Assembly (NCBI RefSeq): GCF_000482705.1
Contig: NZ_AXWO01000001.1
Coordinates: 310,001 to 374,000 of the forward strand
DNA length: 64,000 bases
Direction: 5' to 3'
Source of the DNA: Glycomyces arizonensis DSM 44726
GTDB lineage: Bacteria > Actinomycetota > Actinomycetes > Mycobacteriales > Micromonosporaceae
The position numbers and the translations under genes were made by a program. This document shows, piece by piece, positions 1-64,000 of this stretch. Under the pieces are notes generated by a model. That model searched no databases and was not told the origin of the DNA. It saw only the letters and a program-made list of their open reading frames with translations. Every line of letters begins with the position of its first letter. Position 1 is the stretch's first letter.

Positions 1-242
1 CAGAAGTCGACGACCAGCCCGCGGAATGACGCCACTCGGACGTTCGGCATGTCGGTCGTGGTCTCCCTGAGGAGCTCGACTCGCTCCTCTACGGTGAACA
101 CCGCGTTCTTGGAGGCGTTGTGGAAGACCGCGACCCACACCTCATCGTACAGCTGTGAGGTGCGGCGGATGATATCGAGATGACCGTATGTCACCGGATC
201 GAACGATCCGGGACAGACGGCGTGCCGAGCTTCAGGTTTCAC
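1..242 (-). CDS. coaD: Phosphopantetheine adenylyltransferase, 3' part cut by window edge
   Basis: CoaD transfers an adenylyl group from ATP to 4'-phosphopantetheine, the penultimate step of coenzyme A synthesis, in the cytoplasm. Only the first 80 or so residues are in the window. They contain the nucleotidyltransferase signature [16 protein letters not shown], including the T/HxGH-type turn that binds ATP. I start it at the GTG at 242, which overlaps the rsmD stop codon in a GTGA arrangement, so the two genes are very probably translationally coupled. The rsmD-coaD order is standard in actinobacteria. Confidence 0.93.
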
Positions 243-796
243 AGCCGGTGACCGTAGCAAAGGGCGGTGGTGCCGTAGCGGCGGACGCGGTCTTCTGCGA
301 CCTTCTCGGGCCACGGCACGTCCGCGTCGCGCCCGGCTCGCTCGATCACGACGTCGGCGCCGTCGGCCAGCCAGCCGTGTTCGACCAGGGCGGCGAGCAT
401 GGCGCCGATCGCCTGATCGGTCACCGCATAGGGCGGATCGGCGAAGACGATGTCGTAGGGCTCGGCGGCGCCTGAGGCAAGCGCCTTCTCGACAGGGGCG
501 GATATCACATGCGCGTCGGCGATGCCCAGATCGGCGATATTGCGCCGCAGCAGCTTCGCGGTCTGGGCGTGGGACTCGACGAACAGGGCGTGCGCGGCGC
601 CCCGCGAGAGCGCCTCGATCCCGACCGCGCCCGACCCGGCGTAGAGGTCGGCGAAGCGGAGTCCTTCGAGGTCGCCGCCGGGCGCGAGGGAGTTGAACAG
701 CGCTTCGCGGACCCGATCGGAGGTGGGCCGCGTGCGGTCACCCGAAGGCGTGGCGAGGCGGCGGCCCTTGAGGGCGCCGGCGATGATCCTAGTCAT
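239..796 (-). CDS. rsmD: 16S rRNA (guanine-966-N2)-methyltransferase RsmD
   Basis: A 185-residue SAM-dependent methyltransferase of the RsmD/YhhF family, which methylates G966 of 16S rRNA in the small subunit. The SAM-binding motif I ([18 protein letters not shown], about residues 50-67) and the catalytic DPPY motif (in [11 protein letters not shown]) are both intact. Length is normal for the family. It lies 31 bp downstream of recG and overlaps coaD by 4 bp, so recG-rsmD-coaD look like one transcription unit. Confidence 0.93.
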
Positions 797-827
797 GAGA
801 TGACCACTCTAACCCAGGGGCGGCGCC

Positions 828-3014
828 TCACCCCTTCTCCAGATATTCGCCTCGGTCGGCGGCCAGGTCGTCGACGAGGGCCGCGAACGCCGGTTCCGAG
901 CGCATCCGCGGGTCCGCGGCGATCAGCTTGACCGCGTCGGCCCTGGCCTCCTCGATGATGTCGACGTCGCGCAGCAGCGACAAGAGCTTGACGTGCGATT
1001 TCGTGCCGGACTGGGCCGCGCCGAGGACGTCGCCCTCGCGGCGCTGCTCCAAGTCGAGCTCGGCGAGCGCGAACCCGTCGGTGGTGGAGGCGACGGCGTC
1101 GAGCCGATCGCGGGAGGCGGTGCCCTCGGCGGCCTCGCTGACCAGCAGGCACAGGCCCGGGTGACTGCCGCGCCCGACGCGGCCGCGCAGCTGGTGGAGC
1201 TGGGAGATGCCGAAGCGCTCGGCGTCGAGGATGACCATGGCGGTGGCGTTCGGGACGTTGACGCCGACCTCGATGACGGTGGTGGCGACCAGGACGTCGA
1301 TCTCGCCCGCGGCGTAGGCGCGCATGACGCGGTCCTTCTCCTCGGCGTCGAGGCGGCCGTGGAGGAGGCCGAGACGCAGGCCGTGGAGGGGCCCGCTGCG
1401 CAGCTGCTCGATCATGTCGGTGACGGCCAGCGGCGGGCGGCGGTCGTCGCCGCCGCCGGTGTCCTCGGTGTCCTCACCGCCCACGCGCGGGCAGACGACG
1501 TAGGCCTGGCGTCCGGCGGCGACCTCTTCGCGGACGCGCGTCCACGTGCGGGCCATCCACCGCTGGTCGGTGTAGGGCACGACGTGCGTGGCGATCGGGC
1601 TGCGCCCGGCCGGGAGCTCGGTGAGGCGGCTGGTCTCCAGGTCGCCGTAGACGGTCATGGCGACGGTCCTGGGGATCGGGGTGGCCGTCATGACGAGCGT
1701 GTGCGGCGGACGCTCGGCCTTGGAGCGCAGGGCGTCGCGCTGCTCGACGCCGAAGCGGTGCTGCTCGTCGACGACGACGAGGCCGAGGTCGTGGAAGTCG
1801 ACGCCGTCGTAGAGCAGGGCGTGCGTGCCGACGACGATCCCGGCCTCGCCGGATTCGACGGCTTCGAGCGTGGCGCGGCGCTGCGCGGCGGTGGCCGAGC
1901 CGGTGAGCAGGGCGACGCGGGTGGCCTCCATCGGGGCGCCGAGTTCGCCGCCTTTGGCGAGGTCGCCGAGCATCTCGGCTATCGAGCGGTGGTGCTGCCC
2001 GGCGAGGACCTCGGTGGGCGCGAGCATCGCGGCCTGGCCGCCGTGGGCGACGACCTGGAGCATGGCGCGCAGGGCCACGAGCGTCTTGCCGGAGCCGACG
2101 TCGCCTTGGAGGAGCCGGTGCATCGGATGCTCCCCGGCGAGTTCGTCGGCGATCTCGGCGCCGACGCGGCGCTGCCCGTCGGTGAGCGGGAACGGCAGCG
2201 AGGCGTCGAAGGCCTCCAGGATCGCCCCGCCCTTCGGCCGCGGCGTGGCGGGCTCAACGGCGGCCTCGGCCTTGCGGCGCACCAGCGCGGCCTGCATGAC
2301 CAGTGCCTCCTGCCATTTGAGGCGCTTCTTGGCCGCGCCGAGGGACTCGAACGACTCGGGGCGGTGGATCTGGTGGAGCGCGGCGCCGTAGCCCATCAGG
2401 CGGTGGCGGGAGCGGATCGCGGCGGGCAGCGGGTCCGGCGGGTCCTCCAGCAGGTCGAGGGCGATGCGCACGCACTGGCCGATCTTCCACGTCGGCAGGT
2501 CGGCCGTGGCCGGGTAGACGGGGATGAACGCCCCGGCGAACTCCTCGACCGCCTCGGCCGGGTCGGAGGCGTCCTCGGCGAGCAGCCGGTACTGCGGCGA
2601 GTTCAGCTGGAGCCGGCCGCGGAACTGGCCGACCTTCCCGGCGAACAGGCCCCAGCGCCCGGGCCTGAGCTCCTTGGCCCGCCAGCCCTGGTTGAAATAG
2701 GTCAGGGTGACGGTGCGGCCCATCTCGTCGGCGACGATGACCTCCAGCAGGTCGCGCTTGATCGCGCGCTTGCCGGGCCGCGGCGGCTTGGGCGGCAGCG
2801 GCTTGGGCACCGCGGCGCGCACCTGCGCGAAGACGGTGACCTCCTCGCCGATCCGCAGCGAGCCGAGGTCGGCCTGCTCGCCGCGCTGGGCGTAGCGGAA
2901 CGGGTAGTGGGACAGCAGGTCTCCGACGGTCTCCAGTCCCAGTCCCTTGTCGAGCGCGGCGGCGGTCTTCGCGCCGACGACGTCTCGCAGGCGGGCGTCC
3001 AAACCTACAGCCAA
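828..3014 (-). CDS. recG: ATP-dependent DNA helicase RecG
   Basis: RecG is a superfamily 2 DNA translocase that reverses stalled forks and migrates branched DNA. The 728-residue protein has an N-terminal OB-fold wedge region, then helicase motifs: Walker A GDVGSGKT, the DEQH box in DEQHRFG, motif III TATPIPRT and motif VI QLRGRVGRG. The start is a TTG at 3014, supported by a GAGAGG ribosome binding site about 6 bases upstream and by alignment of the N-terminus (LDARLRDVVGAKTAAALDK) with actinobacterial RecG. A Gly/Asp-rich insert (about residues 535-555, EDTEDTGGGDDRR) looks like a lineage-specific loop. It follows the DAK2 gene after an 81-bp gap. Confidence 0.95.
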   Translation of the reverse strand: MAVGLDARLRDVVGAKTAAALDKGLGLETVGDLLSHYPFRYAQRGEQADLGSLRIGEEVTVFAQVRAAVPKPLPPKPPRPGKRAIKRDLLEVIVADEMGRTVTLTYFNQGWRAKELRPGRWGLFAGKVGQFRGRLQLNSPQYRLLAEDASDPAEAVEEFAGAFIPVYPATADLPTWKIGQCVRIALDLLEDPPDPLPAAIRSRHRLMGYGAALHQIHRPESFESLGAAKKRLKWQEALVMQAALVRRKAEAAVEPATPRPKGGAILEAFDASLPFPLTDGQRRVGAEIADELAGEHPMHRLLQGDVGSGKTLVALRAMLQVVAHGGQAAMLAPTEVLAGQHHRSIAEMLGDLAKGGELGAPMEATRVALLTGSATAAQRRATLEAVESGEAGIVVGTHALLYDGVDFHDLGLVVVDEQHRFGVEQRDALRSKAERPPHTLVMTATPIPRTVAMTVYGDLETSRLTELPAGRSPIATHVVPYTDQRWMARTWTRVREEVAAGRQAYVVCPRVGGEDTEDTGGGDDRRPPLAVTDMIEQLRSGPLHGLRLGLLHGRLDAEEKDRVMRAYAAGEIDVLVATTVIEVGVNVPNATAMVILDAERFGISQLHQLRGRVGRGSHPGLCLLVSEAAEGTASRDRLDAVASTTDGFALAELDLEQRREGDVLGAAQSGTKSHVKLLSLLRDVDIIEEARADAVKLIAADPRMRSEPAFAALVDDLAADRGEYLEKG

Positions 3015-3095
3015 CGGTCACCTCTCCACTGTTCGCGTTCGATCTCACCCGGTCTCACCGCCGTCTCGGCCGCCGGCGGCTCGTGCCCAGGGCCA

Positions 3096-4676
3096 TCACT
3101 CGGCTCCGATGAGCATGAGCGGACGGTCCTGCCCGGCGGGCAGCTGCTGGATCTCCACCAGCGGCCACGCCCTTCCCACATGATCGCTGAGGGCTGTGAC
3201 AGTTTCGGGGTCCGACTCAGCGCCGACCAGCAGCGTGATGAGTTCGGCCCCGGCCGAACACAGCCGGTCGACCAGGTCGAGGGCGGCCACGGCCGGGTCG
3301 GTTCCGGTGTGGACGACGTCGCCGTCGACCAGGCCGAGCGCCCTGCCGCCCTCGTAGCGGACCTCGGCGGTGCGGCAGGAGGCGGCGGCCTCGGCCATGG
3401 CGATGACGTCGTCGTCGAAGGGCCGCTCGGGGTCGTGCACGGCGAACGCGGCCAGGCTCTGCATGATCGACCCGGTGGGGATGACCGCGACCCGGTAGCC
3501 GTCGCCGCGGGCGGCGTGCGCGGCGCCGCGGACCGCGTCGACCGCGGCGGGGTCGTCGACGAGCACGGTCGCGTTCGGGCCGCCCCCCGCGCGGACGGCC
3601 ATGAGGACGTCGTCGACGGCGCCGGTGGCGGCCATGCGGCAGCCCTCGTTCTCCAGCAGCGCGCGCAGCTGCGGCTGCGAGGTGACCGCGACGACGGCAC
3701 GGTCGAGGTCCTGTGTGGGGTGACGCGAGTAGGCGTCATCGAAGCGGGTCACCGAGATCCGGTGGACGCGGCCGCGCTCGATCCCGGCCTCGACGGCCGC
3801 GCCGACGTCGTTGACGTGGACGTGGACGTTGAACGTCGTGGCCGCCCGATCGGCGCGCGAGCCGATGATGACGACCGAGTCTCCCAGCTCGGTCAGGCGG
3901 CGGCGCAGGTCGGCGGCCGACTCGGCGGACGCTTCGAGCAGGTACTGGACCTCGTAGTCGTAGGCTTCGGAGCCGGTCTCGCGCGGGACCTCCTCGACGG
4001 GCCCGGCGGCCCTGGTGCGGTGGCTCTCGAGCAGGTCGAGCGCACCGGTCGAGGTGGAGCCGGTGAGCGTCTCGACCAGGGCCTCCAAGAGCAGCGCCAG
4101 GCCGAGCCCGCCCGCGTCGACCACGCCCGCGCGGGCCAGGGCGGGCAGCTGGGTCGGGGTGGCGGCGACGGCCTCGGCGGCGGCCTCGGCGGCGGCGCGG
4201 GCGGCCGAGACGAGCCCGAACGGCGCGGCCTTCGCGGCGGCCGAGGAGGCGGCCTCGGCGACGGTGAGGATGGTGCCCGCGGTGGGGACCGCGACGGCGG
4301 CGGTGGCCGCGTCGGTGGCCGAGCGCAGTCCGGCGGCGAAGCCCTTGGCGTCGACCGCCTCCGCGGTCCAGGCGTCGGCCAGGCCGCGGAGCATCTGGGC
4401 GAGGATGACCCCGGAGTTGCCGCGGGCCGAGAGGAGCGCGCGTCCGGCGGCCTCGTCGAGCAGGGCGTGCAGCGTCGGCTTCGGCGTCGCGCCCTGGAAG
4501 GCGGCCTGGAGCGTGGCGACCATGTTGGTCGCCGTGTCGGAGTCGGCGACGGGGAACACGTTGAGCTCGTCGACGCCGCGCCGGTGCCGCGTCAATGTGT
4601 CGATGCCGCGCGCGGCCCACTCTCGCATGGTGTCGGCGTCGAGGCCGTGCGGGCCGTGTTCAGGGATGTCTGCCAC
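3096..4676 (-). CDS. DAK2 domain protein, fatty acid kinase FakA-like
   Basis: A 526-residue protein whose N-terminal 200 residues form a DhaL/DAK2 nucleotide-binding domain. The Mg-ATP signature NVFPVADSDTATNM is present (D45, D47, N51), followed by the helix motif GNSGVILAQMLRG. The rest matches the middle and C-terminal regions of FakA/YloV proteins. FakA phosphorylates fatty acids bound to a FakB (DegV) partner so that they enter phospholipid synthesis; that role is inferred from the family and no fakB is in the window. The GTG at 4676 is chosen because it precedes the domain by a short tail; the ATG at 4628 is an alternative with no better ribosome site. The DAK2-recG-rsmD-coaD order is conserved in actinobacteria. 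Confidence 0.85.
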   Translation of the reverse strand: MADIPEHGPHGLDADTMREWAARGIDTLTRHRRGVDELNVFPVADSDTATNMVATLQAAFQGATPKPTLHALLDEAAGRALLSARGNSGVILAQMLRGLADAWTAEAVDAKGFAAGLRSATDAATAAVAVPTAGTILTVAEAASSAAAKAAPFGLVSAARAAAEAAAEAVAATPTQLPALARAGVVDAGGLGLALLLEALVETLTGSTSTGALDLLESHRTRAAGPVEEVPRETGSEAYDYEVQYLLEASAESAADLRRRLTELGDSVVIIGSRADRAATTFNVHVHVNDVGAAVEAGIERGRVHRISVTRFDDAYSRHPTQDLDRAVVAVTSQPQLRALLENEGCRMAATGAVDDVLMAVRAGGGPNATVLVDDPAAVDAVRGAAHAARGDGYRVAVIPTGSIMQSLAAFAVHDPERPFDDDVIAMAEAAASCRTAEVRYEGGRALGLVDGDVVHTGTDPAVAALDLVDRLCSAGAELITLLVGAESDPETVTALSDHVGRAWPLVEIQQLPAGQDRPLMLIGAE

Positions 4677-4755
4677 GGGCCATGAGGATACGCGCCTCCC
4701 CGGGGCCGTGGCGTCGCCACCGTGATCGGCCGGGCGCCACGGGCCCGCGGGAGGT

Positions 4756-5883
4756 CTAGAGGTCGCCGTAGCGCAGCGTGTTGCGCAGTGCGTCGACGGC
4801 CTCGCCCCGGTCGCCGGTGGCGAAGCCGACGAAGCCCTCGAAGCCGCCGTCGACCTGGACGAGCGCGGCGTAGACGGTCGTGTCGCCGACGGTGAAGGTG
4901 TGGAACTCGGCCTGGCGGGCGTCGATCCAGTAGTTGACGGTCTCGGACTCGCCGCTGATCTCGCCGCCCAGGTGCTCGGCGATCGCGGCCTCGAAGGCCG
5001 GGCCGACGTCGTCCAGGCCCGTCTCGGCGGTGGCGCCGATGGCCTCGGGGTTGATCGCGCCGACGAACGCCGAGGCGCTGCCGTCCTCGACCGCGCGCCC
5101 GGCGGCACTGGAGAACACCGGGGGGATCTCGGTCGACTCGGCCCAGGCGGCGCCGTCGGGGACGACGAACTTCAGGCCCGCGGACTCGTCACTGATCAGC
5201 GCGGGCTCGGCGGCCGGGGGTTCCTCGATGGTCGCGGTCTTGTCGTCGGCGGGCTCGCCGTCGTCGGGGTTGAACAGGATGAACCCGCCGACGCCGAGCG
5301 CGGCGGCGATCACGACGACGCCCACGAGCAGGATCCACAGCGGGCCTTTGCCGCCGCTCTTCTTCTTGCGCTGGATCTGGCCGGGCTGGGCGCCGCCCCA
5401 CGGCTGCTGCCCGGCCGGTCCCGAGACGGGGACGAGCTGGCCGCCCTGCGGGCCGAACTGGCCCTGGCCGGGCGAGACCGGCATGCCCGAGGCGGGCATC
5501 CCGGAGACCGGCGGCATGCCGGGAGCGGGCATCCCCGACACGGGAGGCATGCCTTGTCCGGGCATGCCCTGTCCCGGCATGCCCGAGACGGGCGGCATGC
5601 CCGGGTGCTGCGGCGGGGCGTCGAACGGCGACACCGGCACGCCGGGGGGCGGCCCGAACGGCGCCTGCGGCTGGCTCCCCGGTCCGCTCGCGTACTTCAC
5701 CGTGCCGTCGACGTCCTCGACCGGCATCTGCTGGTTCGGCGGAGGGGACACGCGCTGGCTCTCCGGCGACCACGGCGGAGGCTCCTCGGTCGGAGGCTGC
5801 TCGTGGGGCCGGTACACCGGTGGCTCTTGCGGAGACTGCGGCGGCTGCCAGCCGTCGGCCGGCGGCTGCGGGGTGTTGCTCAT
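4756..5883 (-). CDS. Proline-rich membrane-anchored protein of unknown function
   Basis: I do not recognise a family function. The 375-residue protein has a cytoplasmic Pro/Gln/Gly-rich N-terminal half with tandem copies of a GMPPVSGMP-type repeat (about residues 95-140), then a basic stretch (RKKKSGGKG). One transmembrane helix follows (about residues 182-204, WILLVGVVVIAAALGVGG), and then an acidic linker and a compact extracytoplasmic domain of about 150 residues. The layout resembles actinobacterial proteins with a disordered cytoplasmic tail and a secreted sensor or chaperone-like domain. It is divergent from rpmB and separated from the DAK2 gene by 79 bp, so it may be its own unit. The call as a real gene is firm; its role is unknown. 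Confidence 0.8.
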   Translation of the reverse strand: MSNTPQPPADGWQPPQSPQEPPVYRPHEQPPTEEPPPWSPESQRVSPPPNQQMPVEDVDGTVKYASGPGSQPQAPFGPPPGVPVSPFDAPPQHPGMPPVSGMPGQGMPGQGMPPVSGMPAPGMPPVSGMPASGMPVSPGQGQFGPQGGQLVPVSGPAGQQPWGGAQPGQIQRKKKSGGKGPLWILLVGVVVIAAALGVGGFILFNPDDGEPADDKTATIEEPPAAEPALISDESAGLKFVVPDGAAWAESTEIPPVFSSAAGRAVEDGSASAFVGAINPEAIGATAETGLDDVGPAFEAAIAEHLGGEISGESETVNYWIDARQAEFHTFTVGDTTVYAALVQVDGGFEGFVGFATGDRGEAVDALRNTLRYGDL

Positions 5884-6188
5884 GATCGACTCACCAACGA
5901 AAATATGGGCATCGGCACATCACTGTATGTGGGTAGCCTACGGGATCAGGACCAATCCTAGAGTGGTCGACCGTGGCGGCTCGCGGCAGCCACCACAGTG
6001 CATCGATGCCCGTCACCTCGGCGAAGTCCTTCGAGCGGTACGTCGGAATCGTCTGTATTGGGCGTCCGAATGGATTGTGACGCGGCCCCTCGGCCCTGGA
6101 TGGGGCAGTGCGGTGCAGGTCCGTTAGAATTGCCGGGTTGCCCGCCGTGGGGGCGGGCCGCTGAATCGTCAACGCAGGAGTTTGGAAA
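5884..6188. promoter_or_regulatory. Divergent promoter region; possible rpmB -10 box at 6125-6130
   Basis: This 305-bp gap separates two divergent genes and carries no convincing open frame of its own. The only element I can point to is TAGAAT at about 6125-6130, a good sigma-A -10 match about 58 bp before the rpmB start. I do not see a matching -35. The rpmB ribosome binding site, GCAGGAG, is about 8 bases before the ATG. Confidence 0.35.
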
Positions 6189-6380
6189 ATGTCGAGCGTG
6201 TGTGAAGTCTGCGGCAAGCGCCCGGGCTTCGGCAACAACGTCCCGTGGTCCCACAAGAAGACCAAGCGTCGTTGGAACCCGAACCTCCAGACCATTCGCA
6301 TCGCGACTGGCTCCGGCGACAACAAGCGCCGCGCCAAGGTCTGCACCTCGTGCCTCAAGGCCAACAAGGTGACCCGCTAA
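6189..6380 (+). CDS. rpmB: 50S ribosomal protein L28 (zinc-binding form)
   Basis: A 63-residue L28, a late-assembling protein of the large ribosomal subunit. It carries a paired-cysteine zinc ribbon, CEVC at residues 5-8 and CTSC near the C-terminus, so it is the C+ (zinc-dependent) version. In actinobacteria C+ and C- versions are often swapped by Zur; no Zur box was identified here. A GGAG ribosome site precedes the ATG. A strong hairpin follows the gene. Confidence 0.97.
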   Translation: MSSVCEVCGKRPGFGNNVPWSHKKTKRRWNPNLQTIRIATGSGDNKRRAKVCTSCLKANKVTR

Positions 6381-6398
6381 GGGACGATCAAGACTTCA

Positions 6399-6424
6399 CG
6401 CCGCCGGGCCCGTTCCCGGCGGCG
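6399..6424. terminator. Bidirectional terminator between rpmB and thiL
   Basis: Perfect 10-bp GC arms (6399-6408 and 6415-6424) close a 6-base loop and are followed by TTT on the plus strand. It lies between the converging rpmB and thiL genes and can serve both. Confidence 0.8.
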
Positions 6425-6445
6425 TTTCGTCGTGGCCGGCGGCCT

Positions 6446-7396
6446 TCACTGCCCTTGGAAGTGGTCCCAGCCGGTCGGGCCCGTCCACGGCTGCCCGTCG
6501 ACGGTGACGCCCGCGCCTTCGGCGACCGTGCCGATGCGCCGCCAGCCCTCGGGCAGGATCACGCCGGGCGGGAAGGCCGCGGCCAGGGCGTGATCCTCGC
6601 CTCCCGACAGCAGCCATGTGAGCGAGTCGGCACCGAGCGCCTCGGCGGCGTTGGCCATCGCCTCGGGGACGTCGAGCACGGCGGTGTCGATGTCGACGGC
6701 CACGCCCGAGGACTCGGCGAGGTGGCCGACGTCCGCCAAGAGCCCGTCCGAGACGTCGATCATGGCTCTGGCGCCCATGAGGGCGGCGTCGCGCCCGGCC
6801 GCGTACGGCGGGTGCGGGCGCCGATAGGCGCCGACCAGGGCGCCGGGCGAGCGGAACCCGCGGGAGAGGATGTGCAGTCCCGCGGCGGCCCAGCCGGTCC
6901 TGCCCGCCAGCGCAAGCACGTCCCCCGGCCGCGCACCGGACCTGGTGACCGGTGGTCGGCCTTCGAGGTCGCCGAGCGCGGTGACGGTGACGGTGAGCTG
7001 CGAGCCGCGGGTGGTGTCGCCGCCGACGACGGCCGCGCCCGCGGCGGCGGCCTCGGCGGCCAGGCCGGAGGCGAACTCCTCGATCCATGCGGCGGGCGTG
7101 TCCTGGGGGGCCGAGACGGCGGCGAGGAGCGCGGTGGGCGCCGCGCCCATCGCCGCGATGTCGGCGATGTTGGCGGCGGCGGCGCGGTGGCCGACGTCGG
7201 CGGCCGAGCACCAGTCGAGGCGGAAGTGGCGTCCTTCGACGAGCATGTCGGTGCAGGCGACGACCCGGCCGTCGGGGGCGGTCACGACGGCGGCGTCGTC
7301 GCCGGGGCCGAGCTCGACGGCGTCGGTGGTGGTGAAGTGCCTGGTGAAGCGCTCGATGAGCCGGAATTCCCCGACCTCGGCGACGGTTTCGCTCAC
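6446..7396 (-). CDS. thiL: Thiamine-monophosphate kinase
   Basis: ThiL phosphorylates thiamine monophosphate to the active cofactor thiamine diphosphate. The 316-residue protein shows the family's metal and ATP motifs: GPGDDAAVV near residue 28, GGDTTRG near residue 140, DVSDGLLADVGH and LSGGEDHAL in the C-terminal half. The GTG at 7396 begins just before the family's usual N-terminus (SETVAEVGEFRLIERF). It is convergent with rpmB and divergent from the Lrp-type gene. No TPP riboswitch is visible upstream. Confidence 0.93.
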   Translation of the reverse strand: MSETVAEVGEFRLIERFTRHFTTTDAVELGPGDDAAVVTAPDGRVVACTDMLVEGRHFRLDWCSAADVGHRAAAANIADIAAMGAAPTALLAAVSAPQDTPAAWIEEFASGLAAEAAAAGAAVVGGDTTRGSQLTVTVTALGDLEGRPPVTRSGARPGDVLALAGRTGWAAAGLHILSRGFRSPGALVGAYRRPHPPYAAGRDAALMGARAMIDVSDGLLADVGHLAESSGVAVDIDTAVLDVPEAMANAAEALGADSLTWLLSGGEDHALAAAFPPGVILPEGWRRIGTVAEGAGVTVDGQPWTGPTGWDHFQGQ

Positions 7397-7538
7397 GGTT
7401 GCTTCCAGTCTCGGGCAGTTGACGGTCTGGAGATCACTGCGTAATCTTCGCTCAACGGCGATCGTGAGCCGGTCAGGCCCGCCGGGCATCGTCTTCCGGC
7501 CGCCGACCCCTTTCCCGCGAGCGTTGGGAGGCCTGTCG

Positions 7539-7772
7539 ATGGTGCAGGCGTACATTCTGGTGCAGACCGAGGTCGGAATGGCCGCGGCGGTGTCCGAGGC
7601 CGTCGCGAAGCTCGACGGCGTGGTGCGGGTGGACACCGTGACCGGCCCGTACGACGTGGTGATCCTCACCGAGACCGACTCCGGTGACCGATTGGACGCG
7701 TCCGTGGTGAGTAGAGTCCAGCGGGTGGCGGGTGTTACCCGCACGCTGACCTGTTCGATTCTGCGTCTCTGA
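7539..7772 (+). CDS. Small Lrp/AsnC ligand-binding-domain (RAM) protein
   Basis: A 77-residue stand-alone RAM domain, the amino-acid-sensing half of Lrp/AsnC regulators without the DNA-binding helix-turn-helix. The sequence MVQAYILVQTEVGMA through VDTVTGPYDVVIL is typical of the actinobacterial stand-alone family. Such domains form rings and may modulate full-length Lrp proteins; the partner and ligand here are unknown. It is 8 bp upstream of the DUF3515 gene and probably co-transcribed. Confidence 0.85.
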   Translation: MVQAYILVQTEVGMAAAVSEAVAKLDGVVRVDTVTGPYDVVILTETDSGDRLDASVVSRVQRVAGVTRTLTCSILRL

Positions 7773-7780
7773 GGAGTGCC

Positions 7781-8320
7781 GTGGGGAAGGCGAAGCTTCC
7801 GGCCGTGGTGGCCACGGCCGTGGCGGTGCCGGTGGCCGCCGTCGCGGGCGTCGTCGTGTTCAACGCGATCGCGCCCGCCGCCGATGACTCCCGTTTCGAC
7901 GAGGACCTGTCGCCGGTGAGCGTCGAGGTGCCGCGGTTGAGTGACGAGGACGCCGTGGTGTGCCTGGCGATGACCGCGAAGGCGCCCGAGAGCGTCGCCG
8001 ATCTGCCCGCCAGGCCGGTCGAGGGCGAGGCGCACGCCTCGGAGTTCGTGCTCGCCTACGGCGATCCGGCGGTGGTGGCCACGTGCGGGGCCGACGCGGT
8101 GGAGGTCGAGGACACCGCGGTGGTGTACCTGCTGAACGGCGTCTGCTGGTTCACCGAGGAGAACGGCGGCACCGAGTGGACGACCGTGGACCGGCAGGTG
8201 CCGGTCGGCGTGACCGTCCCCGACGACTACCCGCAGCCGGTGGACGTGCTGAGCGGGCTGTCGAAGACGATCGCGGAGGCGGTGCCCGCGTCGCAGGACG
8301 CGCCGTCGGGCTGCTCGTGA
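7781..8320 (+). CDS. DUF3515 membrane-anchored protein
   Basis: A 179-residue protein with an N-terminal membrane anchor or signal (about residues 5-30, alanine/valine-rich) and an extracytoplasmic DUF3515 domain with four cysteines that could pair. The family is actinobacterial, found beside thiL and Lrp-type genes, and has no proven function. The GTG start is set by a GAGGAG site 4 bases upstream. Its stop overlaps the next gene's start in GTGA, implying translational coupling to the DNA glycosylase. Confidence 0.82.
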   Translation: MGKAKLPAVVATAVAVPVAAVAGVVVFNAIAPAADDSRFDEDLSPVSVEVPRLSDEDAVVCLAMTAKAPESVADLPARPVEGEAHASEFVLAYGDPAVVATCGADAVEVEDTAVVYLLNGVCWFTEENGGTEWTTVDRQVPVGVTVPDDYPQPVDVLSGLSKTIAEAVPASQDAPSGCS

Positions 8321-8937
8321 GCGCGGCGTCCGGTCCGGTTCGGACGGACGGGGGCGGACCGGTGGACCGGTCGTTCTTCGACCGCGATTCGGTGGCGGTG
8401 GCGCCGGAGCTGCTGGGCTGCCTGGTGACCGCGAACGGGGTGACGGTGCGCCTGACCGAGGTCGAGGCCTACCGGCAGGACGATCCGGCGTCGCACTCGT
8501 TCCGGGGCCGCACCGCCCGCACGGCGGTCATGTTCGGTCCTGCCGGGCACCTGTACGTCTACTTCACTTACGGGATGCACTACTGCGCCAACATCTCGTG
8601 CGGCCCGGAGGGTTTCGGCGCGGCGGTGCTCCTGCGCGCCGGTGAGGTCGTCGACGGCGTCGCGACCGCCCAGGCCAGGCGCGGCGAGCGGATCGCGTTC
8701 AGGGACCTGGGGAGGGGCCCGGCGCGGCTGGCGCAGGCGATGGGCTGGGACCGCGACGACGACGGCGCCGACATGGTCGGCTCGGTGCGGCGCGGAGCAG
8801 GCGATCTCGCGGTGCGGTCGGGTCCCCGGACGGGGATCACGAAGGCCGCCGAGGTGCCGTGGCGGTTCTGGATCGACGGCGACGCGTTCGTCTCCCCGTA
8901 CAAGCGCCACCCGAAGGCGCTCGCATCCGAGGCATAA
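8317..8937 (+). CDS. 3-methyladenine DNA glycosylase (Aag/MPG family)
   Basis: A 206-residue alkyladenine DNA glycosylase that removes alkylated purines in base excision repair. The signature region is intact: TEVEAY with the catalytic Glu, then SHSFRGRTARTAVMFG and the tyrosine-rich YVYFTYGMHYCANIS. The GTG start at 8317 overlaps the DUF3515 stop by 4 bases and puts DRSFFDRDSVAVAPELLG at the usual N-terminus. It is the last gene before a convergent AT-rich palindrome. Confidence 0.92.
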   Translation: MSAASGPVRTDGGGPVDRSFFDRDSVAVAPELLGCLVTANGVTVRLTEVEAYRQDDPASHSFRGRTARTAVMFGPAGHLYVYFTYGMHYCANISCGPEGFGAAVLLRAGEVVDGVATAQARRGERIAFRDLGRGPARLAQAMGWDRDDDGADMVGSVRRGAGDLAVRSGPRTGITKAAEVPWRFWIDGDAFVSPYKRHPKALASEA

Positions 8938-8958
8938 ACTCCCCTTTATCCTATACTC

Positions 8959-9017
8959 TATATCCTATAAGATTTGAAGGCACGAAGGCGTAGGCTTGCT
9001 ATATCTTATAGGGTATA
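8959..9017. repeat. AT-rich inverted repeat, core TATATCCTATAAGAT
   Basis: Arms 8959-8975 and 9001-9017 (17 bp, two mismatches) flank a 25-base GC-richer centre. A further partial TATCCTATA copy lies just upstream at 8947-8955. The whole block is strikingly AT-rich for this genome and sits between the converging glycosylase and GH26-like genes, so a two-way terminator is the simplest role. The same core recurs at 53298-53338. Confidence 0.7.
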
Positions 9018-9053
9018 ACGGCGTCTGAGGAGTGAGCGTCGTTCAAGGGCGTC

Positions 9054-10775
9054 TCATTCGAGGGTGACGTCGAAGCGCGGCGAGTTCATCAGTTCGCGGA
9101 ACGCCTGGTTCGCCTCGGAGTCGCGGTCGATCTCGGAGTTGCGGCCCTCGGCGTCCGGCGAGGAGAAGTAGACGATCGCCTTGAGCCTCGGGTAGTGCGC
9201 GAACTGCTCGTCGGCGGACGCGAACACGGTCCGCTGGTGGTCGGGGTACTCGCTCTCGTGGAACACGCCCCATTCGGCGAGCATCATCGGCTTGTCCGGG
9301 TGGTGGCGGGCGATCCAGTGGTAGAAACCGGGCCACGAGTCCTCGTCGGTCTCGTCGACGATCTCGGTGAAGTCGGAGTGGCCGTCGTCCTTGAGGGACT
9401 GGTTGTAGCCCGACAGGCCGATCCAGTCGACGACGTCGTCCCCGGGGTAGAGCTGGTTGTGCCAGGGCATCTCGACCCACTTCAGGTAGCCCATGTAGTT
9501 CATGACGGTGACGAGGTTGTCGACGCCGTGGCCGCGCAGGAAGGTCACCACGTAGCGGAACATCTCGGCGTAGTCGCCGGCCTCCATGCCCGAGCCGTCC
9601 TCCTGCACGACGTCGTTCTCGGGCTCGTGGTGGACGGTGAAGAAGAACGGCTTGTCGAAGTTCGCGTTGATGTGGTCGGCGAGCCTGAGGAGGAACGCGT
9701 CGACGTCCGGGTCGCCCGCGGCGATCTCGGCCCAGGTGGCCATCTGCGGCTTCCAGTTGATGAACAGCGTCCGCGGGTGCTCGGGGTCCTCGGTGAGCGC
9801 GATCTGCTCGGGGGTGGGGAACAGCTCCTCGTCGGCCCGTTCATAGGCGTGGTAGATGTGCTGGGTCTGCCCGGCGGCCTGCTCGAACTCCAGGAGCGCC
9901 TCCTCCTTGGGGCGGCTGGTGTGGGCGGCGGGCGCGACGCCGATGAGGGCGCCGCAGGTGGGGATGAGCTTCTCGCCGGTGGTGCAGGTGGCGAGGTTGC
10001 CCTCGGCCTGGCCGGCCTCGGGCAGGAGCGGGTCGGGCCGGTCGGCGGCGGGCGCCGGAGTCAGGCTGGGCTGGTCCGGACTGGGCCGGCCGGGGCTGGG
10101 CGGGTCGAGGACGCCGGGCGAGGGCTCGGGCGCCGCGGGGACGGTGCGCAGGATCGGGCCGCGGCCGGCCAGTTGCGTGCCCTCGAATTCGAGGTAGTCG
10201 TCGAGGTCGGGCGTGGAGACGGCGAAGCCGTAGCGTCCGGGGGCGTCGATCGCGCCGGTGACGTCGAAGACGACCTCAGTGGTGGTGGAGCCGACCACGG
10301 CCGTGTCCCAGACGCGGCCGTAGGGCGGGGCGGAGTCGGCGGTGAGCGCGCAGGTGCACGGGAGTGCGTGGACCGAGGAGACCTCGATGGTCATCGCATC
10401 GGTGTCGGGCGGGACGAGGACCGGCATGCGCAGCTCGGCGGTGTGTTCTGGAGCCACTGTGGACTCGTCGACGACGAACTGGAGGTGGGTGACGGCGATG
10501 CCGAGGTCCTCGGTGGTGCCGACGGGCAGGGCGGGCGACCCGGCCGGGGCGGCATGGTCGACCTCGGTGGCGGTGTAGGAGGCGATGACCGGCTCGTGGT
10601 CGACCTGGCCGGGCAGCTCGTCTCCGGCTGACGCGTTCCGGGTGCTCGGTCCCTGCTCGGTGCCGACGCTGTAGCCGACGACGAAGCCGCCCAAGACCAG
10701 TGGGACGGCGGCCAGCAGCGCGATCAGGCCGCGGCCCGTCCTCAGCGAGGCCTGCTGCTTGTGTGAATTGCCCAT
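9054..10775 (-). CDS. Secreted GH26-like glycoside hydrolase (beta-mannanase-type fold)
   Basis: A membrane-anchored or secreted protein of about 573 residues. An N-terminal hydrophobic segment (about residues 14-37) is followed by a DNRLRE-like beta domain (about 60-210), a Pro/Ser-rich linker (about 210-255) and a C-terminal TIM-barrel of the GH26 type. The retaining pair is visible: acid/base Glu in HHEPEND (near residue 383) and the nucleophile in LAEWGVF (near 500). GH26 enzymes cut beta-mannans or beta-1,3-xylans; the true substrate here is unknown, but adjacency to a polysaccharide locus suggests trimming or release of the cell's own glycan. I favour the ATG at 10775, with GAGGTGG about 8 bases upstream, over the in-frame GTG at 10787. 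Confidence 0.8.
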   Translation of the reverse strand: MGNSHKQQASLRTGRGLIALLAAVPLVLGGFVVGYSVGTEQGPSTRNASAGDELPGQVDHEPVIASYTATEVDHAAPAGSPALPVGTTEDLGIAVTHLQFVVDESTVAPEHTAELRMPVLVPPDTDAMTIEVSSVHALPCTCALTADSAPPYGRVWDTAVVGSTTTEVVFDVTGAIDAPGRYGFAVSTPDLDDYLEFEGTQLAGRGPILRTVPAAPEPSPGVLDPPSPGRPSPDQPSLTPAPAADRPDPLLPEAGQAEGNLATCTTGEKLIPTCGALIGVAPAAHTSRPKEEALLEFEQAAGQTQHIYHAYERADEELFPTPEQIALTEDPEHPRTLFINWKPQMATWAEIAAGDPDVDAFLLRLADHINANFDKPFFFTVHHEPENDVVQEDGSGMEAGDYAEMFRYVVTFLRGHGVDNLVTVMNYMGYLKWVEMPWHNQLYPGDDVVDWIGLSGYNQSLKDDGHSDFTEIVDETDEDSWPGFYHWIARHHPDKPMMLAEWGVFHESEYPDHQRTVFASADEQFAHYPRLKAIVYFSSPDAEGRNSEIDRDSEANQAFRELMNSPRFDVTLE

Positions 10776-10986
10776 CTTCGTCCCCACCTCACGGGAGTTT
10801 CACGCGATACACCCTCAAATACCGTGATTCACATGATAGCGAACATAATGGTTTTAATCGACTCTCGCGGCACAACGACCCCGTCCGCACCGGCGATACT
10901 TTTCGGACGGACCCCCGTGCCCGTCACCTTTCCTCTCACTGACTCGTTACATGGGCGAGATCCCGTGAACGAGAAAGGCTTTCGCG

Positions 10987-12717
10987 TTGAGGACCCCTGC
11001 CGCCCGCACCCTCGCCGACTACGGCATCATCGCCCGCCGCTCGTGGTGGCTCATCGTCGGCACCGTCGCCGCCGCCCTCGCGGCCGGGATCTGCTACACC
11101 GCGGCCACGGACGAGGTCTACGAGTCCACCGCCTCGGTCCTGGTGATGCCCACCGCCACCGACACCGACGTCGCCGGGGCGCGCACCTCCGGGCAGGTCA
11201 ACCTCGACACCGAGGCCCAGATCGTCAAGTCCACCGAGGTCGCCCAGGCCGCCGCCGAGCGCCTCGGCGCGCCGTCCGCCGACGAACTGTCCGAACAGGT
11301 CTCGGTCGCCGTGCCGCCCAACACCTCGGTGCTGAAGATCAGCTTCCGCGCCGACGACCCCGAGACCGCCCAGGCGGGCACCATCGCCTTCAGCGAGGCC
11401 TACCTCGCCCACCGCATGGCGGCGGCCACCGCCTCGATCGAGGGCGCGATCACCGCCGAGCAGACCGGACTCGACGCCATCAACACCGAGATTGACGGCG
11501 TCGAAGACGAACTGGACTCACTCGACGGCGGTGACGACAGCGCCGCCCTGGAATCCAGCCTGGACAACCTGAACCGCCAGGCCGGAGAGGTCGAGTCGAC
11601 GATCGCGGCGATGGAGGCCGAGTTGAGCGCCACCACGCCCGGGCGCATCATCAACCAGCCCCCCGCGCCCGAGTCGCCCATCTCGCCCAACCCGCTGTTC
11701 AACCTCGCCGCCGCGCTCGGCGCGGGCCTGCCGCTCGGCCTCATGCTCGCCTGGGCCCGCCACCGCCTGGCCCGCCGCGTCCGCTACCCCGCCGACCTGG
11801 TCGACCGGTGCGAGCTCGACGTCCTCGGCTCGGTGCCGAAGTCGGTCAAGTTCCAGCGGCGCGAGGTCTTCGGCGCCTACAGCCCCGGCGGCCGCGTCTT
11901 CTCCCAGATGCGCAACGTCATCGCCTCACAGCTCACCGGCGATCAGCGCGTCGTGGTCGTCGCCGGGGTCGCGCCCGGCCCGGCCGCCAGTGTCGTCGCC
12001 GCGAACCTCGCCACCGCGATGGCCCGCGCCGGGGACCGCGTCACCGCCGTCGCCGCCGACCCCAGCACCACCGTCGGCCTGCCCGAGCTGTTCGGCACCG
12101 CGTCGGTCCCCGGCCTGGCCGACGTGTGGTCCGGGCGCGTCGACCTGTCCGAGACCATGCAGGCCGCACCGAGGCAGCCGAGCCTGTCGGTCGTCGGCCC
12201 CGGCGCCGCCGCGCGGGCCGCCGGACCCACCAGCGAGGCCGCCGCCGAGACGTTCGCGAAGCTCGCCGAGGCGGGGCGGTTCGTCGTCGTCGACGCGCCG
12301 CCGCTGTCGTGCTCGGCCGACGCCCAGCTGCTGGCCGCGCACGCCGACGCCGTCATCCTCGCCGTCCAGTCGCAGCGCGACTCGGTCTCGGAGACCTCGG
12401 CCGCCGCCGTCGCGATGCGCCAGATCGACACGCCGCTGCTCGGCGCGGTCCTGCTGCCGAACGCGCTGGGCCCGATGAACAACGCGCCGATGCCCGGCGG
12501 GCAGGTGCGCGAGCTCCCGCGCTCGCGGCGGCCCGACGCGCCCGCCGACGAGACGCCCACCGACTCGCTCGATGTCGTCGAGGAGGCTGAGCACGAGCCG
12601 CCCCGCAGGGACGAGCCCGCCGAGGCGCCGCCCCTGCCGATCAACGACTCGCAAGCGCCGCCGAAAGCGGCGAGGAAGCCGAGTCCGGGGCGGCAGCCGG
12701 CGGCAGAGACGCGATGA
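10987..12717 (+). CDS. Wzz/BY-kinase-like chain-length protein with degenerate P-loop
   Basis: A 576-residue polysaccharide co-polymerase. Two transmembrane helices (about residues 20-40 and 237-255) flank an extracytoplasmic Wzz domain that includes a coiled region rich in Glu/Leu (about 150-220). A cytoplasmic CpsD/CapB-like domain follows. Its Walker A position reads GVAPGPAASVVAANL (about residue 327) and lacks the P-loop Lys and Ser/Thr. The second Asp motif is AADPS rather than DAD, the Walker B-like VVVDAPPL is kept, and the C-terminal tail has no tyrosines. It is therefore likely a pseudokinase that sets chain length by scaffolding. TTG start with an AAAGG site upstream; overlaps the next gene by 4 bp. 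Confidence 0.85.
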   Translation: MRTPAARTLADYGIIARRSWWLIVGTVAAALAAGICYTAATDEVYESTASVLVMPTATDTDVAGARTSGQVNLDTEAQIVKSTEVAQAAAERLGAPSADELSEQVSVAVPPNTSVLKISFRADDPETAQAGTIAFSEAYLAHRMAAATASIEGAITAEQTGLDAINTEIDGVEDELDSLDGGDDSAALESSLDNLNRQAGEVESTIAAMEAELSATTPGRIINQPPAPESPISPNPLFNLAAALGAGLPLGLMLAWARHRLARRVRYPADLVDRCELDVLGSVPKSVKFQRREVFGAYSPGGRVFSQMRNVIASQLTGDQRVVVVAGVAPGPAASVVAANLATAMARAGDRVTAVAADPSTTVGLPELFGTASVPGLADVWSGRVDLSETMQAAPRQPSLSVVGPGAAARAAGPTSEAAAETFAKLAEAGRFVVVDAPPLSCSADAQLLAAHADAVILAVQSQRDSVSETSAAAVAMRQIDTPLLGAVLLPNALGPMNNAPMPGGQVRELPRSRRPDAPADETPTDSLDVVEEAEHEPPRRDEPAEAPPLPINDSQAPPKAARKPSPGRQPAAETR

Positions 12718-14090
12718 CCCTCACCGGAGCGGTGCGGACCGGCCGCGCCCGGCCGGACGGCCCCGCGTCCTCAAGGGAAGGACGGCCGCTCACCTGGCTG
12801 CTCGCCGCCTACCCGCTGTGGTGGGCGCTGGGCATGGGCGTCCTCGTCGTCCCGTTCGTGGCCGCCGTCGCGGCCGTGCACCTGCTGCGCCGCAGGTCCG
12901 TCGCCGTCCCGCCCGCCTTCGGCTGGTGGCTGCTGTTCCTGCTGACCGTCGTGCTCAGCCTGGCCAACCTCGGCGTCGACCCGCCAGGCACCGTCGCCGA
13001 GTCGTGGGTCTCCAACCTGCCGGGGGCGACGTTCCGGCTCGGCTTCTACTGCTGCGTCACGCTCATCGTCCTGTGGGCCCACAACCTCCTCGCCGAGGGC
13101 CGCTATCCCAGGGAGCGGCTCATCCGGCTGCTGGCGTGGCTGTTCGTCGTCACCGTCGCCGGGGGCCTGCTCGGGACCTTCGCGGGCGGCTTCGAGTACA
13201 CCTCGCCGGTGGAGGCGCTGCTGCCGAAGTCGGTGGCCTCGGACGGCTTCGTGCAGTCGCTGGTCCACCCGGCCGCCGCGCAGACCATGGACTTCCTCGG
13301 GTACGAGACGCCGCGCCCGGCCGCGCCGTGGGGCTACACCAACACGTGGGGCAACAACTTCGCCATCACCGTCGTGTGGCTCGTCGTGGCCGCCTTCTGC
13401 CTGCCGGTCGCCACGCGCTGGCGCATCGCGGCCACCGCGCTCCTCGCCGTCTCGCTCGTCCCGGCCGTGTACTCGATGAACCGGGGTCTGTGGCTCGGCC
13501 TGGCCGCGATCGCGGTCTTCGCGTCACTGCGGCTGCTCGTCTCCGGCAGGCCCGCAGGGCTCGCCGCGCTCGGCGGCGCCGGGATCGCCGCCGTCCTGCT
13601 GGTGGTGCTCACGCCACTGGGGACGGTCGTGCAGGCGCGGCTCGACCACGGCCACTCCAACGAGGGGCGCGCCTTCTCCTCGGAGACCGCCGCCGAACTG
13701 GTGATCAGCCACTCCCCCGTGCTGGGCTTCGGCTCGACCCGCAAGACGCTCGGCTCCGCCGAGTCGATCGCCGTGGGGCCCACGCCGGAGTGCCCGCGGT
13801 GCGGCGCCCGCACGCTGGGCGGCAACGGCCAGCTGTGGCAGGTCCTGTTCGCGCATGGCCTCGCGGGGACCGTGGCCTACCTCGGGTTCTCCCTGGTCGC
13901 GCTGTGGCGCTTCCGATCCGACCACTCCGCCGTCGGCATCGCCGGGTCGTCGGTCATCTGGCTGTCGCTGCTCTCGATGTTCTACTACAACGCCCTGGTC
14001 ACCCCGCTGCTGCTCACCCTCCTCAGTTACGCGCTCCTCGCCGCCAACCGCATACCGGTGCCACTGGGAACAACCACGGAGAAGTCATGA
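12714..14090 (+). CDS. O-antigen ligase/Wzy-like polysaccharide polymerase
   Basis: A 458-residue integral membrane protein with about ten to twelve predicted helices and one large outer loop in the second half (about residues 300-375), the layout of the Wzy/WaaL superfamily. The loop holds a short Cys motif (CPRCG) that is unusual for such proteins. Members polymerise or ligate undecaprenyl-linked oligosaccharides outside the membrane; which of the two applies here cannot be told from sequence. It overlaps the Wzz-like gene by ATGA and the downstream kinase-like gene by ATGA, so all three are one operon. Confidence 0.8.
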   Translation: MTLTGAVRTGRARPDGPASSREGRPLTWLLAAYPLWWALGMGVLVVPFVAAVAAVHLLRRRSVAVPPAFGWWLLFLLTVVLSLANLGVDPPGTVAESWVSNLPGATFRLGFYCCVTLIVLWAHNLLAEGRYPRERLIRLLAWLFVVTVAGGLLGTFAGGFEYTSPVEALLPKSVASDGFVQSLVHPAAAQTMDFLGYETPRPAAPWGYTNTWGNNFAITVVWLVVAAFCLPVATRWRIAATALLAVSLVPAVYSMNRGLWLGLAAIAVFASLRLLVSGRPAGLAALGGAGIAAVLLVVLTPLGTVVQARLDHGHSNEGRAFSSETAAELVISHSPVLGFGSTRKTLGSAESIAVGPTPECPRCGARTLGGNGQLWQVLFAHGLAGTVAYLGFSLVALWRFRSDHSAVGIAGSSVIWLSLLSMFYYNALVTPLLLTLLSYALLAANRIPVPLGTTTEKS

Positions 14091-15346
14091 GCAGAGCCCT
14101 GCAGACCGCCGACGACCTGCGTCGGCGCGCCACCTACCTCGCCGAGGTGGTCGGCCAGCTGTACCCCGGGCCGGGCCGGTTCGCGTCCGCGCGGGAGCGG
14201 CGGGCCGAGCGCGAGACGCGCCCGTACATCGTCGTGCCGAACCGGCGCCGGCCGCGGGTGCTGATCCCGGCCTCGACGCGGAAGGTCGCCGCCGGGGCGC
14301 TGTCGCGGTACTCCCGGCCCGCCGCGCGCGCGGCCCGCGCCAAGCGCGACGCCGCGGTGTGGGCGCTGCGCCTGGGCCTGGACCGGCTGCTGCTGCCGCA
14401 CCGCATCGAGGTGTCGGCGGCCGAGGGCATCGACGACCACCTGAGCACGGTGCTCGGCCACGAGGTCCACCTGAGCATCCACATCGGACCCGCTAGGGCG
14501 AACCGCAAGCCGGTGCTCCAGATCCTCGACGGCGAGGCCAGGACCGTCGCCTTCGCCAAGCTCGGCGTCAACGAGCTGACGCGCGAGCTCGTGGAGGCCG
14601 AGACGGCGGCGACGCGGCGCCTCGGCGAGTTCGGGCGGCTGAAGATGCTCCGCGTGCCCGCACTGCTGCACTCGGGGACGTGGCGTGGACACAACCTCAT
14701 GGTCACCTCGGCGCTCCCGGCCTGGACCGAGCCGGTCGAGCACGGCGACGCGCGCCGCGTCGCGGCGATGCGCGAGCTGGCACGGGTCGGCGGCACAGTG
14801 CGGTCGCCGCTGGGCGCGTCGGAGTACGCCGCGAGGCTGCGGGCCCGGCTCGACGCGCTCGCGGCGCGGAGCCGCGCCGCCGGTGAGACCGGCACCGACG
14901 CCGACACGCTGGTGGCGGCCGGGGCGACGCTGCTGGACCGGTTCGCCCGCACCGAGCTGACCTTCGGTGCCTGGCACGGCGACTGGTCGCCGTGGAACAC
15001 GTGCGAGGCCGCCGACGTGATCTACCTGTGGGACCTGGAGCGGTTCGAGACCGGCGTCCCGTACGGGTTCGACGCGGTGCACTACCGGCTCCAAGCCGAC
15101 ATCGTGACCCACCAGGTGGACCCGACCACGGCGGTGCTGCTGCTGGCGGCCAACGCCTCGGCGGTGCTGACGCCCATGGGGGTCGCGCCGTCGGAGGCGG
15201 AGCCGACGACGCTGCTGTACCTGGTGGACCTGGCGGCGCGCTACATGAGCGACCAGGCTGAGCAGGCGGGTGCCGCGCTGGGGGCGCTCGGGAGCTGGCT
15301 GCTGCCGACGCTGCTGAGGCACATCGCGCGCCAGCGCGATGCATGA
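14087..15346 (+). CDS. Aminoglycoside-phosphotransferase-fold kinase in polysaccharide operon
   Basis: A 419-residue protein whose C-terminal half carries the APH/choline-kinase catalytic loop HGDWSPWN (near residue 304) and a following metal-binding DLERF. The N-terminal 120 residues are basic and not recognisable. Drug resistance is unlikely given its place between a polymerase and sulfotransferases; a sugar, choline-like or polyprenyl substrate for glycan decoration is a better guess. Translationally coupled to the polymerase through ATGA. Its last codons and stop lie inside a 29-bp tandem repeat. Confidence 0.72.
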   Translation: MSRALQTADDLRRRATYLAEVVGQLYPGPGRFASARERRAERETRPYIVVPNRRRPRVLIPASTRKVAAGALSRYSRPAARAARAKRDAAVWALRLGLDRLLLPHRIEVSAAEGIDDHLSTVLGHEVHLSIHIGPARANRKPVLQILDGEARTVAFAKLGVNELTRELVEAETAATRRLGEFGRLKMLRVPALLHSGTWRGHNLMVTSALPAWTEPVEHGDARRVAAMRELARVGGTVRSPLGASEYAARLRARLDALAARSRAAGETGTDADTLVAAGATLLDRFARTELTFGAWHGDWSPWNTCEAADVIYLWDLERFETGVPYGFDAVHYRLQADIVTHQVDPTTAVLLLAANASAVLTPMGVAPSEAEPTTLLYLVDLAARYMSDQAEQAGAALGALGSWLLPTLLRHIARQRDA

Positions 15347-15437
15347 AGCAGGGCGCGCGCCAGCGCGATGCATGAAGCAGAGTGCGCGCCAGCGCGATGC
15401 ATGAAGCAGGGCGCGCGCCAGCGCGATGCGTGAAGCC
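15325..15437 (+). repeat. 29-bp tandem repeat, four units, spanning a gene end
   Basis: Units begin at 15331, 15360, 15389 and 15418 with an exact 29-bp period and nearly identical sequence (core CCAGCGCGATGCATGAAGCA). Degenerate traces (GCGACGCGTGAAGCA) continue to about 15475. The first unit contains the final codons and TGA stop of the kinase-like gene; the later units repeat that end in the untranslated region. There are no spacers, so it is a minisatellite and not a CRISPR array. Confidence 0.9.
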
Positions 15438-15550
15438 CAAAGCGAGACGGCGCGACGCGTGAAGCACAGCGCGCGGCGACCGAAGGTGCGAGGCGCACGG
15501 AACGGCATCGCGACATGATTTGACCACTGTGGACTATTGAGGAGCACCGT

Positions 15551-16435
15551 TTGAGCGAGCGAACACTGCGGGAGCGCGTCCCGACCTCCGTCAAGGCCGT
15601 CGTCGGCCACTCCACGCGGACCTTCGGGCGCCTGACCTCCTCGTCCCGGATCCTGCCGGGCCTGCTGCTGTGCGGCGGCCAGCGCTGCGGCACCACGTCG
15701 CTGTACCGGGCCCTCGCCCAGCATCCGGCGATCCTCAAGCCCATCTGCCACAAGGGCGTCCACTACTTCGACACCGCTTACGGCCACGACCTCGCCTGGT
15801 ACCGGGCGCACTTCCCCACCAAGGCCGCCGCCCGCCGCGTCGCCGACCACACCGGGCTCGCGCCCATCGGCTTCGAGTCGAGCCCGTACTACCTCTACCA
15901 TCCGCTCGCCGCGCGGCGCTTCGCCCGGGACCTGCCCGGCGTCAAGGTCATCGTGCTCGTCCGCGACCCCGTCGAGCGGGCCTGGTCCCACCACGCCCAC
16001 GAGGTGGCCCGCGGCTTCGAGGACCTCGCCGACTTCGCATCGGCCGTCGCGGCCGAGGACGAGCGGCTGCGCGGCGCCGAGGAGCGGCTGCGCGCCGATG
16101 AGGGCCACTACAGCTTCGACCACCAGCACCACGCCTACACCGCGCGCGGCCGATACACCGACTACCTGGAGCCGCTCGCCGAGGCGGTGGGCCGCGACCG
16201 GGTCCTGGTGCTCGACTCCGGCGAGTTCTTCACCAGGCCCGAGGACGCCTTCGAGCGGGTCCTGCGGTTCCTCGGGCTGCCGTGGCTGGGCGAGTTCGCC
16301 TTCGCCAGGCACAACGCCCGCGGCCGCCCCTCGCCGATGCCGCCCGCGCTGCGCGAGCGATTGAGCGAGCACTACGAGCCGTACGACGAGCGGCTCGCCG
16401 ACTGGCTGGGCGGGGCGCCGAGTTGGAGACGCTGA
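15551..16435 (+). CDS. PAPS-dependent sulfotransferase
   Basis: A 294-residue sulfotransferase of the glycan/heparan type. The 5'-phosphosulfate-binding loop GGQRCGTTSLYRAL (about residues 41-54) and the 3'-phosphate-binding strand VKVIVLVRDPVERAWSHH (about residues 133-150) are both complete. It would move sulfate from PAPS to a glycan hydroxyl in the cytoplasm, leaving PAP. TTG start with GGAG about 6 bases upstream. The flippase start lies inside its 3' end, so they are coupled. Confidence 0.87.
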   Translation: MSERTLRERVPTSVKAVVGHSTRTFGRLTSSSRILPGLLLCGGQRCGTTSLYRALAQHPAILKPICHKGVHYFDTAYGHDLAWYRAHFPTKAAARRVADHTGLAPIGFESSPYYLYHPLAARRFARDLPGVKVIVLVRDPVERAWSHHAHEVARGFEDLADFASAVAAEDERLRGAEERLRADEGHYSFDHQHHAYTARGRYTDYLEPLAEAVGRDRVLVLDSGEFFTRPEDAFERVLRFLGLPWLGEFAFARHNARGRPSPMPPALRERLSEHYEPYDERLADWLGGAPSWRR

Positions 16436-17877
16436 CCGCACCACGCGCCGAACCGGACCGGGCCGAGCTGCGCGGCACCGCGCGCGGCGGCCTGGTGAAC
16501 CTCGTCGGCGCGGCGGTCGCGGGCGGCGGCGGCCTGGCGGTCACCTGGCTGGTGGCCATGGCGCTCTCGCCGTCCGACGCGGGCGCGTTCTTCTCGGTGA
16601 CGTCGGTGTTCCTCCTCGCCGCGGCGCTGGCGCGCCTGGGCACGCCGACGGGGCTCGTGTACTGGGTGGCGCGGCTGCGCCAGGCGGGCCGGGAGGCGGC
16701 GATCGGCTCGGTGCTGCGGATCGCGCTGCGCCCGGCCGTCGCGGTCGCCGTGGCCGCCGCGATCGGCCTGTTCGCGGCGGCGCCGATGTTCGCCCGCCCC
16801 GAGCTCGTACGTCTAGTGGCGGTCTTCCTGCCGGCCTCGGTGGCGATGGAGGCGCTCCTGGCGGCCACGCGCGGCTACCGGCTCATGGGGCCGACGGTCC
16901 TGATCGACAAGTTCGGGCGGACGCTGACGCAGCTGGCGGCGCTCGGCGCGGTCGTCTTGACCGGCGCGTCGTCGGCGCTCGCGGTCACCGCCGCCTGGGC
17001 GCTCCCGTACCTGCCCGCGGCGGCCGCGGCCGGGTGGTACCTGTGGCGGCGACGGCGCGGGGCGAGCGACCCGGGGTTCCCCGACCGGGTGCAGGCCAGG
17101 GCGTTCTGGGGCTTCACCGCACCGCGCGCGGTCGCGGGGGTGGCGCAGATCGGATTGCAGCGCCTCGACATCATCCTGGTGGCGGCCCTGGCCGGGCTCG
17201 GGGCGGCCGCGGTGTACACGGTGGCGACGCGGTTCGTCATCGTGGGGCAGTTGGCGTCGGGGGCGGTCGGGCACGCGGTGCAGCCGCGCGCGGCGGCGGC
17301 GATGGCCGCCGGTGAAGCGCTGTCGGCAAAGCGGCTCTACCAGGAGTCGACGGCGTGGATCGTGGCGCTCACGTGGCCGGTCTACCTGACCGTGGGGCTC
17401 GGGGCCGATTACTACCTGCGGCTGTTCGGCGGCGGGTACGCCACCGAGACGGCGCGCGCGGTGGTGTGGGTCCTGGTGCCCGCGATGATGACCGGCGCGG
17501 CGTGCGGCGTGGTGGACTCGATGCTGTCGATGGCGGGGAAGACCTCGTGGCAGCTGGCCGACGTGGCGATCGCGCTCGCGGTCAACGTGTCGTTGAACCT
17601 GCTCTTGATTCCTTCGCTCGGCGTCGTCGGCGCGGCGATCGCGTGGTCGGCGGCCGTTGTGGTGAATAATCTGATTCCACTCGCGCAATTGTGGCGGACC
17701 TTCGGATTGCATCCGTTCGGCGCGTTGACCAGGCGGTCGCTGCTGGCGACCGGCCTCGGCTTCGGTGCGGTGCCGGCGGCGATGGGTCTGCTCGGCGCGG
17801 GGTGGACATTGACAGCGCTCGTGGCGGCGGGCCTCGCGTGGGCGGGGGTGCTGCTGCGTTACCGACGCAGAATTTAG
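16423..17877 (+). CDS. Wzx-type polysaccharide flippase (MOP superfamily)
   Basis: A 484-residue protein with twelve to fourteen hydrophobic helices and the MOP/oligosaccharide-transporter pattern: a glycine-rich first helix (NLVGAAVAGGGGLAVTWLVAM) and alternating paired helices. Wzx proteins move undecaprenyl-linked repeat units to the outer face of the membrane, where the Wzy-like protein would polymerise them. The TTG at 16423 is the best start I see and overlaps the sulfotransferase by 13 bp; a start a little further in cannot be excluded. Its TAG stop lies within the first palindromic element. Confidence 0.8.
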   Translation: METLTAPRAEPDRAELRGTARGGLVNLVGAAVAGGGGLAVTWLVAMALSPSDAGAFFSVTSVFLLAAALARLGTPTGLVYWVARLRQAGREAAIGSVLRIALRPAVAVAVAAAIGLFAAAPMFARPELVRLVAVFLPASVAMEALLAATRGYRLMGPTVLIDKFGRTLTQLAALGAVVLTGASSALAVTAAWALPYLPAAAAAGWYLWRRRRGASDPGFPDRVQARAFWGFTAPRAVAGVAQIGLQRLDIILVAALAGLGAAAVYTVATRFVIVGQLASGAVGHAVQPRAAAAMAAGEALSAKRLYQESTAWIVALTWPVYLTVGLGADYYLRLFGGGYATETARAVVWVLVPAMMTGAACGVVDSMLSMAGKTSWQLADVAIALAVNVSLNLLLIPSLGVVGAAIAWSAAVVVNNLIPLAQLWRTFGLHPFGALTRRSLLATGLGFGAVPAAMGLLGAGWTLTALVAAGLAWAGVLLRYRRRI

Positions 17878-18041
17878 GGGGTGTGTGGTGGGTCAGGGCG
17901 AGGCGGTATCCGAGTCCGTTTGTTCGCTCGCAAGGCGGAAGGGCTTCCAGATCCCGGTGTTGGATCTGGGAGCCCGACAACGCAGCGAGCGGGCAAACGG
18001 GCCGGATAACGCCCGGTCTGACCCACCGCACACCCCCTAAA
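17873..18041. repeat. Long palindromic non-coding element, copy 1
   Basis: Outer arms 17873-17896 and 18018-18041 pair over 24 bases with one G-T mismatch. Inner arms continue the pairing imperfectly (left contains GGTATCCGAGTCCG, right CGGGCCGGATAACG). A terminal hairpin has stem 17941-17954 with 17962-17975 and loop CGGTGTT at 17955-17961. It starts on the stop codon of the flippase and ends 19 bp before the methyltransferase. It has no coding frame. A second copy at 19212-19478 has different stem bases but the same pairing and the same loop. Confidence 0.85.
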
Positions 18042-18060
18042 CCCCGATGGAGGATGGCGC

Positions 18061-18792
18061 ATGGCCGCCGATTACACCGAGGTGTTCCAGGACCTTTCCA
18101 CGGTCGAGAAGTACGCCGAGTACACGTACGCGCCCGGCACGTTCTCGTCGATCGTGGGCTCGCGGCAGACCGGTTGGCTGCGCGGGTTCGTGCCGACCGC
18201 GTTCGCGGTGCCGCCGGTGCACCACGACTTCGCCTGCGGCACCGGGCGGGTGGCGCGGATGCTGTGCGGCCTGGTGGAGGTCTCGCACGGGTACGACACC
18301 TCGGAGGCGATGCTGGCCAAGGGCGTCGAGGTGGGCACGCCGGGGCACGCGCACCTGGTGCGGCCCGGCCGGGCGGTCCCCGAGGCCGTGCCGGGCAGGC
18401 CCGCGCTGGTGACGGCGTTCCGCTTCGCGCTCAACGCGGACGGGTTCCTGCGGGACCAGATGATGGAGTTCGCCTCCCTGGCGCTGCCCGATGCGGACGC
18501 CGGGCTGCTCATGGTCGAGAACCACGGCAACGCCGCGTCGCTGCGGCACCTGCGCAAGACGTTCGGGCGCGTGGACGCCTCGACGTGGTTCCGGGAGCTC
18601 TCGCACGGGCAGATGCGGGCCCTGTTCGACCGGCACGGCTTCGAACTGGTCGGGATGCAGGGCTTCACGCTGTTCACGCAGGGGTGCTACCGCGGGCCGT
18701 GGGCGTGGGCCTCGAAGTGCGCCGACGCGGCGCTGGCCTCGGCGATGTCGAAGCGGTGCACCGACGTCGTCTACATCGCCCGCCGCCGCTGA
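18061..18792 (+). CDS. Class I SAM-dependent methyltransferase
   Basis: A 243-residue methyltransferase with motif I as DFACGTGRVARML (about residues 59-71) and a following acidic-position DTSEAMLAKG typical of the methyltransferase 11/25 group. The substrate is not evident; it lies within the polysaccharide locus, so methylation of a sugar or lipid carrier is plausible. GGAGG 7 bases before the ATG. It is bracketed by the two palindromic elements, which together with the flanking antitoxin fragment suggests a reshuffled spot. Confidence 0.82.
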   Translation: MAADYTEVFQDLSTVEKYAEYTYAPGTFSSIVGSRQTGWLRGFVPTAFAVPPVHHDFACGTGRVARMLCGLVEVSHGYDTSEAMLAKGVEVGTPGHAHLVRPGRAVPEAVPGRPALVTAFRFALNADGFLRDQMMEFASLALPDADAGLLMVENHGNAASLRHLRKTFGRVDASTWFRELSHGQMRALFDRHGFELVGMQGFTLFTQGCYRGPWAWASKCADAALASAMSKRCTDVVYIARRR

Positions 18793-18796
18793 GTCG

Positions 18797-18853
18797 TCAG
18801 GTCAGGCCGAGGATCCGACGCAGGATGAGCTCGACCCGCATGTGGCCCTGCGA
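18797..18853 (-). pseudogene. Possible remnant of a MazF-type toxin C-terminus
   Basis: Directly downstream of an antitoxin-like gene, one frame reads RSQGHMRVELILRRILGLT and then stops. This resembles the last helix of actinobacterial MazF/PemK toxins (pattern VE-x2-L-R-x-I/V-L-G-L). No longer toxin frame exists between 18797 and the antitoxin stop at 18919. The match is short, so this is only a suggestion of a deleted toxin. Confidence 0.3.
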
Positions 18854-18918
18854 TCGTGGCCGATCGGATCGCCGTGATCACACCGATGGTCATCGCGCCA
18901 CAGTCTCATAGCACGTCC

Positions 18919-19176
18919 TCACAGCACGTCGCTCCAGTCTTCTCGCTCCAGTCCGTCCGAGAGCGAGGAGGCGAATCGCTCACTCTGGCTCCGTAGGTCG
19001 GCCACGGCCGCGTGAGTTCCCATGGCGGATCTGGACTCGGTCCAGAACTCCGATTCCTCGGCGACATCGAGTGCGTGCTCGACGACATCGGCCATGGTCA
19101 GATGGCGGTCCTCCGCCAACTTGGCGATCCGGTCACGGAGCTCCACCGAAACTTTGATCGCAGCTGAACCGCCCAT
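18919..19176 (-). CDS. Orphan ribbon-helix-helix antitoxin-like protein
   Basis: An 85-residue protein beginning with an RHH-type segment (IKVSVELRDRIAKLAEDRHL, about residues 7-26) followed by a Thr-Met-Ala-Asp-Val-Val helix, and an acidic tail ending in WSDVL, a usual layout for MazE/VapB-type antitoxins of toxin-antitoxin pairs. The N-terminal segment would bind DNA and the tail would occupy the toxin. No intact toxin gene follows; only a short MazF-like scrap is visible. It may now be a simple regulator or be decaying. Confidence 0.7.
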   Translation of the reverse strand: MGGSAAIKVSVELRDRIAKLAEDRHLTMADVVEHALDVAEESEFWTESRSAMGTHAAVADLRSQSERFASSLSDGLEREDWSDVL

Positions 19177-19211
19177 GTCGAAAGTATGCCTCTGAGTGTG
19201 CGCGGAGCGCC

Positions 19212-19478
19212 AGGTCTGTCCTGTGGATCAGGGCGAGGTGGTATTCGAGTCCGCTTGTTCGCTCGCGATGCCGCTTTACGGCTCGCAAGCACCCTTGGCG
19301 AAGCTTGCAAGCCGTAAAGCGGCACTGCCGAGAGGGCGGAGGGGCGCCCAGATACCGGTGTTGTATCTGGGCGCCTCGACAACGCAGTCTTTATACAGAG
19401 CGCGATCTCGGGCGGGGGCGGGCGACGGGCGGGCCGAATGGGCCGGATAACGACCGGTCTGATCCACAGGACAGACCT
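19212..19478. repeat. Long palindromic non-coding element, copy 2, with nested hairpin
   Basis: Outer arms 19212-19231 and 19459-19478 are a perfect 20-bp inverted repeat. They are followed inward by the same partly paired blocks as copy 1 (left GGTATTCGAGTCCG, right GGGCCGGATAACG). The terminal hairpin (19343-19355 with 19363-19375) is perfect and has the same loop, CGGTGTT, at 19356-19362. Copy 2 also holds an extra hairpin at 19269-19324 (21-bp arms, one mismatch) that copy 1 lacks. One end touches the TAA stop of the wecG-like gene. Confidence 0.85.
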
Positions 19479-20323
19479 TAGGAGCGGCGCGAGCGAGCGG
19501 CCTCGGCGAGGAGGCGCAGGGCTTCGGGGACGTCGTCGAGGAGGTAGCGGCGGGCGAGGCGGCCCGGTTCGGAGGCCAGGCGGAACAGCCACTCGGTGCC
19601 GCTGCGCCGCATCCACTCCGGGGCCCGGCGCCGGTATCCGGCGATGAAGTCGATGCTCGCGCCGCAGCCGAGGAACCACGCGCGCGGCGCCACCGCGCCC
19701 AGGCGCGCCATCACCTGCTCCTGCTTGGGGAAGCCCAGGCCCACGTACACCAGGTCGGGGGCCGCCGCGTCGAGGCGGTCGACCAGTGCGCTCCAGTGCG
19801 AGTCGTCGTGTTCGAAGCCCATCGGCGGGCACCACGCGCCGACGGCCTTCAGGCCCGGGTAGCGCTCCTCCAAGACCGCCGCGGCCCGCTCGGTGGGACG
19901 CGCCGCCCCGTCGGGAGTGCCGCCCAGCAGCGCGATCCGCAGGCCGCGCTCGGAGGCCGCCACCGACAGGCTCCACACCAGGTCGGACCCGGCCACCCGC
20001 TCGGGCAGCGGCGTCCCGGCGAGCCTGGAGGCCCACACCAGGGGCGCGCCGTCGGCCACGACGAGGTCCGCGGCCTCGATGAGGGCGCGCAGTTCGCTGC
20101 TGCGCCTGGCGGCGGCCACGATGTCGACATTGGGCGTCACGATCTGCCCGCCGCGGCCGGACTCGAGCGCGTCGAGCACGCGGGCCACGGCCTGTTGTTC
20201 GTCGACTCGGTCGATGCCGATGCCGCCCAGTCGAATTCGAGGCGGTGCCGCGTCACCGCGCCCGCCGTGCCCCGCAGGGCCGAACCGCTCCATGCCATCA
20301 GACGGTAAGGGCCCGGGCCGCAC
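19478..20323 (-). CDS. WecG/TagA/CpsF family glycosyltransferase (GT26)
   Basis: A GT26 transferase, the family that adds the second sugar to a polyprenyl-linked GlcNAc or similar starter on the cytoplasmic face. The conserved TPNVDIV (early), DGAPLVWASRL and GFPKQEQVMARLG motifs are all present. The start is uncertain: GTG at 20323 gives 281 residues, ATG at 20293 gives 271; the conserved core begins after both, at IRLGGIGIDRVDEQQAV. It is divergent from the second sulfotransferase. Its TAA stop is the border of palindromic element copy 2. Confidence 0.88.
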   Translation of the reverse strand: MRPGPLPSDGMERFGPAGHGGRGDAAPPRIRLGGIGIDRVDEQQAVARVLDALESGRGGQIVTPNVDIVAAARRSSELRALIEAADLVVADGAPLVWASRLAGTPLPERVAGSDLVWSLSVAASERGLRIALLGGTPDGAARPTERAAAVLEERYPGLKAVGAWCPPMGFEHDDSHWSALVDRLDAAAPDLVYVGLGFPKQEQVMARLGAVAPRAWFLGCGASIDFIAGYRRRAPEWMRRSGTEWLFRLASEPGRLARRYLLDDVPEALRLLAEAARSRRS

Positions 20324-20418
20324 TTTCCGGGTTTTTTCACTTCAGGGCGTGTCCTCGACCCCACCCAGCATCGTTATACCCGTACCGGAACCGTCCGATC
20401 GAGAGGGATGAGGCAGCA

Positions 20419-21435
20419 GTGAGCGTCAAGATCGCCGACACGGCCGAGCAGTCCGATGACCCCGTCAGGGTGGTGTTCATCGGTGGTCTGGGTCGCAGCG
20501 GCACGACGCTCCTGGAGCGGCTGCTGGGGCAGCTGCCGGGCGTGATGCCGCTGGGCGAGATCACCCATCTGTGGGAGCGGGACCTGCTCGGCAACGAGAT
20601 GTGCGCCTGCGGGGCGACGTTCTCGTACTGCGAGTTCTGGCAGCGGGTCGGCGGGGCCGCGTTCGGGTCCTGGGACGAGGTCGACGTGGAGCGCCTGGGC
20701 GCCCTCAAGGCCACTGTGGACCGAACTCGGCACATCCCGGCGCTCGCCGCGAAGAAGCTCGCCCCCGCCCAGCACCAACTGGTCCGCGAGTACGTCTCCT
20801 ATTTCGAGCGGGTCTACCGGGCCGCGGCCGCCGACACGAACGCCCGCGTCATCGTCGACTCCTCCAAGCACGCCTCCCTGGCGTACTGCCTGCGATGGTC
20901 GCCGAACATCGACCTGCGGGTGCTGCACGTCGTGCGCGACTCCCGCGGCGTGGCCTACTCGTGGACGAAGCAGGTGCGGCGCCCCGAGTCGCCCACCGGC
21001 GACCAGATGACCCGCTACTCCCCCGCCAAGGCCGCGATGCTGTGGAACGCGCAGAACGCCGCGTTCAGCCTGCTCGCCAGGCGCGGCGTGCCGGTGCGGC
21101 GCGTGCGCTACGAGCGGGTCATCGAGCGCCCGCGCCGGGTCATCGCCTCCCTGGCCCGCTTCTGCGGGCTCGACCTGGTCGAGTCCGACCTCAACTTCAT
21201 CGGCCCCGGCTGGGCCGACCTGGGCCCGAGCCACTCGGCCGCCGGGAACCCGATGCGGTTCACCGTCGGGCGCATCCCCATCCGGCCGGACGAGGCGTGG
21301 GCCGAGGACATGGCACACGGCACCCGCCGGATGGTGTCGACGCTGACGCGCCCGCTCCTGGGCCGCTACGGCTACCTCGCCGAGGACGAGCGGGTGCCCG
21401 AAGAGCTCCCCGCGGAGGTGGCCGCGCGTGAGTGA
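20419..21435 (+). CDS. Second sulfotransferase, P-loop type
   Basis: A 338-residue sulfotransferase. The 5'-PSB loop is GLGRSGTTLLERLLG (about residues 24-38) and the 3'-PB strand is LRVLHVVRDSRGVAYSW (about 173-189). A Cys pair (CACGATFSYC) sits between them. It differs from the sulfotransferase at 15551 and belongs to the carbohydrate/desulfo-type group, so the two probably modify different positions. GTG start at 20419 with GAGG upstream. Its end overlaps the GT2 gene by 8 bp. Confidence 0.85.
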   Translation: MSVKIADTAEQSDDPVRVVFIGGLGRSGTTLLERLLGQLPGVMPLGEITHLWERDLLGNEMCACGATFSYCEFWQRVGGAAFGSWDEVDVERLGALKATVDRTRHIPALAAKKLAPAQHQLVREYVSYFERVYRAAAADTNARVIVDSSKHASLAYCLRWSPNIDLRVLHVVRDSRGVAYSWTKQVRRPESPTGDQMTRYSPAKAAMLWNAQNAAFSLLARRGVPVRRVRYERVIERPRRVIASLARFCGLDLVESDLNFIGPGWADLGPSHSAAGNPMRFTVGRIPIRPDEAWAEDMAHGTRRMVSTLTRPLLGRYGYLAEDERVPEELPAEVAARE

Positions 21436-22333
21436 GTGGCCCTCGATCGGGGTGGTCATCCCGACGCACGACCGGCCGCGGCAGGTGCGGGCGGCGCTGC
21501 GCTCGGTGCTGACCCAGTTCTACCCGGGGCGGATCGAGGCGGTCGTCGTCTTCGACCGCGCCAAGCCCGACGAGGAGCTCGCGGCCGATGGGGAGCGTCC
21601 GGTGCGGGTGGTCAAGAACGAGCGCACGCCCGGGCTGGCCGGGGCCCGCAACACCGGGATCGCAGCGCTGGAGACCGACCTCGTGGCCTTCCTCGACGAC
21701 GACGACGAGTGGCTGCCGGGCAAGCTGCCCGCGCAGGTGGCCGCGCTGGGCACCGACGCGGAGATGTGCACGACGGCCATCGAGGTCGACTACCGGGGGC
21801 GGCGCAACGCGCGCCTGGCCGAGCGGACGGCCGTGCGGCACGCGGACCTGCTCAGGTCGCGGATGATGATGCTGCACTCCTCCACGTTCGTCTTCCGCCG
21901 CTCGGCGCTCATGGGCGGCCTCGGGCTCGTCGCCGAGGACGCGCCCGGCAGCCAGAACGAGGACTGGGACATGCTGCTGCGGGCGGCCAGGCGCCGCCCG
22001 ATCGCGCACGTCGACACGCCGCTGGCGCTCGTCAACTGGGCCGGATCGCACTTCGAGACCCGTTGGGACACCAAGATCTCCTCGCTGCGGTGGATCCTGG
22101 ACCGGCACCCGGAGATCCACGGCAGCCCCGAGGGCTCGGCCCGCGTCTACGGACAGATAGCCTGCTGGCACGCCGCGATCGGCGACCGCAGGGAGGCGCT
22201 GCGCTGGGCGCTCAAGGCGGCGCGGTCGAACCCGGGCGAGCCGCGGGCGGCCGTCGCCGCCGCCGCGGCGGCCGGGCTCGTCGGCGTCCCGACGGTCATG
22301 GCGGCGCTCCACCGCCGCGGACGCGGCATCTGA
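21428..22333 (+). CDS. Family 2 glycosyltransferase
   Basis: A 301-residue GT-A fold inverting transferase. It has the N-terminal nucleotide-binding strand IGVVIPTHDRPRQVRAAL, the AGARNTGI motif and the metal-binding DDDDEW (about residue 93). The catalytic-base region ENEDWDMLLR follows near residue 178. Donor and acceptor sugars cannot be told. The GTG start overlaps the sulfotransferase by 8 bp, so sugar addition and sulfation are expressed together. Confidence 0.88.
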   Translation: MSEWPSIGVVIPTHDRPRQVRAALRSVLTQFYPGRIEAVVVFDRAKPDEELAADGERPVRVVKNERTPGLAGARNTGIAALETDLVAFLDDDDEWLPGKLPAQVAALGTDAEMCTTAIEVDYRGRRNARLAERTAVRHADLLRSRMMMLHSSTFVFRRSALMGGLGLVAEDAPGSQNEDWDMLLRAARRRPIAHVDTPLALVNWAGSHFETRWDTKISSLRWILDRHPEIHGSPEGSARVYGQIACWHAAIGDRREALRWALKAARSNPGEPRAAVAAAAAAGLVGVPTVMAALHRRGRGI

Positions 22334-22343
22334 GCGCTCTCGT

Positions 22344-23615
22344 TCACGGCGCGCCCAGTTCGAGGCCGATGAGCGCGCCGGTGCCGCCCGGCCCCTGCCC
22401 GAAGGCGATGCGCCCGCCCGAGGACGCGGCCGCGCGGCGGGCGATGTCGAGCCCCAGGCCGGTCGAGCCGCCGCCGCTGCGCCCGCGCTCGAACAGCGCC
22501 GGGTCCGGCGGCCCCGGACCCTCGTCGGCCACGTCGACCACGGCCCCGCCGCCCTCGCGCGGGCGCAGCCGCACCGCGAACGCGGTCCCGTCCGGGGTGT
22601 GGGCGAAGACGTTGGCCAGCAGCGCGTCCATCGCCGCGGCCAGTTCCTCGGCCGAGAGCCGCACCGGCAGTGGCCCCGGATCCAGGTCGGCGCGGCATTC
22701 GCGGTCGGTGTCCTCGGCGAGGGCCGACCAGAACTCGACGCGCTCGGCCACCACGGCCGCCGCGTCGCATGCGGCGCCCGAAGCGCCGGGGTTGCGGGCG
22801 TCGCGGATCGCGGCGCCCACAGCCCGCTCGACCTCGCCGACGGCCTGGTCGACGGTCTCGCGCTCGGACGAGTCCGCGAGCGCCTCGGCCTCCAGGCGCA
22901 GCACCGTCAGCGGCGTGCGCAGCCGGTGCGAGAGGTCGGCGACGCGCTCGCGCTCGGCTTCGAGGAGGTCCTTGATGCGGTCGGCGAGCGTGTTGAGGGC
23001 GGTGCCGACGTTCCGTGCCTCGGGCGGTCCCGAGGCGGCGGCCCTGGCCTCCAGGTCGCCGCTCGCGAGGCGGTTCGAGACGGCCTCCAGGTCGGCGAGC
23101 GGCACCAGCAGCACCCGCGCCATGCGCGCGGCCAGGAGCAGCCCGAAGCCCAGCAGCGCCACCGCGATCGCGCCGAGCAGCAGCCACGACCGGCCGACGC
23201 CCTCCATCAGGTCCGCATCGTCCACGTAGACGCGGATGACCGCGGTGGCGCCCTCGCGGTTCTGCACGCCGAAGAGGATCTCGCGGCCGCCGTCGACCTC
23301 GGCGGTCAGCGAGCGGCCGATCGCGGCGAGCTCGACGGCCGCCGAGCGCGGCGCCTCGGCGCCGATGACGGTGCCGTCGGGCCAGAACACGGTGATCGGG
23401 TGGTCGTAGGAGACGTTGGCGCCCTGGAGGTAGGTCGCGACGTCGGCCTTGTCGCCGGTGGCGACGGCGGTGGTGAGCAGCTGCGCCTCCTGCGAGGCGG
23501 CGGCGACGGCCCGTTCGGCGGCGGTGTTGCGCAGCAGGATCGCCGTCGGGATCGCGAACGCCAGCAGAATGAGCGTCGTCGTCGCGGCCACCAGGAGCGT
23601 CAGCCTCGCCCTCAT
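22344..23615 (-). CDS. Sensor histidine kinase
   Basis: A 423-residue kinase with two transmembrane helices (about residues 5-27 and 150-170) flanking an extracytoplasmic sensor of about 120 residues, then HAMP and DHp segments with the phospho-accepting His in LSHRLRTPLTVLRLEAEAL, and a C-terminal ATPase domain with an N-box (ANVFAHTPDGT) and a G1 box (DEGPGPP). The ligand is unknown. It overlaps the response regulator by 4 bp (ATGA). Confidence 0.92.
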   Translation of the reverse strand: MRARLTLLVAATTTLILLAFAIPTAILLRNTAAERAVAAASQEAQLLTTAVATGDKADVATYLQGANVSYDHPITVFWPDGTVIGAEAPRSAAVELAAIGRSLTAEVDGGREILFGVQNREGATAVIRVYVDDADLMEGVGRSWLLLGAIAVALLGFGLLLAARMARVLLVPLADLEAVSNRLASGDLEARAAASGPPEARNVGTALNTLADRIKDLLEAERERVADLSHRLRTPLTVLRLEAEALADSSERETVDQAVGEVERAVGAAIRDARNPGASGAACDAAAVVAERVEFWSALAEDTDRECRADLDPGPLPVRLSAEELAAAMDALLANVFAHTPDGTAFAVRLRPREGGGAVVDVADEGPGPPDPALFERGRSGGGSTGLGLDIARRAAASSGGRIAFGQGPGGTGALIGLELGAP

Positions 23616-24310
23616 GAGGCGTCCCCTTCGCCGGGGTCGACGAGCTTGACGCCGACGCCGCGCACGGTGTGCAGCAGCCGCGGACGCTGCGCGGTCTCGC
23701 CGAGCTTGCGGCGCAGCCACGCCAGGTGCACGTCGACGGTCTTGTCCGCGCCGCCGAACGGCAGGTTCCACACGTCGGTGAGCAGCTGCCGCTTCGCGAC
23801 GACCTCCCCGGCGCGGGAGGCCAGGTAGTGGAGCAGGTCGAACTCCTTGGGGCTCAGTTCGAGCGCGCGGCCGTCGAGGTGGGCCGACCGGCCCCTCGGG
23901 TCGATCCGCAGCGGCCCGACCGCGACCGCCTGTTCCGCTTGGGCGCCCGATGCGGAGCGTCGCAGCACCGCCTGGATGCGCGCGTCCAGCTGCCTGGCCG
24001 TGAACGGCTTCACCACGTAGTCGTCGGCGCCCGCGCCGAGCGCCCGCACGATCTCGTCCTCGTCGTCGCGGGCGGTCGCGACGATCACCGGCACGTCGGA
24101 GACGCCGCGCAGCATCCGCAGCATCTCGCCGCCGTCGAGGTCGGGCAGGCCGAGATCGAGCACCACCAGGTCGGGCCGGTGGTCGACGGCGGCCCGCAGC
24201 CCGGTCATCGCGTCGGGCGCGGAGGCGACCTGGTGGTCGAGGTCCCGCAGTGCCCGCAGGAGTGCGGTGCGGACGCGCTCGTCGTCTTCGATCAGGAGCA
24301 GCTGGGCCAT
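23612..24310 (-). CDS. OmpR-family response regulator
   Basis: A 232-residue regulator with a receiver domain (acidic pair D9/D10, phosphorylated D52, conserved Lys in YVVKPF) and a C-terminal winged helix of the OmpR/PhoB type ending in LLHTVRGVGVKLV. It is co-transcribed with the kinase. It is divergent from a small secreted-protein gene, with a set of 11-bp-spaced CTTA boxes between them that is the likely binding site. Confidence 0.93.
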   Translation of the reverse strand: MAQLLLIEDDERVRTALLRALRDLDHQVASAPDAMTGLRAAVDHRPDLVVLDLGLPDLDGGEMLRMLRGVSDVPVIVATARDDEDEIVRALGAGADDYVVKPFTARQLDARIQAVLRRSASGAQAEQAVAVGPLRIDPRGRSAHLDGRALELSPKEFDLLHYLASRAGEVVAKRQLLTDVWNLPFGGADKTVDVHLAWLRRKLGETAQRPRLLHTVRGVGVKLVDPGEGDAS

Positions 24311-24370
24311 GCAGGGACTCTATGCCGCCCCGGCGGCGCCGGTCCACTGCCGAGGGCGGCGCGGCGGGGA

Positions 24371-24398
24371 CTTAAGGGCCCCTTATCGCTTTCTTAAC
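24371..24398. promoter_or_regulatory. Three CTTA boxes at 11-bp spacing, probable response-regulator site
   Basis: CTTAAG at 24371, CTTATC at 24382 and CTTAAC at 24393 repeat with exact 11-bp steps, one helical turn, the usual spacing for OmpR/PhoB-type dimers. The block lies between the regulator and the divergent secreted-protein gene. Confidence 0.55.
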
Positions 24399-24421
24399 GC
24401 CGGTGGCGGCAAGCTGGGACC

Positions 24422-24934
24422 ATGCGACAGAAGTGGGTGGTGGCCGGTTGGGCGAGCGCGGCGGCGGTGGCCGTGGCCGCCGGGATCGGGGCGGTGGCGC
24501 TGGCGCAGGGCGGCACGCTCGACCCCGCGTCCGAGCCGATGACGCAGGAGGAGGCGCTCAGGGAGCTGGAGCAGGCGCAGTCGGCCACGCCGGGCACGTC
24601 GTCCTCCCCCGAAGTCTCGCCCACGCCCACCGGGGAGCTGGAGACGGCGCCCTCGGACGGGGCGGGCACCAACGAGCAGGTCATCGCCGTCGACGGCGGC
24701 ACCGTCATGGCCCGCTGCGGCGCCGACGGCCGAATCGAGCTGGTGTGGTGGTCGGCCGCTCAAGGCTGGCGGATCTCGTCGGTCGACCCCGGCCCCGACG
24801 AGGACGCCGAGATCGAGTTCGAGGGCGACAGCGACGACGACGGCGAGGCCGAGTACACGATCGCCTGCGTCGACGGCAGCCCGCAGGCCAGCGCGCACGC
24901 CGACGGCGACGATGACGACGGCGGAGGCGACTGA
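24422..24934 (+). CDS. Secreted acidic protein, probable two-component-system target
   Basis: A 170-residue protein with an N-terminal signal or anchor (about residues 7-29) and a Ser/Thr/Pro-rich linker. A compact domain with two Cys (in MARCGADGR and TIACVDGSP) and a WW pair follows, and the protein ends in a very acidic tail (DGDDDDGGGD). I do not know the family's function. Similar small secreted proteins are found facing OmpR-type systems in actinomycetes, and the operator-like boxes 24 bp upstream fit regulation by the neighbouring pair. Negative charge suggests cation or envelope-stress sensing, but that is a guess. Confidence 0.7.
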   Translation: MRQKWVVAGWASAAAVAVAAGIGAVALAQGGTLDPASEPMTQEEALRELEQAQSATPGTSSSPEVSPTPTGELETAPSDGAGTNEQVIAVDGGTVMARCGADGRIELVWWSAAQGWRISSVDPGPDEDAEIEFEGDSDDDGEAEYTIACVDGSPQASAHADGDDDDGGGD

Positions 24935-24945
24935 GCCACGAGACA

Positions 24946-24983
24946 CTGCGGCCCCCGACCTCGCGCGAGGTCGGGGGCCGCAG
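24946..24983. terminator. Bidirectional terminator between secreted protein gene and atpD
   Basis: A perfect palindrome with 18-bp arms and a 2-base centre, between two converging genes. It ends the atp operon 20 bp after the atpD stop, leaving no room for atpC. Confidence 0.85.
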
Positions 24984-25003
24984 TCGTTGCTCCGTTGCGG
25001 GCC

Positions 25004-27372
<2,369 letters not shown>

Positions 27373-27374
27373 GG

Positions 27375-29009
27375 CTAACCCCTCTTGACGCGCTTGACGG
27401 TCTCGACGTCGACGTCGCCCTCGAGCGCTTCCTCGGGCGCCTCGTTCAGGTGGATGTCGTCGGCCGCGGCCTTGAACATCTTCTTGAACTTGGCGACGGC
27501 GCTCTTCAGGCTCTCCTCGATGTCGCCTTCGACCTTGGTCTTGCCCTCGCCGAGCGTCGCGACGATGTCGGCGTGGTTCGACCGCATGTAGGACAGGAAC
27601 TCGGACTCGAAGCGGCGGACCTCGCCGACCGGGACGTCGTCGATCGAACCGGAGACGCCGATCCAGATGGCGATGGTCTCCTCGCCCATCGGGTACGGCT
27701 CGGCCACGCCCTGCTTGAGCAGTTCGACCATGCGCAGACCGCGTTCGAGCTGCGCCTTGGACGCCGCGTCGAGGTCCGAGGCGAAGGCCGCGAAGGCCTC
27801 CAGCTCGCGGTACTGGGCCAGGTCGAGTCGCAGCGAACCGGCGACCGAGCGCATGCCCTTGGTCTGGGCGGCGCCACCGACACGGGAGACGGACGTGCCG
27901 ACGTTGATCGCCGGACGCACACCCGAGTTGAACAGGCCCTCTTCGAGGAAGACCTGGCCGTCGGTGATCGAGATGACGTTGGTCGGGATGAACTGCGAGA
28001 TGTCGCCGGCCTTGGTCTCGATGATCGGCAGACCGGTCATCGAGCCCGCGCCGAGCTCGTCGGAGAGCTTCGCGCAGCGCTCCAGCAGGCGCGAGTGCAG
28101 GTAGAACACGTCGCCGGGGAAGGCCTCGCGGCCCGGCGGGCGGCGCAGCAGCAGCGAGACGGTGCGGTAGGCCTCGGCCTGCTTCGACAGGTCGTCGAAG
28201 ACGATGAGGACGTGCTTGCCCTGGTACATCCAGTGCTGGCCGATGGCCGAACCGGTGTAGGGGGCCAGGTACTTCAGGCCCGCCGGCTCGTCGGCGTTGG
28301 CCGCGACGATGGTGGTGTACTCCATCGCGCCGTGGGCCTCCAGCATCGACTTGATGCCCGCGACGGTCGTGCCCTTCTGGCCGACGGCGACGTAGATGCA
28401 GCGCAGCTGCTTCTTCGGGTCGCCGGACTCCCAGTTGGCGCGCTGGTTGATGATCGTGTCGATGCAGACCTGCGTCTTGCCGGTCTTGCGGTCGCCGATG
28501 ATGAGCTGGCGCTGGCCGCGCCCGATCGGGGTCATCGAGTCGATCGCCTTGATGCCGGTCTCGACCGGCTCGGACACCGACTGGCGATCGATGACGTTGG
28601 GGGCTTGGGCTTCGAGCTCGCGCTCGGTCTCGGTCTCGATCTCGCCGAGGTCGTCGATGGGGTTGCCCAGCGCGTCGACGACGCGGCCGAGGTAGCCCTC
28701 GCCGACCGGCACGGACAGGACCTTGCCGGTGCGCTTGACGGTCTGGCCCTCGGCGACCTTGACCGGGTCGCCCAGGAGGACGACGCCGATCTCGCGGACG
28801 TCGAGGTTCAGCGCCAGGCCCATGACGCCGCCCTCGAATTCGAGCAGCTCGTTGGCCATGGTCGAGGGCAGGCCTTCAACGAAGGCGATGCCGTCGCCGG
28901 CGCTGGTCACGGTACCGACCTCTTCGCGGGTGATCTCCGGCCGGTACGACGAGACGTAGTCGTCGAGCGCACTACGAATCTCGTCAGAGGAGATGGTCAA
29001 TTCAGCCAT
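27375..29009 (-). CDS. atpA: ATP synthase F1 subunit alpha
   Basis: The non-catalytic alpha subunit, 544 residues. The nucleotide-binding loop is GDRKTGKTQ, and the [22 protein letters not shown] segment region is present (residues near 290). An actinobacterial C-terminal extension (last 30 residues, acidic and Glu/Val-rich) is visible; in mycobacteria such an extension blocks ATP hydrolysis, and the same may apply here. The start is the ATG at 29009 with GAAAGGGA upstream; the longer in-frame opening has no support. Confidence 0.97.
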
Positions 29010-29043
29010 CTGAACGTTTCCCTTTCTGGTATTACCGGCTGGA

Positions 29044-29865
29044 TCAGCGTCCGGCCAAGGCTTGGCGGGCTTCGTCGAGGCGGCGCGAGACGCTGCCGTC
29101 CCACAGGTCCGAGCCGACCTGCACTCGGATGCCTCCGACGATCGCGGGGTCGACGGTGACCTTGACACCGACGGGGCGGCCGTAGACGAGGCTGAGCTTG
29201 GCGGCGAGCTTGCGCTCGCCGGCCTCGTCGAGCGGCCCGGCCACGGTCACGTACGCCACGGCCTCGTCGCGGGCCGACGCGGCGGCCTCGACGAGGTGTT
29301 CGAGCGAGGCGTGGAAGCCGCGGCCGCCGATGCCGTAGCAGGCGGCGACGGCCAACTCGACCGTCACCTGCTCGGCCTTGCCGTCGAGCAGGCGCTCGAC
29401 CAGGGCCGCGCGGCCCTTCGGGTCGGTGCCCGTCGCACCCAATACTGACGACAGTTCGGCGTCTCCGTCAACCAGGCGTCCGAAGCGGAACAGCTGGTCT
29501 TCGATGTCGGCCAGGGTGCCTTCCTTCGCTCCCGCACCGAGCAGCGACTCGACGGCGAGGGTCTCGCAGCCGTCGACGAGCTCGGACGGGGCGCCCCAGC
29601 GGCCGCGCACCAGCGTGGCGGTGATGTCGGTCGCGGCCGCGCCGACCTGGTCGGCGATGAGCCGCCTGACCAGGCCCTCCCGGTCGTCCGCTTCGCGGGC
29701 GGGGTCGGACAGGGCGCGACGCAGCCGAGGCTGGTCGACGAGGAATCGCGTCACGTCCAGCAGCTGTTCGCCGCACTCGGTGAGCTGCTCGGCCGTGGCC
29801 CCGGAGGCGAACGCCTCCAGGGTGGCGCGACCGGCCTCGATGCTTTCGCGTCCAGTCGTCGACAT
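29044..29865 (-). CDS. atpH: ATP synthase F1 subunit delta
   Basis: The 273-residue OSCP/delta subunit that joins the peripheral stalk to the F1 head. Its C-terminal signature is seen in [31 protein letters not shown]-type sequence near residues 215-245. It is longer than the 180-residue enterobacterial protein but usual for actinobacteria. Start ATG overlaps the atpF stop by one base (TGATG). Confidence 0.94.
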
Positions 29866-30410
29866 CAGCGAGCTCCGCTCGTTTCGTTAGCGGTGTCGTC
29901 GCTCAATTCGGCGAGGAACTGGTCGACGGTCCGCTCGGTCGAGGCTTCGCCGGCCAGTCGCTGGCCGATGATCTTCCCGGCCAGGTCGACCGCCAGGTTG
30001 CCGACCTCGCCGCGCAGCTCGCGGACGAGCTGCTGCCTTGAGGCCTCGACATTGGCGTGGCCCGCCGCGATGATGCGGTTGGCCTCTTCGCGGGCGGAGG
30101 CGAGGATCTCCTCCTTGGCGGAGACGGCGTCGGCGCGGGCCTCGTCGCGGATCGCGGCGGCCTCGTCCTGGGCTCCGGAGAGCCTCCGGCGGTACTCCTC
30201 GAGCGTCTGAGCGGCCTCTTCCTGGGCCTTCTCGGCACGCTCGATGCCGCCTTCGATCGCGTCCACTCGTGCCTCGAAGGTCGCCTCCATGCGGGGGAAG
30301 ACGAACTTCATGAGCACGAAGCACAGCAGACCGAAGGCGATCGCGCCTACGACGATCTCCTGCCAGACCGGGATGAGAATCCCGATCCCTCCTTCGGCGG
30401 CGAGAATCAT
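29865..30410 (-). CDS. atpF: ATP synthase F0 subunit b
   Basis: The 181-residue peripheral-stalk b subunit. One transmembrane helix (about residues 14-36, EIVVGAIAFGLLCFVLMKFV) is followed by a long charged coiled coil with the ARADAVSAKEEILASAREEA-type heptads. The ATG at 30410 is chosen over longer in-frame openings because it places the membrane helix at the usual N-terminus. One-base overlap with atpH. Confidence 0.94.
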   Translation of the reverse strand: MILAAEGGIGILIPVWQEIVVGAIAFGLLCFVLMKFVFPRMEATFEARVDAIEGGIERAEKAQEEAAQTLEEYRRRLSGAQDEAAAIRDEARADAVSAKEEILASAREEANRIIAAGHANVEASRQQLVRELRGEVGNLAVDLAGKIIGQRLAGEASTERTVDQFLAELSDDTANETSGAR

Positions 30411-30430
30411 GATCGCTCCGTGTGTCTCGG

Positions 30431-30640
30431 CTAAACAGGAAGGATGAAGGCGAGGACGAGACCGAACAGCATCATCACCTCGACCAGGGCGAAGCCCATG
30501 AACAGCATCGGGCGGGTGACCCCGGCCGACTCGGGCTGGCGGGCGGTGGCGGTCATCCAGGCGGCGAACATGATGCCAACGCCGATGCCCGGACCGATGG
30601 CGGAAAGACCGTAACCGATGACGTTGAGAGAGCCTTCCAT
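30431..30640 (-). CDS. atpE: ATP synthase F0 subunit c
   Basis: The 69-residue c-ring hairpin. The glycine-rich first helix (GLSAIGPGIGVGIMF) and the ion-binding Glu near residue 54 in GFALVEVMMLFG are present; the surroundings are of the proton-binding type. Lies between atpB and atpF as usual. Confidence 0.97.
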   Translation of the reverse strand: MEGSLNVIGYGLSAIGPGIGVGIMFAAWMTATARQPESAGVTRPMLFMGFALVEVMMLFGLVLAFILPV

Positions 30641-30733
30641 GGCGTTTTCTCCTAGGTGTCAGCGTGGCGTGTCCGTCACGCGCACGTTGTGTTTCATTTG
30701 TCGAAAATCTGGGGGGTGCGGGGGATCTCGTCC

Positions 30734-31537
30734 CTAGTGCTCGTCTGCCAGCGAGCCTTGGATGTAGAGCGTGGTCAGCAGAGTGAAGACGTACGCCTGC
30801 AGGACGATCACGATGAGCTCGAAGAGCGTCAGGCCGATCCCCATGAGCATGGAGACGAACGACAGGCCCTGGATGAAGACGTTGCCCGATTCGAGCATCG
30901 CGAAGCCGCCGAGGATGAACACCAGGAGGATGAGGTGTCCGGCGAACATGTTCGCGAACAGTCGCAGCGCCAGCGTCAGCGGCCGCAGGACCAGGTTCTG
31001 GAGGAATTCCAGCGGGATCAGCAGCGGCAGGATGAACGCCGGGGCGCCCGGGGGGATGACCGTGATCTTCAGGAACTGGCCGAGGCCGTGCTTCCTGATG
31101 CCGACCGAGACGTAGATGACCCATGTGATGATGGCCAGGACCGCCGGGAAGGCGATGTGGGAGTTCGGGGAGATCTGCATGACCGGCACGATCGCCAGGA
31201 AGTTCGTCAGCAGGACGAACATGAACAGCGTCGTCAGGTACGGGGCGAAGCGGACGCCGACCTCTTTGCCGAGGATGTCGACGGAGATCGAGTTGCGGAC
31301 GACGCCGTAGGCCGATTCGGCCATCCACTGCATGCGCGTGGGAACGAGGCGGGGCTTGCGGTAGGCCCAGAGGAAGAACACGATCAGGACGGCGGCGGCC
31401 AGCCACACGCCGAAGGTCACTGTCGTGAAGACGTTGGTCAGTGCGGTGTCGCTGAGTCCCGTGAACCAGTCGCGGTAATCGAAGCTGTCCACGCCCGGGG
31501 GGAATTCTGAGGCCAGCACCATGGCTGAGTCGGTCAC
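30734..31537 (-). CDS. atpB: ATP synthase F0 subunit a
   Basis: The 267-residue a subunit that forms the proton half-channels against the c-ring. The essential Arg lies in RPLTLALRLFANMFAGH, in about the fourth of five or six helices. GTG start at 31537 (an ATG at 31523 lies out of its frame). Gap of 93 bp to atpE and 13 bp after the AtpZ-like gene. Confidence 0.96.
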   Translation of the reverse strand: MTDSAMVLASEFPPGVDSFDYRDWFTGLSDTALTNVFTTVTFGVWLAAAVLIVFFLWAYRKPRLVPTRMQWMAESAYGVVRNSISVDILGKEVGVRFAPYLTTLFMFVLLTNFLAIVPVMQISPNSHIAFPAVLAIITWVIYVSVGIRKHGLGQFLKITVIPPGAPAFILPLLIPLEFLQNLVLRPLTLALRLFANMFAGHLILLVFILGGFAMLESGNVFIQGLSFVSMLMGIGLTLFELIVIVLQAYVFTLLTTLYIQGSLADEH

Positions 31538-31550
31538 CGAGTCACGCCTC

Positions 31551-31787
31551 TCAGTCAGTGTCGGTCAATAACGGCGACATCTGTTTGAGCAGCAGGTAGA
31601 TACCAGCTGCCGCACCGACAAGCATTCCAACCAAGAGCCCGACTTTGGGCAGTCCGAGCCACAGGTCGACGAGATAGCCGACACCACCCCAGAAGATGAT
31701 GCCGGACAACAGATATCCCAGAGCGCGCCAGCCCATGTCTGAGCCGCTGGGCTGGGGCTTGCGCTCGGGGGAATTCCTGTCGGCCAT
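31551..31787 (-). CDS. AtpZ/AtpI-like small membrane protein
   Basis: A 78-residue protein with two transmembrane helices (about residues 22-42 and 48-68) joined by a short loop with DLWLG and GLLVGMLVGAAAGIY, the pattern of the AtpZ/AtpI family often called F0 assembly or Mg/Ca carriers. Its ATG at 31787 is the first sensible start; the longer opening upstream is not coding. It sits directly before atpB, which fixes its association. Confidence 0.82.
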   Translation of the reverse strand: MADRNSPERKPQPSGSDMGWRALGYLLSGIIFWGGVGYLVDLWLGLPKVGLLVGMLVGAAAGIYLLLKQMSPLLTDTD

Positions 31788-31900
31788 GTCGAGATGAACT
31801 GTAACAGGGCATGCGCACGAATGGCCCATCGGGCCGGTGCGACCCCATCCCCGCTCGTGCGGTTTTGTCAACCTCCACGAAACGCGCCGAATGGGACCGC

Positions 31901-32302
31901 TCAGGTCTCGCCGTCGAGTTCGACATAGAGGGTCTTGGCCCGGAACAGCCAGATTCCCTGAGCGCACAGCCAGGTCACGGCCCCGGCGCCGAGTCCGAGC
32001 GCCACGGGGAGCACGGCGTGCTCGTCGAGGGCGTCGACCACCCACAACGCCGCTCCGTAGACGATGACCTTCGCCGTATACGTGAGCAAGGCCACCATAA
32101 GAGTGAGACGTATGTCAATCTTTTCGGCTCTTGCGATGGCCCACACCGAGGCGGCGAAGCCCAGGGAGACGAACGCGACGCCGATCGCGGCCCACATCGC
32201 GGCGGCCGGGCCGGAGACGATGAGGCCCGCCGCGGCGGCGGCGACGGCCGTGATCGCCGCCACGATGAAGCAGGGTTTCAGGAAGCCTCGCGATGCCTTC
32301 AC
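31901..32302 (-). CDS. atpI: ATP synthase subunit I-like membrane protein
   Basis: A 133-residue protein with four predicted helices, matching the ATP synthase subunit I family, which helps assemble the c-ring. It overlaps the phosphatase gene by 4 bp (ATGA) and is followed by a 113-bp gap before the AtpZ-like gene. The 113-bp gap may hold an internal promoter, but I see no clear box. Confidence 0.8.
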   Translation of the reverse strand: MKASRGFLKPCFIVAAITAVAAAAAGLIVSGPAAAMWAAIGVAFVSLGFAASVWAIARAEKIDIRLTLMVALLTYTAKVIVYGAALWVVDALDEHAVLPVALGLGAGAVTWLCAQGIWLFRAKTLYVELDGET

Positions 32303-32850
32303 GCGTCACCGTCCAAAGCGTCGGCGACCGGTTCGAGCGCGTCCTCGAGCTGGTCGGCTATCTCGGAGTACACGGCGCGACTCAGTCCCCACGGGTCGGA
32401 CAGGTCGGCCTCGGGGTGGTCGGCGCGGCGCTTGGCCGCCAGGGCGACCAGGGCCTTGCCGCGGGCGACGGCGTCGCCGTCGGGCAGTTCGTCGGAGGCG
32501 CCTGCGGCGATGTGACCGAACTGCCTGACCAGGAACGTCCGGTCGGCCGCCTCGGGGAAGCGCTCGGCGATGTACTCGCGGTGGGTGGCCGTGGCCACCA
32601 GGATCAGGTCGGAGCCCTCGACCTGGGCGCGGTCGATGTGGCGGGCGCGGTGCCCGCCGGGCTCGAATCCCCGGTCCTCCAGCTCGCGCGCCGCGTTCGG
32701 CTCCATCGGGTCGCCCTCGTGGTAGCTGGAGATCCCGGCGCCGTGGTTGAACACGTCGTCGCCGGTGAGCCCGTCGAGGATGCGCTCCGACATCGGCGAA
32801 CGGCAGATGTTGCCGGTGCACACGTGCAGGACCGAGAAGACCGCGCTCAT
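32299..32850 (-). CDS. Low-molecular-weight protein tyrosine phosphatase family protein
   Basis: A 183-residue phosphatase. The C-x5-R catalytic loop is VCTGNICRSPM (Cys near residue 11), and the general-acid Asp is in SDPWG near residue 152. Such enzymes often act on bacterial tyrosine kinases of polysaccharide synthesis, or as arsenate reductases; the target here is unknown, and the only BY-kinase-like protein in the window looks inactive. Overlaps tsaC and atpI by 4 bp each. Confidence 0.85.
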   Translation of the reverse strand: MSAVFSVLHVCTGNICRSPMSERILDGLTGDDVFNHGAGISSYHEGDPMEPNAARELEDRGFEPGGHRARHIDRAQVEGSDLILVATATHREYIAERFPEAADRTFLVRQFGHIAAGASDELPDGDAVARGKALVALAAKRRADHPEADLSDPWGLSRAVYSEIADQLEDALEPVADALDGDA

Positions 32851-33560
32851 GCCTGGGGCTCCTCCTCCTGCTCGTCCTCGGCCTGCTGCTCTTCGGGGCG
32901 CTCGCCGGGGCCGTAGCCGTCGGCGTCGAGCACCTCGGGCACGACCTTGCGGATCTGCTCGACGGTCAGCGCGCCCTCGCGCAGCACCTGCGGCGGGTCG
33001 GCGACGCAGTCGACGATCGTGGAGGGCAGGTTGTCTTCCGAGGGACCGGCCTCCAGGTAGACCGAGACGTCGGCGCCGAGCTGGCCCTTCGCGTCGGCGG
33101 CGGTCTCGGCGGGCGGATGCCCGGTCTTGTTGGCCGAGGAGACGGCCATCGGGCCGGTCTCCTTGAGCAGCTCCAGCGCGAGCGGGTGCAGCGGCATCCG
33201 CACCGCGACGGTGCCGTCGGTGTCGCCGAGGTCCCAGGTCAGGGTCGGCGTGTAGGGCACGACGACGGTGAGCGGCCCGGGCCAGAACGCCTCGATGAGC
33301 TCCTTGGCCGACTTCGAGACGTCGGAGGCGATCCCGTCGAGCGCCCGCTTGGAGCCGATGAGCACGGGCGGAGCCATGTCCCGGCCGCGGCCCTTCGCTT
33401 CCAGGAGGGCGCGCACGGCAGCATGGGAGAAGGCGTCGCAGCCGATCCCGTACACCGTGTCGGTCGGGATCACGACGAGCTTGCCGCCGGAGACCGCGCG
33501 GGCGGCGGACTTGAGCCCGGTGGCGCGGTCTTTGATCTTCCTACAGTTGAACAGCCTCAC
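32847..33560 (-). CDS. tsaC: L-threonylcarbamoyladenylate synthase (Sua5/YrdC family)
   Basis: TsaC makes threonylcarbamoyl-AMP for the t6A37 modification of ANN-decoding tRNAs. The 237-residue protein has the [17 protein letters not shown] and [10 protein letters not shown] motifs of the YrdC fold, followed by a Glu/Gln-rich acidic tail unlike most homologues (about residues 215-237). The GTG start at 33560 overlaps the prmC stop by 4 bp. It lacks the long Sua5 C-terminal domain. Confidence 0.92.
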
Positions 33561-34385
33561 GGCGACAAGCCTAGCTTTCCCGTCGTGAAGCGCGAGCGCC
33601 CCGCCAGGTCGTCGTGATCGGCGACCTCGGTGAAGCCCGAGACGCCGAGGATCTCGGGCGCGGCCCTGCCGTGCGTGTCGTCGTGCTCGAAGCCGTACCA
33701 GCCGCCGGGGGCCAGCCAGCGGGCGGCGCGCAGCGCGAGCGGCTGGATGACCGACAGCCCGGCCTCGTCGGCGTAGACCGCCCCCGACGGGTCGAAGTCG
33801 ACCTCGGGGGCGACCTCCATGTCCATCGGGACGTACGGCGGGTTGGCCACGACGAGGTCGACCTGCCCGTCGAGTTCGGCGAGCGTGCCGGGGGCGACGG
33901 CGTCGGCCAGGACCGGCACGGCGCCGGTGCCCTGGAGGTTCGACTCCAGCCATTCGAAGGCGTCCGGGTCGGCCTCGACGGCCCACACGCGGCTGTCGGG
34001 CCGCTCGGTGGCGATGGCGTGGGCGATCGCGCCCGAGCCGGAGCAGGCGTCGATGACGGTCCCGCCCTCGGGGAGGTGCTCCAGGGCCCAGTCGACGAGC
34101 AGCTCGGTCTCGGGCCGGGGCACGAACACGCCGGGCCCGACGGCGAGCTCGCCGTAGCGGAACGCGGCCGAGCCGGTCAGGTGCTGGAGCGGTTCGCGGC
34201 CAAGGCGCCGCTCGACGAGGTCGGCGAACGCGGCGAGGTGGTCCTCGCCTGGCGCGTCGGCGGCGAGCAGCTGGCCGCGGCGCAGCCCGGAGACGTGGGC
34301 GGCCAGCAGCTCGGCGTCGACGCGCGGCGAGGGCACGCCCGCCTCGGCGAGGCGCGCGGCGGCCGCGGCGATGGCGCCGGTCCAG

Positions 34386-34399
<14 letters not shown>
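33557..34399 (-). CDS. prmC: Release factor glutamine methyltransferase
   Basis: PrmC methylates the Gln of the GGQ motif in release factors. The 280-residue protein has the N-terminal helical domain, the [15 protein letters not shown] substrate-binding region, a slightly altered SAM motif ([15 protein letters not shown]) and the catalytic NPPYVP. The adjacent, overlapping prfA (14 bp) is its direct substrate gene. Confidence 0.95.
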
Positions 34400-35477
<1,078 letters not shown>

Positions 35478-35522
35478 GGTGGTTCCTTCGGGTCGAAAGC
35501 CAGTGAAGAAGCGGACAAAAAG

Positions 35523-35559
35523 GACGCAGCGCCCGTGCCTCGGGCACGGGCGCTGCGTC
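35523..35559 (-). terminator. Rho-independent terminator after rpmE
   Basis: Perfect 17-bp arms (35523-35539 and 35543-35559) with a 3-base loop, followed on the minus strand by CTTTTTG. One of the few textbook intrinsic terminators in the window; it lies directly after the rpmE stop. Confidence 0.9.
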
Positions 35560-35565
35560 GGAAAG

Positions 35566-35796
35566 CTACTTGCCGGCCTGAGCCTTCTCCTGGGCCTTGG
35601 CGTAGCGGGCCTTGAACTTGGCCACGCGACCGCCGGTGTCGAGGATGCGCTGCTTGCCCGTGTAGAACGGGTGGCACTTGTTGCAGGTCGCAGCCTGGAT
35701 CTTGCCACTGGCCTCCGTGGAGCGGGTGGTGAAGCTGTTCCCGCAGGAGCAGGTCACCTCGGTGACCACGTACTCAGGGTGGATGCCCTGTTTCAT
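35566..35796 (-). CDS. rpmE: 50S ribosomal protein L31 (zinc-binding form)
   Basis: A 76-residue L31 carrying the zinc ribbon CSC near residue 16 and CNKC near residue 37, so the zinc-dependent version (as is L28 above). ATG at 35796 with GAGAGGG 6 bases upstream. Its C-terminal tail is basic. Lies between rho and prfA as in other actinobacteria. Confidence 0.96.
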
Positions 35797-35965
35797 GAGT
35801 TTCCCTCTCTGTTCGGTCGCCGGGTCGGCGCATTGCTGGGCCGTGAACCGGTACCGCATCGGGCCCCGGAGTCCAGGGCTCTTGGCATGTGCGCGACCTG
35901 CGCACCGATTGACCATGATAGGCCGTGAGGCCGCTCTCAACCGGAGCGGCCTCAGCGGCGTTCGC

Positions 35966-37927
35966 CTAGTCCGGCGTCGACTGCTTGACGATCGACATCA
36001 GGAACTCGGCGTTGGTCTGCGTCTTCTTCAGCCGGTCGAGCAGCAGGTCGATTGCCTGCTGCGGCTCCAGCGAGGACAGGACGCGGCGGAGCTTGAGCAT
36101 GACCGCCTGCTCCTCGGGGCTCATCATGAGCTCGTCCTTGCGGGTGCTCGACTGGTGGACGTCGATGGCCGGCCAGGTGCGCTTCTCGGCGATCTTGCGG
36201 TCGAGCTTGAGCTCGGCGTTGCCGGTGCCCTTGAACTCCTCGAAGATGACCGTGTCGCCCATGGAGCCGGTCTCGACCAGCGCCGTGCCGAGGATCGTCA
36301 GCGATCCGCCGTGCTCGATGTTCCGCGCCGCGCCCAGGAAGCGCTTCGGCGGGTAGAGCGCGGTGGAGTCGATGCCGCCCGACAGGATCCGCCCCGAGGC
36401 GGGCGAGGCGTTGTTGTACGCCCGGCCGAGCCGCGTGATGGAGTCGAGGAGCACGACCACGTCGTGTCCGAGTTCGACCAGGCGCTTGGCGCGCTCGATC
36501 GCGAGCTCGGCGACGGTGGTGTGGTCCGACGGCGGGCGGTCGAAGGTCGAGGCGATGACCTCGCCCTTGACCGAGCGCTGCATGTCGGTGACCTCTTCGG
36601 GCCGCTCGTCCGCGAGCACGACCATGAGGTGGCACTCGGGGTTGTTCGTGGTGATCGCGTTGGCGATCGCCTGGAGCACCATCGTCTTGCCGGCCTTGGG
36701 AGGGGAGACGATGAGGGCCCTCTGGCCCTTGCCGATCGGGGCCACCAGGTCGATGACGCGGGTGGTCAGCGCGTTCGGCTCGGTCTCCAGGCGCAGGCGC
36801 TCGTTCGGGTACAGCGGCGTGAGCTTGTAGAAGTCGTCGCGGCTCTTGGCGTCGTCAGGGCTCATGCCGTTGACGGTGTCCAGGCGGACCAGCGGGTTGT
36901 ACTTCTCGCGACGCTGCTTGCCGCCGCCACCGCCGCCATTGCCGTTGTCCTCGCCGCGGCCGGGCTTGACCGCGCCGGTGATGGCGTCGCCGCGGCGCAG
37001 CCGGTGCTTGCGCACCTGCGACATCGAGACGTAGACGTCGTCCGGTCCGGCCAGGTAGCCGGTGGTGCGGATGAACGCGTAGTTGTCGAGGATGTCGAGG
37101 ATGCCGGCGACCGGGACGAGCTGCTCGTCGTTCTGGCCTCCGCGCTCGAAGTCCTCGCCGCCGCGGCTGTTGCCCGAGCGGCGGCGGTCGGAGCGGTCGC
37201 GCCTCTTGCGGCGGCGGCCCCCCTCGTTCTGGTCGTCGCGGTCCCCGCGGTCGCCGCGCTGTTCGCGCTGGTCGTCGCGGTCGCGGTCGCGCTCGCCTCG
37301 CTGGTCGCCGCGGCGCTCGCCACGGCCCTCATTGCGGCTCTCGTGCTCAGCGGTCTCGGTCTCTTCGGAGCGGCGCTCGTTCTGCTCGGACCGCTCGCCT
37401 CCGCGGACGCGGCGACGGCGGACCGGGCGGTCCTCATCGGACTCGTCGGCGGCGGGCGCGGCCCCGGTCTCCTCGGCGGTGTCGCGGGCCGCGTTCTGCT
37501 CCTGGCGGCGACGCGGCTGCGGCGGACCCGCGGGGCGGGTCGCGCGGCGGGCGCTCTTGGCCTCGGCGCTTTCGGTGGCGCTCTCCGCGGAGTCGGCGGC
37601 GGGCTCGGTGTCGACGGGCGCCGACGGGGCCTCAGTGGTCGGTGTGTGTTCAGAGTCAGGCACTGGCGGGGCCTCCTGTTCCGCGCTGGCACCGCCGGGC
37701 TCCGAGCCGTTCGCCTGCTGCGTCTGGATGGCCGCGATGAGCTCGCTCTTGCGCATCCGGCCAACGCCGGTGATGCCGAGCGATTGCGCCATCTGCTGGA
37801 GCTCGGGCATCAGCATAGAGGCCAAACCGGTTCCTGCCCGGCGACGCTTCTTGGTCTCCGGGAGAGTTCCCGGAGCCGACGCCGCACTGCTATTCCGGTC
37901 CGACGTCGTGCCGGTGGTGTCGCTCAA
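35966..37927 (-). CDS. rho: Transcription termination factor Rho with large basic/acidic insert
   Basis: A 653-residue hexameric RNA helicase that ends transcripts. It is much longer than the enterobacterial 419 residues because of an Arg/Glu/Asp/Gly-rich insert (about residues 70-250, rich in RGD, RGER and DRDRDD runs) before the RNA-binding domain, which is typical of actinobacteria. The N-terminal Rho-N domain, the RNA-binding stretch ([15 protein letters not shown]), P-loop PPKAGKT and Walker B ([16 protein letters not shown]) are intact. TTG start at 37927 is supported by AAGGGAAGG about 6 bases upstream. Likely autoregulated through its long leader. Confidence 0.96.
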
Positions 37928-38573
37928 TGGATTCCTTCCCTTGCGGAGCACTTCGAAATGAATTCGAGGAGTTTCCGCGTCTTTCAAATAGCCGCAATGC
38001 CGATGTTCTGGTTTGCGTCCCGCCATCGCGTCGCCCACCGCGCGCTAGTCGAATGGCCGCGGTGGATGTGGTGCAACAGCTGGTCCTGGGTACACCCTGG
38101 GGCAGTCCGCTGAGCAGACGGTCCCGATTGAGGCGGCGCCTCTGGGCCTGTGACTCGACGGCCCGCGATAGATGGTCGACGCGCACGGTGCGATACGTGA
38201 TTGCGATCCTCGCCGGAGCCGAGGCCCCAGCGCCACACGTGGAACTTCACGGATGCGAAGTCGGAACTGTGCCATGTCACGCTAGAGCTATGCAAAGTCA
38301 CAAATCCATGATTGAGGGTGATGACCCAAACAAGAGATCAGGCGTGCGCTGGATGCGCCGCAGCTGTTGTGACTACAAGCATAATCAAGGCTTCAAGCAG
38401 TCACGACACCGGGTGGTCGTCTACGGGGAATACTAGCGCACCCGGCCCACTGCCAACAACAGACCCGAAGAACACTCGTTTTCCCACGTAGAAGGCCCGT
38501 GGAACTCCAAGCTTACCGCCTCGGCGACGTTTGCGGGCCGCAAACGAGCACCGGCGGCGAGGCTCGCAGTCCA
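37928..38573 (-). promoter_or_regulatory. Long rho upstream region, probable 5' leader and promoter
   Basis: The 646-bp gap between rho and thrB has no gene I can support on either strand; short open frames here have poor starts and no recognisable content. Long autoregulatory leaders are common upstream of rho in bacteria, so an attenuating leader is a reasonable inference. The part from about 38200 to 38470 is less GC-rich than its surroundings and is the likeliest promoter zone. I could not define -35/-10 boxes with confidence. Confidence 0.4.
38528..38546 (-). terminator. Hairpin after thrB
   Basis: Arms CGTTTGC and GCAAACG (38528-38534, 38540-38546) with a GC loop, 27 bp after the thrB stop. 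No T-run follows, so it may be only a stabiliser or a Rho-assisted end. Confidence 0.45.
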
Positions 38574-39476
38574 TCATTCGGTCCCGCTCGCGGTGATCAC
38601 CGCGCCGTCCGCGACGTCCAGGCTCATGACCTCGAAACCCGCCGGGGCGAACCCCGCCAGGCCCTCGGGCCCCGGCCCGCCGTCCACGCTCAAGGCGATG
38701 ACGGTCGGACCCGCGCCCGAGACCGCTGCCGCGATCCCGGCGGAACGCAACTGTTCCAACAACCGCGTGCTCTCCGGCATTCCCTCCGCCCGGTACGACT
38801 GGTGGAGCCGGTCGGCGGTGGCGTCGAACAGCCGCGAGGGCTTGCGCGTGAGCGCGTCGACCAGGAGCGCGGCCCGCGAGAGGTTGAAGACCGCGTCGGC
38901 GTACGAGACGCGCTCGGGCAGCGCCGCGCGGGCGACCGCCGTCAGGCCCTGGCCCTCGGGCACGAACACCCACGGGCGCACGCGCGGCGAGGGTTCGAGG
39001 CTGACCGCCCGCGCGCCCTCGTCGGTGCCGTAGGCGATGGTGAAGCCGCCCAGCAGGCACGGCGCCACGTTGTCCGGGTGGCCCTCGATCTCGCTCGCGA
39101 GCGCGAGCTTCTCGGCCCGGCTCATCCCGCCCGCGGCCAGCGCGTCGGCGAGCATGATCCCGGCGACGATCGCCGCCGAGGAGGAGCCGAGGCCGCGCGC
39201 GTGCGGGATGCGGTTGCGGCATTCGAGTTTCAACTCCGGCGCCCGGACGCCGAGGGCGTCGAAGGCGCGCAGCATGGTGGCCGCCACCAGGTGGCTCTCG
39301 TCGGTGGCGACGGCGCCCGCGCCCTCGCCGGTCACCTCGACCGAGACGGTGCCGGTGGCGCCTTCGAGCGCCGTGGCCGTCACCTCGTCGAACAGGCCCA
39401 GCGCGAGGCCGAGCGAGTCGAAACCGGGCCCGAGATTGGCAGAGGTCGCCGGGACCCGAACCGTCGCCGAACCCAT
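38574..39476 (-). CDS. thrB: Homoserine kinase
   Basis: A GHMP-family kinase that phosphorylates homoserine on the threonine branch. The 300-residue protein has the N-terminal VPATSANLGPGFDSLGLAL strand, the phosphate loop HARGLGSSSAAIVAGI and the C-terminal SGAGPTVIAL motif. ATG at 39476 with GGTGGGA upstream. Third gene of hom-thrC-thrB. Confidence 0.95.
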   Translation of the reverse strand: MGSATVRVPATSANLGPGFDSLGLALGLFDEVTATALEGATGTVSVEVTGEGAGAVATDESHLVAATMLRAFDALGVRAPELKLECRNRIPHARGLGSSSAAIVAGIMLADALAAGGMSRAEKLALASEIEGHPDNVAPCLLGGFTIAYGTDEGARAVSLEPSPRVRPWVFVPEGQGLTAVARAALPERVSYADAVFNLSRAALLVDALTRKPSRLFDATADRLHQSYRAEGMPESTRLLEQLRSAGIAAAVSGAGPTVIALSVDGGPGPEGLAGFAPAGFEVMSLDVADGAVITASGTE

Positions 39477-39532
39477 CGGAATCCCACCCGTCTCCCGCCC
39501 CCGCCCGACATCGCGGTCGCTTCGCTCCCCCC

Positions 39533-40603
39533 TCACAATCCCAACGCCCTGGCCGTCTGCATGACGTCGACGGGCACCGTCTGCGGCTGCGGGGCGGTGG
39601 AGACGGCCCAGTCGGGGTCCTTGAGCCCGTTGCCGGTCACCGTGCACACCACTGTCTGTCCCCTTTCGAGCCAGCCGGACGCGGACTGCTTGAGCAGCCC
39701 GGCCACCGATGCGGCGCTGGCGAGCTCGACGAAGACGCCCTCGGAGCGGGCCAGCAGCATGTACGCGGCGTGGATCTCGCGGTCGGTGGCGGCGATGATC
39801 TTCCCGCCCGACTCCTTCTCGGCGTCGAGGGCCTTGGTCCACGACGCGGGGTTGCCGATGCGGATCGCCGTGGCGATGGTCTGCGGGTGCGCCACGACGT
39901 GGCCGTTCACGATGGGGGCCGCCCCGGCGGCCTGGATGCCGAGCATGCGGGGCCGCTTGGTGGACCTCCCGGCGTCGGCGTCCTCGCCGTAGCCCATCCA
40001 GTAGGCGCTGATGTTCCCGGCGTTGCCGACCGGCAGGCAGTGGACGTCCGGCGCGTCGCCGAGGACGTCGACGATCTCGAACGACGCGGTCTTCTGACCC
40101 TGGAGCCGGTGCGGGTTGATCGAGTTGACCAGCGAGACCGGGTAGTCCTGCGAGAGCTTGTCGGCGATGGCCAGGCAGTCGTCGAAGTTGCCTTCGAGCT
40201 GGAGCAGTTTCGCGCCGTGGACGAGGGCCTGCGCGAGCTTCCCGAGGGCGATCTTCCCGGCCGGGACGAGCACGGCGCAGGTGATCCCGGCGCGGGCGGC
40301 GTAGGCGGCGGCCGAGGCCGAGGTGTTGCCGGTGGAGGCGCAGATGATGGCCTTGGCACCGTCCTCGACGGCCTTGGAGACGGCCACGGTCATGCCGCGG
40401 TCCTTGAACGAGCCGGTCGGGTTGAGGCCCTCGACCTTGAGGTAGACGTCGCAGCCGGTCTTCTCGGAGATGACCGGGGCGGGCACGAGCGGCGTCCCGC
40501 CCTCTTGCAGGGTCACCACTGGGGTGGCGTCGGTGACCGGGAGCCGGTCTCTGAATTCCTCGATGAGGCCGCGCCAGCCAGGGCGCATGGCACCTTCGGA
40601 CAT
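39533..40603 (-). CDS. thrC: Threonine synthase
   Basis: PLP enzyme that converts O-phosphohomoserine to threonine, 356 residues. The PLP Lys is in [11 protein letters not shown], followed by [18 protein letters not shown] for phosphate binding. Short (class II-like) form, as in other actinobacteria. Lies 6 bp after hom. Confidence 0.95.
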
Positions 40604-40609
40604 GTCGTC

Positions 40610-41887
40610 CTATTCTCCTTCGACGCGCATGACGCTGGTGACCTGGTGCACCGACATCAGTTGCGACAGTTCCTCGACCGTGTCCGACAGCTGCCGGTCA
40701 GCGGCGATGTGGGTCACCACCACGAGCTGGGCATCGTCGCCCCGGCCCGACTGGTGGACGGTCGCGAGGCTGACCCCGTGGTGGGCGAAGGTGGCCGCCA
40801 CGCGGGCGAGCACGCCGGGCTCGTCGACGACGTCGAGACTGACGTGGTAGCGGGTCCGGGCCTCGCCGATGGGTTTCACCGGCACGTCGGAGTAGGCGGC
40901 CTCCGGAGGGAAGGCCGTGATCCCGCCGCGCTTGTTGCGCGCCACGGCCACGATATCGCCGAGCACGGCCGAGGCCGTCTCGGTCCCCCCGGCTCCCGCA
41001 CCGTAGAACATGAGCCGCCCGGCCGACTCGGCCTCGACGAACACGGCGTTGTAGGCGCCGTTGACGTTGGCGAGCGGGTGCGTGGCCGGGATCATCGCCG
41101 GGTGGACGCGCACCGAGACGCCCTCCTCCTCGCGGGTGGCGATGCACAGCGGCTTGACGACGCGGCCCTCGGCGGCCGCCGAGGCGATGTCGGCGGGCGT
41201 GACGCGGGTGATGCCCTCCCGGTAGACCTCGGCGAGGCCCACGTGCGTGTGGAAGGCCAGGGACGCGATGAGCGCGGCCTTGGCGGCGGCGTCGTAGCCG
41301 TCGACGTCCGCGGTCGGGTCGGCCTCGGCGTAGCCCAGCTCGGAGGCCTCGGCGAGCGCCTCGGCGAAGCTCGCGCCGGTCTGCGTCATCTTGGTGCAGA
41401 TGTAGTTGGTGGTGCCGTTGACGATGCCGAGGACGCGGTTGATCCGGTCGCCGTGGAGCGATTCGCGCAGCGGGCGCATGAGCGGGATCGCGGCGGCGGC
41501 GGCGGCCTCGTAGTAGAGGTCGGCGCCGCCGGCCTTCGCGGCGGCGGCCAGCGTCGGCATGTCCTCGGCCAGGAGGGCCTTGTTGGCGGTGACCACGGAC
41601 TTGCCCTCGCCGAGGGCGGTGGTGATCCAGCTGCGGGCCGGCTCGATGCCCCCGGCGACCTCGACGACGATGTCGACGTCGTCGCGCTTGATGAGGGCGA
41701 GCGCGTCGGTGGTGAACATGGACCGGTCGACCGGCAGGTGCGAGCGGTCGCGTCCGGCGCGCCGCACGGCGATGCCCGCGAGCTCGACGGGCTCCCCTAC
41801 TCGGGTGGCGAGTTCCTCCCCGCGCATTCGCATGAGGCGCACGACTTCACTGCCGACGTTGCCGCATCCGAGTAGCGCGATCTTCAT
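40610..41887 (-). CDS. hom: Homoserine dehydrogenase with ACT domain
   Basis: Reduces aspartate semialdehyde to homoserine, 425 residues. The nucleotide-binding motif GCGNVGSEVVRLM opens the protein; the catalytic region with Lys (YDAAAKAALIASLAFH-type) follows. A C-terminal ACT domain (about residues 345-425, YHVSLDVVDEPGVLARVA) implies threonine feedback. It is not fused to an aspartokinase. No leader peptide or riboswitch is evident in the 24-bp gap to lysA. Confidence 0.95.
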   Translation of the reverse strand: MKIALLGCGNVGSEVVRLMRMRGEELATRVGEPVELAGIAVRRAGRDRSHLPVDRSMFTTDALALIKRDDVDIVVEVAGGIEPARSWITTALGEGKSVVTANKALLAEDMPTLAAAAKAGGADLYYEAAAAAAIPLMRPLRESLHGDRINRVLGIVNGTTNYICTKMTQTGASFAEALAEASELGYAEADPTADVDGYDAAAKAALIASLAFHTHVGLAEVYREGITRVTPADIASAAAEGRVVKPLCIATREEEGVSVRVHPAMIPATHPLANVNGAYNAVFVEAESAGRLMFYGAGAGGTETASAVLGDIVAVARNKRGGITAFPPEAAYSDVPVKPIGEARTRYHVSLDVVDEPGVLARVAATFAHHGVSLATVHQSGRGDDAQLVVVTHIAADRQLSDTVEELSQLMSVHQVTSVMRVEGE

Positions 41888-41911
41888 TCGCCGATTCCCT
41901 TTCTGGTCGGT

Positions 41912-43309
41912 TCAGCCGACGTCGAGGCGCAAGAGGTCGTCGACCGTTTCACGGGCGAGGATCACTCGGGCCTCTCCGTCGCGGACCGCGATGACGGGCG
42001 GGCGGGGCACGTGGTTGTAGTTCGAGCCCATGGACCGGCAGTAGGCGCCGGTGCCCGGCACGGCGATCAGGTCGCCCGGAGCGACGTCGGCGGGTAGGAA
42101 TTCATCTTTAACAACTATGTCGCCGGATTCGCAATGCTTTCCCACTACGCGGGCCAGCGCCGGGGCCGCCCGCGAGGCGCGCGAGGCGAGCGTGGCCGAA
42201 TAGGTCGCGTCGTACAGGGCCGGGCGGATGTTGTCGCTCATGCCGCCGTCGACCGACACGTACAGCCGCGAGGCGCCCGCAGAGAGCGTGACGGGCTTGA
42301 CGGTGCCCACCTCGTAGAGCGTGAACACGGCCGGTCCGATGAGCGTGCGGCCCGGCTCGATCGACAGGCGCGGCACCGCGATGCCCGCCGCGGCGCACTC
42401 GGCCTCGACGATCTTCCCGAGCGAGGCGGCGACGTCGACCGGCGGCTGCGGGTCGTCCTGGCTGGTGTAGGCCATGCCGAAGCCGCCGCCGAGGTCGAGT
42501 TCGCCCATCGGCTCGTCGATCTCGTCCTGGAGCCCCGCGAACAGGCGCACCACCCGCGCGGCCGAGACCTCGAACGCGGACGTGTCGAAGATCTGGGAGC
42601 CGATGTGCGAGTGCAGGCCCGCCAGGTACATGTTCGGGGAGGCCGCGATGCGGCGCGCTGCCTCGTGGGCGTCGCCGTCGACCAGCGAGAACCCGAACTT
42701 CTGGTCCTCGTGGGCGGTGGCGATGTACTCGTGCGTGTGGGCCTCGACGCCGACGTTGACGCGGACCATCACGTGCGGCCGGATGCCGAGCTCGGCGCTG
42801 AGCGCGTCGATGCGCTCGATCTCGTTGTAGGAGTCGGCGACGATGCGCCCGACCCGCAGCTCGATGGCCTGGCGCAGCTCGGCCGGGGACTTGTTGTTCC
42901 CGTGGTAGCCGAGGCGGGCCGGCTCGATCCCTGCGGCGAGCGCGACGGCCAGCTCCCCGGCGGTGCACACGTCGACGTTCAGGCCCTCCTCGACGGCGGC
43001 GCGGAGCACGGCCTTGGAGCAGAACGCCTTCGCGGCGTAGAAGACATCGGAGCCGGAGAACGCCCGGGCCCAGGCGCGGCAGCGGGCGCGGAAGTCGTCC
43101 TCGTCGAGGATGTACGCCGGGGTGCCGAACTCGTCGGCCAGCTCGCCGACCGGGATGCCGCCGACGCGCAGGACGCCCTCGTCGGAGCGTTCGACGCCCG
43201 CGGCCCACAGCTGCGGGAGGAGGGCGTTGACGTCGTCGGGGACGCCCAGCCAGGCGGGGCGCAGGGAGGCGAAGTCGCCGTGCATGGCACCGGCTTCGTG
43301 GGTCCGCAT
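41912..43309 (-). CDS. lysA: Diaminopimelate decarboxylase
   Basis: The last step of lysine synthesis, a fold III PLP enzyme of 465 residues. The PLP Lys is in VFYAAKAF, with HSHIGSQIF, the glycine loop LDLGGGFGMAY and the EPGRTLIGPA motif; the catalytic Cys partner region AYCRSMGSNYN is present. I start it at the ATG at 43309, which overlaps the argS stop by one base (TGATG). Order argS-lysA-hom-thrC-thrB is conserved in actinobacteria. Confidence 0.95.
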   Translation of the reverse strand: MRTHEAGAMHGDFASLRPAWLGVPDDVNALLPQLWAAGVERSDEGVLRVGGIPVGELADEFGTPAYILDEDDFRARCRAWARAFSGSDVFYAAKAFCSKAVLRAAVEEGLNVDVCTAGELAVALAAGIEPARLGYHGNNKSPAELRQAIELRVGRIVADSYNEIERIDALSAELGIRPHVMVRVNVGVEAHTHEYIATAHEDQKFGFSLVDGDAHEAARRIAASPNMYLAGLHSHIGSQIFDTSAFEVSAARVVRLFAGLQDEIDEPMGELDLGGGFGMAYTSQDDPQPPVDVAASLGKIVEAECAAAGIAVPRLSIEPGRTLIGPAVFTLYEVGTVKPVTLSAGASRLYVSVDGGMSDNIRPALYDATYSATLASRASRAAPALARVVGKHCESGDIVVKDEFLPADVAPGDLIAVPGTGAYCRSMGSNYNHVPRPPVIAVRDGEARVILARETVDDLLRLDVG

Positions 43310-44958
43310 CACATACGCTCCGGGGCACTGACGCCGAGCAGGCCGAGGGCGTTGGCGAGGACGACGCGGGTGGCGTCGACCAGCCACAGGCGGGCCCGGC
43401 CGGTTTCGGTGAGTGCTTCACCGGGGTAGGGCAGGACCCGACAGTCGTTGTAGAACCGGTGGTAGGCCCCGGCGAGGTCCTCGGCGTAGCGGGCGATCCG
43501 GTGCGGCTCGCGCAGCTCCGCGGCGGAGGCGACCACCGCGGGGAACTCGGCGAGGGCCTTGAGCAGGTCGTTCTCCCTGGGGTGGGACAGCAGCGAGGCG
43601 TCGTACGTGTCGCCCTTGTCGATCCCCAGCTCGGTGGCGTTGCGCAGCACCCCGGAGATCCGGGCGTGCGCGTACTGCACGTAGTAGACCGGATTGTCGT
43701 TGCCGTGCTTGGTCCACAGGTCGATGTCGAGGTCGATCGACGAGTCGGCCGAGTAGCGAGTGAGCGCGTAGCGGGTGGCGTCGACGCCGATGGCCTCGAC
43801 GATGTCGTTCAGCGTCACCACGGTCCCCATGCGCTTGGACATCCGCACCGGCTTGCCGTCGCGCAGCAGGTTCACCATCTGGCCGATGAGGATCTCCAGG
43901 GTGCCCGGCTCGTCGCCGTAGGCCCGGCTGATCGCCTGCATCCGGCCGACGTAGCCGTGGTGGTCGGCGCCGAGCATGAGCACGAGCTTGTCGAAGCCGC
44001 GCTCGCGCTTGTCGAGGTAATAGGCGCAGTCTGCGGCGAAGTAGGTCCACGAGCCGTCGGACTTCTTGAGGACCCGGTCCTTGTCGTCGCCGAACTCGGT
44101 GGTGCGCAGCCAGGTGGCGCCGTCGGCCTCGAAGACGTGTCCGAGCTTGGACAGCCGCTCCAGGGCGGCGTCGAGCTCGCCCTTGTCGTGGAGCTCCTTC
44201 TCGTTGAAGTACACGTCGAAGTGCGTGCCGAAGTCGGCGAGGGTGGTCTTGATCTGCTCGAACATCAGCTCCACGCCCGCGGTCCGGAAGACCTCCTGCG
44301 GGTCGTCGGACTCGAGCGCGTCGGGGTGCCGGGTGAGGACCTCGGCGGCGATCTCGTCGACGTAGCCGCCGCCGTAGCCGTCCTCGGGGGTCGGCTCGCC
44401 CTTGGCGCGGGCCAGCAGCGAGTTCGCGAACCGATCGACCTGGGATCCGGCGTCGTTGAAGTAGTACTCGGAGGCGACCTTCGCGCCGGAGGCCCGCATG
44501 ACGCGGGCGAGGGCGTCGCCCACGGCCGCCCAGCGGGTGCCGCCGGCGTGGACCGGGCCGGTCGGGTTCGCCGAGACGAACTCGAGGTTGACGTGCGCGC
44601 CCTTCATGGACTCGTTGTAGCCGTAGGCGGTGCCCGCGGCGACGATCTGCTCGGCGATGGCGCCGGCGGCGGCCGCGTCGAGGGTGATGTTCAGGAAGCC
44701 GGGTCCGGCGATGTCGACCCCGGCGACGCCGTCGACGGAGGCGAGTTGGTCGGCGATGCCCTGCGCCAGCGCTCGCGGGTTGGTGCCGACCTTCTTGGCC
44801 ACCTGGAGGGCGATCGTGGAGGCGTAGTCCCCGTGCTCGGGGTTTCGGGGTCGCTCCACGGCCGTTTCGGTGGGCAGCGCGGTGGCGTCGAGGCCGAGAT
44901 CGGCGAACGCGGCGCGCGTGGCGGACAGCACTTTCTCTGCGAGCGTTTCTGGAGTCAC
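43309..44958 (-). CDS. argS: Arginyl-tRNA synthetase
   Basis: A class I aminoacyl-tRNA synthetase, 549 residues. The HIGH motif occurs as HAGGTRWAAVGD, in keeping with actinobacterial ArgRS, and the KMSKS loop as RMSKRMGTVVTL. The N-terminal additional domain and C-terminal DALR helical domain are complete. GTG start at 44958. First gene of the lysine/threonine unit; probably expressed from the 142-bp gap shared with the divergent DUF3105 gene. Confidence 0.95.
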   Translation of the reverse strand: MTPETLAEKVLSATRAAFADLGLDATALPTETAVERPRNPEHGDYASTIALQVAKKVGTNPRALAQGIADQLASVDGVAGVDIAGPGFLNITLDAAAAGAIAEQIVAAGTAYGYNESMKGAHVNLEFVSANPTGPVHAGGTRWAAVGDALARVMRASGAKVASEYYFNDAGSQVDRFANSLLARAKGEPTPEDGYGGGYVDEIAAEVLTRHPDALESDDPQEVFRTAGVELMFEQIKTTLADFGTHFDVYFNEKELHDKGELDAALERLSKLGHVFEADGATWLRTTEFGDDKDRVLKKSDGSWTYFAADCAYYLDKRERGFDKLVLMLGADHHGYVGRMQAISRAYGDEPGTLEILIGQMVNLLRDGKPVRMSKRMGTVVTLNDIVEAIGVDATRYALTRYSADSSIDLDIDLWTKHGNDNPVYYVQYAHARISGVLRNATELGIDKGDTYDASLLSHPRENDLLKALAEFPAVVASAAELREPHRIARYAEDLAGAYHRFYNDCRVLPYPGEALTETGRARLWLVDATRVVLANALGLLGVSAPERM

Positions 44959-45100
44959 CCCGCAATCCTAAACGCTGGGGTTTCGCGCCTGCGAGTGATA
45001 AACGCCGTTGTGGCGCCGCCACCTCGGCGGCCGCACGCTGCGGCCGGGGGCGGCCGGTAAGCTCCATTGAGTCCCGGTATCGACTGGAAGGCCCCCAGCC

Positions 45101-45787
45101 ATGATCACGACCCGCGCCCGCTCCGCCGCCCTCGCCGCCGTCTGCGTGGCCGCCTTCGCCGCTGGATGCTCGTCTTCGGGCTCCGACTCAGGTGGTGACG
45201 CGGACGGGGCCGCCGCGCCGGACGCGCCGACCGAGATCGAGGGCGTGCAGAACTTCTACGGCGAGTACGGCAGCTACCAGGCGGTCCAGGACGCCATCGC
45301 CGACGGCGAGGTCACCGCCGAGGACCTCGAGTACCCGCAGGTGGTGCAGCAGGAGCACGTCGACGGCGAGGCCGGCTGGGACGGGAACCCGCCGGTCTAC
45401 GAGCTCGCGCCGCCGGTGGCCGGGAACCACCTGAGCGTGTGGCAGACGTGCAACGGCTCGGTCTACGACGGGCCGATCACCGACGGCAACGCCGTCCACT
45501 CGATGGAGCACGGGGCGGTGTGGCTGACCTACGACCCCGAGCTGGTCGACGAGGCCCAGATCGCCGCGCTGGCCGCGAAGATCGAGGGCCGCGACTACAG
45601 TCTCATGAGCCCCTACCCCGGACAGGGCGTCGCGGTCTCGCTCCAGTCGTGGGGCAACCAGTACCAAACGGACGATCCGGCGGACCCGAACATCGACGCC
45701 TACCTGGACACCTACATCCTCAACGAGGCGTTCAACCCCGAGGCGATGGCGACCTGCTCGGGCGGCAACAGCGCCCTCGCCGAGTGA
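45101..45787 (+). CDS. DUF3105 lipoprotein
   Basis: A 228-residue lipoprotein with a lipobox ending at Cys23 (FAAGC) and a DUF3105 domain containing the conserved GNHLSVWQTCNG and NAVHSMEHGAVWLTY segments, whose His/Glu/Cys residues could bind a metal. Function is unproven. It is nearly duplicated by the next gene; the shared domain is highly similar in sequence. Divergent from argS. Confidence 0.85.
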   Translation: MITTRARSAALAAVCVAAFAAGCSSSGSDSGGDADGAAAPDAPTEIEGVQNFYGEYGSYQAVQDAIADGEVTAEDLEYPQVVQQEHVDGEAGWDGNPPVYELAPPVAGNHLSVWQTCNGSVYDGPITDGNAVHSMEHGAVWLTYDPELVDEAQIAALAAKIEGRDYSLMSPYPGQGVAVSLQSWGNQYQTDDPADPNIDAYLDTYILNEAFNPEAMATCSGGNSALAE

Positions 45788-45954
45788 TCGCGCTCCCGCT
45801 TTCGCCGCTGCCCAGCGTGTTGCGAGCAACGCTCGGGAACGGCGCCGTCAGGCGACCGGGTAAAGTGGCGTACGCGAGCGAGCATCACCGGGGTCGTTTC
45901 CGGCGTCGCCGCCGCTACCATCCCGAAGTCGACGAATAAGGCTCCCCGCGCGAA

Positions 45955-46818
45955 ATGGCATCCAAGAAGCAGAACTCCTCGAAGACCGCGAAGAACGCGG
46001 GCTCGAAATCCGCGAAGAACGCGGGGTCGAAGTCCGGCAAGAACGCGAGTCGCAAGGGCCGTGGCGTCCAGGTCGCCCAGCCGAAGCCGTGGGGGCTCAT
46101 CCTCACCTTCTCCGGCGTCGGCGTGGTCGCACTCGGCCTCATCGCCGTCGCCGCATTCGTCGTCTGGGACCGCAGCAAGCCCCCGGAAGGCGTCACGAAC
46201 TTCTACGGCGACTACGGCAGCTACGAGGTCGTCAAGGCGGCGATCGACGACGGCGAGATCACGGCCGAGGACCTCGATCACCCGTGGGTGGTGCAGCAGG
46301 AGCACCTCGACGCCGACGAGGACACCTCCAACGACCAGCCCACCTACGAGATCAGCCCGCCCGCCGGGGGCAACCACCTGAGCCAGTGGCAGACCTGCAC
46401 CGGCGCCGTCTACGCCGACCCGATCGCCGACGGCAACGCCGTCCACTCCCTCGAGCACGGCGCGGTGTGGCTGACCTACGACCCCGAGCTCGTCGACGAG
46501 GGCCAGGTCAGCGAACTGGCCTCGAAGATCGAGGGCCGCGACTTCAGCCTCATGAGCCCCTACCCCGGACAGGGCGTCGCGGTCTCCCTCCAGGCGTGGG
46601 GCGTGCAGCTCCAGACCGACGACCCCGCCGACCCCGAGATCGACCAGTTCCTCAACTACTACATCCAGAACGGCGACAACCTCGCCGAGATGGGCGCCTC
46701 CTGCACGGGCGGCGTGTCGACCACGACGGCCACCACCAGTGGCGGCGAGACTGAGATGACCGAAGAAGAGGCCTCGGCACTGCTCGAGCAGATGGAGAGC
46801 AGCGCCCCCGCCGAATAG
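45955..46818 (+). CDS. DUF3105 membrane protein, paralogue of the upstream lipoprotein
   Basis: A 287-residue protein in which the lipobox is replaced by a Lys/Ser/Gly/Asn-rich repeat tail (residues 1-38, copies of SKSAKNAG) and one transmembrane helix (about 48-70). The outer DUF3105 domain keeps GNHLSQWQTCTG and AVHSLEHGAVWLTY, then a Thr/Glu-rich C-terminal tail. The basic tail may bind nucleic acid or phospholipid. Membership of one pathway with the next DUF305 gene is likely from spacing (15 bp). Confidence 0.85.
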   Translation: MASKKQNSSKTAKNAGSKSAKNAGSKSGKNASRKGRGVQVAQPKPWGLILTFSGVGVVALGLIAVAAFVVWDRSKPPEGVTNFYGDYGSYEVVKAAIDDGEITAEDLDHPWVVQQEHLDADEDTSNDQPTYEISPPAGGNHLSQWQTCTGAVYADPIADGNAVHSLEHGAVWLTYDPELVDEGQVSELASKIEGRDFSLMSPYPGQGVAVSLQAWGVQLQTDDPADPEIDQFLNYYIQNGDNLAEMGASCTGGVSTTTATTSGGETEMTEEEASALLEQMESSAPAE

Positions 46819-46833
46819 GAAGGCTGGATCCGT

Positions 46834-47466
46834 ATGAGTCGTCTGTGGCAGAGACCCGCCGTGCTGATCGCCATCGCCGCCGTGCTCATGCTCGGCGCCG
46901 GATTCGCGATCGGATGGGTGAGCGCCACGTCGACCCCCGGCAATGATTCGCCGGAGGCCGGCTTCGCCCGCGACATGCAGACCCACCACCAGCAGGCCGT
47001 CGCGATGGCCATGTACGAGTGGCAGAACGGCGAGGACGAGGCGATGCGCGCGATCGCCTACGACATCGCCACCTCGCAGAGCGCCGAGATCGGGATGATG
47101 CGGTCGTGGCTGCGCGAGTGGGGCGTCCAGATGAGCAGCGGCGAGCCGATGTCATGGGCGGGCGAGGGGCACGTCCACGACATGGAGGACAACGGCGGCC
47201 TGATGGCCGGCATGGCCACCGACGAGGAGATGGCCGAGTTCAAGCAGCTCACCGGCTATGAGGCCGACGTCATGTTCGCGAATCTGATGATCGACCACCA
47301 CATCGGCGGGATCGCCATGGCCGAGGCGATCGTCGATCTGAGTGACAACGAGACGGTCGTCGACGCGGCGAGCCGGATGATCACCGTCCAGAAGAGCGAC
47401 ATCGCGAACATGCAGGGCCACCTCGACAACCTCCTCGCCGCCGCCGAGAGCGCCGGTCAGGGGTAG
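46834..47466 (+). CDS. DUF305 metal-binding-like exported protein
   Basis: A 210-residue protein with an N-terminal anchor (about residues 8-28) and a ferritin-like DUF305 bundle. Paired His motifs are MQTHHQQAVAMA and MIDHHIGGIAMA, with many Met residues. The CopM-like members of this family bind copper or silver. Placement after two DUF3105 genes is a recurring actinobacterial neighbourhood; a periplasm-side metal role for the group is inferred. Confidence 0.83.
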   Translation: MSRLWQRPAVLIAIAAVLMLGAGFAIGWVSATSTPGNDSPEAGFARDMQTHHQQAVAMAMYEWQNGEDEAMRAIAYDIATSQSAEIGMMRSWLREWGVQMSSGEPMSWAGEGHVHDMEDNGGLMAGMATDEEMAEFKQLTGYEADVMFANLMIDHHIGGIAMAEAIVDLSDNETVVDAASRMITVQKSDIANMQGHLDNLLAAAESAGQG

Positions 47467-47473
47467 GGGCGGC

Positions 47474-47974
47474 ATGAGCTACGGGTGGGGCCCGAGCTAC
47501 GGCGACCCGTCGCATCCGACGACGGGCGAACTGCCGAAGGTCGGCGACGGCAGGCGCGGCACCGACGAGATGCGGACGGTGCAGATCGACGCCGTGACCG
47601 ACCCGAACATTCCGCGCGTCGGCTACGGCGGCACCGACGACTTCGCCCGCGTGGGCGACGGCCAGCGGGGCACCGTCGGCGGCCTGACCGTGCAGATCGA
47701 CCGCGTCCAGGATCCCGAGGCGCGGCGCCCGGCGGGCGACACGCAGCTGCTCCCCCGCATCTCGCCGAAGCCGAGGCCCGAGGAGGCGGTGCCGGCGGCG
47801 GCGAAGCAGCCCGAGCCGTCGGCGTCGCGGAACATGCCGGTGCTCAGGCGCCAGATGGGGCCGGACTGGACGCAGATGCCGCTGCGGCTGCTGGCCGCGG
47901 CCGTGGTGACGCTGGCCGTGCTCGGCGTCTCGGCGGCGAGCCTGCTCTACATAGCGGATTGGATCAACCCTTAG
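47474..47974 (+). CDS. Small C-terminal-anchored membrane protein, unknown
   Basis: A 166-residue protein, not recognised. The N-terminal 90 residues hold two similar blocks (KVGDGRRGTDEMRTVQIDAVTDPN and RVGDGQRGTVGGLTVQIDRVQDPE, each counted in parts), an internal duplication. A Pro/Arg-rich linker and a single C-terminal helix (about residues 138-160) follow. Likely cytoplasmic with a tail anchor. It follows the DUF305 gene by 7 bp. Confidence 0.65.
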   Translation: MSYGWGPSYGDPSHPTTGELPKVGDGRRGTDEMRTVQIDAVTDPNIPRVGYGGTDDFARVGDGQRGTVGGLTVQIDRVQDPEARRPAGDTQLLPRISPKPRPEEAVPAAAKQPEPSASRNMPVLRRQMGPDWTQMPLRLLAAAVVTLAVLGVSAASLLYIADWINP

Positions 47975-48034
47975 TCGCCGTCCCCGTTCTGTCGGTGGTC
48001 CGCGGGACCATGGAGTGGACGAAAGGAGCTCCAG

Positions 48035-48382
48035 ATGCCGACATGGGACGACGTCGTCGCGATCGCGAAGCGATATCCGGAGGTCGAGGAGACCACGAGC
48101 TGGCGGACCCCGTCGTTGAAGGTCAAGGGCAGGTTCTTCGCGCGGCTGCGCACCGAGGCCGAGGGCGGCCTGGCGCTCGTGTGCGACCCGAGCGAGAAGG
48201 CGGCGCTGCTGGCCTCGGGGGACGCGGCCTACTACACGACGCCGCACTACGAGGGGTACGCGATGATCCTGGTGGACCTCGCGCGGGTCGAGCCCGAGCG
48301 GCTGGCCGAGCTCGTGGAGGACGCCTGGCACCTCAAGGCGCCGGTGCGGGTCCGCAGGGCCTACGAGTCTTCAGCGAGCTGA
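48035..48382 (+). CDS. MmcQ/YjbR family protein
   Basis: A 115-residue CyaY-like fold protein of the MmcQ/YjbR family, with the conserved EVEETTSWRTPSLKVKGRFFARL start and the PHYEGYAMILVDL segment. The family is annotated as DNA-binding but its role is not proven. Followed by a convergent hairpin. Confidence 0.87.
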   Translation: MPTWDDVVAIAKRYPEVEETTSWRTPSLKVKGRFFARLRTEAEGGLALVCDPSEKAALLASGDAAYYTTPHYEGYAMILVDLARVEPERLAELVEDAWHLKAPVRVRRAYESSAS

Positions 48383-48394
48383 GCCGGCGGGCGG

Positions 48395-48426
48395 TTCGCG
48401 GCCCGTCCCCCACTGCGGGCCGCGAA
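48395..48426. terminator. Bidirectional terminator before the Hsp70 pair
   Basis: Perfect arms TTCGCGGCCCG and CGGGCCGCGAA (48395-48405 and 48416-48426) with a 10-base loop, between converging genes. Confidence 0.75.
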
Positions 48427-48451
48427 TCGCGCCGCTCGGCTTTTCGGTCGC

Positions 48452-50956
48452 TCAGCGCTCCAGGCTGAAGACGGTGATCGAGCCGTCGCTGGAGGCCGCC
48501 ACCGCGACGGGGTGTCCGTCGATGGTGGACGTCTCGGCGCTCACCCAGGTGGCCTCGCCGGTCAGCTGCCCGAAGGTCTCGCCGATCTGCTGTCCGGTGT
48601 CGAGGTCGAACAGGCTCAGGCCCTCGCTGCCGCGCACGAGCACGCCGGTGGTGCCGCCGCCGAGGTCGGCGACGCTGAGCCCGGCGACGGTCTGGTACAG
48701 CTCGTTGAACGCGGTCCCGTACGCCTCGGCCGAGCTCAGGTCCCAGCCTTGGACGGCGCCCGCGTCGGTGGCGGTCAGCATGACCGGCTTCCCGGCGATC
48801 ACGGCGGTCTCGACCGCCACGACCTCGTTGGGCAGCTGGTCGAACGTGCCGCCGACGTACTCGCCGTTCTCCAGCTCGGCGACGAACACGCGGTCGTCCT
48901 CGACGCCGACGCCGCGCAGCTGCCCGTCGACCTCCATCAACATCAGGAAGGGCGCGTAGGGCGCGCTGAAGTAGTCCAGGTCCTCGCCGGTGAACAGCTG
49001 GTAGAACGAGTTGTCGTCGGCGTAGGCGGGCGCCGAGTCGATCTGGCCGACCCAGGAGAACGTGCCGGTGTTGGCGTCGCGCGGCTCGCTGGCGGCGGTG
49101 AAGTCGTCGAGGTACCAGACGTGCTCCTCGTAGCCGTCGGTCGAGATGACGACGGGGCGGTCGCCGTCCGCGGTGATCGCGATGTCGCTGACGGGCTGCT
49201 GGTGCCCGCGGTATTCGTCGATCAGCTTGCCGGTCTCGAGGTTCCAGACGCGGATGAGGTAGTCCTCGCCGCCGGTGACCGCCACCGGAACGCCGTTCGC
49301 CACACCGGTCTCCATGGCCGTGACGGCGCCGGTGTGCCGGCCTTCGCCGAGCGCCACGACGTCGCCGACGGTGGCGCTCTCCAGGCTGACGGTGTCCGAG
49401 CCTTCGGCGGTGCCCGCCTGCGGGGCTTCGCTCTCGGCGGCGCTGCCGTCGGTCTCGGTCGGCTCGTCGGCGTCCTCGCTGGGCTCGTTCGCCGCGACAT
49501 TGCTCTGGTCGGGGTCCGAGGGGTCCTCTTCGGAGTCGCCCATGAGGCCGGGCACGATGAGGACGGCGAGGAGCAGCACGACCGCCACGCCCGCGGCGCC
49601 GACGGTGATCATGCCGGTCGTGCTCTTGAGCCAGCCGGTGACGCCGCCTTCGTTCGGCGCGGGCGGCAGGGAGCCGGCCATGTGCGCGGGGGTCTGGATC
49701 GGGCCGGTCATGTGCGGCGGTGTGGGCATGGGCGCGGCGGGCGTGGGCATCGGCATGCCCGGCTGCATGGACGCGCCCGGCGTCGGCGATCCCGCCGCCA
49801 TCGGCACCGTCGGCCCGGCGGGCTGCGAAGTCACTTGCGGCGGCAGCGCCGGGCTCGGCACCGACTGCGGCGAGGAGGTCAGTGCCTGGGCCACGAGGCC
49901 GCCTTCGGAGACGGCCAGCTCGGGCTGCTCGATCGCGGCCGGGGCGATGCCGAGTTCACGGTGGAGCATGGTGGCCACCAGCGGCATCCGGCTGGCCGCG
50001 CCGACCAGGAACAGCCCGGCGATCTGCTCCTTGGGCAGTCCGGACTCGCGGATGACACCCTGCGTGATGCGCACGGTCCGCTCGATCAGCGGCGCGGCCA
50101 CGGTCTCGAGCTCATCGCGCGTCAGGTGCGCGTCGATGTCGAGCAGGGGGATCGTCAGGTCCGTCGAGGTGCTGCGCGAGAGCCGTTCCTTCGCCTGGCG
50201 CACCTCTTCGAGGAACGCGGTGCGGTGGCGCAGATCCGCCGATTCGGTGGGCGCGGTCAGGCGCTGCCAGCGCTCGTCCTCGGCCTGGACGCTCGAAGCG
50301 AGGTGCTCGGCCAGGGCCTGGTCGAAGTCGAGCCCGCCGAGGTCGTCGGCGCCGTCGACGGCGAGGACGTCGAAGCCGCCTCCCGAGCGGCGCAGGACCG
50401 TGGCGTCGAAGGTACCGCCGCCGAGGTCGTAGACGACCACCCCGGAGCCGACCGGCACCTCGTTGCCGAGGGCCTCGACGAAGTGGCTCGCCGCGGCCAC
50501 CGGCTCGGGCACCAGGGCGACCTTGCCGAGGCCGGCGGCGGTGGCGGCGTCGGCGACCACATGCCTGCGGGTGGGACCCCACGCGGCCGGGACCGTGACC
50601 GTCACCGACCCCAGCCCGCCGAGGGTCTGCTCGCACTCACGGGCCACGCGGGAGAGGACGGCGGCGATGACGCTGGTGACCGGCAGCTCGGTCTCGCCGA
50701 GCAGGATCGTGCCGTCGTCGATGCGGCGCTTCGGGTTCGGCTCGTACCGCTCGGGCTTGCGGCGGCCGTTGTGGATGGCGTCGGTGCCCACTTCGGGGCC
50801 GCCCTCGTCGTTCATGAACACCGCCGAGGGCAGTTGCGGCGAACCGTCGAACAACTGCTGGTGGACCCGGCCGTCGGCACGGCGGATGGACGCCACCGTG
50901 TGCGAGGTGCCGAAGTCGACACTGATCGACGCGGGGCGGGGGTTGAGGTTGGACAT
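48452..50956 (-). CDS. Membrane-anchored Hsp70-type ATPase with outer WD40/beta-propeller-like domain
   Basis: An 834-residue chimera. Residues 1-370 are an Hsp70/DnaK-type nucleotide-binding domain with phosphate-1 (VDFGTSHT, 13-20), an intact phosphate-2 (YDLGGGTFDAT, 176-186) and the adenosine motif (LVGAASRMPLV). There is no substrate-binding domain. A Pro/Met-rich linker follows, then one helix (about 455-480) and an acidic spacer. A C-terminal region of about 290 residues has propeller-like repeats (for example GGEDYLIRVWNLETGKLIDEYRG and ISTDGYEEHVWYLDDF). Orientation by charge puts the ATPase inside and the propeller outside, so it looks like a receptor whose effector is an Hsp70-type switch. 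Substrate unknown. A paralogue lies immediately upstream. Confidence 0.85.
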   Translation of the reverse strand: MSNLNPRPASISVDFGTSHTVASIRRADGRVHQQLFDGSPQLPSAVFMNDEGGPEVGTDAIHNGRRKPERYEPNPKRRIDDGTILLGETELPVTSVIAAVLSRVARECEQTLGGLGSVTVTVPAAWGPTRRHVVADAATAAGLGKVALVPEPVAAASHFVEALGNEVPVGSGVVVYDLGGGTFDATVLRRSGGGFDVLAVDGADDLGGLDFDQALAEHLASSVQAEDERWQRLTAPTESADLRHRTAFLEEVRQAKERLSRSTSTDLTIPLLDIDAHLTRDELETVAAPLIERTVRITQGVIRESGLPKEQIAGLFLVGAASRMPLVATMLHRELGIAPAAIEQPELAVSEGGLVAQALTSSPQSVPSPALPPQVTSQPAGPTVPMAAGSPTPGASMQPGMPMPTPAAPMPTPPHMTGPIQTPAHMAGSLPPAPNEGGVTGWLKSTTGMITVGAAGVAVVLLLAVLIVPGLMGDSEEDPSDPDQSNVAANEPSEDADEPTETDGSAAESEAPQAGTAEGSDTVSLESATVGDVVALGEGRHTGAVTAMETGVANGVPVAVTGGEDYLIRVWNLETGKLIDEYRGHQQPVSDIAITADGDRPVVISTDGYEEHVWYLDDFTAASEPRDANTGTFSWVGQIDSAPAYADDNSFYQLFTGEDLDYFSAPYAPFLMLMEVDGQLRGVGVEDDRVFVAELENGEYVGGTFDQLPNEVVAVETAVIAGKPVMLTATDAGAVQGWDLSSAEAYGTAFNELYQTVAGLSVADLGGGTTGVLVRGSEGLSLFDLDTGQQIGETFGQLTGEATWVSAETSTIDGHPVAVAASSDGSITVFSLER

Positions 50957-50983
50957 GCAGTAACTGTAGTGAGCCGCATCTAC
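50957..50983 (-). promoter_or_regulatory. Probable leaderless promoter of the WD40-type Hsp70 gene
   Basis: On the minus strand TACAGT (a TANNNT -10) ends 6 bases before the ATG, which would start transcription at or next to the start codon. It is preceded by GTAGA and CGGCTC. The same arrangement precedes the paralogue: 23 of 30 bases match including the ATG. No ribosome binding site is visible, consistent with a leaderless mRNA. Confidence 0.6.
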
Positions 50984-51016
50984 AACCGGACCGAAGGTGC
51001 CGGTGCGCGGAGCGGG

Positions 51017-53206
51017 CTATCGGTACTCGCCTTCGCACAGGCTCTCCGCGGTGAGGTCCTCCGGCGGGAAGTTCTCCTCGACCGTGAAGCCGTACTCGCC
51101 CGCCAGCGCCTCCCACCGGTCGCGATCGCCCTTGAGCGCCGCGAGCTCATCGTCGAGCGCGTCGCGGAAGGCGGCGTCGGCGGGCAGGAACGCCGTGCCG
51201 CCCGCACGGACGATCTCCTCGCCGGTGTCGGGGTCCTTGGGCAGGAACGGCTCGCCCACCTCGATGTCCTCCTCACCCCATGCCTTGTCCTCGAGGTAGT
51301 TGCGGCCGTATGCGATCGCGTCGACGCCTCCGGCTCTGAGCTCCAGCACCAGCTCCTCCAAGGTGTCCCGGACGACGACCCGATCGTCGGGGATGCCGAG
51401 CCCGGTGGCGACGTCCTGCTCGGTGGAGCCGTCCACGACGCCGACCACCGCGCTGTCGTGGTCCGCGATCGAGGCGGTGTCGCTCAGGCCCAGCGGGTTT
51501 CCGGCGAGGACGAGGAGCGAGTCGGGTGTGAGGAGGTCCAGATTCCCGAAGGCGACCATGGAGCAGCGTTCCGGCTCGATGGCCACGCCGGAGACGATGA
51601 AGTCGTGTGTGGTGCCGAGGCCCGAGAGGAGGTGGCCCCAGTCCCTGTGCACCCATTCGACCTGGTCCTCTTCGACGCCGAGCTGGGTGAGGAGGTACAG
51701 GTAGACATCGACCGAGTAGCCGGTGACGTTGCCGTTCTCGTCGGTGTAGGTGTACGGGTACTCCTCGAAGTATCCGATGCGGACGGTGCCGCCGTTCAGG
51801 GCGTGCTGCAGCAGATCGGCGTCCTCATCATTGTCTGAAGTGGATGGGTCTTCGACCGGTCCTCCGGTCGGATCGGAACCGGCTGCGGAGCCTTCCGGAT
51901 CGGACCGGTCGTCGCCGGGCAGGTTGACGGCCACCAGCACCGTCGCCAGCGCCGCCGCCAGAACGACCGCCAAGGGCGCGATCAGGGCTCGTTTGGTCCT
52001 CGGCCACCGTGCGGCGGACCGCGTCCGCGGCCCGGCCGGTCGGGAGGCGCGGTCGCTCGGCCGGACCGGCCCGGCGCCATGCGGCATCCGCGGCGGCGGA
52101 TTCGGCGTGCCAGCCGGGGCGGCCGGTGACGAGACGACCGCCTGGGCAACGAGGCCGCCTTCGGAGACGGCCAGCTCGGGCCGCTCGACCGCGGCGGGTT
52201 CGATGCCGAGCCCGTGGCGCAGCATCGTGGCCACCAGCGGCATCCGGCTGGCCGCGCCCACCGGGAACAGTCCCGCTATCTGCTCGGGGGCGAGTCCCGC
52301 CTCGCGGATGGCGTCCTGCGTGATGCGCACGGTCCGCTCGATCAGCGGCGCGGCCACGGTCTCGAGCTCATCGCGCGTCAGGTGCGCGTAGGTGTCGAAC
52401 AGCGGCAGCGCCAGGCTCGTGGCCGTGACTCCGGACAGCCGTTCCTTGGCGCCTCGGGCCTCGTCGAGAAACGAGACGCGGTGGCGCCGGTCGGCGTCGT
52501 TCCGCGGCGTCATCAGGCGGGACCAGCGCGGGTCCTCGGGCCGGAAGCAGCGTGAGAGGTGCTCGGCCAGCGCCCGGTCGAGGGCGAGCCCGCCGAGGTC
52601 GTCCGCGCCTTCGGCGGCCAGCACTTCGAATGCGGCGGGCGTGCGGCGCAGCACGGTCGCGCCTAAGGTGCCGCCGAGGTCGTAGACGACGACTCCGGAT
52701 CCCATCGGCACGTCCCTGTCGAGCACTTCGGCGAAGTAGGAGGCGGCGGCGACGGGCTCGGCCACCAGTGAGACCCCGCCGAGTCCGGCCGCGGCGGCGG
52801 CGTCCGCCATGACGCGGCTGCGGGCCGGTTCCCAAGTGGCGGGGACGGTGACGGCCACCGGGCCGAGCCCGCTGGGGATCTGTCCGCATTCGCGCACCAC
52901 CCTGGCCAGCACGGCGGTTATCACGCTGGTGACCGGCAGCTCGGTCTCGCCGAGGAGGATCGCGCCGTCGTCGATGCGGCGCTTCGGATGGGGTTCGCAC
53001 CGCTCGGGGTTGCGGCGTCCACCGCGCGCGGCGTCGGCGCCGACGACCAGGCCGGCGCCGCTGAGGAACACCGCCGAGGGCAGTTGCGGCGAACCGTCGA
53101 ACAGCTGCTGTCGGACCCGCCCGTCGGCGCGGCGCACCGTCACGACCGTATGGGAGGTACCGAAGTCGACGCTGATGGAAGCGGATCGGGGGTGGAAATT
53201 GGACAT
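51017..53206 (-). CDS. Membrane-anchored Hsp70-like protein with outer solute-binding-protein domain and altered ATPase
   Basis: A 729-residue paralogue of the downstream gene. Residues 1-370 align with that gene's Hsp70 domain and keep phosphate-1 (VDFGTSHT). Phosphate-2 reads YDLGGTLGAT (175-184): one glycine is lost and Phe-Asp is replaced by Leu-Gly. The adenosine motif has a Leu-to-Pro change (FPVGAASRMPL). These suggest weak or absent ATP turnover. One helix (about 408-430) leads to an outer domain of about 250 residues of the SBP-bac-3 type (amino-acid-binding), with VRIGYFEEYPYTYTDENGNV and DFIVSGVAIEPERCSMV. So the same switch module is joined to a different sensor. Ligand unknown. 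Confidence 0.83.
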   Translation of the reverse strand: MSNFHPRSASISVDFGTSHTVVTVRRADGRVRQQLFDGSPQLPSAVFLSGAGLVVGADAARGGRRNPERCEPHPKRRIDDGAILLGETELPVTSVITAVLARVVRECGQIPSGLGPVAVTVPATWEPARSRVMADAAAAAGLGGVSLVAEPVAAASYFAEVLDRDVPMGSGVVVYDLGGTLGATVLRRTPAAFEVLAAEGADDLGGLALDRALAEHLSRCFRPEDPRWSRLMTPRNDADRRHRVSFLDEARGAKERLSGVTATSLALPLFDTYAHLTRDELETVAAPLIERTVRITQDAIREAGLAPEQIAGLFPVGAASRMPLVATMLRHGLGIEPAAVERPELAVSEGGLVAQAVVSSPAAPAGTPNPPPRMPHGAGPVRPSDRASRPAGPRTRSAARWPRTKRALIAPLAVVLAAALATVLVAVNLPGDDRSDPEGSAAGSDPTGGPVEDPSTSDNDEDADLLQHALNGGTVRIGYFEEYPYTYTDENGNVTGYSVDVYLYLLTQLGVEEDQVEWVHRDWGHLLSGLGTTHDFIVSGVAIEPERCSMVAFGNLDLLTPDSLLVLAGNPLGLSDTASIADHDSAVVGVVDGSTEQDVATGLGIPDDRVVVRDTLEELVLELRAGGVDAIAYGRNYLEDKAWGEEDIEVGEPFLPKDPDTGEEIVRAGGTAFLPADAAFRDALDDELAALKGDRDRWEALAGEYGFTVEENFPPEDLTAESLCEGEYR

Positions 53207-53233
53207 ACGGCAACTGTAACGAGCCGGCTCTAC
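53207..53233 (-). promoter_or_regulatory. Probable leaderless promoter of the SBP-type Hsp70 gene
   Basis: TACAGT lies 6 bases before the ATG on the minus strand, with GTAGA and CGGCTC upstream, as in the paralogue's promoter. Conservation outside the coding region argues that both genes answer to the same sigma factor or regulator. Confidence 0.6.
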
Positions 53234-53297
53234 TCATAGTGGTCACGGCGACACTGGCACCGGAGCCAAACAGTCCACTTAAGACATAAAGCATATA

Positions 53298-53338
53298 ACT
53301 TATATCCTATAGCCATAAGTAGGTTATAGGATATAAGT
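53298..53338. repeat. Perfect AT-rich inverted repeat, core TATATCCTATA
   Basis: Arms 53298-53311 and 53325-53338 are a perfect 14-bp inverted repeat around 13 bases. The block lies 26 bp after the cysN stop and shares the TATATCCTATA core with the element at 8959-9017. It is far more AT-rich than anything around it. A terminator for cysN or a site for a protein or small element are both possible. Confidence 0.75.
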
Positions 53339-53363
53339 CCTTGCTCGGATGAGCCGCAAGGGC

Positions 53364-54653
53364 TCAGACGATGATGCCCGCGCCCACGGTGCGGTTGTCG
53401 GATTCGTCGATGATGATGAACCCGCCGGTGGCCCTGTTGCGTCGGTAGTCGTCGCACAGCAGCGGCTTCGTGGTGCGCAGCGTGATACGGCCGATCTCGT
53501 TGAGCCGCAGTTCCTCGGCGCTCTCGTCGCGGTGCAGCGTGTTGACGTCGAGCTGGTACTGGACGTCCTTCACCACGGCCCGCACGTCGGCCGTCGTGTG
53601 CTTGATCGCGTACTTGCCTCGCAGCCGCAGCGGCCGCTGCTCGTCCATCCAGCACACCATCGCCTCGACGTCCTGCGCCACGCGCGGCTGGTTGCCCGGG
53701 CGGCACAGCAGGTCGCCGCGCGAGACGTCGAGCTCGTCCTCCAGGCGCACGGTGACGCTCAAGGGCGGGAAGGCCTCCTCCAGCGGGCCGTCGGCGGTCT
53801 CGATCGAGGCGATCTTCGAGGTGAAGCCGCTGGGCAGGACCACGACGTCGTCGCCGGGCTTCATGACCCCGGAGGCGATCTGCCCGGCGTAGCCGCGGTA
53901 GTCGTGGTTGTCGTTCGAGTGCGGCCGGATGACCTGCTGGACCGGGAAGCGCACGTCCACCAGGTTCCGGTCCGAGGCGATGTGGACCTTCTCCAGGTGG
54001 TGCAGCAGGCTCGGCCCCTGGTACCACGGCATGTTCTCCGAGCGCCGCACGACGTTGTCGCCCTTGAGCGCCGAGATCGGGACGACCGTCAGGTCGGGGA
54101 TCTCCAGCTTGGTGGCGAACGAGCCGAACTCCTGCTCGATGCGCTTGAAGGTCTCCTCGTCGTAGTCGACCAGGTCCATCTTGTTGACGCACAGGACCAT
54201 GTGCGGCACGCGCAGCAGCGAGCACAGGAACGCGTGGCGCCGCGACTGCTCGACCAGGCCCTTGCGGGCGTCGACCAGGATCAGCGCGAGGTCGGCGGTC
54301 GAGGCGCCGGTGACCATGTTGCGCGTGTACTGGATGTGCCCGGGCGTGTCGGCGATGATGAACTTGCGCTCGGGCGTGGCGAAGTAGCGGTAGGCGACAT
54401 CGATCGTGATGCCCTGCTCGCGCTCGCTTCGCAAGCCGTCGGTGAGCAGCGCCAGGTCGGTGTACTCGTCGCCGCGGCCCGCGCTGACGGCCTCCACGGC
54501 GTTCCACTGGTCCTCGAAGAGCGTCTTGGTGTCGAACAGCAGCCGCCCGATGAGCGTGGACTTGCCGTCGTCGACGCTGCCGGCGGTGGCGAAGCGCAGC
54601 AGCTCGGTCGCCTCGGGCGGGGCCTCGGCCGCGAAAGTCGGAGCTTGCGTCAT
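53364..54653 (-). CDS. cysN: Sulfate adenylyltransferase subunit 1 (GTPase)
   Basis: CysN couples GTP hydrolysis to APS formation by CysD. The 429-residue protein has the EF-Tu-like motifs GSVDDGKSTLIGRLL, DTPGHIQYTRNM and NKMDLVDYDE. It lacks the fused APS kinase (CysC) domain found in many actinobacterial CysNC proteins. The ATG overlaps the cysD stop by one base. Followed by an AT-rich inverted repeat. Confidence 0.95.
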   Translation of the reverse strand: MTQAPTFAAEAPPEATELLRFATAGSVDDGKSTLIGRLLFDTKTLFEDQWNAVEAVSAGRGDEYTDLALLTDGLRSEREQGITIDVAYRYFATPERKFIIADTPGHIQYTRNMVTGASTADLALILVDARKGLVEQSRRHAFLCSLLRVPHMVLCVNKMDLVDYDEETFKRIEQEFGSFATKLEIPDLTVVPISALKGDNVVRRSENMPWYQGPSLLHHLEKVHIASDRNLVDVRFPVQQVIRPHSNDNHDYRGYAGQIASGVMKPGDDVVVLPSGFTSKIASIETADGPLEEAFPPLSVTVRLEDELDVSRGDLLCRPGNQPRVAQDVEAMVCWMDEQRPLRLRGKYAIKHTTADVRAVVKDVQYQLDVNTLHRDESAEELRLNEIGRITLRTTKPLLCDDYRRNRATGGFIIIDESDNRTVGAGIIV

Positions 54654-55555
54654 CAGAAGTAGCCTTCCCGTTTCCGGTCTTCCATGGCGGCCTCGGAGGT
54701 CCGGTCGTCGCCTCGGGTGGCGCCGCGCTCGGTGATGCGGGTGGCCGCGACCTCGGCGACGATCTGGTCGACGGTGGTCGCGTCGGAGCGGACCCCGGCG
54801 GTCAAGGTCGCGTCGCCGACGGTGCGGTAGCGGATCTTCTCGGTGAAGACCGGCTCGCCGTCCTTCGGCTGAATGAACCGGTTGACCGCGTAGAGCATCC
54901 CGTCGCGCTCGACGACGTCGCGCTCGGCGGCGAAGTAGACCGGCGGCAGCTCGACGCCCTGCTCGCCGATGTAGCGCCAGATGTCCAGCTCAGTCCAGTT
55001 CGACAGCGGGAAGACCCGGATCTGCTCGCCGGGGTGGACGCGGCCGTTGTACAGGCTCCACAGCTCGGGGCGCTGGTTCTTGGGGTCCCACTGGCCGAAG
55101 TCGTCGCGGAAGGAGAACACGCGCTCCTTGGCGCGGGCCTTCTCCTCGTCGCGCCGCGCACCGCCGAAGAGGGCGTCGAACTGGTACTTCTCGGCGGCTT
55201 CGAGCAGCACCGGGGTCTGGATGCGGTTGCGGGTGCCGTTGGGCGGCTCGGTGACCAGGCCGCGGTCGATCGCGTCCTGGACGGAGGCGACGACGAGCTG
55301 GACGCCGGTGGCGGCGACCCTGCGGTCGCGGAAGGCGATGACCTCGTCGAAGTTCTGCCCGGTGTCGACGTGCATGACCGGGAAGGGGATCGGCGCGGGC
55401 CAGAAGGCCTTCTGCGCCAGGTGCAGCATGACCAGGGAGTCCTTGCCGCCCGAGAAGAGCAGCACTGGGCGCTGACAGGTCGCCGCGACCTCACGGAAGA
55501 TGAAGATCGCCTCCGCCTCCAGCGCGGCGAGATGGCTGACGCGGTAGTCGCTCAC
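54653..55555 (-). CDS. cysD: Sulfate adenylyltransferase subunit 2
   Basis: The catalytic PP-loop subunit of ATP sulfurylase, 300 residues, with SGGKDSLVMLHLAQKAF and the KENTR-region equivalent (FGGARRDEEKARAKERVFSFRD in parts). It feeds both sulfur assimilation and PAPS-dependent sulfation. GTG start with GAGGAG upstream. Paired with cysN; cysQ lies 90 bp upstream. Confidence 0.95.
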   Translation of the reverse strand: MSDYRVSHLAALEAEAIFIFREVAATCQRPVLLFSGGKDSLVMLHLAQKAFWPAPIPFPVMHVDTGQNFDEVIAFRDRRVAATGVQLVVASVQDAIDRGLVTEPPNGTRNRIQTPVLLEAAEKYQFDALFGGARRDEEKARAKERVFSFRDDFGQWDPKNQRPELWSLYNGRVHPGEQIRVFPLSNWTELDIWRYIGEQGVELPPVYFAAERDVVERDGMLYAVNRFIQPKDGEPVFTEKIRYRTVGDATLTAGVRSDATTVDQIVAEVAATRITERGATRGDDRTSEAAMEDRKREGYF

Positions 55556-55645
55556 CGGCGCAACACTCCTCTCAGCAGGAACCCGTCGGGGGTTCGGTTC
55601 GTCGTCTTTCGGGGCCCGGCGCGCCTGGTTGAGCCGGGCCGATGG

Positions 55646-56461
55646 TCAGGACGCCTCGGCGATGGCCTCGAGCAGCGGCTCGGCCAGGTCGGGACGGCAG
55701 AGCAGCAGGTCGGGCAGGTAAGGATCGGGGTTGTTGTACCGCAGCGGACTGCCGTCGATCCGGCTGGCATGCCAGCCGGAGGCGAGCGCCACTGCGACCG
55801 GAGCGGCCGAGTCCCACTCGTACTGCCCGCCGGCATGCACATAGGCGTCCACCTTACCTGCGACCACGGCCATGGCCTTGGCTCCGGCCGAGCCCCACGG
55901 GACGAGCTCGGCGTCGAGCGCGGCGGCGGCCGCTTCGGCCTCGGCGGGGGGCCTGGTGCGCGACACGGCGATGCGCGGGCGGTCGGGTCGGGGCCCGGCC
56001 ACCGGATGGCGCTCGTCGGTGCGCAACGTCACACCTTGCGCGGGGAGGGCGACCGCGGCGGCGGTGAGGCCGAGGCCGCGCTGCCACAGTCCGACGTGCA
56101 CGGCCCAGTCGTCGCGACCGGCCTCGGCGTACTCGCGGGTGCCGTCGAGCGGGTCGATGATCCACACGCGGTCGGCGCCGAGGCGGACGGTGCCGATGCG
56201 GCCCGATTCGCCCTTGCCCTCCTCGGAGAGCACGGCGTCGTCGGGGCGCTCGGCGGCCAGGCGGCCGAGGAGGTGGTCGTTGGCCCCGTTGTCCCCGGCG
56301 GATTTGAGGGCGCGCGGATCGCCGAAGCCGAGCTCGGCTCTGAGTTTGAGGAGCAGCTCCCCTGCGCCGGTGGCCAGTTCGGCCGCGAACGCCGTGTCTT
56401 CGAGGGTGGCGGCGTCAGGCGTGGCGGTGGGCTCTCCATCGGCCTCCGGGGCGTGATCCAT
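55646..56461 (-). CDS. cysQ: 3'(2'),5'-bisphosphate nucleotidase CysQ
   Basis: An inositol-monophosphatase-fold phosphatase that removes the 3'-phosphate from PAP or PAPS. Metal-binding motifs are present: [12 protein letters not shown] early, [20 protein letters not shown] and the late [15 protein letters not shown]. The 271-residue form from the ATG at 56461 matches mycobacterial CysQ in length; a TTG at 56497 is in frame but less convincing. Next to cysDN it would clear the PAP left by the sulfotransferases. Confidence 0.92.
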
Positions 56462-56542
56462 AGCGGGCAGTCTACGCTGCGTCACAATGTCGTCCAAATG
56501 TTGGGCGATGTGATCTCATTGAATGGGAGTCGTGTTCGGGTC

Positions 56543-58036
56543 TCAATACGCGCCGTGGGGCCGGAGGATCGCGGTGACCGTGCGCAGGAGGATGACGAGG
56601 TCGAGCGACAGCGTCCAGTGCTCGACATAGCGCAGATCGAGGCGCACCGCCTCCTCCCACGGCAGGTCCGAGCGGCCCGAGACCTGCCACAGCCCCGTCA
56701 TCCCCGGCTTGACCGCCAGGCGGCGGCGCATGTCGGCCTCGTAGGCGGCGACCTCGACGGCCAGGGGCGGGCGCGGGCCCACCAGGCTCATGTCGCCGCG
56801 CAGCACGTTGACCAGCTGGGGGAACTCGTCGATCGAGAAGCGGCGCAGGTGCCTGCCCACCGTCGTCACGCGCGGATCGTCCTTCATCTTGAACAGCACC
56901 CCGTCGGACTCGTTGAGGTGCGACAGGTGCGCGAGCCGCCGCTCGGCGTCGGTGTACATCGTGCGGAACTTCCAGATGGTGAACGGCTGCCCGTCCTTGC
57001 CGATGCGCTCCTGCTTGAACAGGGCCGGCCCCGGCGAGGTGCAGCGGATCAGGAGAACCGTGCCCAAGAGCAGCGGCGAGAGCGCCAGGAGCAGTGCGGC
57101 GGCGACGATCCTGTCGACGGTGGTCTTGGCCCAGCGGCGCGCGCCGGTCAGGTTGGCGTGGTCGAGATGCAGCATCGGCAGCCCGTCGACCGGACGGACC
57201 GTGGTGCGGTCCCCGGCGACGTCGACCAGCGCCGATGCGACGATCAGATCCACTTCGGACCGCTCCAGGCTCCAGGCCAGCCGCCGCAGCGCCCGGCCGT
57301 CGAACTCCGGGCAGGACAGGACGATCACGGTGTCGGCCCGCTCGGCGGCCACGGCCTCGGCGACGCGGTCGAAGGTGCCTCGAACGCGCGTGTTGAACTC
57401 CAGCAGCGCCCCTTCGGCGCGCTCGGTGGGCAGGCAGGCCGCGACCACGCCCAACCCGTGGTAGTGCTCGCGCCGCAGCTGCACGATCAGCGCGGCCACC
57501 GAGGACTCGTGGCCGACCAGCACCACGCGCTTCATGCAGCGGCCCTCGCGCCGCATGCGGTGCAGCCACTTGCGGCAGCAGAAGCGCGCCGCGATGGAGA
57601 CGGACGCGGCCGTCGGGATCGCGATGAGGACGAACACGCGCGAGGTCGGCAGTTCGAGCCCGTAGGAGACGACGGCGACCGCGGCGGTGAGCGCGACCGC
57701 GGCCTGCACGACGCGCTGGTACTCCTCGGTGCCGACGAACAGGTAGCGGCTCTCGAAGGCCCGCGAGAGGCCGAGCACGGCGAGCCAGACGGCGGGCATG
57801 GCGATCAGGCCGAGCGCGTAGATCTGGCTGTGGTGGTTGAGGCTGCCGAAGCGGGCGAAGAAGGCGACCGCCGCGCCGAAGACGGCGGCGGCGATGTCGC
57901 CGCCGATGATTCCGGCGAAGTACTTGCGCTGCCACGTGGACGCGGCGCTGTATCCGCGGGTCTGCTGATTGATGGAGTAGACGTGCCCTTGGGGCAGAGC
58001 CTCTCTGAGATCTCCCTGTGCCTCTGCTGCCGTCAC
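56543..58036 (-). CDS. Polyprenyl-phosphate sugar phosphotransferase (exopolysaccharide initiation)
   Basis: A 497-residue WbaP/CpsE-type protein. Four or five helices at the N-terminus precede a soluble Rossmann-like middle part (VVLVGHESSVAALIVQL). The C-terminal bacterial sugar transferase domain has KFRTMYTDAE, the catalytic region FSIDEFPQLVNVLRGDMSLVGPRPP in its usual place, and the ending PGMTGLWQVSGRSD. It loads the first sugar phosphate on undecaprenyl phosphate and so is the probable starter for the locus at 9-22 kb, 35 kb away. GTG start. Confidence 0.92.
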   Translation of the reverse strand: MTAAEAQGDLREALPQGHVYSINQQTRGYSAASTWQRKYFAGIIGGDIAAAVFGAAVAFFARFGSLNHHSQIYALGLIAMPAVWLAVLGLSRAFESRYLFVGTEEYQRVVQAAVALTAAVAVVSYGLELPTSRVFVLIAIPTAASVSIAARFCCRKWLHRMRREGRCMKRVVLVGHESSVAALIVQLRREHYHGLGVVAACLPTERAEGALLEFNTRVRGTFDRVAEAVAAERADTVIVLSCPEFDGRALRRLAWSLERSEVDLIVASALVDVAGDRTTVRPVDGLPMLHLDHANLTGARRWAKTTVDRIVAAALLLALSPLLLGTVLLIRCTSPGPALFKQERIGKDGQPFTIWKFRTMYTDAERRLAHLSHLNESDGVLFKMKDDPRVTTVGRHLRRFSIDEFPQLVNVLRGDMSLVGPRPPLAVEVAAYEADMRRRLAVKPGMTGLWQVSGRSDLPWEEAVRLDLRYVEHWTLSLDLVILLRTVTAILRPHGAY

Positions 58037-58174
58037 ACCGATCTAACGATCGATGAAACGAAGAGTGACGGCCAGGTTACTTTGTGCCATTCTGTACCTT
58101 TGGCCGACATCGCTTCGCGCGGCGCCTCACTTGTGCGAGCGTGCTCTGCGACGCTCCGAGCCAACCGTTCAACT

Positions 58175-58762
58175 TCACTTCGTTACGTTGAAAGTGTTCT
58201 GGGCGGCCTCGACGCCCTTCTCGATGACGGCCTCGACGGCGTCGGCGGCCAGCTCGATGTTCAGGTCCAGGTCGGCGCGTTCGGCTTTTGCGAAGTCCTT
58301 GAGCACGTAGGCGGCGGCGTCCTGGCGGCCGGGCGGGCGGCCGATGCCGAACCGCACCCGCGCGTAGTCCTTGCTGCCGAGCACCTTGCTCAGCGAACGC
58401 AGGCCGTTGTGGCCGCCCTCGCCGCCGCCGCGCTTGATCCGCAGCTGCCCGTAAGGGATGTCGAGCTCGTCGTGGACGGCGATCACCGACTCCGGCGCGA
58501 TCCCGAAGTACTGCGCGAGCGGGCCGACGGCCTCGCCCGAGAGGTTCATGAACGTCAGCGGCTTGACGAGGACGACGCGAGGCCCGCCTACCCCCAAGCG
58601 GGCCTCGCAGACTTCGGCACGGGCCTTGCGGCTCACGGCGAAACGACCGCCGACGCGCTGGGCGAGCACGTCGGCGACCATGAAACCGACGTTGTGACGG
58701 TTCGCGGCGTACTTCGGCCCGGGGTTGCCCAGGCCGACCACGATGGTCGAGGAGTCGGTCAT
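58175..58762 (-). CDS. pth: Peptidyl-tRNA hydrolase
   Basis: Recycles peptidyl-tRNA dropped from ribosomes. The 195-residue protein has VVGLGNPGPKYAANRHNVGFM with the catalytic His, HDELDIPYGQLRIKRGGGEGGHNGL and normal length. Lies 24 bp after rplY. Confidence 0.96.
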   Translation of the reverse strand: MTDSSTIVVGLGNPGPKYAANRHNVGFMVADVLAQRVGGRFAVSRKARAEVCEARLGVGGPRVVLVKPLTFMNLSGEAVGPLAQYFGIAPESVIAVHDELDIPYGQLRIKRGGGEGGHNGLRSLSKVLGSKDYARVRFGIGRPPGRQDAAAYVLKDFAKAERADLDLNIELAADAVEAVIEKGVEAAQNTFNVTK

Positions 58763-58786
58763 GTCCTGCTGTCTGTTCTTCGGTGG

Positions 58787-59398
58787 CTACTCGGCGGAGG
58801 CGGCTTCGCCCTCGGCGCCCTCGGCTTCCTCGGTGCTCTCGGCCGCGGCCTCGGCGCGCGGAACGGTGACGGAGGCCAGCACGGTCTCGGGCTCGGTCAG
58901 GAGCGTGACGCCGGCGGGCATCTGGATCTCGGCGGCGGTGCGCTGGGAGCCGACGGCCAGGCCTTCGAGGGAGACCTCGATGGCCTCGGGGATGTGGGTG
59001 GCCTCGGCCTCGACGCTGAGCGCGTCGACCTCGTGGACGACCAGGCCGCCCTTCTCGACTTCACCCGTCCAGTGGACCGGCACCTCGGTCGTGATCGTCT
59101 CACCGCGGCGCACGATCAACAGGTCGGCGTGGACGATGTCGTCCTTCAGCGGGTCGCGCTGGAGGTCCTTCGGGATGACCAGCTCGCGGCTGCCGTCGGT
59201 CACCTCGATCTCGATGAGCTGGTTGAGGCCGCCCTTGCGGAGGACCGCGGCGAACTCAAGCGAGGGAAGGGAGATGTGACGCGGCTTCTCGCCGTGGCCG
59301 TAGACCACGGCCGGCACCTTTCCGGCCCGGCGTGTACGGCGCGCACCGCCCTTCCCGAAGTCAGTGCGTGGCTCTGCGCTGATACGAACTTCGGACAC
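58787..59398 (-). CDS. rplY: 50S ribosomal protein L25/general stress protein Ctc
   Basis: A 203-residue L25 of the long Ctc type: an N-terminal 5S-rRNA-binding domain ([28 protein letters not shown]) and a C-terminal TL5 domain with an Ala/Glu-rich tail. The prs-rplY-pth order is widespread in actinobacteria. Confidence 0.95.
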   Translation of the reverse strand: MSEVRISAEPRTDFGKGGARRTRRAGKVPAVVYGHGEKPRHISLPSLEFAAVLRKGGLNQLIEIEVTDGSRELVIPKDLQRDPLKDDIVHADLLIVRRGETITTEVPVHWTGEVEKGGLVVHEVDALSVEAEATHIPEAIEVSLEGLAVGSQRTAAEIQMPAGVTLLTEPETVLASVTVPRAEAAAESTEEAEGAEGEAASAE

Positions 59399-59611
59399 GG
59401 AAATACTCCCCTGGTTCTCAGAAAATTCTGGCGGCGCTCGACGCTCACGTCGGCATCAGAAGGACAGATCAGTCCTGCGATAGACCTACGCCTTTGCGTC
59501 GATAACGGCGCCCGTTCGGAGGACGCCCTCGCCGATGGCAACCTCACAAGCCTACTACGTGCACCCGAGGGCGCTTCCCACGGGCGCTGGTGTGTGATCT
59601 GCGGTGTACGC

Positions 59612-60595
59612 CTAGGAGAGGCCGCCGAACAGGGTGGTGACCGAGCCGTCGTTGAAGACCTCCCAGATGGCCTTGGCGACCAGCGGCGCGATCGACAGGA
59701 CGGTGATCTTCTCGAGTTCGGCGACCTTCTGGGGCAGCGGCAGGGTGTTGGTGACGATGACCTCGGAGACGGGGGCGGAGGCGAGACGCTCGGCGGCGGG
59801 GTCGGACATGATCGCGTGCGTGGTGGCGATGACGATGTCCTCGACGCCCTCCTCCTTGAGCAGCTCGGCGGTGGAGCAGATGGTGCCGGCGGTGTCGATC
59901 ATGTCGTCGATGACCAGGCAGGTGCGGCCCTCGACGTCGCCGACGACCTTGTGCGCGACCACCTGGTTGGGCTTGAGCGGGTCGCGGGTCTTGTGGACGA
60001 ACGCGATGGGGCAGCCGCCGAGGCGGTCGGACCAGCGCTCGGCCAGTCGCACGCGGCCGGTGTCGGGCGAGACGACGGCCATCTGGCGGCCGGCGTACTT
60101 CTCCTCGACGTAGCGGGCGAGGGTGCCCATGGCGAACAGGTGGTCCACGGGCCCGTCGAAGAAGCCCTGGATCTGGGCGGTGTGGAGGTCGACGGTGAGG
60201 ATCCGGTCGGCGCCGGCGGTCTTGAACAGGTCGGCGACCAATCGCGCCGAGATCGGCTCGCGGCCCTGGTGCTTCTTGTCCTGGCGCCCGTACGGGTAGA
60301 ACGGCAGCACGACGGTGATGCGCTTGGCCGAGCCGCGCTTGAGCGCGTCGATCATGATGAGGGTCTCCATGACCCACTCGTTGATCGGCACGGGCATGGA
60401 CTGCACCACGAAGGCGTCGCAGCCGCGCACCGATTCCTGGTAGCGGACGTACAGCTCCCCGTTGGCGAAGGAGTAGGCGCTCATGGGGGTCGGCGCGACC
60501 CCCAGGTGCTTCCCTATCTCCTCGGCCAGCTCCGGATAAGCACGTCCGGAGAAAAGCATGAGCATCTTGGAGTTGACAGCGGACATGCTCGCCAT
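59612..60595 (-). CDS. prs: Ribose-phosphate pyrophosphokinase
   Basis: Makes PRPP for nucleotide, histidine and tryptophan synthesis. The 327-residue protein contains the ATP flexible-loop region PFYPYGRQDKKHQGREPISA, the metal-binding VDLHTAQIQGFFD and the PRPP motif CLVIDDMIDTAGTI. The ATG at 60595 has GGGGGAA upstream. Separated from rplY by a 213-bp gap in which I see no gene, and from glmU by 98 bp. Confidence 0.96.
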   Translation of the reverse strand: MASMSAVNSKMLMLFSGRAYPELAEEIGKHLGVAPTPMSAYSFANGELYVRYQESVRGCDAFVVQSMPVPINEWVMETLIMIDALKRGSAKRITVVLPFYPYGRQDKKHQGREPISARLVADLFKTAGADRILTVDLHTAQIQGFFDGPVDHLFAMGTLARYVEEKYAGRQMAVVSPDTGRVRLAERWSDRLGGCPIAFVHKTRDPLKPNQVVAHKVVGDVEGRTCLVIDDMIDTAGTICSTAELLKEEGVEDIVIATTHAIMSDPAAERLASAPVSEVIVTNTLPLPQKVAELEKITVLSIAPLVAKAIWEVFNDGSVTTLFGGLS

Positions 60596-60693
60596 GGCGA
60601 TGGTTCCCCCATAGTCGTCACCTGAACCTCGACGCTTCAAGTGTCCCCTGTCCGAACACGGGACGCACACTCACGGGGGTGTTAAATGTGCCG

Positions 60694-62133
60694 TTACTCT
60701 CCAGACGATTCCTCGTCTTTGAGAGCGCGCTTGGCGGCCTCGTCGACGACGGTGCCCGGCAGCCGCTTGGCGACCCAGCCCTCCTTGTTGACCTGGCGGG
60801 CGCGGGCGACCGCGAGCTCGCCGGGGGCGACGTCGTCGGTGACGGTCGATCCGGCGGCCACGTAGGCGCCGTCGGCCACGGTCACGGGCGCGATGAGGGT
60901 CGAATTGCAGCTGACGAAGGCGCCCCCGCCGATCTCGGTGTGCTCCTTGGAGGTGCCGTTGTAGTTGGCGACGATGACGCCGCAGCCGATGTTGGCCTTG
61001 GCCCCGACGGTGGCGTCGCCTATGTAGGACAGGTGGGGGATCTTGGCGCCGGGGCCGATCTCGACGTTCTTGGTCTCGGTGAACGCGCCGACCTTGGCGC
61101 CCTCGGCGAGCTTGGAGGCGGGCCGCAGGTGGGCGAAGGGGCCGACCTTGGCGCCCTCGGCGACGGTGGCCTGGTCGGCGTGGCTGCGCACGACGGCGGC
61201 GTCGGCGCCCACGAGGGTGTCGTTCAGGGTCGTGTCGGGGCCGATCTCGGCGCCGGAGTCGACGGCGGTGGCGCCCTTGAGCTGGCATCCGGGGCGCAGG
61301 AGCACATCGGGGGCGACCTTGGCGGTGACGTCGATCCAGGTGGTGTCGGGGTCTTCGATGGTGACGCCGGACTTCATGAGGTCGGTGTTGATGCGATCGC
61401 GCAGGACCTTGCGCAGCCCGGCGAGCTGGGCGCGGTCGTTGCAGGCGAGGACCTCGGTGGCGTCGTCGACCACGACGGCGCCGATCCGGAGTCCGGCCTC
61501 GCGGGTGAGTTCGAGGACGTCGGTGAGGTACTCCTCGCCCTGGTCGTTGGCGGTGGTGAGCTTGGCGAGCTGCTCGCGCAGGGCGGCGGCGTCGAAGGCG
61601 TAGGTGCCGGAGTTGATCTCGCTGATGGCGAGCTCGTCGGGGTCGGCGTCGCGGTGCTCGACGTTGCGCAGGACGGAGCCGTCCTCGTCGCGCACGATGC
61701 GGCCCAGGCCGGTGGGGTCGTCGACGACGGCGGTCAGGACGGTGGCGGCGTTGGCGGCCTGCTCGTGGGCCTCGACGAGCCGGCCCAGGGTGTCGGGGCG
61801 CAGCAGCGGGGCGTCGCCGCAGGCGACGATGACGGTGCCTTCGAGGTCGGGCGCGGCTTCGAGGGCGATGCGGACGGCGTGGCCGGTGCCGAGCTGCTCG
61901 GCCTGGTAGACGGTCTCGACGTCGGGGGCGTGCTGCTCGAGGTGCGCGGTGACCTGGTCGGCGGCGGCGCCGACGACGACGATGCGGCGGTCGGGGCCGA
62001 CGGCCTTGGTGCTGCGGAGGACGTGGCCGAGGAGTGTCCGTCCCAGGAGTTCGTGGAGGACCTTGGGTTTCGTGGATTTCATGCGAGTGCCAAGGCCTGC
62101 GGCCAGGATGATCGCCGAACGCTCACTGCTCAT
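60694..62133 (-). CDS. glmU: Bifunctional UDP-N-acetylglucosamine pyrophosphorylase/glucosamine-1-phosphate acetyltransferase
   Basis: Catalyses the last two steps to UDP-GlcNAc. The 479-residue protein has an N-terminal uridyltransferase (ILAAGLGTRMKSTKPKVLH, then CGDAPLL) and a C-terminal left-handed beta-helix made of hexapeptide repeats with the acetyltransferase active-site region. It supplies peptidoglycan and, here, perhaps the surface glycan starter. ATG at 62133; the longer opening upstream lacks support. Divergent from the sugar transporter. Confidence 0.96.
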   Translation of the reverse strand: MSSERSAIILAAGLGTRMKSTKPKVLHELLGRTLLGHVLRSTKAVGPDRRIVVVGAAADQVTAHLEQHAPDVETVYQAEQLGTGHAVRIALEAAPDLEGTVIVACGDAPLLRPDTLGRLVEAHEQAANAATVLTAVVDDPTGLGRIVRDEDGSVLRNVEHRDADPDELAISEINSGTYAFDAAALREQLAKLTTANDQGEEYLTDVLELTREAGLRIGAVVVDDATEVLACNDRAQLAGLRKVLRDRINTDLMKSGVTIEDPDTTWIDVTAKVAPDVLLRPGCQLKGATAVDSGAEIGPDTTLNDTLVGADAAVVRSHADQATVAEGAKVGPFAHLRPASKLAEGAKVGAFTETKNVEIGPGAKIPHLSYIGDATVGAKANIGCGVIVANYNGTSKEHTEIGGGAFVSCNSTLIAPVTVADGAYVAAGSTVTDDVAPGELAVARARQVNKEGWVAKRLPGTVVDEAAKRALKDEESSGE

Positions 62134-62264
62134 GATGGGCCATGGTAGTCGGTGGCGGGCCGGTGGGCGGCCTGACCCGCCTCCGCGCACTATTACCAAA
62201 TCGTTACCGGTGAAACGTTTTTACTGTTTCCGCGGCACTTGTGCGAGGTGTGTCCCGTGTCATA

Positions 62265-62281
62265 TGTTGCTAACAGCAACA
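62265..62281. promoter_or_regulatory. Palindromic operator candidate upstream of the sugar transporter
   Basis: TGTTGCT-AAC-AGCAACA is a perfect 7-bp inverted repeat 19 bp before the start of the solute-binding protein gene and just before its GGAGG ribosome site. The position fits a repressor of the ROK or LacI type, though neither is in the window. Confidence 0.5.
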
Positions 62282-62300
62282 AATATCGGAGGTACCCCCA

Positions 62301-63389
62301 ATGACCAACCTCAGAACCGCACTCGGCCTCGCGGCCGCCGCCGTGCTCGCCCTCGCCGCCACCGCGTGCGGCGGCGGCGACGAGGGCGGCGAAGGCGGCG
62401 GCGACACCCCGCTCATCGGCGTCATCCTGCCCGACTCGGCCTCCTCGGACCGGTGGGAGACCGCCGACCGCCGCTACCTCGAAGCGGCCTTCGAGGCGGC
62501 CGGCGTCGACTACGACATCCAGAACGCCGAGGGCTCGCGCGAGGACTTCCAGACCATCGCCGACCAGATGCTCACCAGCGGCGTCAACGTCCTCATGACC
62601 GTCAACCTCGACTCCGGCACCGGCGCCACCGTCATCGAGAACGCCAAGGCCCAGGGCGTGGCCACCATCGACTACGACCGCCTCACCGAGGGCGGCGGCG
62701 CCGACTACTACGTCAGCTTCGACAACGAGAAGGTCGGCCAGCTCCAGGGCGAGGGCCTCGTCACGTGCCTCGAAGGCGTCGAGAACCCGCTCGTGGCCGA
62801 GCTCAACGGCTCCCCCACCGACAACAACGCCACCCTGTTCAAGAACGGCTACGACTCCGTCCTCGACCCGCTCTACGACTCCGGCGAGTTCACCAAGGGC
62901 CCCGACGAATGGGTGCCCGACTGGGACAACGCCCAGGCCGGCACCATCTTCGACCAGATGATGACCGACACCGGCGCCGAGATCGACGGCGTCCTCGCCG
63001 CCAACGACGACCTCGCGCACGCCGCCATCACCGTCCTCGAACGCAACGGCCTCAACGGCACCGTCCCGGTCACCGGCCAGGACGCCACCCTCCAGGGACT
63101 GCAGAACATCCTGGCGGGCGAGCAGTGCATGACCGTCTACAAGGCCGTCGAGAAGGAGGCGAACGCCGCCGTGGACCTGGCCGTCGCGCTCGCGAACGGC
63201 GAGAAGCCCGACACCGGCTTCTCCGTGACCGACCCGGTCAACGGCGAGGAGGTCCCCTCCGTCCTGCTCGACCCCGTCGCCATCACCGCCGAGAACATCC
63301 AGGTCGTCCTCGACGACGGGTACATCGACCCGGCGGATCTGTGCGCCGAGGAGTACGCCGAACTCTGCGCCGCGGCCGGAATCCAGTAG
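62301..63389 (+). CDS. Sugar ABC transporter substrate-binding lipoprotein (XylF-like)
   Basis: A 362-residue periplasmic-binding-protein type I lipoprotein with the lipobox Cys at residue 23 (LAATACGG) and the typical GVILPDSASSDRWETADR start. The DYDRLTEGG-type hinge and the DNEKVGQLQG strand recall the xylose/ribose binding-protein family. The sugar itself cannot be told. It is followed 11 bp later by the transporter ATPase gene. Confidence 0.9.
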   Translation: MTNLRTALGLAAAAVLALAATACGGGDEGGEGGGDTPLIGVILPDSASSDRWETADRRYLEAAFEAAGVDYDIQNAEGSREDFQTIADQMLTSGVNVLMTVNLDSGTGATVIENAKAQGVATIDYDRLTEGGGADYYVSFDNEKVGQLQGEGLVTCLEGVENPLVAELNGSPTDNNATLFKNGYDSVLDPLYDSGEFTKGPDEWVPDWDNAQAGTIFDQMMTDTGAEIDGVLAANDDLAHAAITVLERNGLNGTVPVTGQDATLQGLQNILAGEQCMTVYKAVEKEANAAVDLAVALANGEKPDTGFSVTDPVNGEEVPSVLLDPVAITAENIQVVLDDGYIDPADLCAEEYAELCAAAGIQ

Positions 63390-63400
63390 GGGCCGCTCCA

Positions 63401-64000
63401 GTGCTGCTCGAACTCTCCCGCGTCTCCAAGAGCTTCGGCCCCGTCGAAGTCCTCTCCGAGGTGGACCTCGCCATCGACGCCGGCGAGGTGTGCGCCCTCG
63501 TCGGCGACAACGGCGCCGGCAAGTCGACGCTGGTCAAATGCATCGCCGGGATCCACACCGTCGACGGCGGCACCGTCGCCGTCGACGGCCGCTCCCGCGA
63601 CATCTCCGGCCCGCGCGACGCCGCCGCGCTCGGCATCGAGGTCGTCTACCAAGACCTCGCCCTGTGCGACAACCTCGACGTCGTCGAGAACATGTTCCTC
63701 GGCCGGGAGAAGCTCCATGGCGTCGTCCTCGACGACGACGCCATGGAGCAGCTCGCCGCCGAGACGCTCGACTCCCTGGCAGTGCGCACCATCCGCAACC
63801 TCCGCCAGAACGTCGCCAGCCTCTCCGGCGGCCAGCGGCAGACCGTCGCCATCGCCAAGGCCGTGCTGTGGAACTCCAGGCTCGTCATCCTCGACGAGCC
63901 CACCGCCGCGCTCGGCGTCGCCCAGACCAGGCAGGTGCTCGAACTCATCCGGCGCCTGGCCGATCAGGGCCTGGCCGTCCTCTACATCAGCCACAACCTC
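63401..64000 (+). CDS. Sugar ABC transporter ATP-binding protein, 3' end outside window
   Basis: The first 200 residues of a carbohydrate-type ABC ATPase, running open to the window edge. Walker A GDNGAGKSTLVKCIAG, Q-loop VVYQDLALCDNL, signature LSGGQRQTVAIAKA and Walker B LVILDEPTAALG are all present. It belongs to the XylG/RbsA family, which usually has a second half not visible here; a single-domain version is also possible. GTG start with AGGGGCC upstream. Confidence 0.92.
   Translation, partial: MLLELSRVSKSFGPVEVLSEVDLAIDAGEVCALVGDNGAGKSTLVKCIAGIHTVDGGTVAVDGRSRDISGPRDAAALGIEVVYQDLALCDNLDVVENMFLGREKLHGVVLDDDAMEQLAAETLDSLAVRTIRNLRQNVASLSGGQRQTVAIAKAVLWNSRLVILDEPTAALGVAQTRQVLELIRRLADQGLAVLYISHNL

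Follow-up and report, generated by a model that had tools for sequence, protein, structure and literature searches.

Two related palindromes at gene ends

The window, that is, the whole stretch of 64,000 nucleotides from Glycomyces arizonensis DSM 44726 analysed here, contains two non-coding palindromes, w1 and w2, which touch the stop codons of a flippase gene and a wecG gene, respectively. Both are real, homologous and paired as described in the original prediction: the outer arms of w1 (17873-17896 and 18018-18041, 24 nt) show 96% complementarity, those of w2 (19212-19231 and 19459-19478, 20 nt) show 100%, and the loop CGGTGTT is constant (17955-17961 in w1; 19356-19362 in w2). The two copies have three main blocks in common, with 80-88% identity. 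The MFE z-values against dinucleotide shuffles were -16.6 for w1 and -12.0 for w2, and further copies occur in the genome; chance is therefore ruled out as the source of the pairing.

The borders had been placed exactly at the stop codons. The contact is real; however, w1 proper is a short form of 161 nt at 17877-18037 on the plus strand, and its initial G supplies the last base of the TAG codon. It is flanked by TA on the left (17875-17876) and on the right (18038-18039). In other words, the stop codon of the flippase gene (17875-17877) consists of the left TA and the first G of the element. The left arm (17877-17896) and the right arm (18018-18037) pair with each other and form the 5' and 3' strands of the stem P1; they correspond to terminal inverted repeats (TIRs). 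Between them lie the conserved GCGGA (17935-17939) within the motif GCAAGGCGGA, the loop CGGTGTT (17955-17961), which closes the hairpin P3 in the fold, and the conserved ACAACGC (17977-17983). The last of these is a possible pseudoknot partner of the loop, with weak covariation.

The second copy, w2, is a long form of about 265 nt (19213-19477, plus strand), with paired arms at 19213-19231 and 19459-19477 as TIRs and P1 strands. Its inner hairpin has 13 bp and carries the loop CGGTGTT (19356-19362); the conserved ACAACGC follows at 19379-19385. Compared with w1, it has a nested hairpin (19269-19324; no strand assigned), similar stretches of which are found elsewhere in the genome, and additional 3' sequence. 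TA is kept at its right flank (19479-19480), and CA is found at the left. It does touch the stop codon of wecG, but this TAA is at 19478-19480 on the minus strand, next to the right end of the copy. The statement that the two palindromes have the same orientation holds for their cores, whereas relative to the genes whose stop codons they touch they are opposite.

Copies and distribution

In the genome of G. arizonensis, w1 and w2 are among at least 13 places matched at E <= 0.001. The family is present in 21 of the 22 Glycomyces genomes examined, and its core is also found in ten further named genera of actinomycetes. The model R2 detected the element in 14 of the 296 genomes from the phylum, that of the window included; this count is a lower bound, since the filters were strict and nine candidates were scored per genome. 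Further copies and covariation were thus both found, the opposite of the outcome named in advance as decisive against the element.

Most counts below refer to a set of 112 copies drawn from among the matches listed. For 101 of these, the search model took the P1 pairing into account, so that badly paired copies are under-sampled. The set excludes the decayed copies L013, L017-L021, L023 and L025 of G000 and some of the listed matches, and L239 and L268, which lie at locus edges, were dropped before the counts. In the survey of loops and pseudoknots, 37 of 185 elements fell outside the parsing pattern.

Neither w1 nor w2 matched an Rfam family at the gathering score, and no match within the element was found at E values up to 10 at seven loci. 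A phage or virus origin was considered and rejected: phages gave no match to the element, and of four pattern matches in IMG/VR three looked like chance by eye and the fourth, L426, resembled a genuine relative.

Insertion sites and stop codons

The w1 locus lacks the element in all of 21 other Glycomyces genomes, for example as AGAATCTAGAGC in G013. The w2 locus is also empty in G013, the one informative relative among the 21. TA flanks the left end in 79 of the 112 copies, the right end in 84 and both ends in 62; by eye, a TNA duplication is seen in several Micromonospora and Stackebrandtia copies. Among the 77 sites that could be scored, 44 were TAs of coding stop codons, compared with 305 of 1766 background TAs; 32 of 109 copies were left unscored because the joined site had no clean TA. 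These comparisons show that insertion duplicates TA and favours stop codons, the first G of the element completing TAG.

The element is small and non-coding (161 and 265 nt), has TIRs, is accompanied by target duplication and shows presence/absence polymorphism; 42 of the 112 copies have TIRs in common with autonomous insertion sequences, as described below. These are features of a miniature inverted-repeat transposable element (MITE). The suggestion of a mobile hairpin element is thus borne out by the multiple copies, empty sites, TA duplication and IS-type ends.

Abutment on stop codons is real in w1 and w2 and common in the family, but in 14 of 109 copies the nearest 100 bases on each side contain no coding stop. 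The very stable hairpins and the 44 stop-codon TAs might indicate a 3'-end device, namely a terminator or an mRNA-stabilising hairpin acquired at gene stop codons. Such a role is improbable. Although the fold is strand-specific, exact stop-codon junctions involve the left end in 34 and the right end in 36 of the 109 copies, and the orientation of copies relative to genes is random; this disfavours the proposed unusual terminator as the main role. By eye, the hairpins of w1 and w2 lack the T-run of an intrinsic terminator on both sides. Moreover, the sites are empty in relatives, and TA targeting, combined with tolerance, can bring the element to stop codons. The contact is best read as a target-site preference or tolerance.

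Terminal arms and insertion-sequence ends

The two arms of a copy match on average at 18.3 of 20 positions (112 copies). As many as 97 distinct left arms were found among these copies, with the pairing kept, and of 1491 positions at which the arms of compared copies differ, 1323 form Watson-Crick pairs in each of the two. The arms evolve about five times faster than the cores. Outside Glycomyces, where matches were obtained with the core only, the arms pair at 15 or more of 18 positions in 54 of 60 cases, compared with 6 of 152 control places. In one copy (L014) the arms are unmatched.

In sequence, the outer arms look like the TIRs of IS5-type (DUF4096) insertion sequences, presumably of the groups called IS427 and IS1031. 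Seven ends of such insertion sequences (906-955 bp, DUF4096 loci) from the genus were compared with the arms: at least 15 of 18 bases agree with one of them in 42 of the 112 copies, and all 18 agree in 11 of these 42, whereas the control gave a mean of 0.1 and a maximum of 5 copies. The other 70 copies match none of the seven ends at 15 of 18. The best match is the insertion sequence L192 from a sister species, whose end is GGGCCTGTCCTGTGAATC or -G; the ends of L043 and L044 are GGGCGTGTTTGAGAATT and GGCCGTGTTTACGAACTG. With the exception of a single L043 end, all of these ends adjoin CTA or TTA. The L192 copy contains an in-frame stop codon. The element thus resembles the IS5-family/DUF4096 insertion sequences in its ends, but it does not contain a transposase gene, and in L192 the first bases inside the ends, the part of the interior compared, differ from the core. 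In the genome of G. arizonensis itself, no insertion sequence with an end near the w2 arm was found, and the seven pattern matches were all ends of copies of the palindromic element. Five genomes of other genera yielded ends and duplications of a similar class, but no IS end that matched the arms.

Since the core is near-constant and the arms are interchangeable, the core might be the mobile unit, inserted into pre-existing palindromes of IS ends that serve as its target. This is highly improbable. Arm hairpins without a core are rare: the exact pattern TAGGGSSTG-gap-CASSCCCTA was found at four loci in 22 genomes, two of them apparently deletion derivatives, while the backwards control gave two, numbers too small for this proposal. 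The empty sites, furthermore, are devoid of the arms as well.

Co-evolution of the arms in situ at shared sites was also examined and dropped. Seven same-site pairs were found, some of them inverted, and both members of each pair have closer core relatives elsewhere; independent insertions at one site are therefore the better reading. This applies also to L171/L186 and L172/L184, which had been considered as orthologous insertions. The nearest same-site pair by core is L171/L186, with ranks 14 and 3 of 109, which are rough because the cores are decayed. The automatic trimming placed the arms of L184 out of register, and its 11/11 is to be disregarded; a few other pairs, e.g. L128/L134, have similar register trouble.

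Folded core and strand preference

The core consists of GCAAGGCGGAG, the hairpin P3 and ACAACGC within the stem P2, and is conserved from one actinomycete genus to another. A set of 33 copies, of which 27 do not belong to Glycomyces, shows compensatory double changes in 30 of 34 pairs. In 67 copies, 97.0% of the cells are paired, compared with 80.3% after shuffling, and 662 cells are compensatory. The unpaired motifs are nearly invariant in the 33 copies, which represent several actinomycete families.

The plus strand is the more stable one in 106 of 110 Glycomyces copies and in all 60 copies from other genera. This preference goes beyond composition (z+ < z-) in 31 of 33 copies tested; w2 is an exception, with z-values of -12.0 and -12.4. 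Among the P1 mismatches in Glycomyces (positions 1-19; three copies matching at fewer than 15 of 20 positions left out), G.T was observed 61 times and A.C 26 times; in other genera, 51 distinct arm pairs gave a ratio of 65 to 7. Position 20 is reversed (G.T 3, A.C 11), giving 64 to 37 for positions 1-20 combined. The hairpin P3 in Glycomyces shows no strand preference (24 vs 21).

These compensatory changes and the plus-strand preference support folding of the plus strand as a single strand, either RNA or single-stranded DNA. The original suggestion of a structured RNA agrees with both observations, but they would equally be expected of a folded single-stranded DNA. Such a DNA might be recognised by its shape in transposition or replication, as in attC or IS200/IS605, with the arm sequence free as long as it pairs. 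The strand preference fits this as well as it fits RNA, and the 97 distinct but paired left arms and the random orientation to genes are in line with it. However, the ends agree with TIRs found on DDE-type insertion sequences, and a duplication of TA is what double-stranded DDE transposition leaves; a folded single-stranded DNA of this kind seems unlikely.

It should be mentioned that template switching can make arms symmetrical without selection, according to the available text of two studies (PMC8794818, PMC8604942), and is a partial alternative cause of the compensatory changes. The claim that structure and not sequence is under selection is too strong for the arms, whose pairing would also be expected if both ends serve one transposase, or could result from template switching.

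The loop is inverted in L182 and L187, and a distant copy (L408) carries another loop. A pseudoknot between the loop CGGUGUU and AACGCCG, for which the sequence of many copies from outside Glycomyces permits up to seven pairs, is not claimed, since CGGGGTT loops and AACGAAG variants are uncompensated; compensation was observed in one case (L016). A coding frame beginning with GTG in the loop was also dropped, since the loop and P3 vary in length.

Proposed origin and relation to known systems

We consider it likely that w1 and w2 are copies of an IS5-type MITE that is non-autonomous and has a core folding in a strand-specific manner, probably in the service of its own spread. Judging from the ends, IS5-type (DUF4096) transposases would move the element in trans, and the outer arms of P1 would serve as its TIRs. 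Comparison shows that insertion occurs at TA, often that of a stop codon, and that TA is duplicated; the insertion could be nearly harmless because the first G restores TAG. Unlike an ordinary MITE, the element carries a core that is conserved between actinomycete genera, while the arms differ and resemble different IS ends. Since the copies are random in orientation and place, yet the core is kept, the fold, most likely of RNA, would serve propagation of the element and not the neighbouring gene. The pairing of the arms might be kept because both ends must suit one transposase or the fold; perhaps template switching restores it.

Alternatively, the element might be an ordinary IS5-type MITE, in which the arm pairing is a by-product of one transposase and template switching, the core a functionless relic and the fold incidental. 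Its IS-type ends, TA duplication and empty sites would be expected, the lack of a strand preference beyond composition in w2 fits, and the loop inversion in L182/L187 and the unmatched arms of L014 agree with template switching or one-armed change as described in the available text of PMC8794818 and PMC8604942. On the other hand, the near-invariance of the unpaired motifs across several families, the core change about five times slower than that of the arms, and the plus-strand folding advantage of nearly all copies, which symmetric repair would not yield, speak against it. We regard an ordinary MITE as possible, but with less inclination than the folded, self-propagating element. A further-reaching proposal, which we put forward tentatively and think rather unlikely, is that these are actinomycete-wide mobile structured RNAs or folded single-stranded DNAs that require their fold for DDE-type transposition and switch their terminal repeats to suit whichever IS5-type transposase is available; the element would then be a parasite of transposons that keeps its folding machinery and swaps its ends.

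The available text of PMC2229807 describes RUP of pneumococcus as thought to be mobilised by the transposase of an insertion sequence with similar TIRs. As described there, RUP, Correia/NEMIS of Neisseria and ERIC/IRU of enterobacteria share with the present element small size, lack of coding capacity, TIRs, terminal TA and highly paired predicted transcripts (PMC2229807). No description of such elements in actinomycetes is known to us from searches of an open-access library, and no word beginning with "actino" was found in the text of a 2024 review of prokaryotic MITEs (PMC10969869). The present element differs from those three groups in being GC-rich, in arms that vary freely with the pairing kept, in its conserved unpaired motifs, cross-genus compensatory changes and plus-strand preference, and in ends of the IS5/DUF4096 type.

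Integron attC sites have variable sequences with conserved pairing and extrahelical features, and function as folded single strands. The element is similar to them in its variable sequence with conserved pairing, but it has DDE-type ends and duplicates TA. Structured RNAs on mobile elements are also represented by the HEARO/omega RNAs and other Rfam mobile-element families; the element, if it acts as an RNA, would combine structured RNA and mobility as the HEARO/omega RNAs do, but it gave no Rfam match at the thresholds stated above.

MITEs are usually regarded as dead products of internal deletion of one insertion sequence. In this family, a single folded core is maintained in different actinomycete genera, with ends that resemble those of different insertion sequences. 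If the fold matters for movement, a structured RNA or a folded strand can be a requirement of DDE transposition; we know of no such requirement for a DDE enzyme, and it would be new. Even if the fold is irrelevant, the family provides a large natural record of complementary arms for weighing selection against template-switch repair. It also shows that stop codons as landing sites are not necessarily harmful to the host gene.

Copies of the element and their insertion sites

Two palindromes lie in the window, at 17873-18041 and 19212-19478, and share three inner blocks with 80–88% identity. The loop CGGTGTT of the P3 hairpin is identical in both. The z scores of their folding MFE against dinucleotide shuffles were −16.6 for copy 1 (w1, the short form) and −12.0 for copy 2 (w2, the long form). 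Both palindromes and the shared loop of the original prediction stood, whereas their ends had to be trimmed: w1 has exact ends at 17877-18037 and w2 spans about 19213-19477, with the TA directly outside each being part of the target. The first G of w1 completes the flippase stop codon as its third base. Part of the extra material in w2 is a nested 22-bp hairpin of the TTTACGGCTCGCAAGC type (19269-19324). Short stretches resembling it recur on contigs C23, C5, C30 and C1, and it is perhaps a separate REP-like repeat.

Using w1 and w2 as blastn queries, more copies and fragments were found in the same genome (5.05 Mb). R1, a covariance model built from eight copies, matched 13 distinct places on 11 of its contigs at E ≤ 0.001; several of these places hold decayed copies. 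The search of related genomes that had been proposed yielded further copies: R1 matches are present in 21 of the 22 genus genomes, and in 4 of 19 genomes outside the genus. The element is multi-copy. The match counts, 17 in the window's genome and up to 38 in others, exceed the number of true copies, since both strands of the palindrome are counted. A set of 112 copies was assembled from 101 of the better R1 matches listed, in 100 genus regions, and 11 copies of the window's genome; it is biased because R1 includes the outer-arm pairs.

At the w1 locus the element is absent from all 21 other Glycomyces genomes compared, where the alignments of the two flanks are separated by 3-17 bases. The w2 locus is empty in G013, the sole informative genome among the 21. 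TA is found on both flanks of 62 of the 112 copies; the element is inserted at TA. It had been asked whether copies always abut stop codons. This held in part: of the 109 copies whose flanks were long enough, 62 have a junction-created stop codon that exactly terminates a coding frame (left 34, right 36, both sides eight), and in 14 no coding stop occurs within 100 bases. When the flanks were rejoined, leaving out the 32 copies without a clean TA, coding stops accounted for 44 of 77 TA sites versus 305 of 1766 background TAs. All these stop-codon counts are approximate, because coding was called with a simple rule based on reading frame and third-position GC. The orientation of the element relative to genes is about even. 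Some pairs of copies occupy the same site in different species, some of them inverted; each has closer core relatives elsewhere, so that insertion sites appear to be reused.

Outer arms and insertion-sequence ends

As originally predicted, the outer arms (P1, the terminal inverted repeats, TIRs) diverge between copies and pair within them. The 112 copies have 97 distinct left arms between them; an arm matches the opposite arm of its own copy at 18.3 of 20 positions, whereas left arms of different copies agree at 10.7 of 20. In 217 copy pairs with cores (the part inside the arms) at least 90% identical, arms differed at 6.9 of 18 positions against 1.4 expected at the core rate, and 1323 of the 1491 differing positions were Watson-Crick paired in both copies. 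L008 and L009 of the window's genome, for example, have cores 99.2% identical and five changes in 18 arm positions, all paired. In 3 of the 112 copies the two arms match at fewer than 15 of 20 positions; in copy L014 the outer eight bases are common to both arms, and little beyond.

DUF4096 (PF13340) is a transposase domain of IS5-type insertion sequences (IS). Two DUF4096 loci of the window's genome have the TIRs GGGCGTGTTTGAGAATT (L043; one end adjoins CTA) and GGCCGTGTTTACGAACTG (L044; both ends do). A 906-bp IS of the genus, L192, has GGGCCTGTCCTGTGAAT at its ends, with C or G as the next base, and is flanked by CTA and TTA. IS5-type ends are carried by 42 of the 112 copies, which match one of seven genus IS ends at no fewer than 15 of 18 bases (34 L192, 7 L043, 1 L044), 11 of them at 18 of 18; among these seven ends, L203 and L219 are weak repeats in their own right (12/16). 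Shuffling the inner 11 bases of the IS ends in 200 runs gave a mean of 0.1 matching copies and a maximum of 5. The other 70 copies match none of the seven ends at this threshold, and no IS end resembling the w2 arm was found in the window's own genome. These matches suggest that DUF4096 transposases move the element in trans. In Streptomyces cavourensis, a plasmid-borne IS whose ends are CTAAAGGTTGTTGCAGAA (L423:2463-3511) directly abuts an element copy at the copy's right end.

Complementary arms may be kept by template switching (PMC8794818, PMC8604942). Two copies of one genome, L182 and L187 of G010, carry the P3 loop as its reverse complement, CCAACACCGGG, which fits the loop inversion expected from a template switch. 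The conserved unpaired motifs and the strand preference of the fold are left unaccounted for by template switching.

Conserved fold and its strand preference

RNAalifold found P1, the inner stem P2 and P3 in 67 short-form Glycomyces copies, with 97.0% of cells paired versus 80.3% when shuffled. The compensatory changes noted in the two window copies recur, in 662 cells of these copies and as double changes in 30 of 34 predicted pairs of A2, an alignment of 33 chosen copies (27 non-Glycomyces). The fold is conserved. In A2, GCAAGGCGGA and ACAACGC are nearly invariant.

Among Glycomyces copies, 106 of 110 had the lower MFE on the plus strand, as did 74 of 75 named copies and all 60 copies from other genera. 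Against dinucleotide shuffles, the plus-strand z was lower in 31 of 33 copies (w1, w2, 20 drawn Glycomyces and 11 others), with a mean excess of 3.26 sd; w2 showed no strand preference beyond the shuffles. Plus-strand mismatches, counted among related and hence non-independent copies, were G.T 61 and A.C 26 at P1 positions 1-19 of 100 distinct arm pairs (position 17 alone 16 to 3; positions 1-16 39 to 21), reversed at position 20 (3 to 11; positions 1-20 in total 64 to 37), and 65 versus 7 in 51 distinct arm pairs of other genera. In pairs predicted separately per strand, the ratio was 26 to 4 in A2 and 62 to 36 in Glycomyces; in P3 of Glycomyces it was near even (24 to 21). Such a preference would fit a folded RNA and a folded single DNA strand alike.

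The plus-strand fold seems to be under selection. It probably serves the element's own spread, since the core stays conserved even though the locations of the copies are unrelated and both orientations occur. The element is best read as a MITE, a non-autonomous miniature transposon, with a real strand-specific fold. Its nearest known counterparts are bacterial MITEs such as RUP, ERIC and Correia (PMC2229807). In line with the original reading, no named element was encountered: Rfam gave no match inside the element at seven loci at E up to 10, and no published description of the family was recognised among the open-access papers listed. At the gathering score, the window's only Rfam match is the L31-Actinobacteria ribosomal protein leader (RF03158; 35815-35857, minus strand). 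Between w1 and w2 lies a small minus-strand ORF (18919-19176) with no Pfam match at E 0.001; the far end of this region is unaligned in 20 of 21 relatives.

Distribution across actinomycetes

A core-only pattern scan, ignoring the arms, gave at least 80 named loci of at least 115 stretches. Sources among the matches listed were Glycomyces, Stackebrandtia, Micromonospora, another Micromonosporaceae, Actinocatenispora, Longispora, Rugosimonospora, Actinomadura, Nocardioides, Nocardia, Rhodococcus and actinomycete MAGs. For 78 of the 80 named loci, parsed among the matches listed (60 non-Glycomyces), arms pair at 15 or more of 18 positions in 69, including 54 of the 60, versus 6 of 152 random places put through the same scan. 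By eye, arm types vary by genus, some with TNA instead of TA. For copies on two Streptomyces plasmids, an incomplete gene table lists no feature at the match, and one of the copies adjoins a transposase gene.

An IMG/VR contig carries the same core motifs (L426:658-813) with quite different ends, AGTCGACGCACTTGAGAA, adjoining TA; this copy may extend the family beyond actinomycetes. In more distant members of the same phylum, R2, another model of the element, found palindromes (L400, L401, L404, L405, L412, L413), most adjoining TA, with GCAAGGC-like and AACGC-like motifs and other loops and ends. These perhaps represent a wider superfamily.
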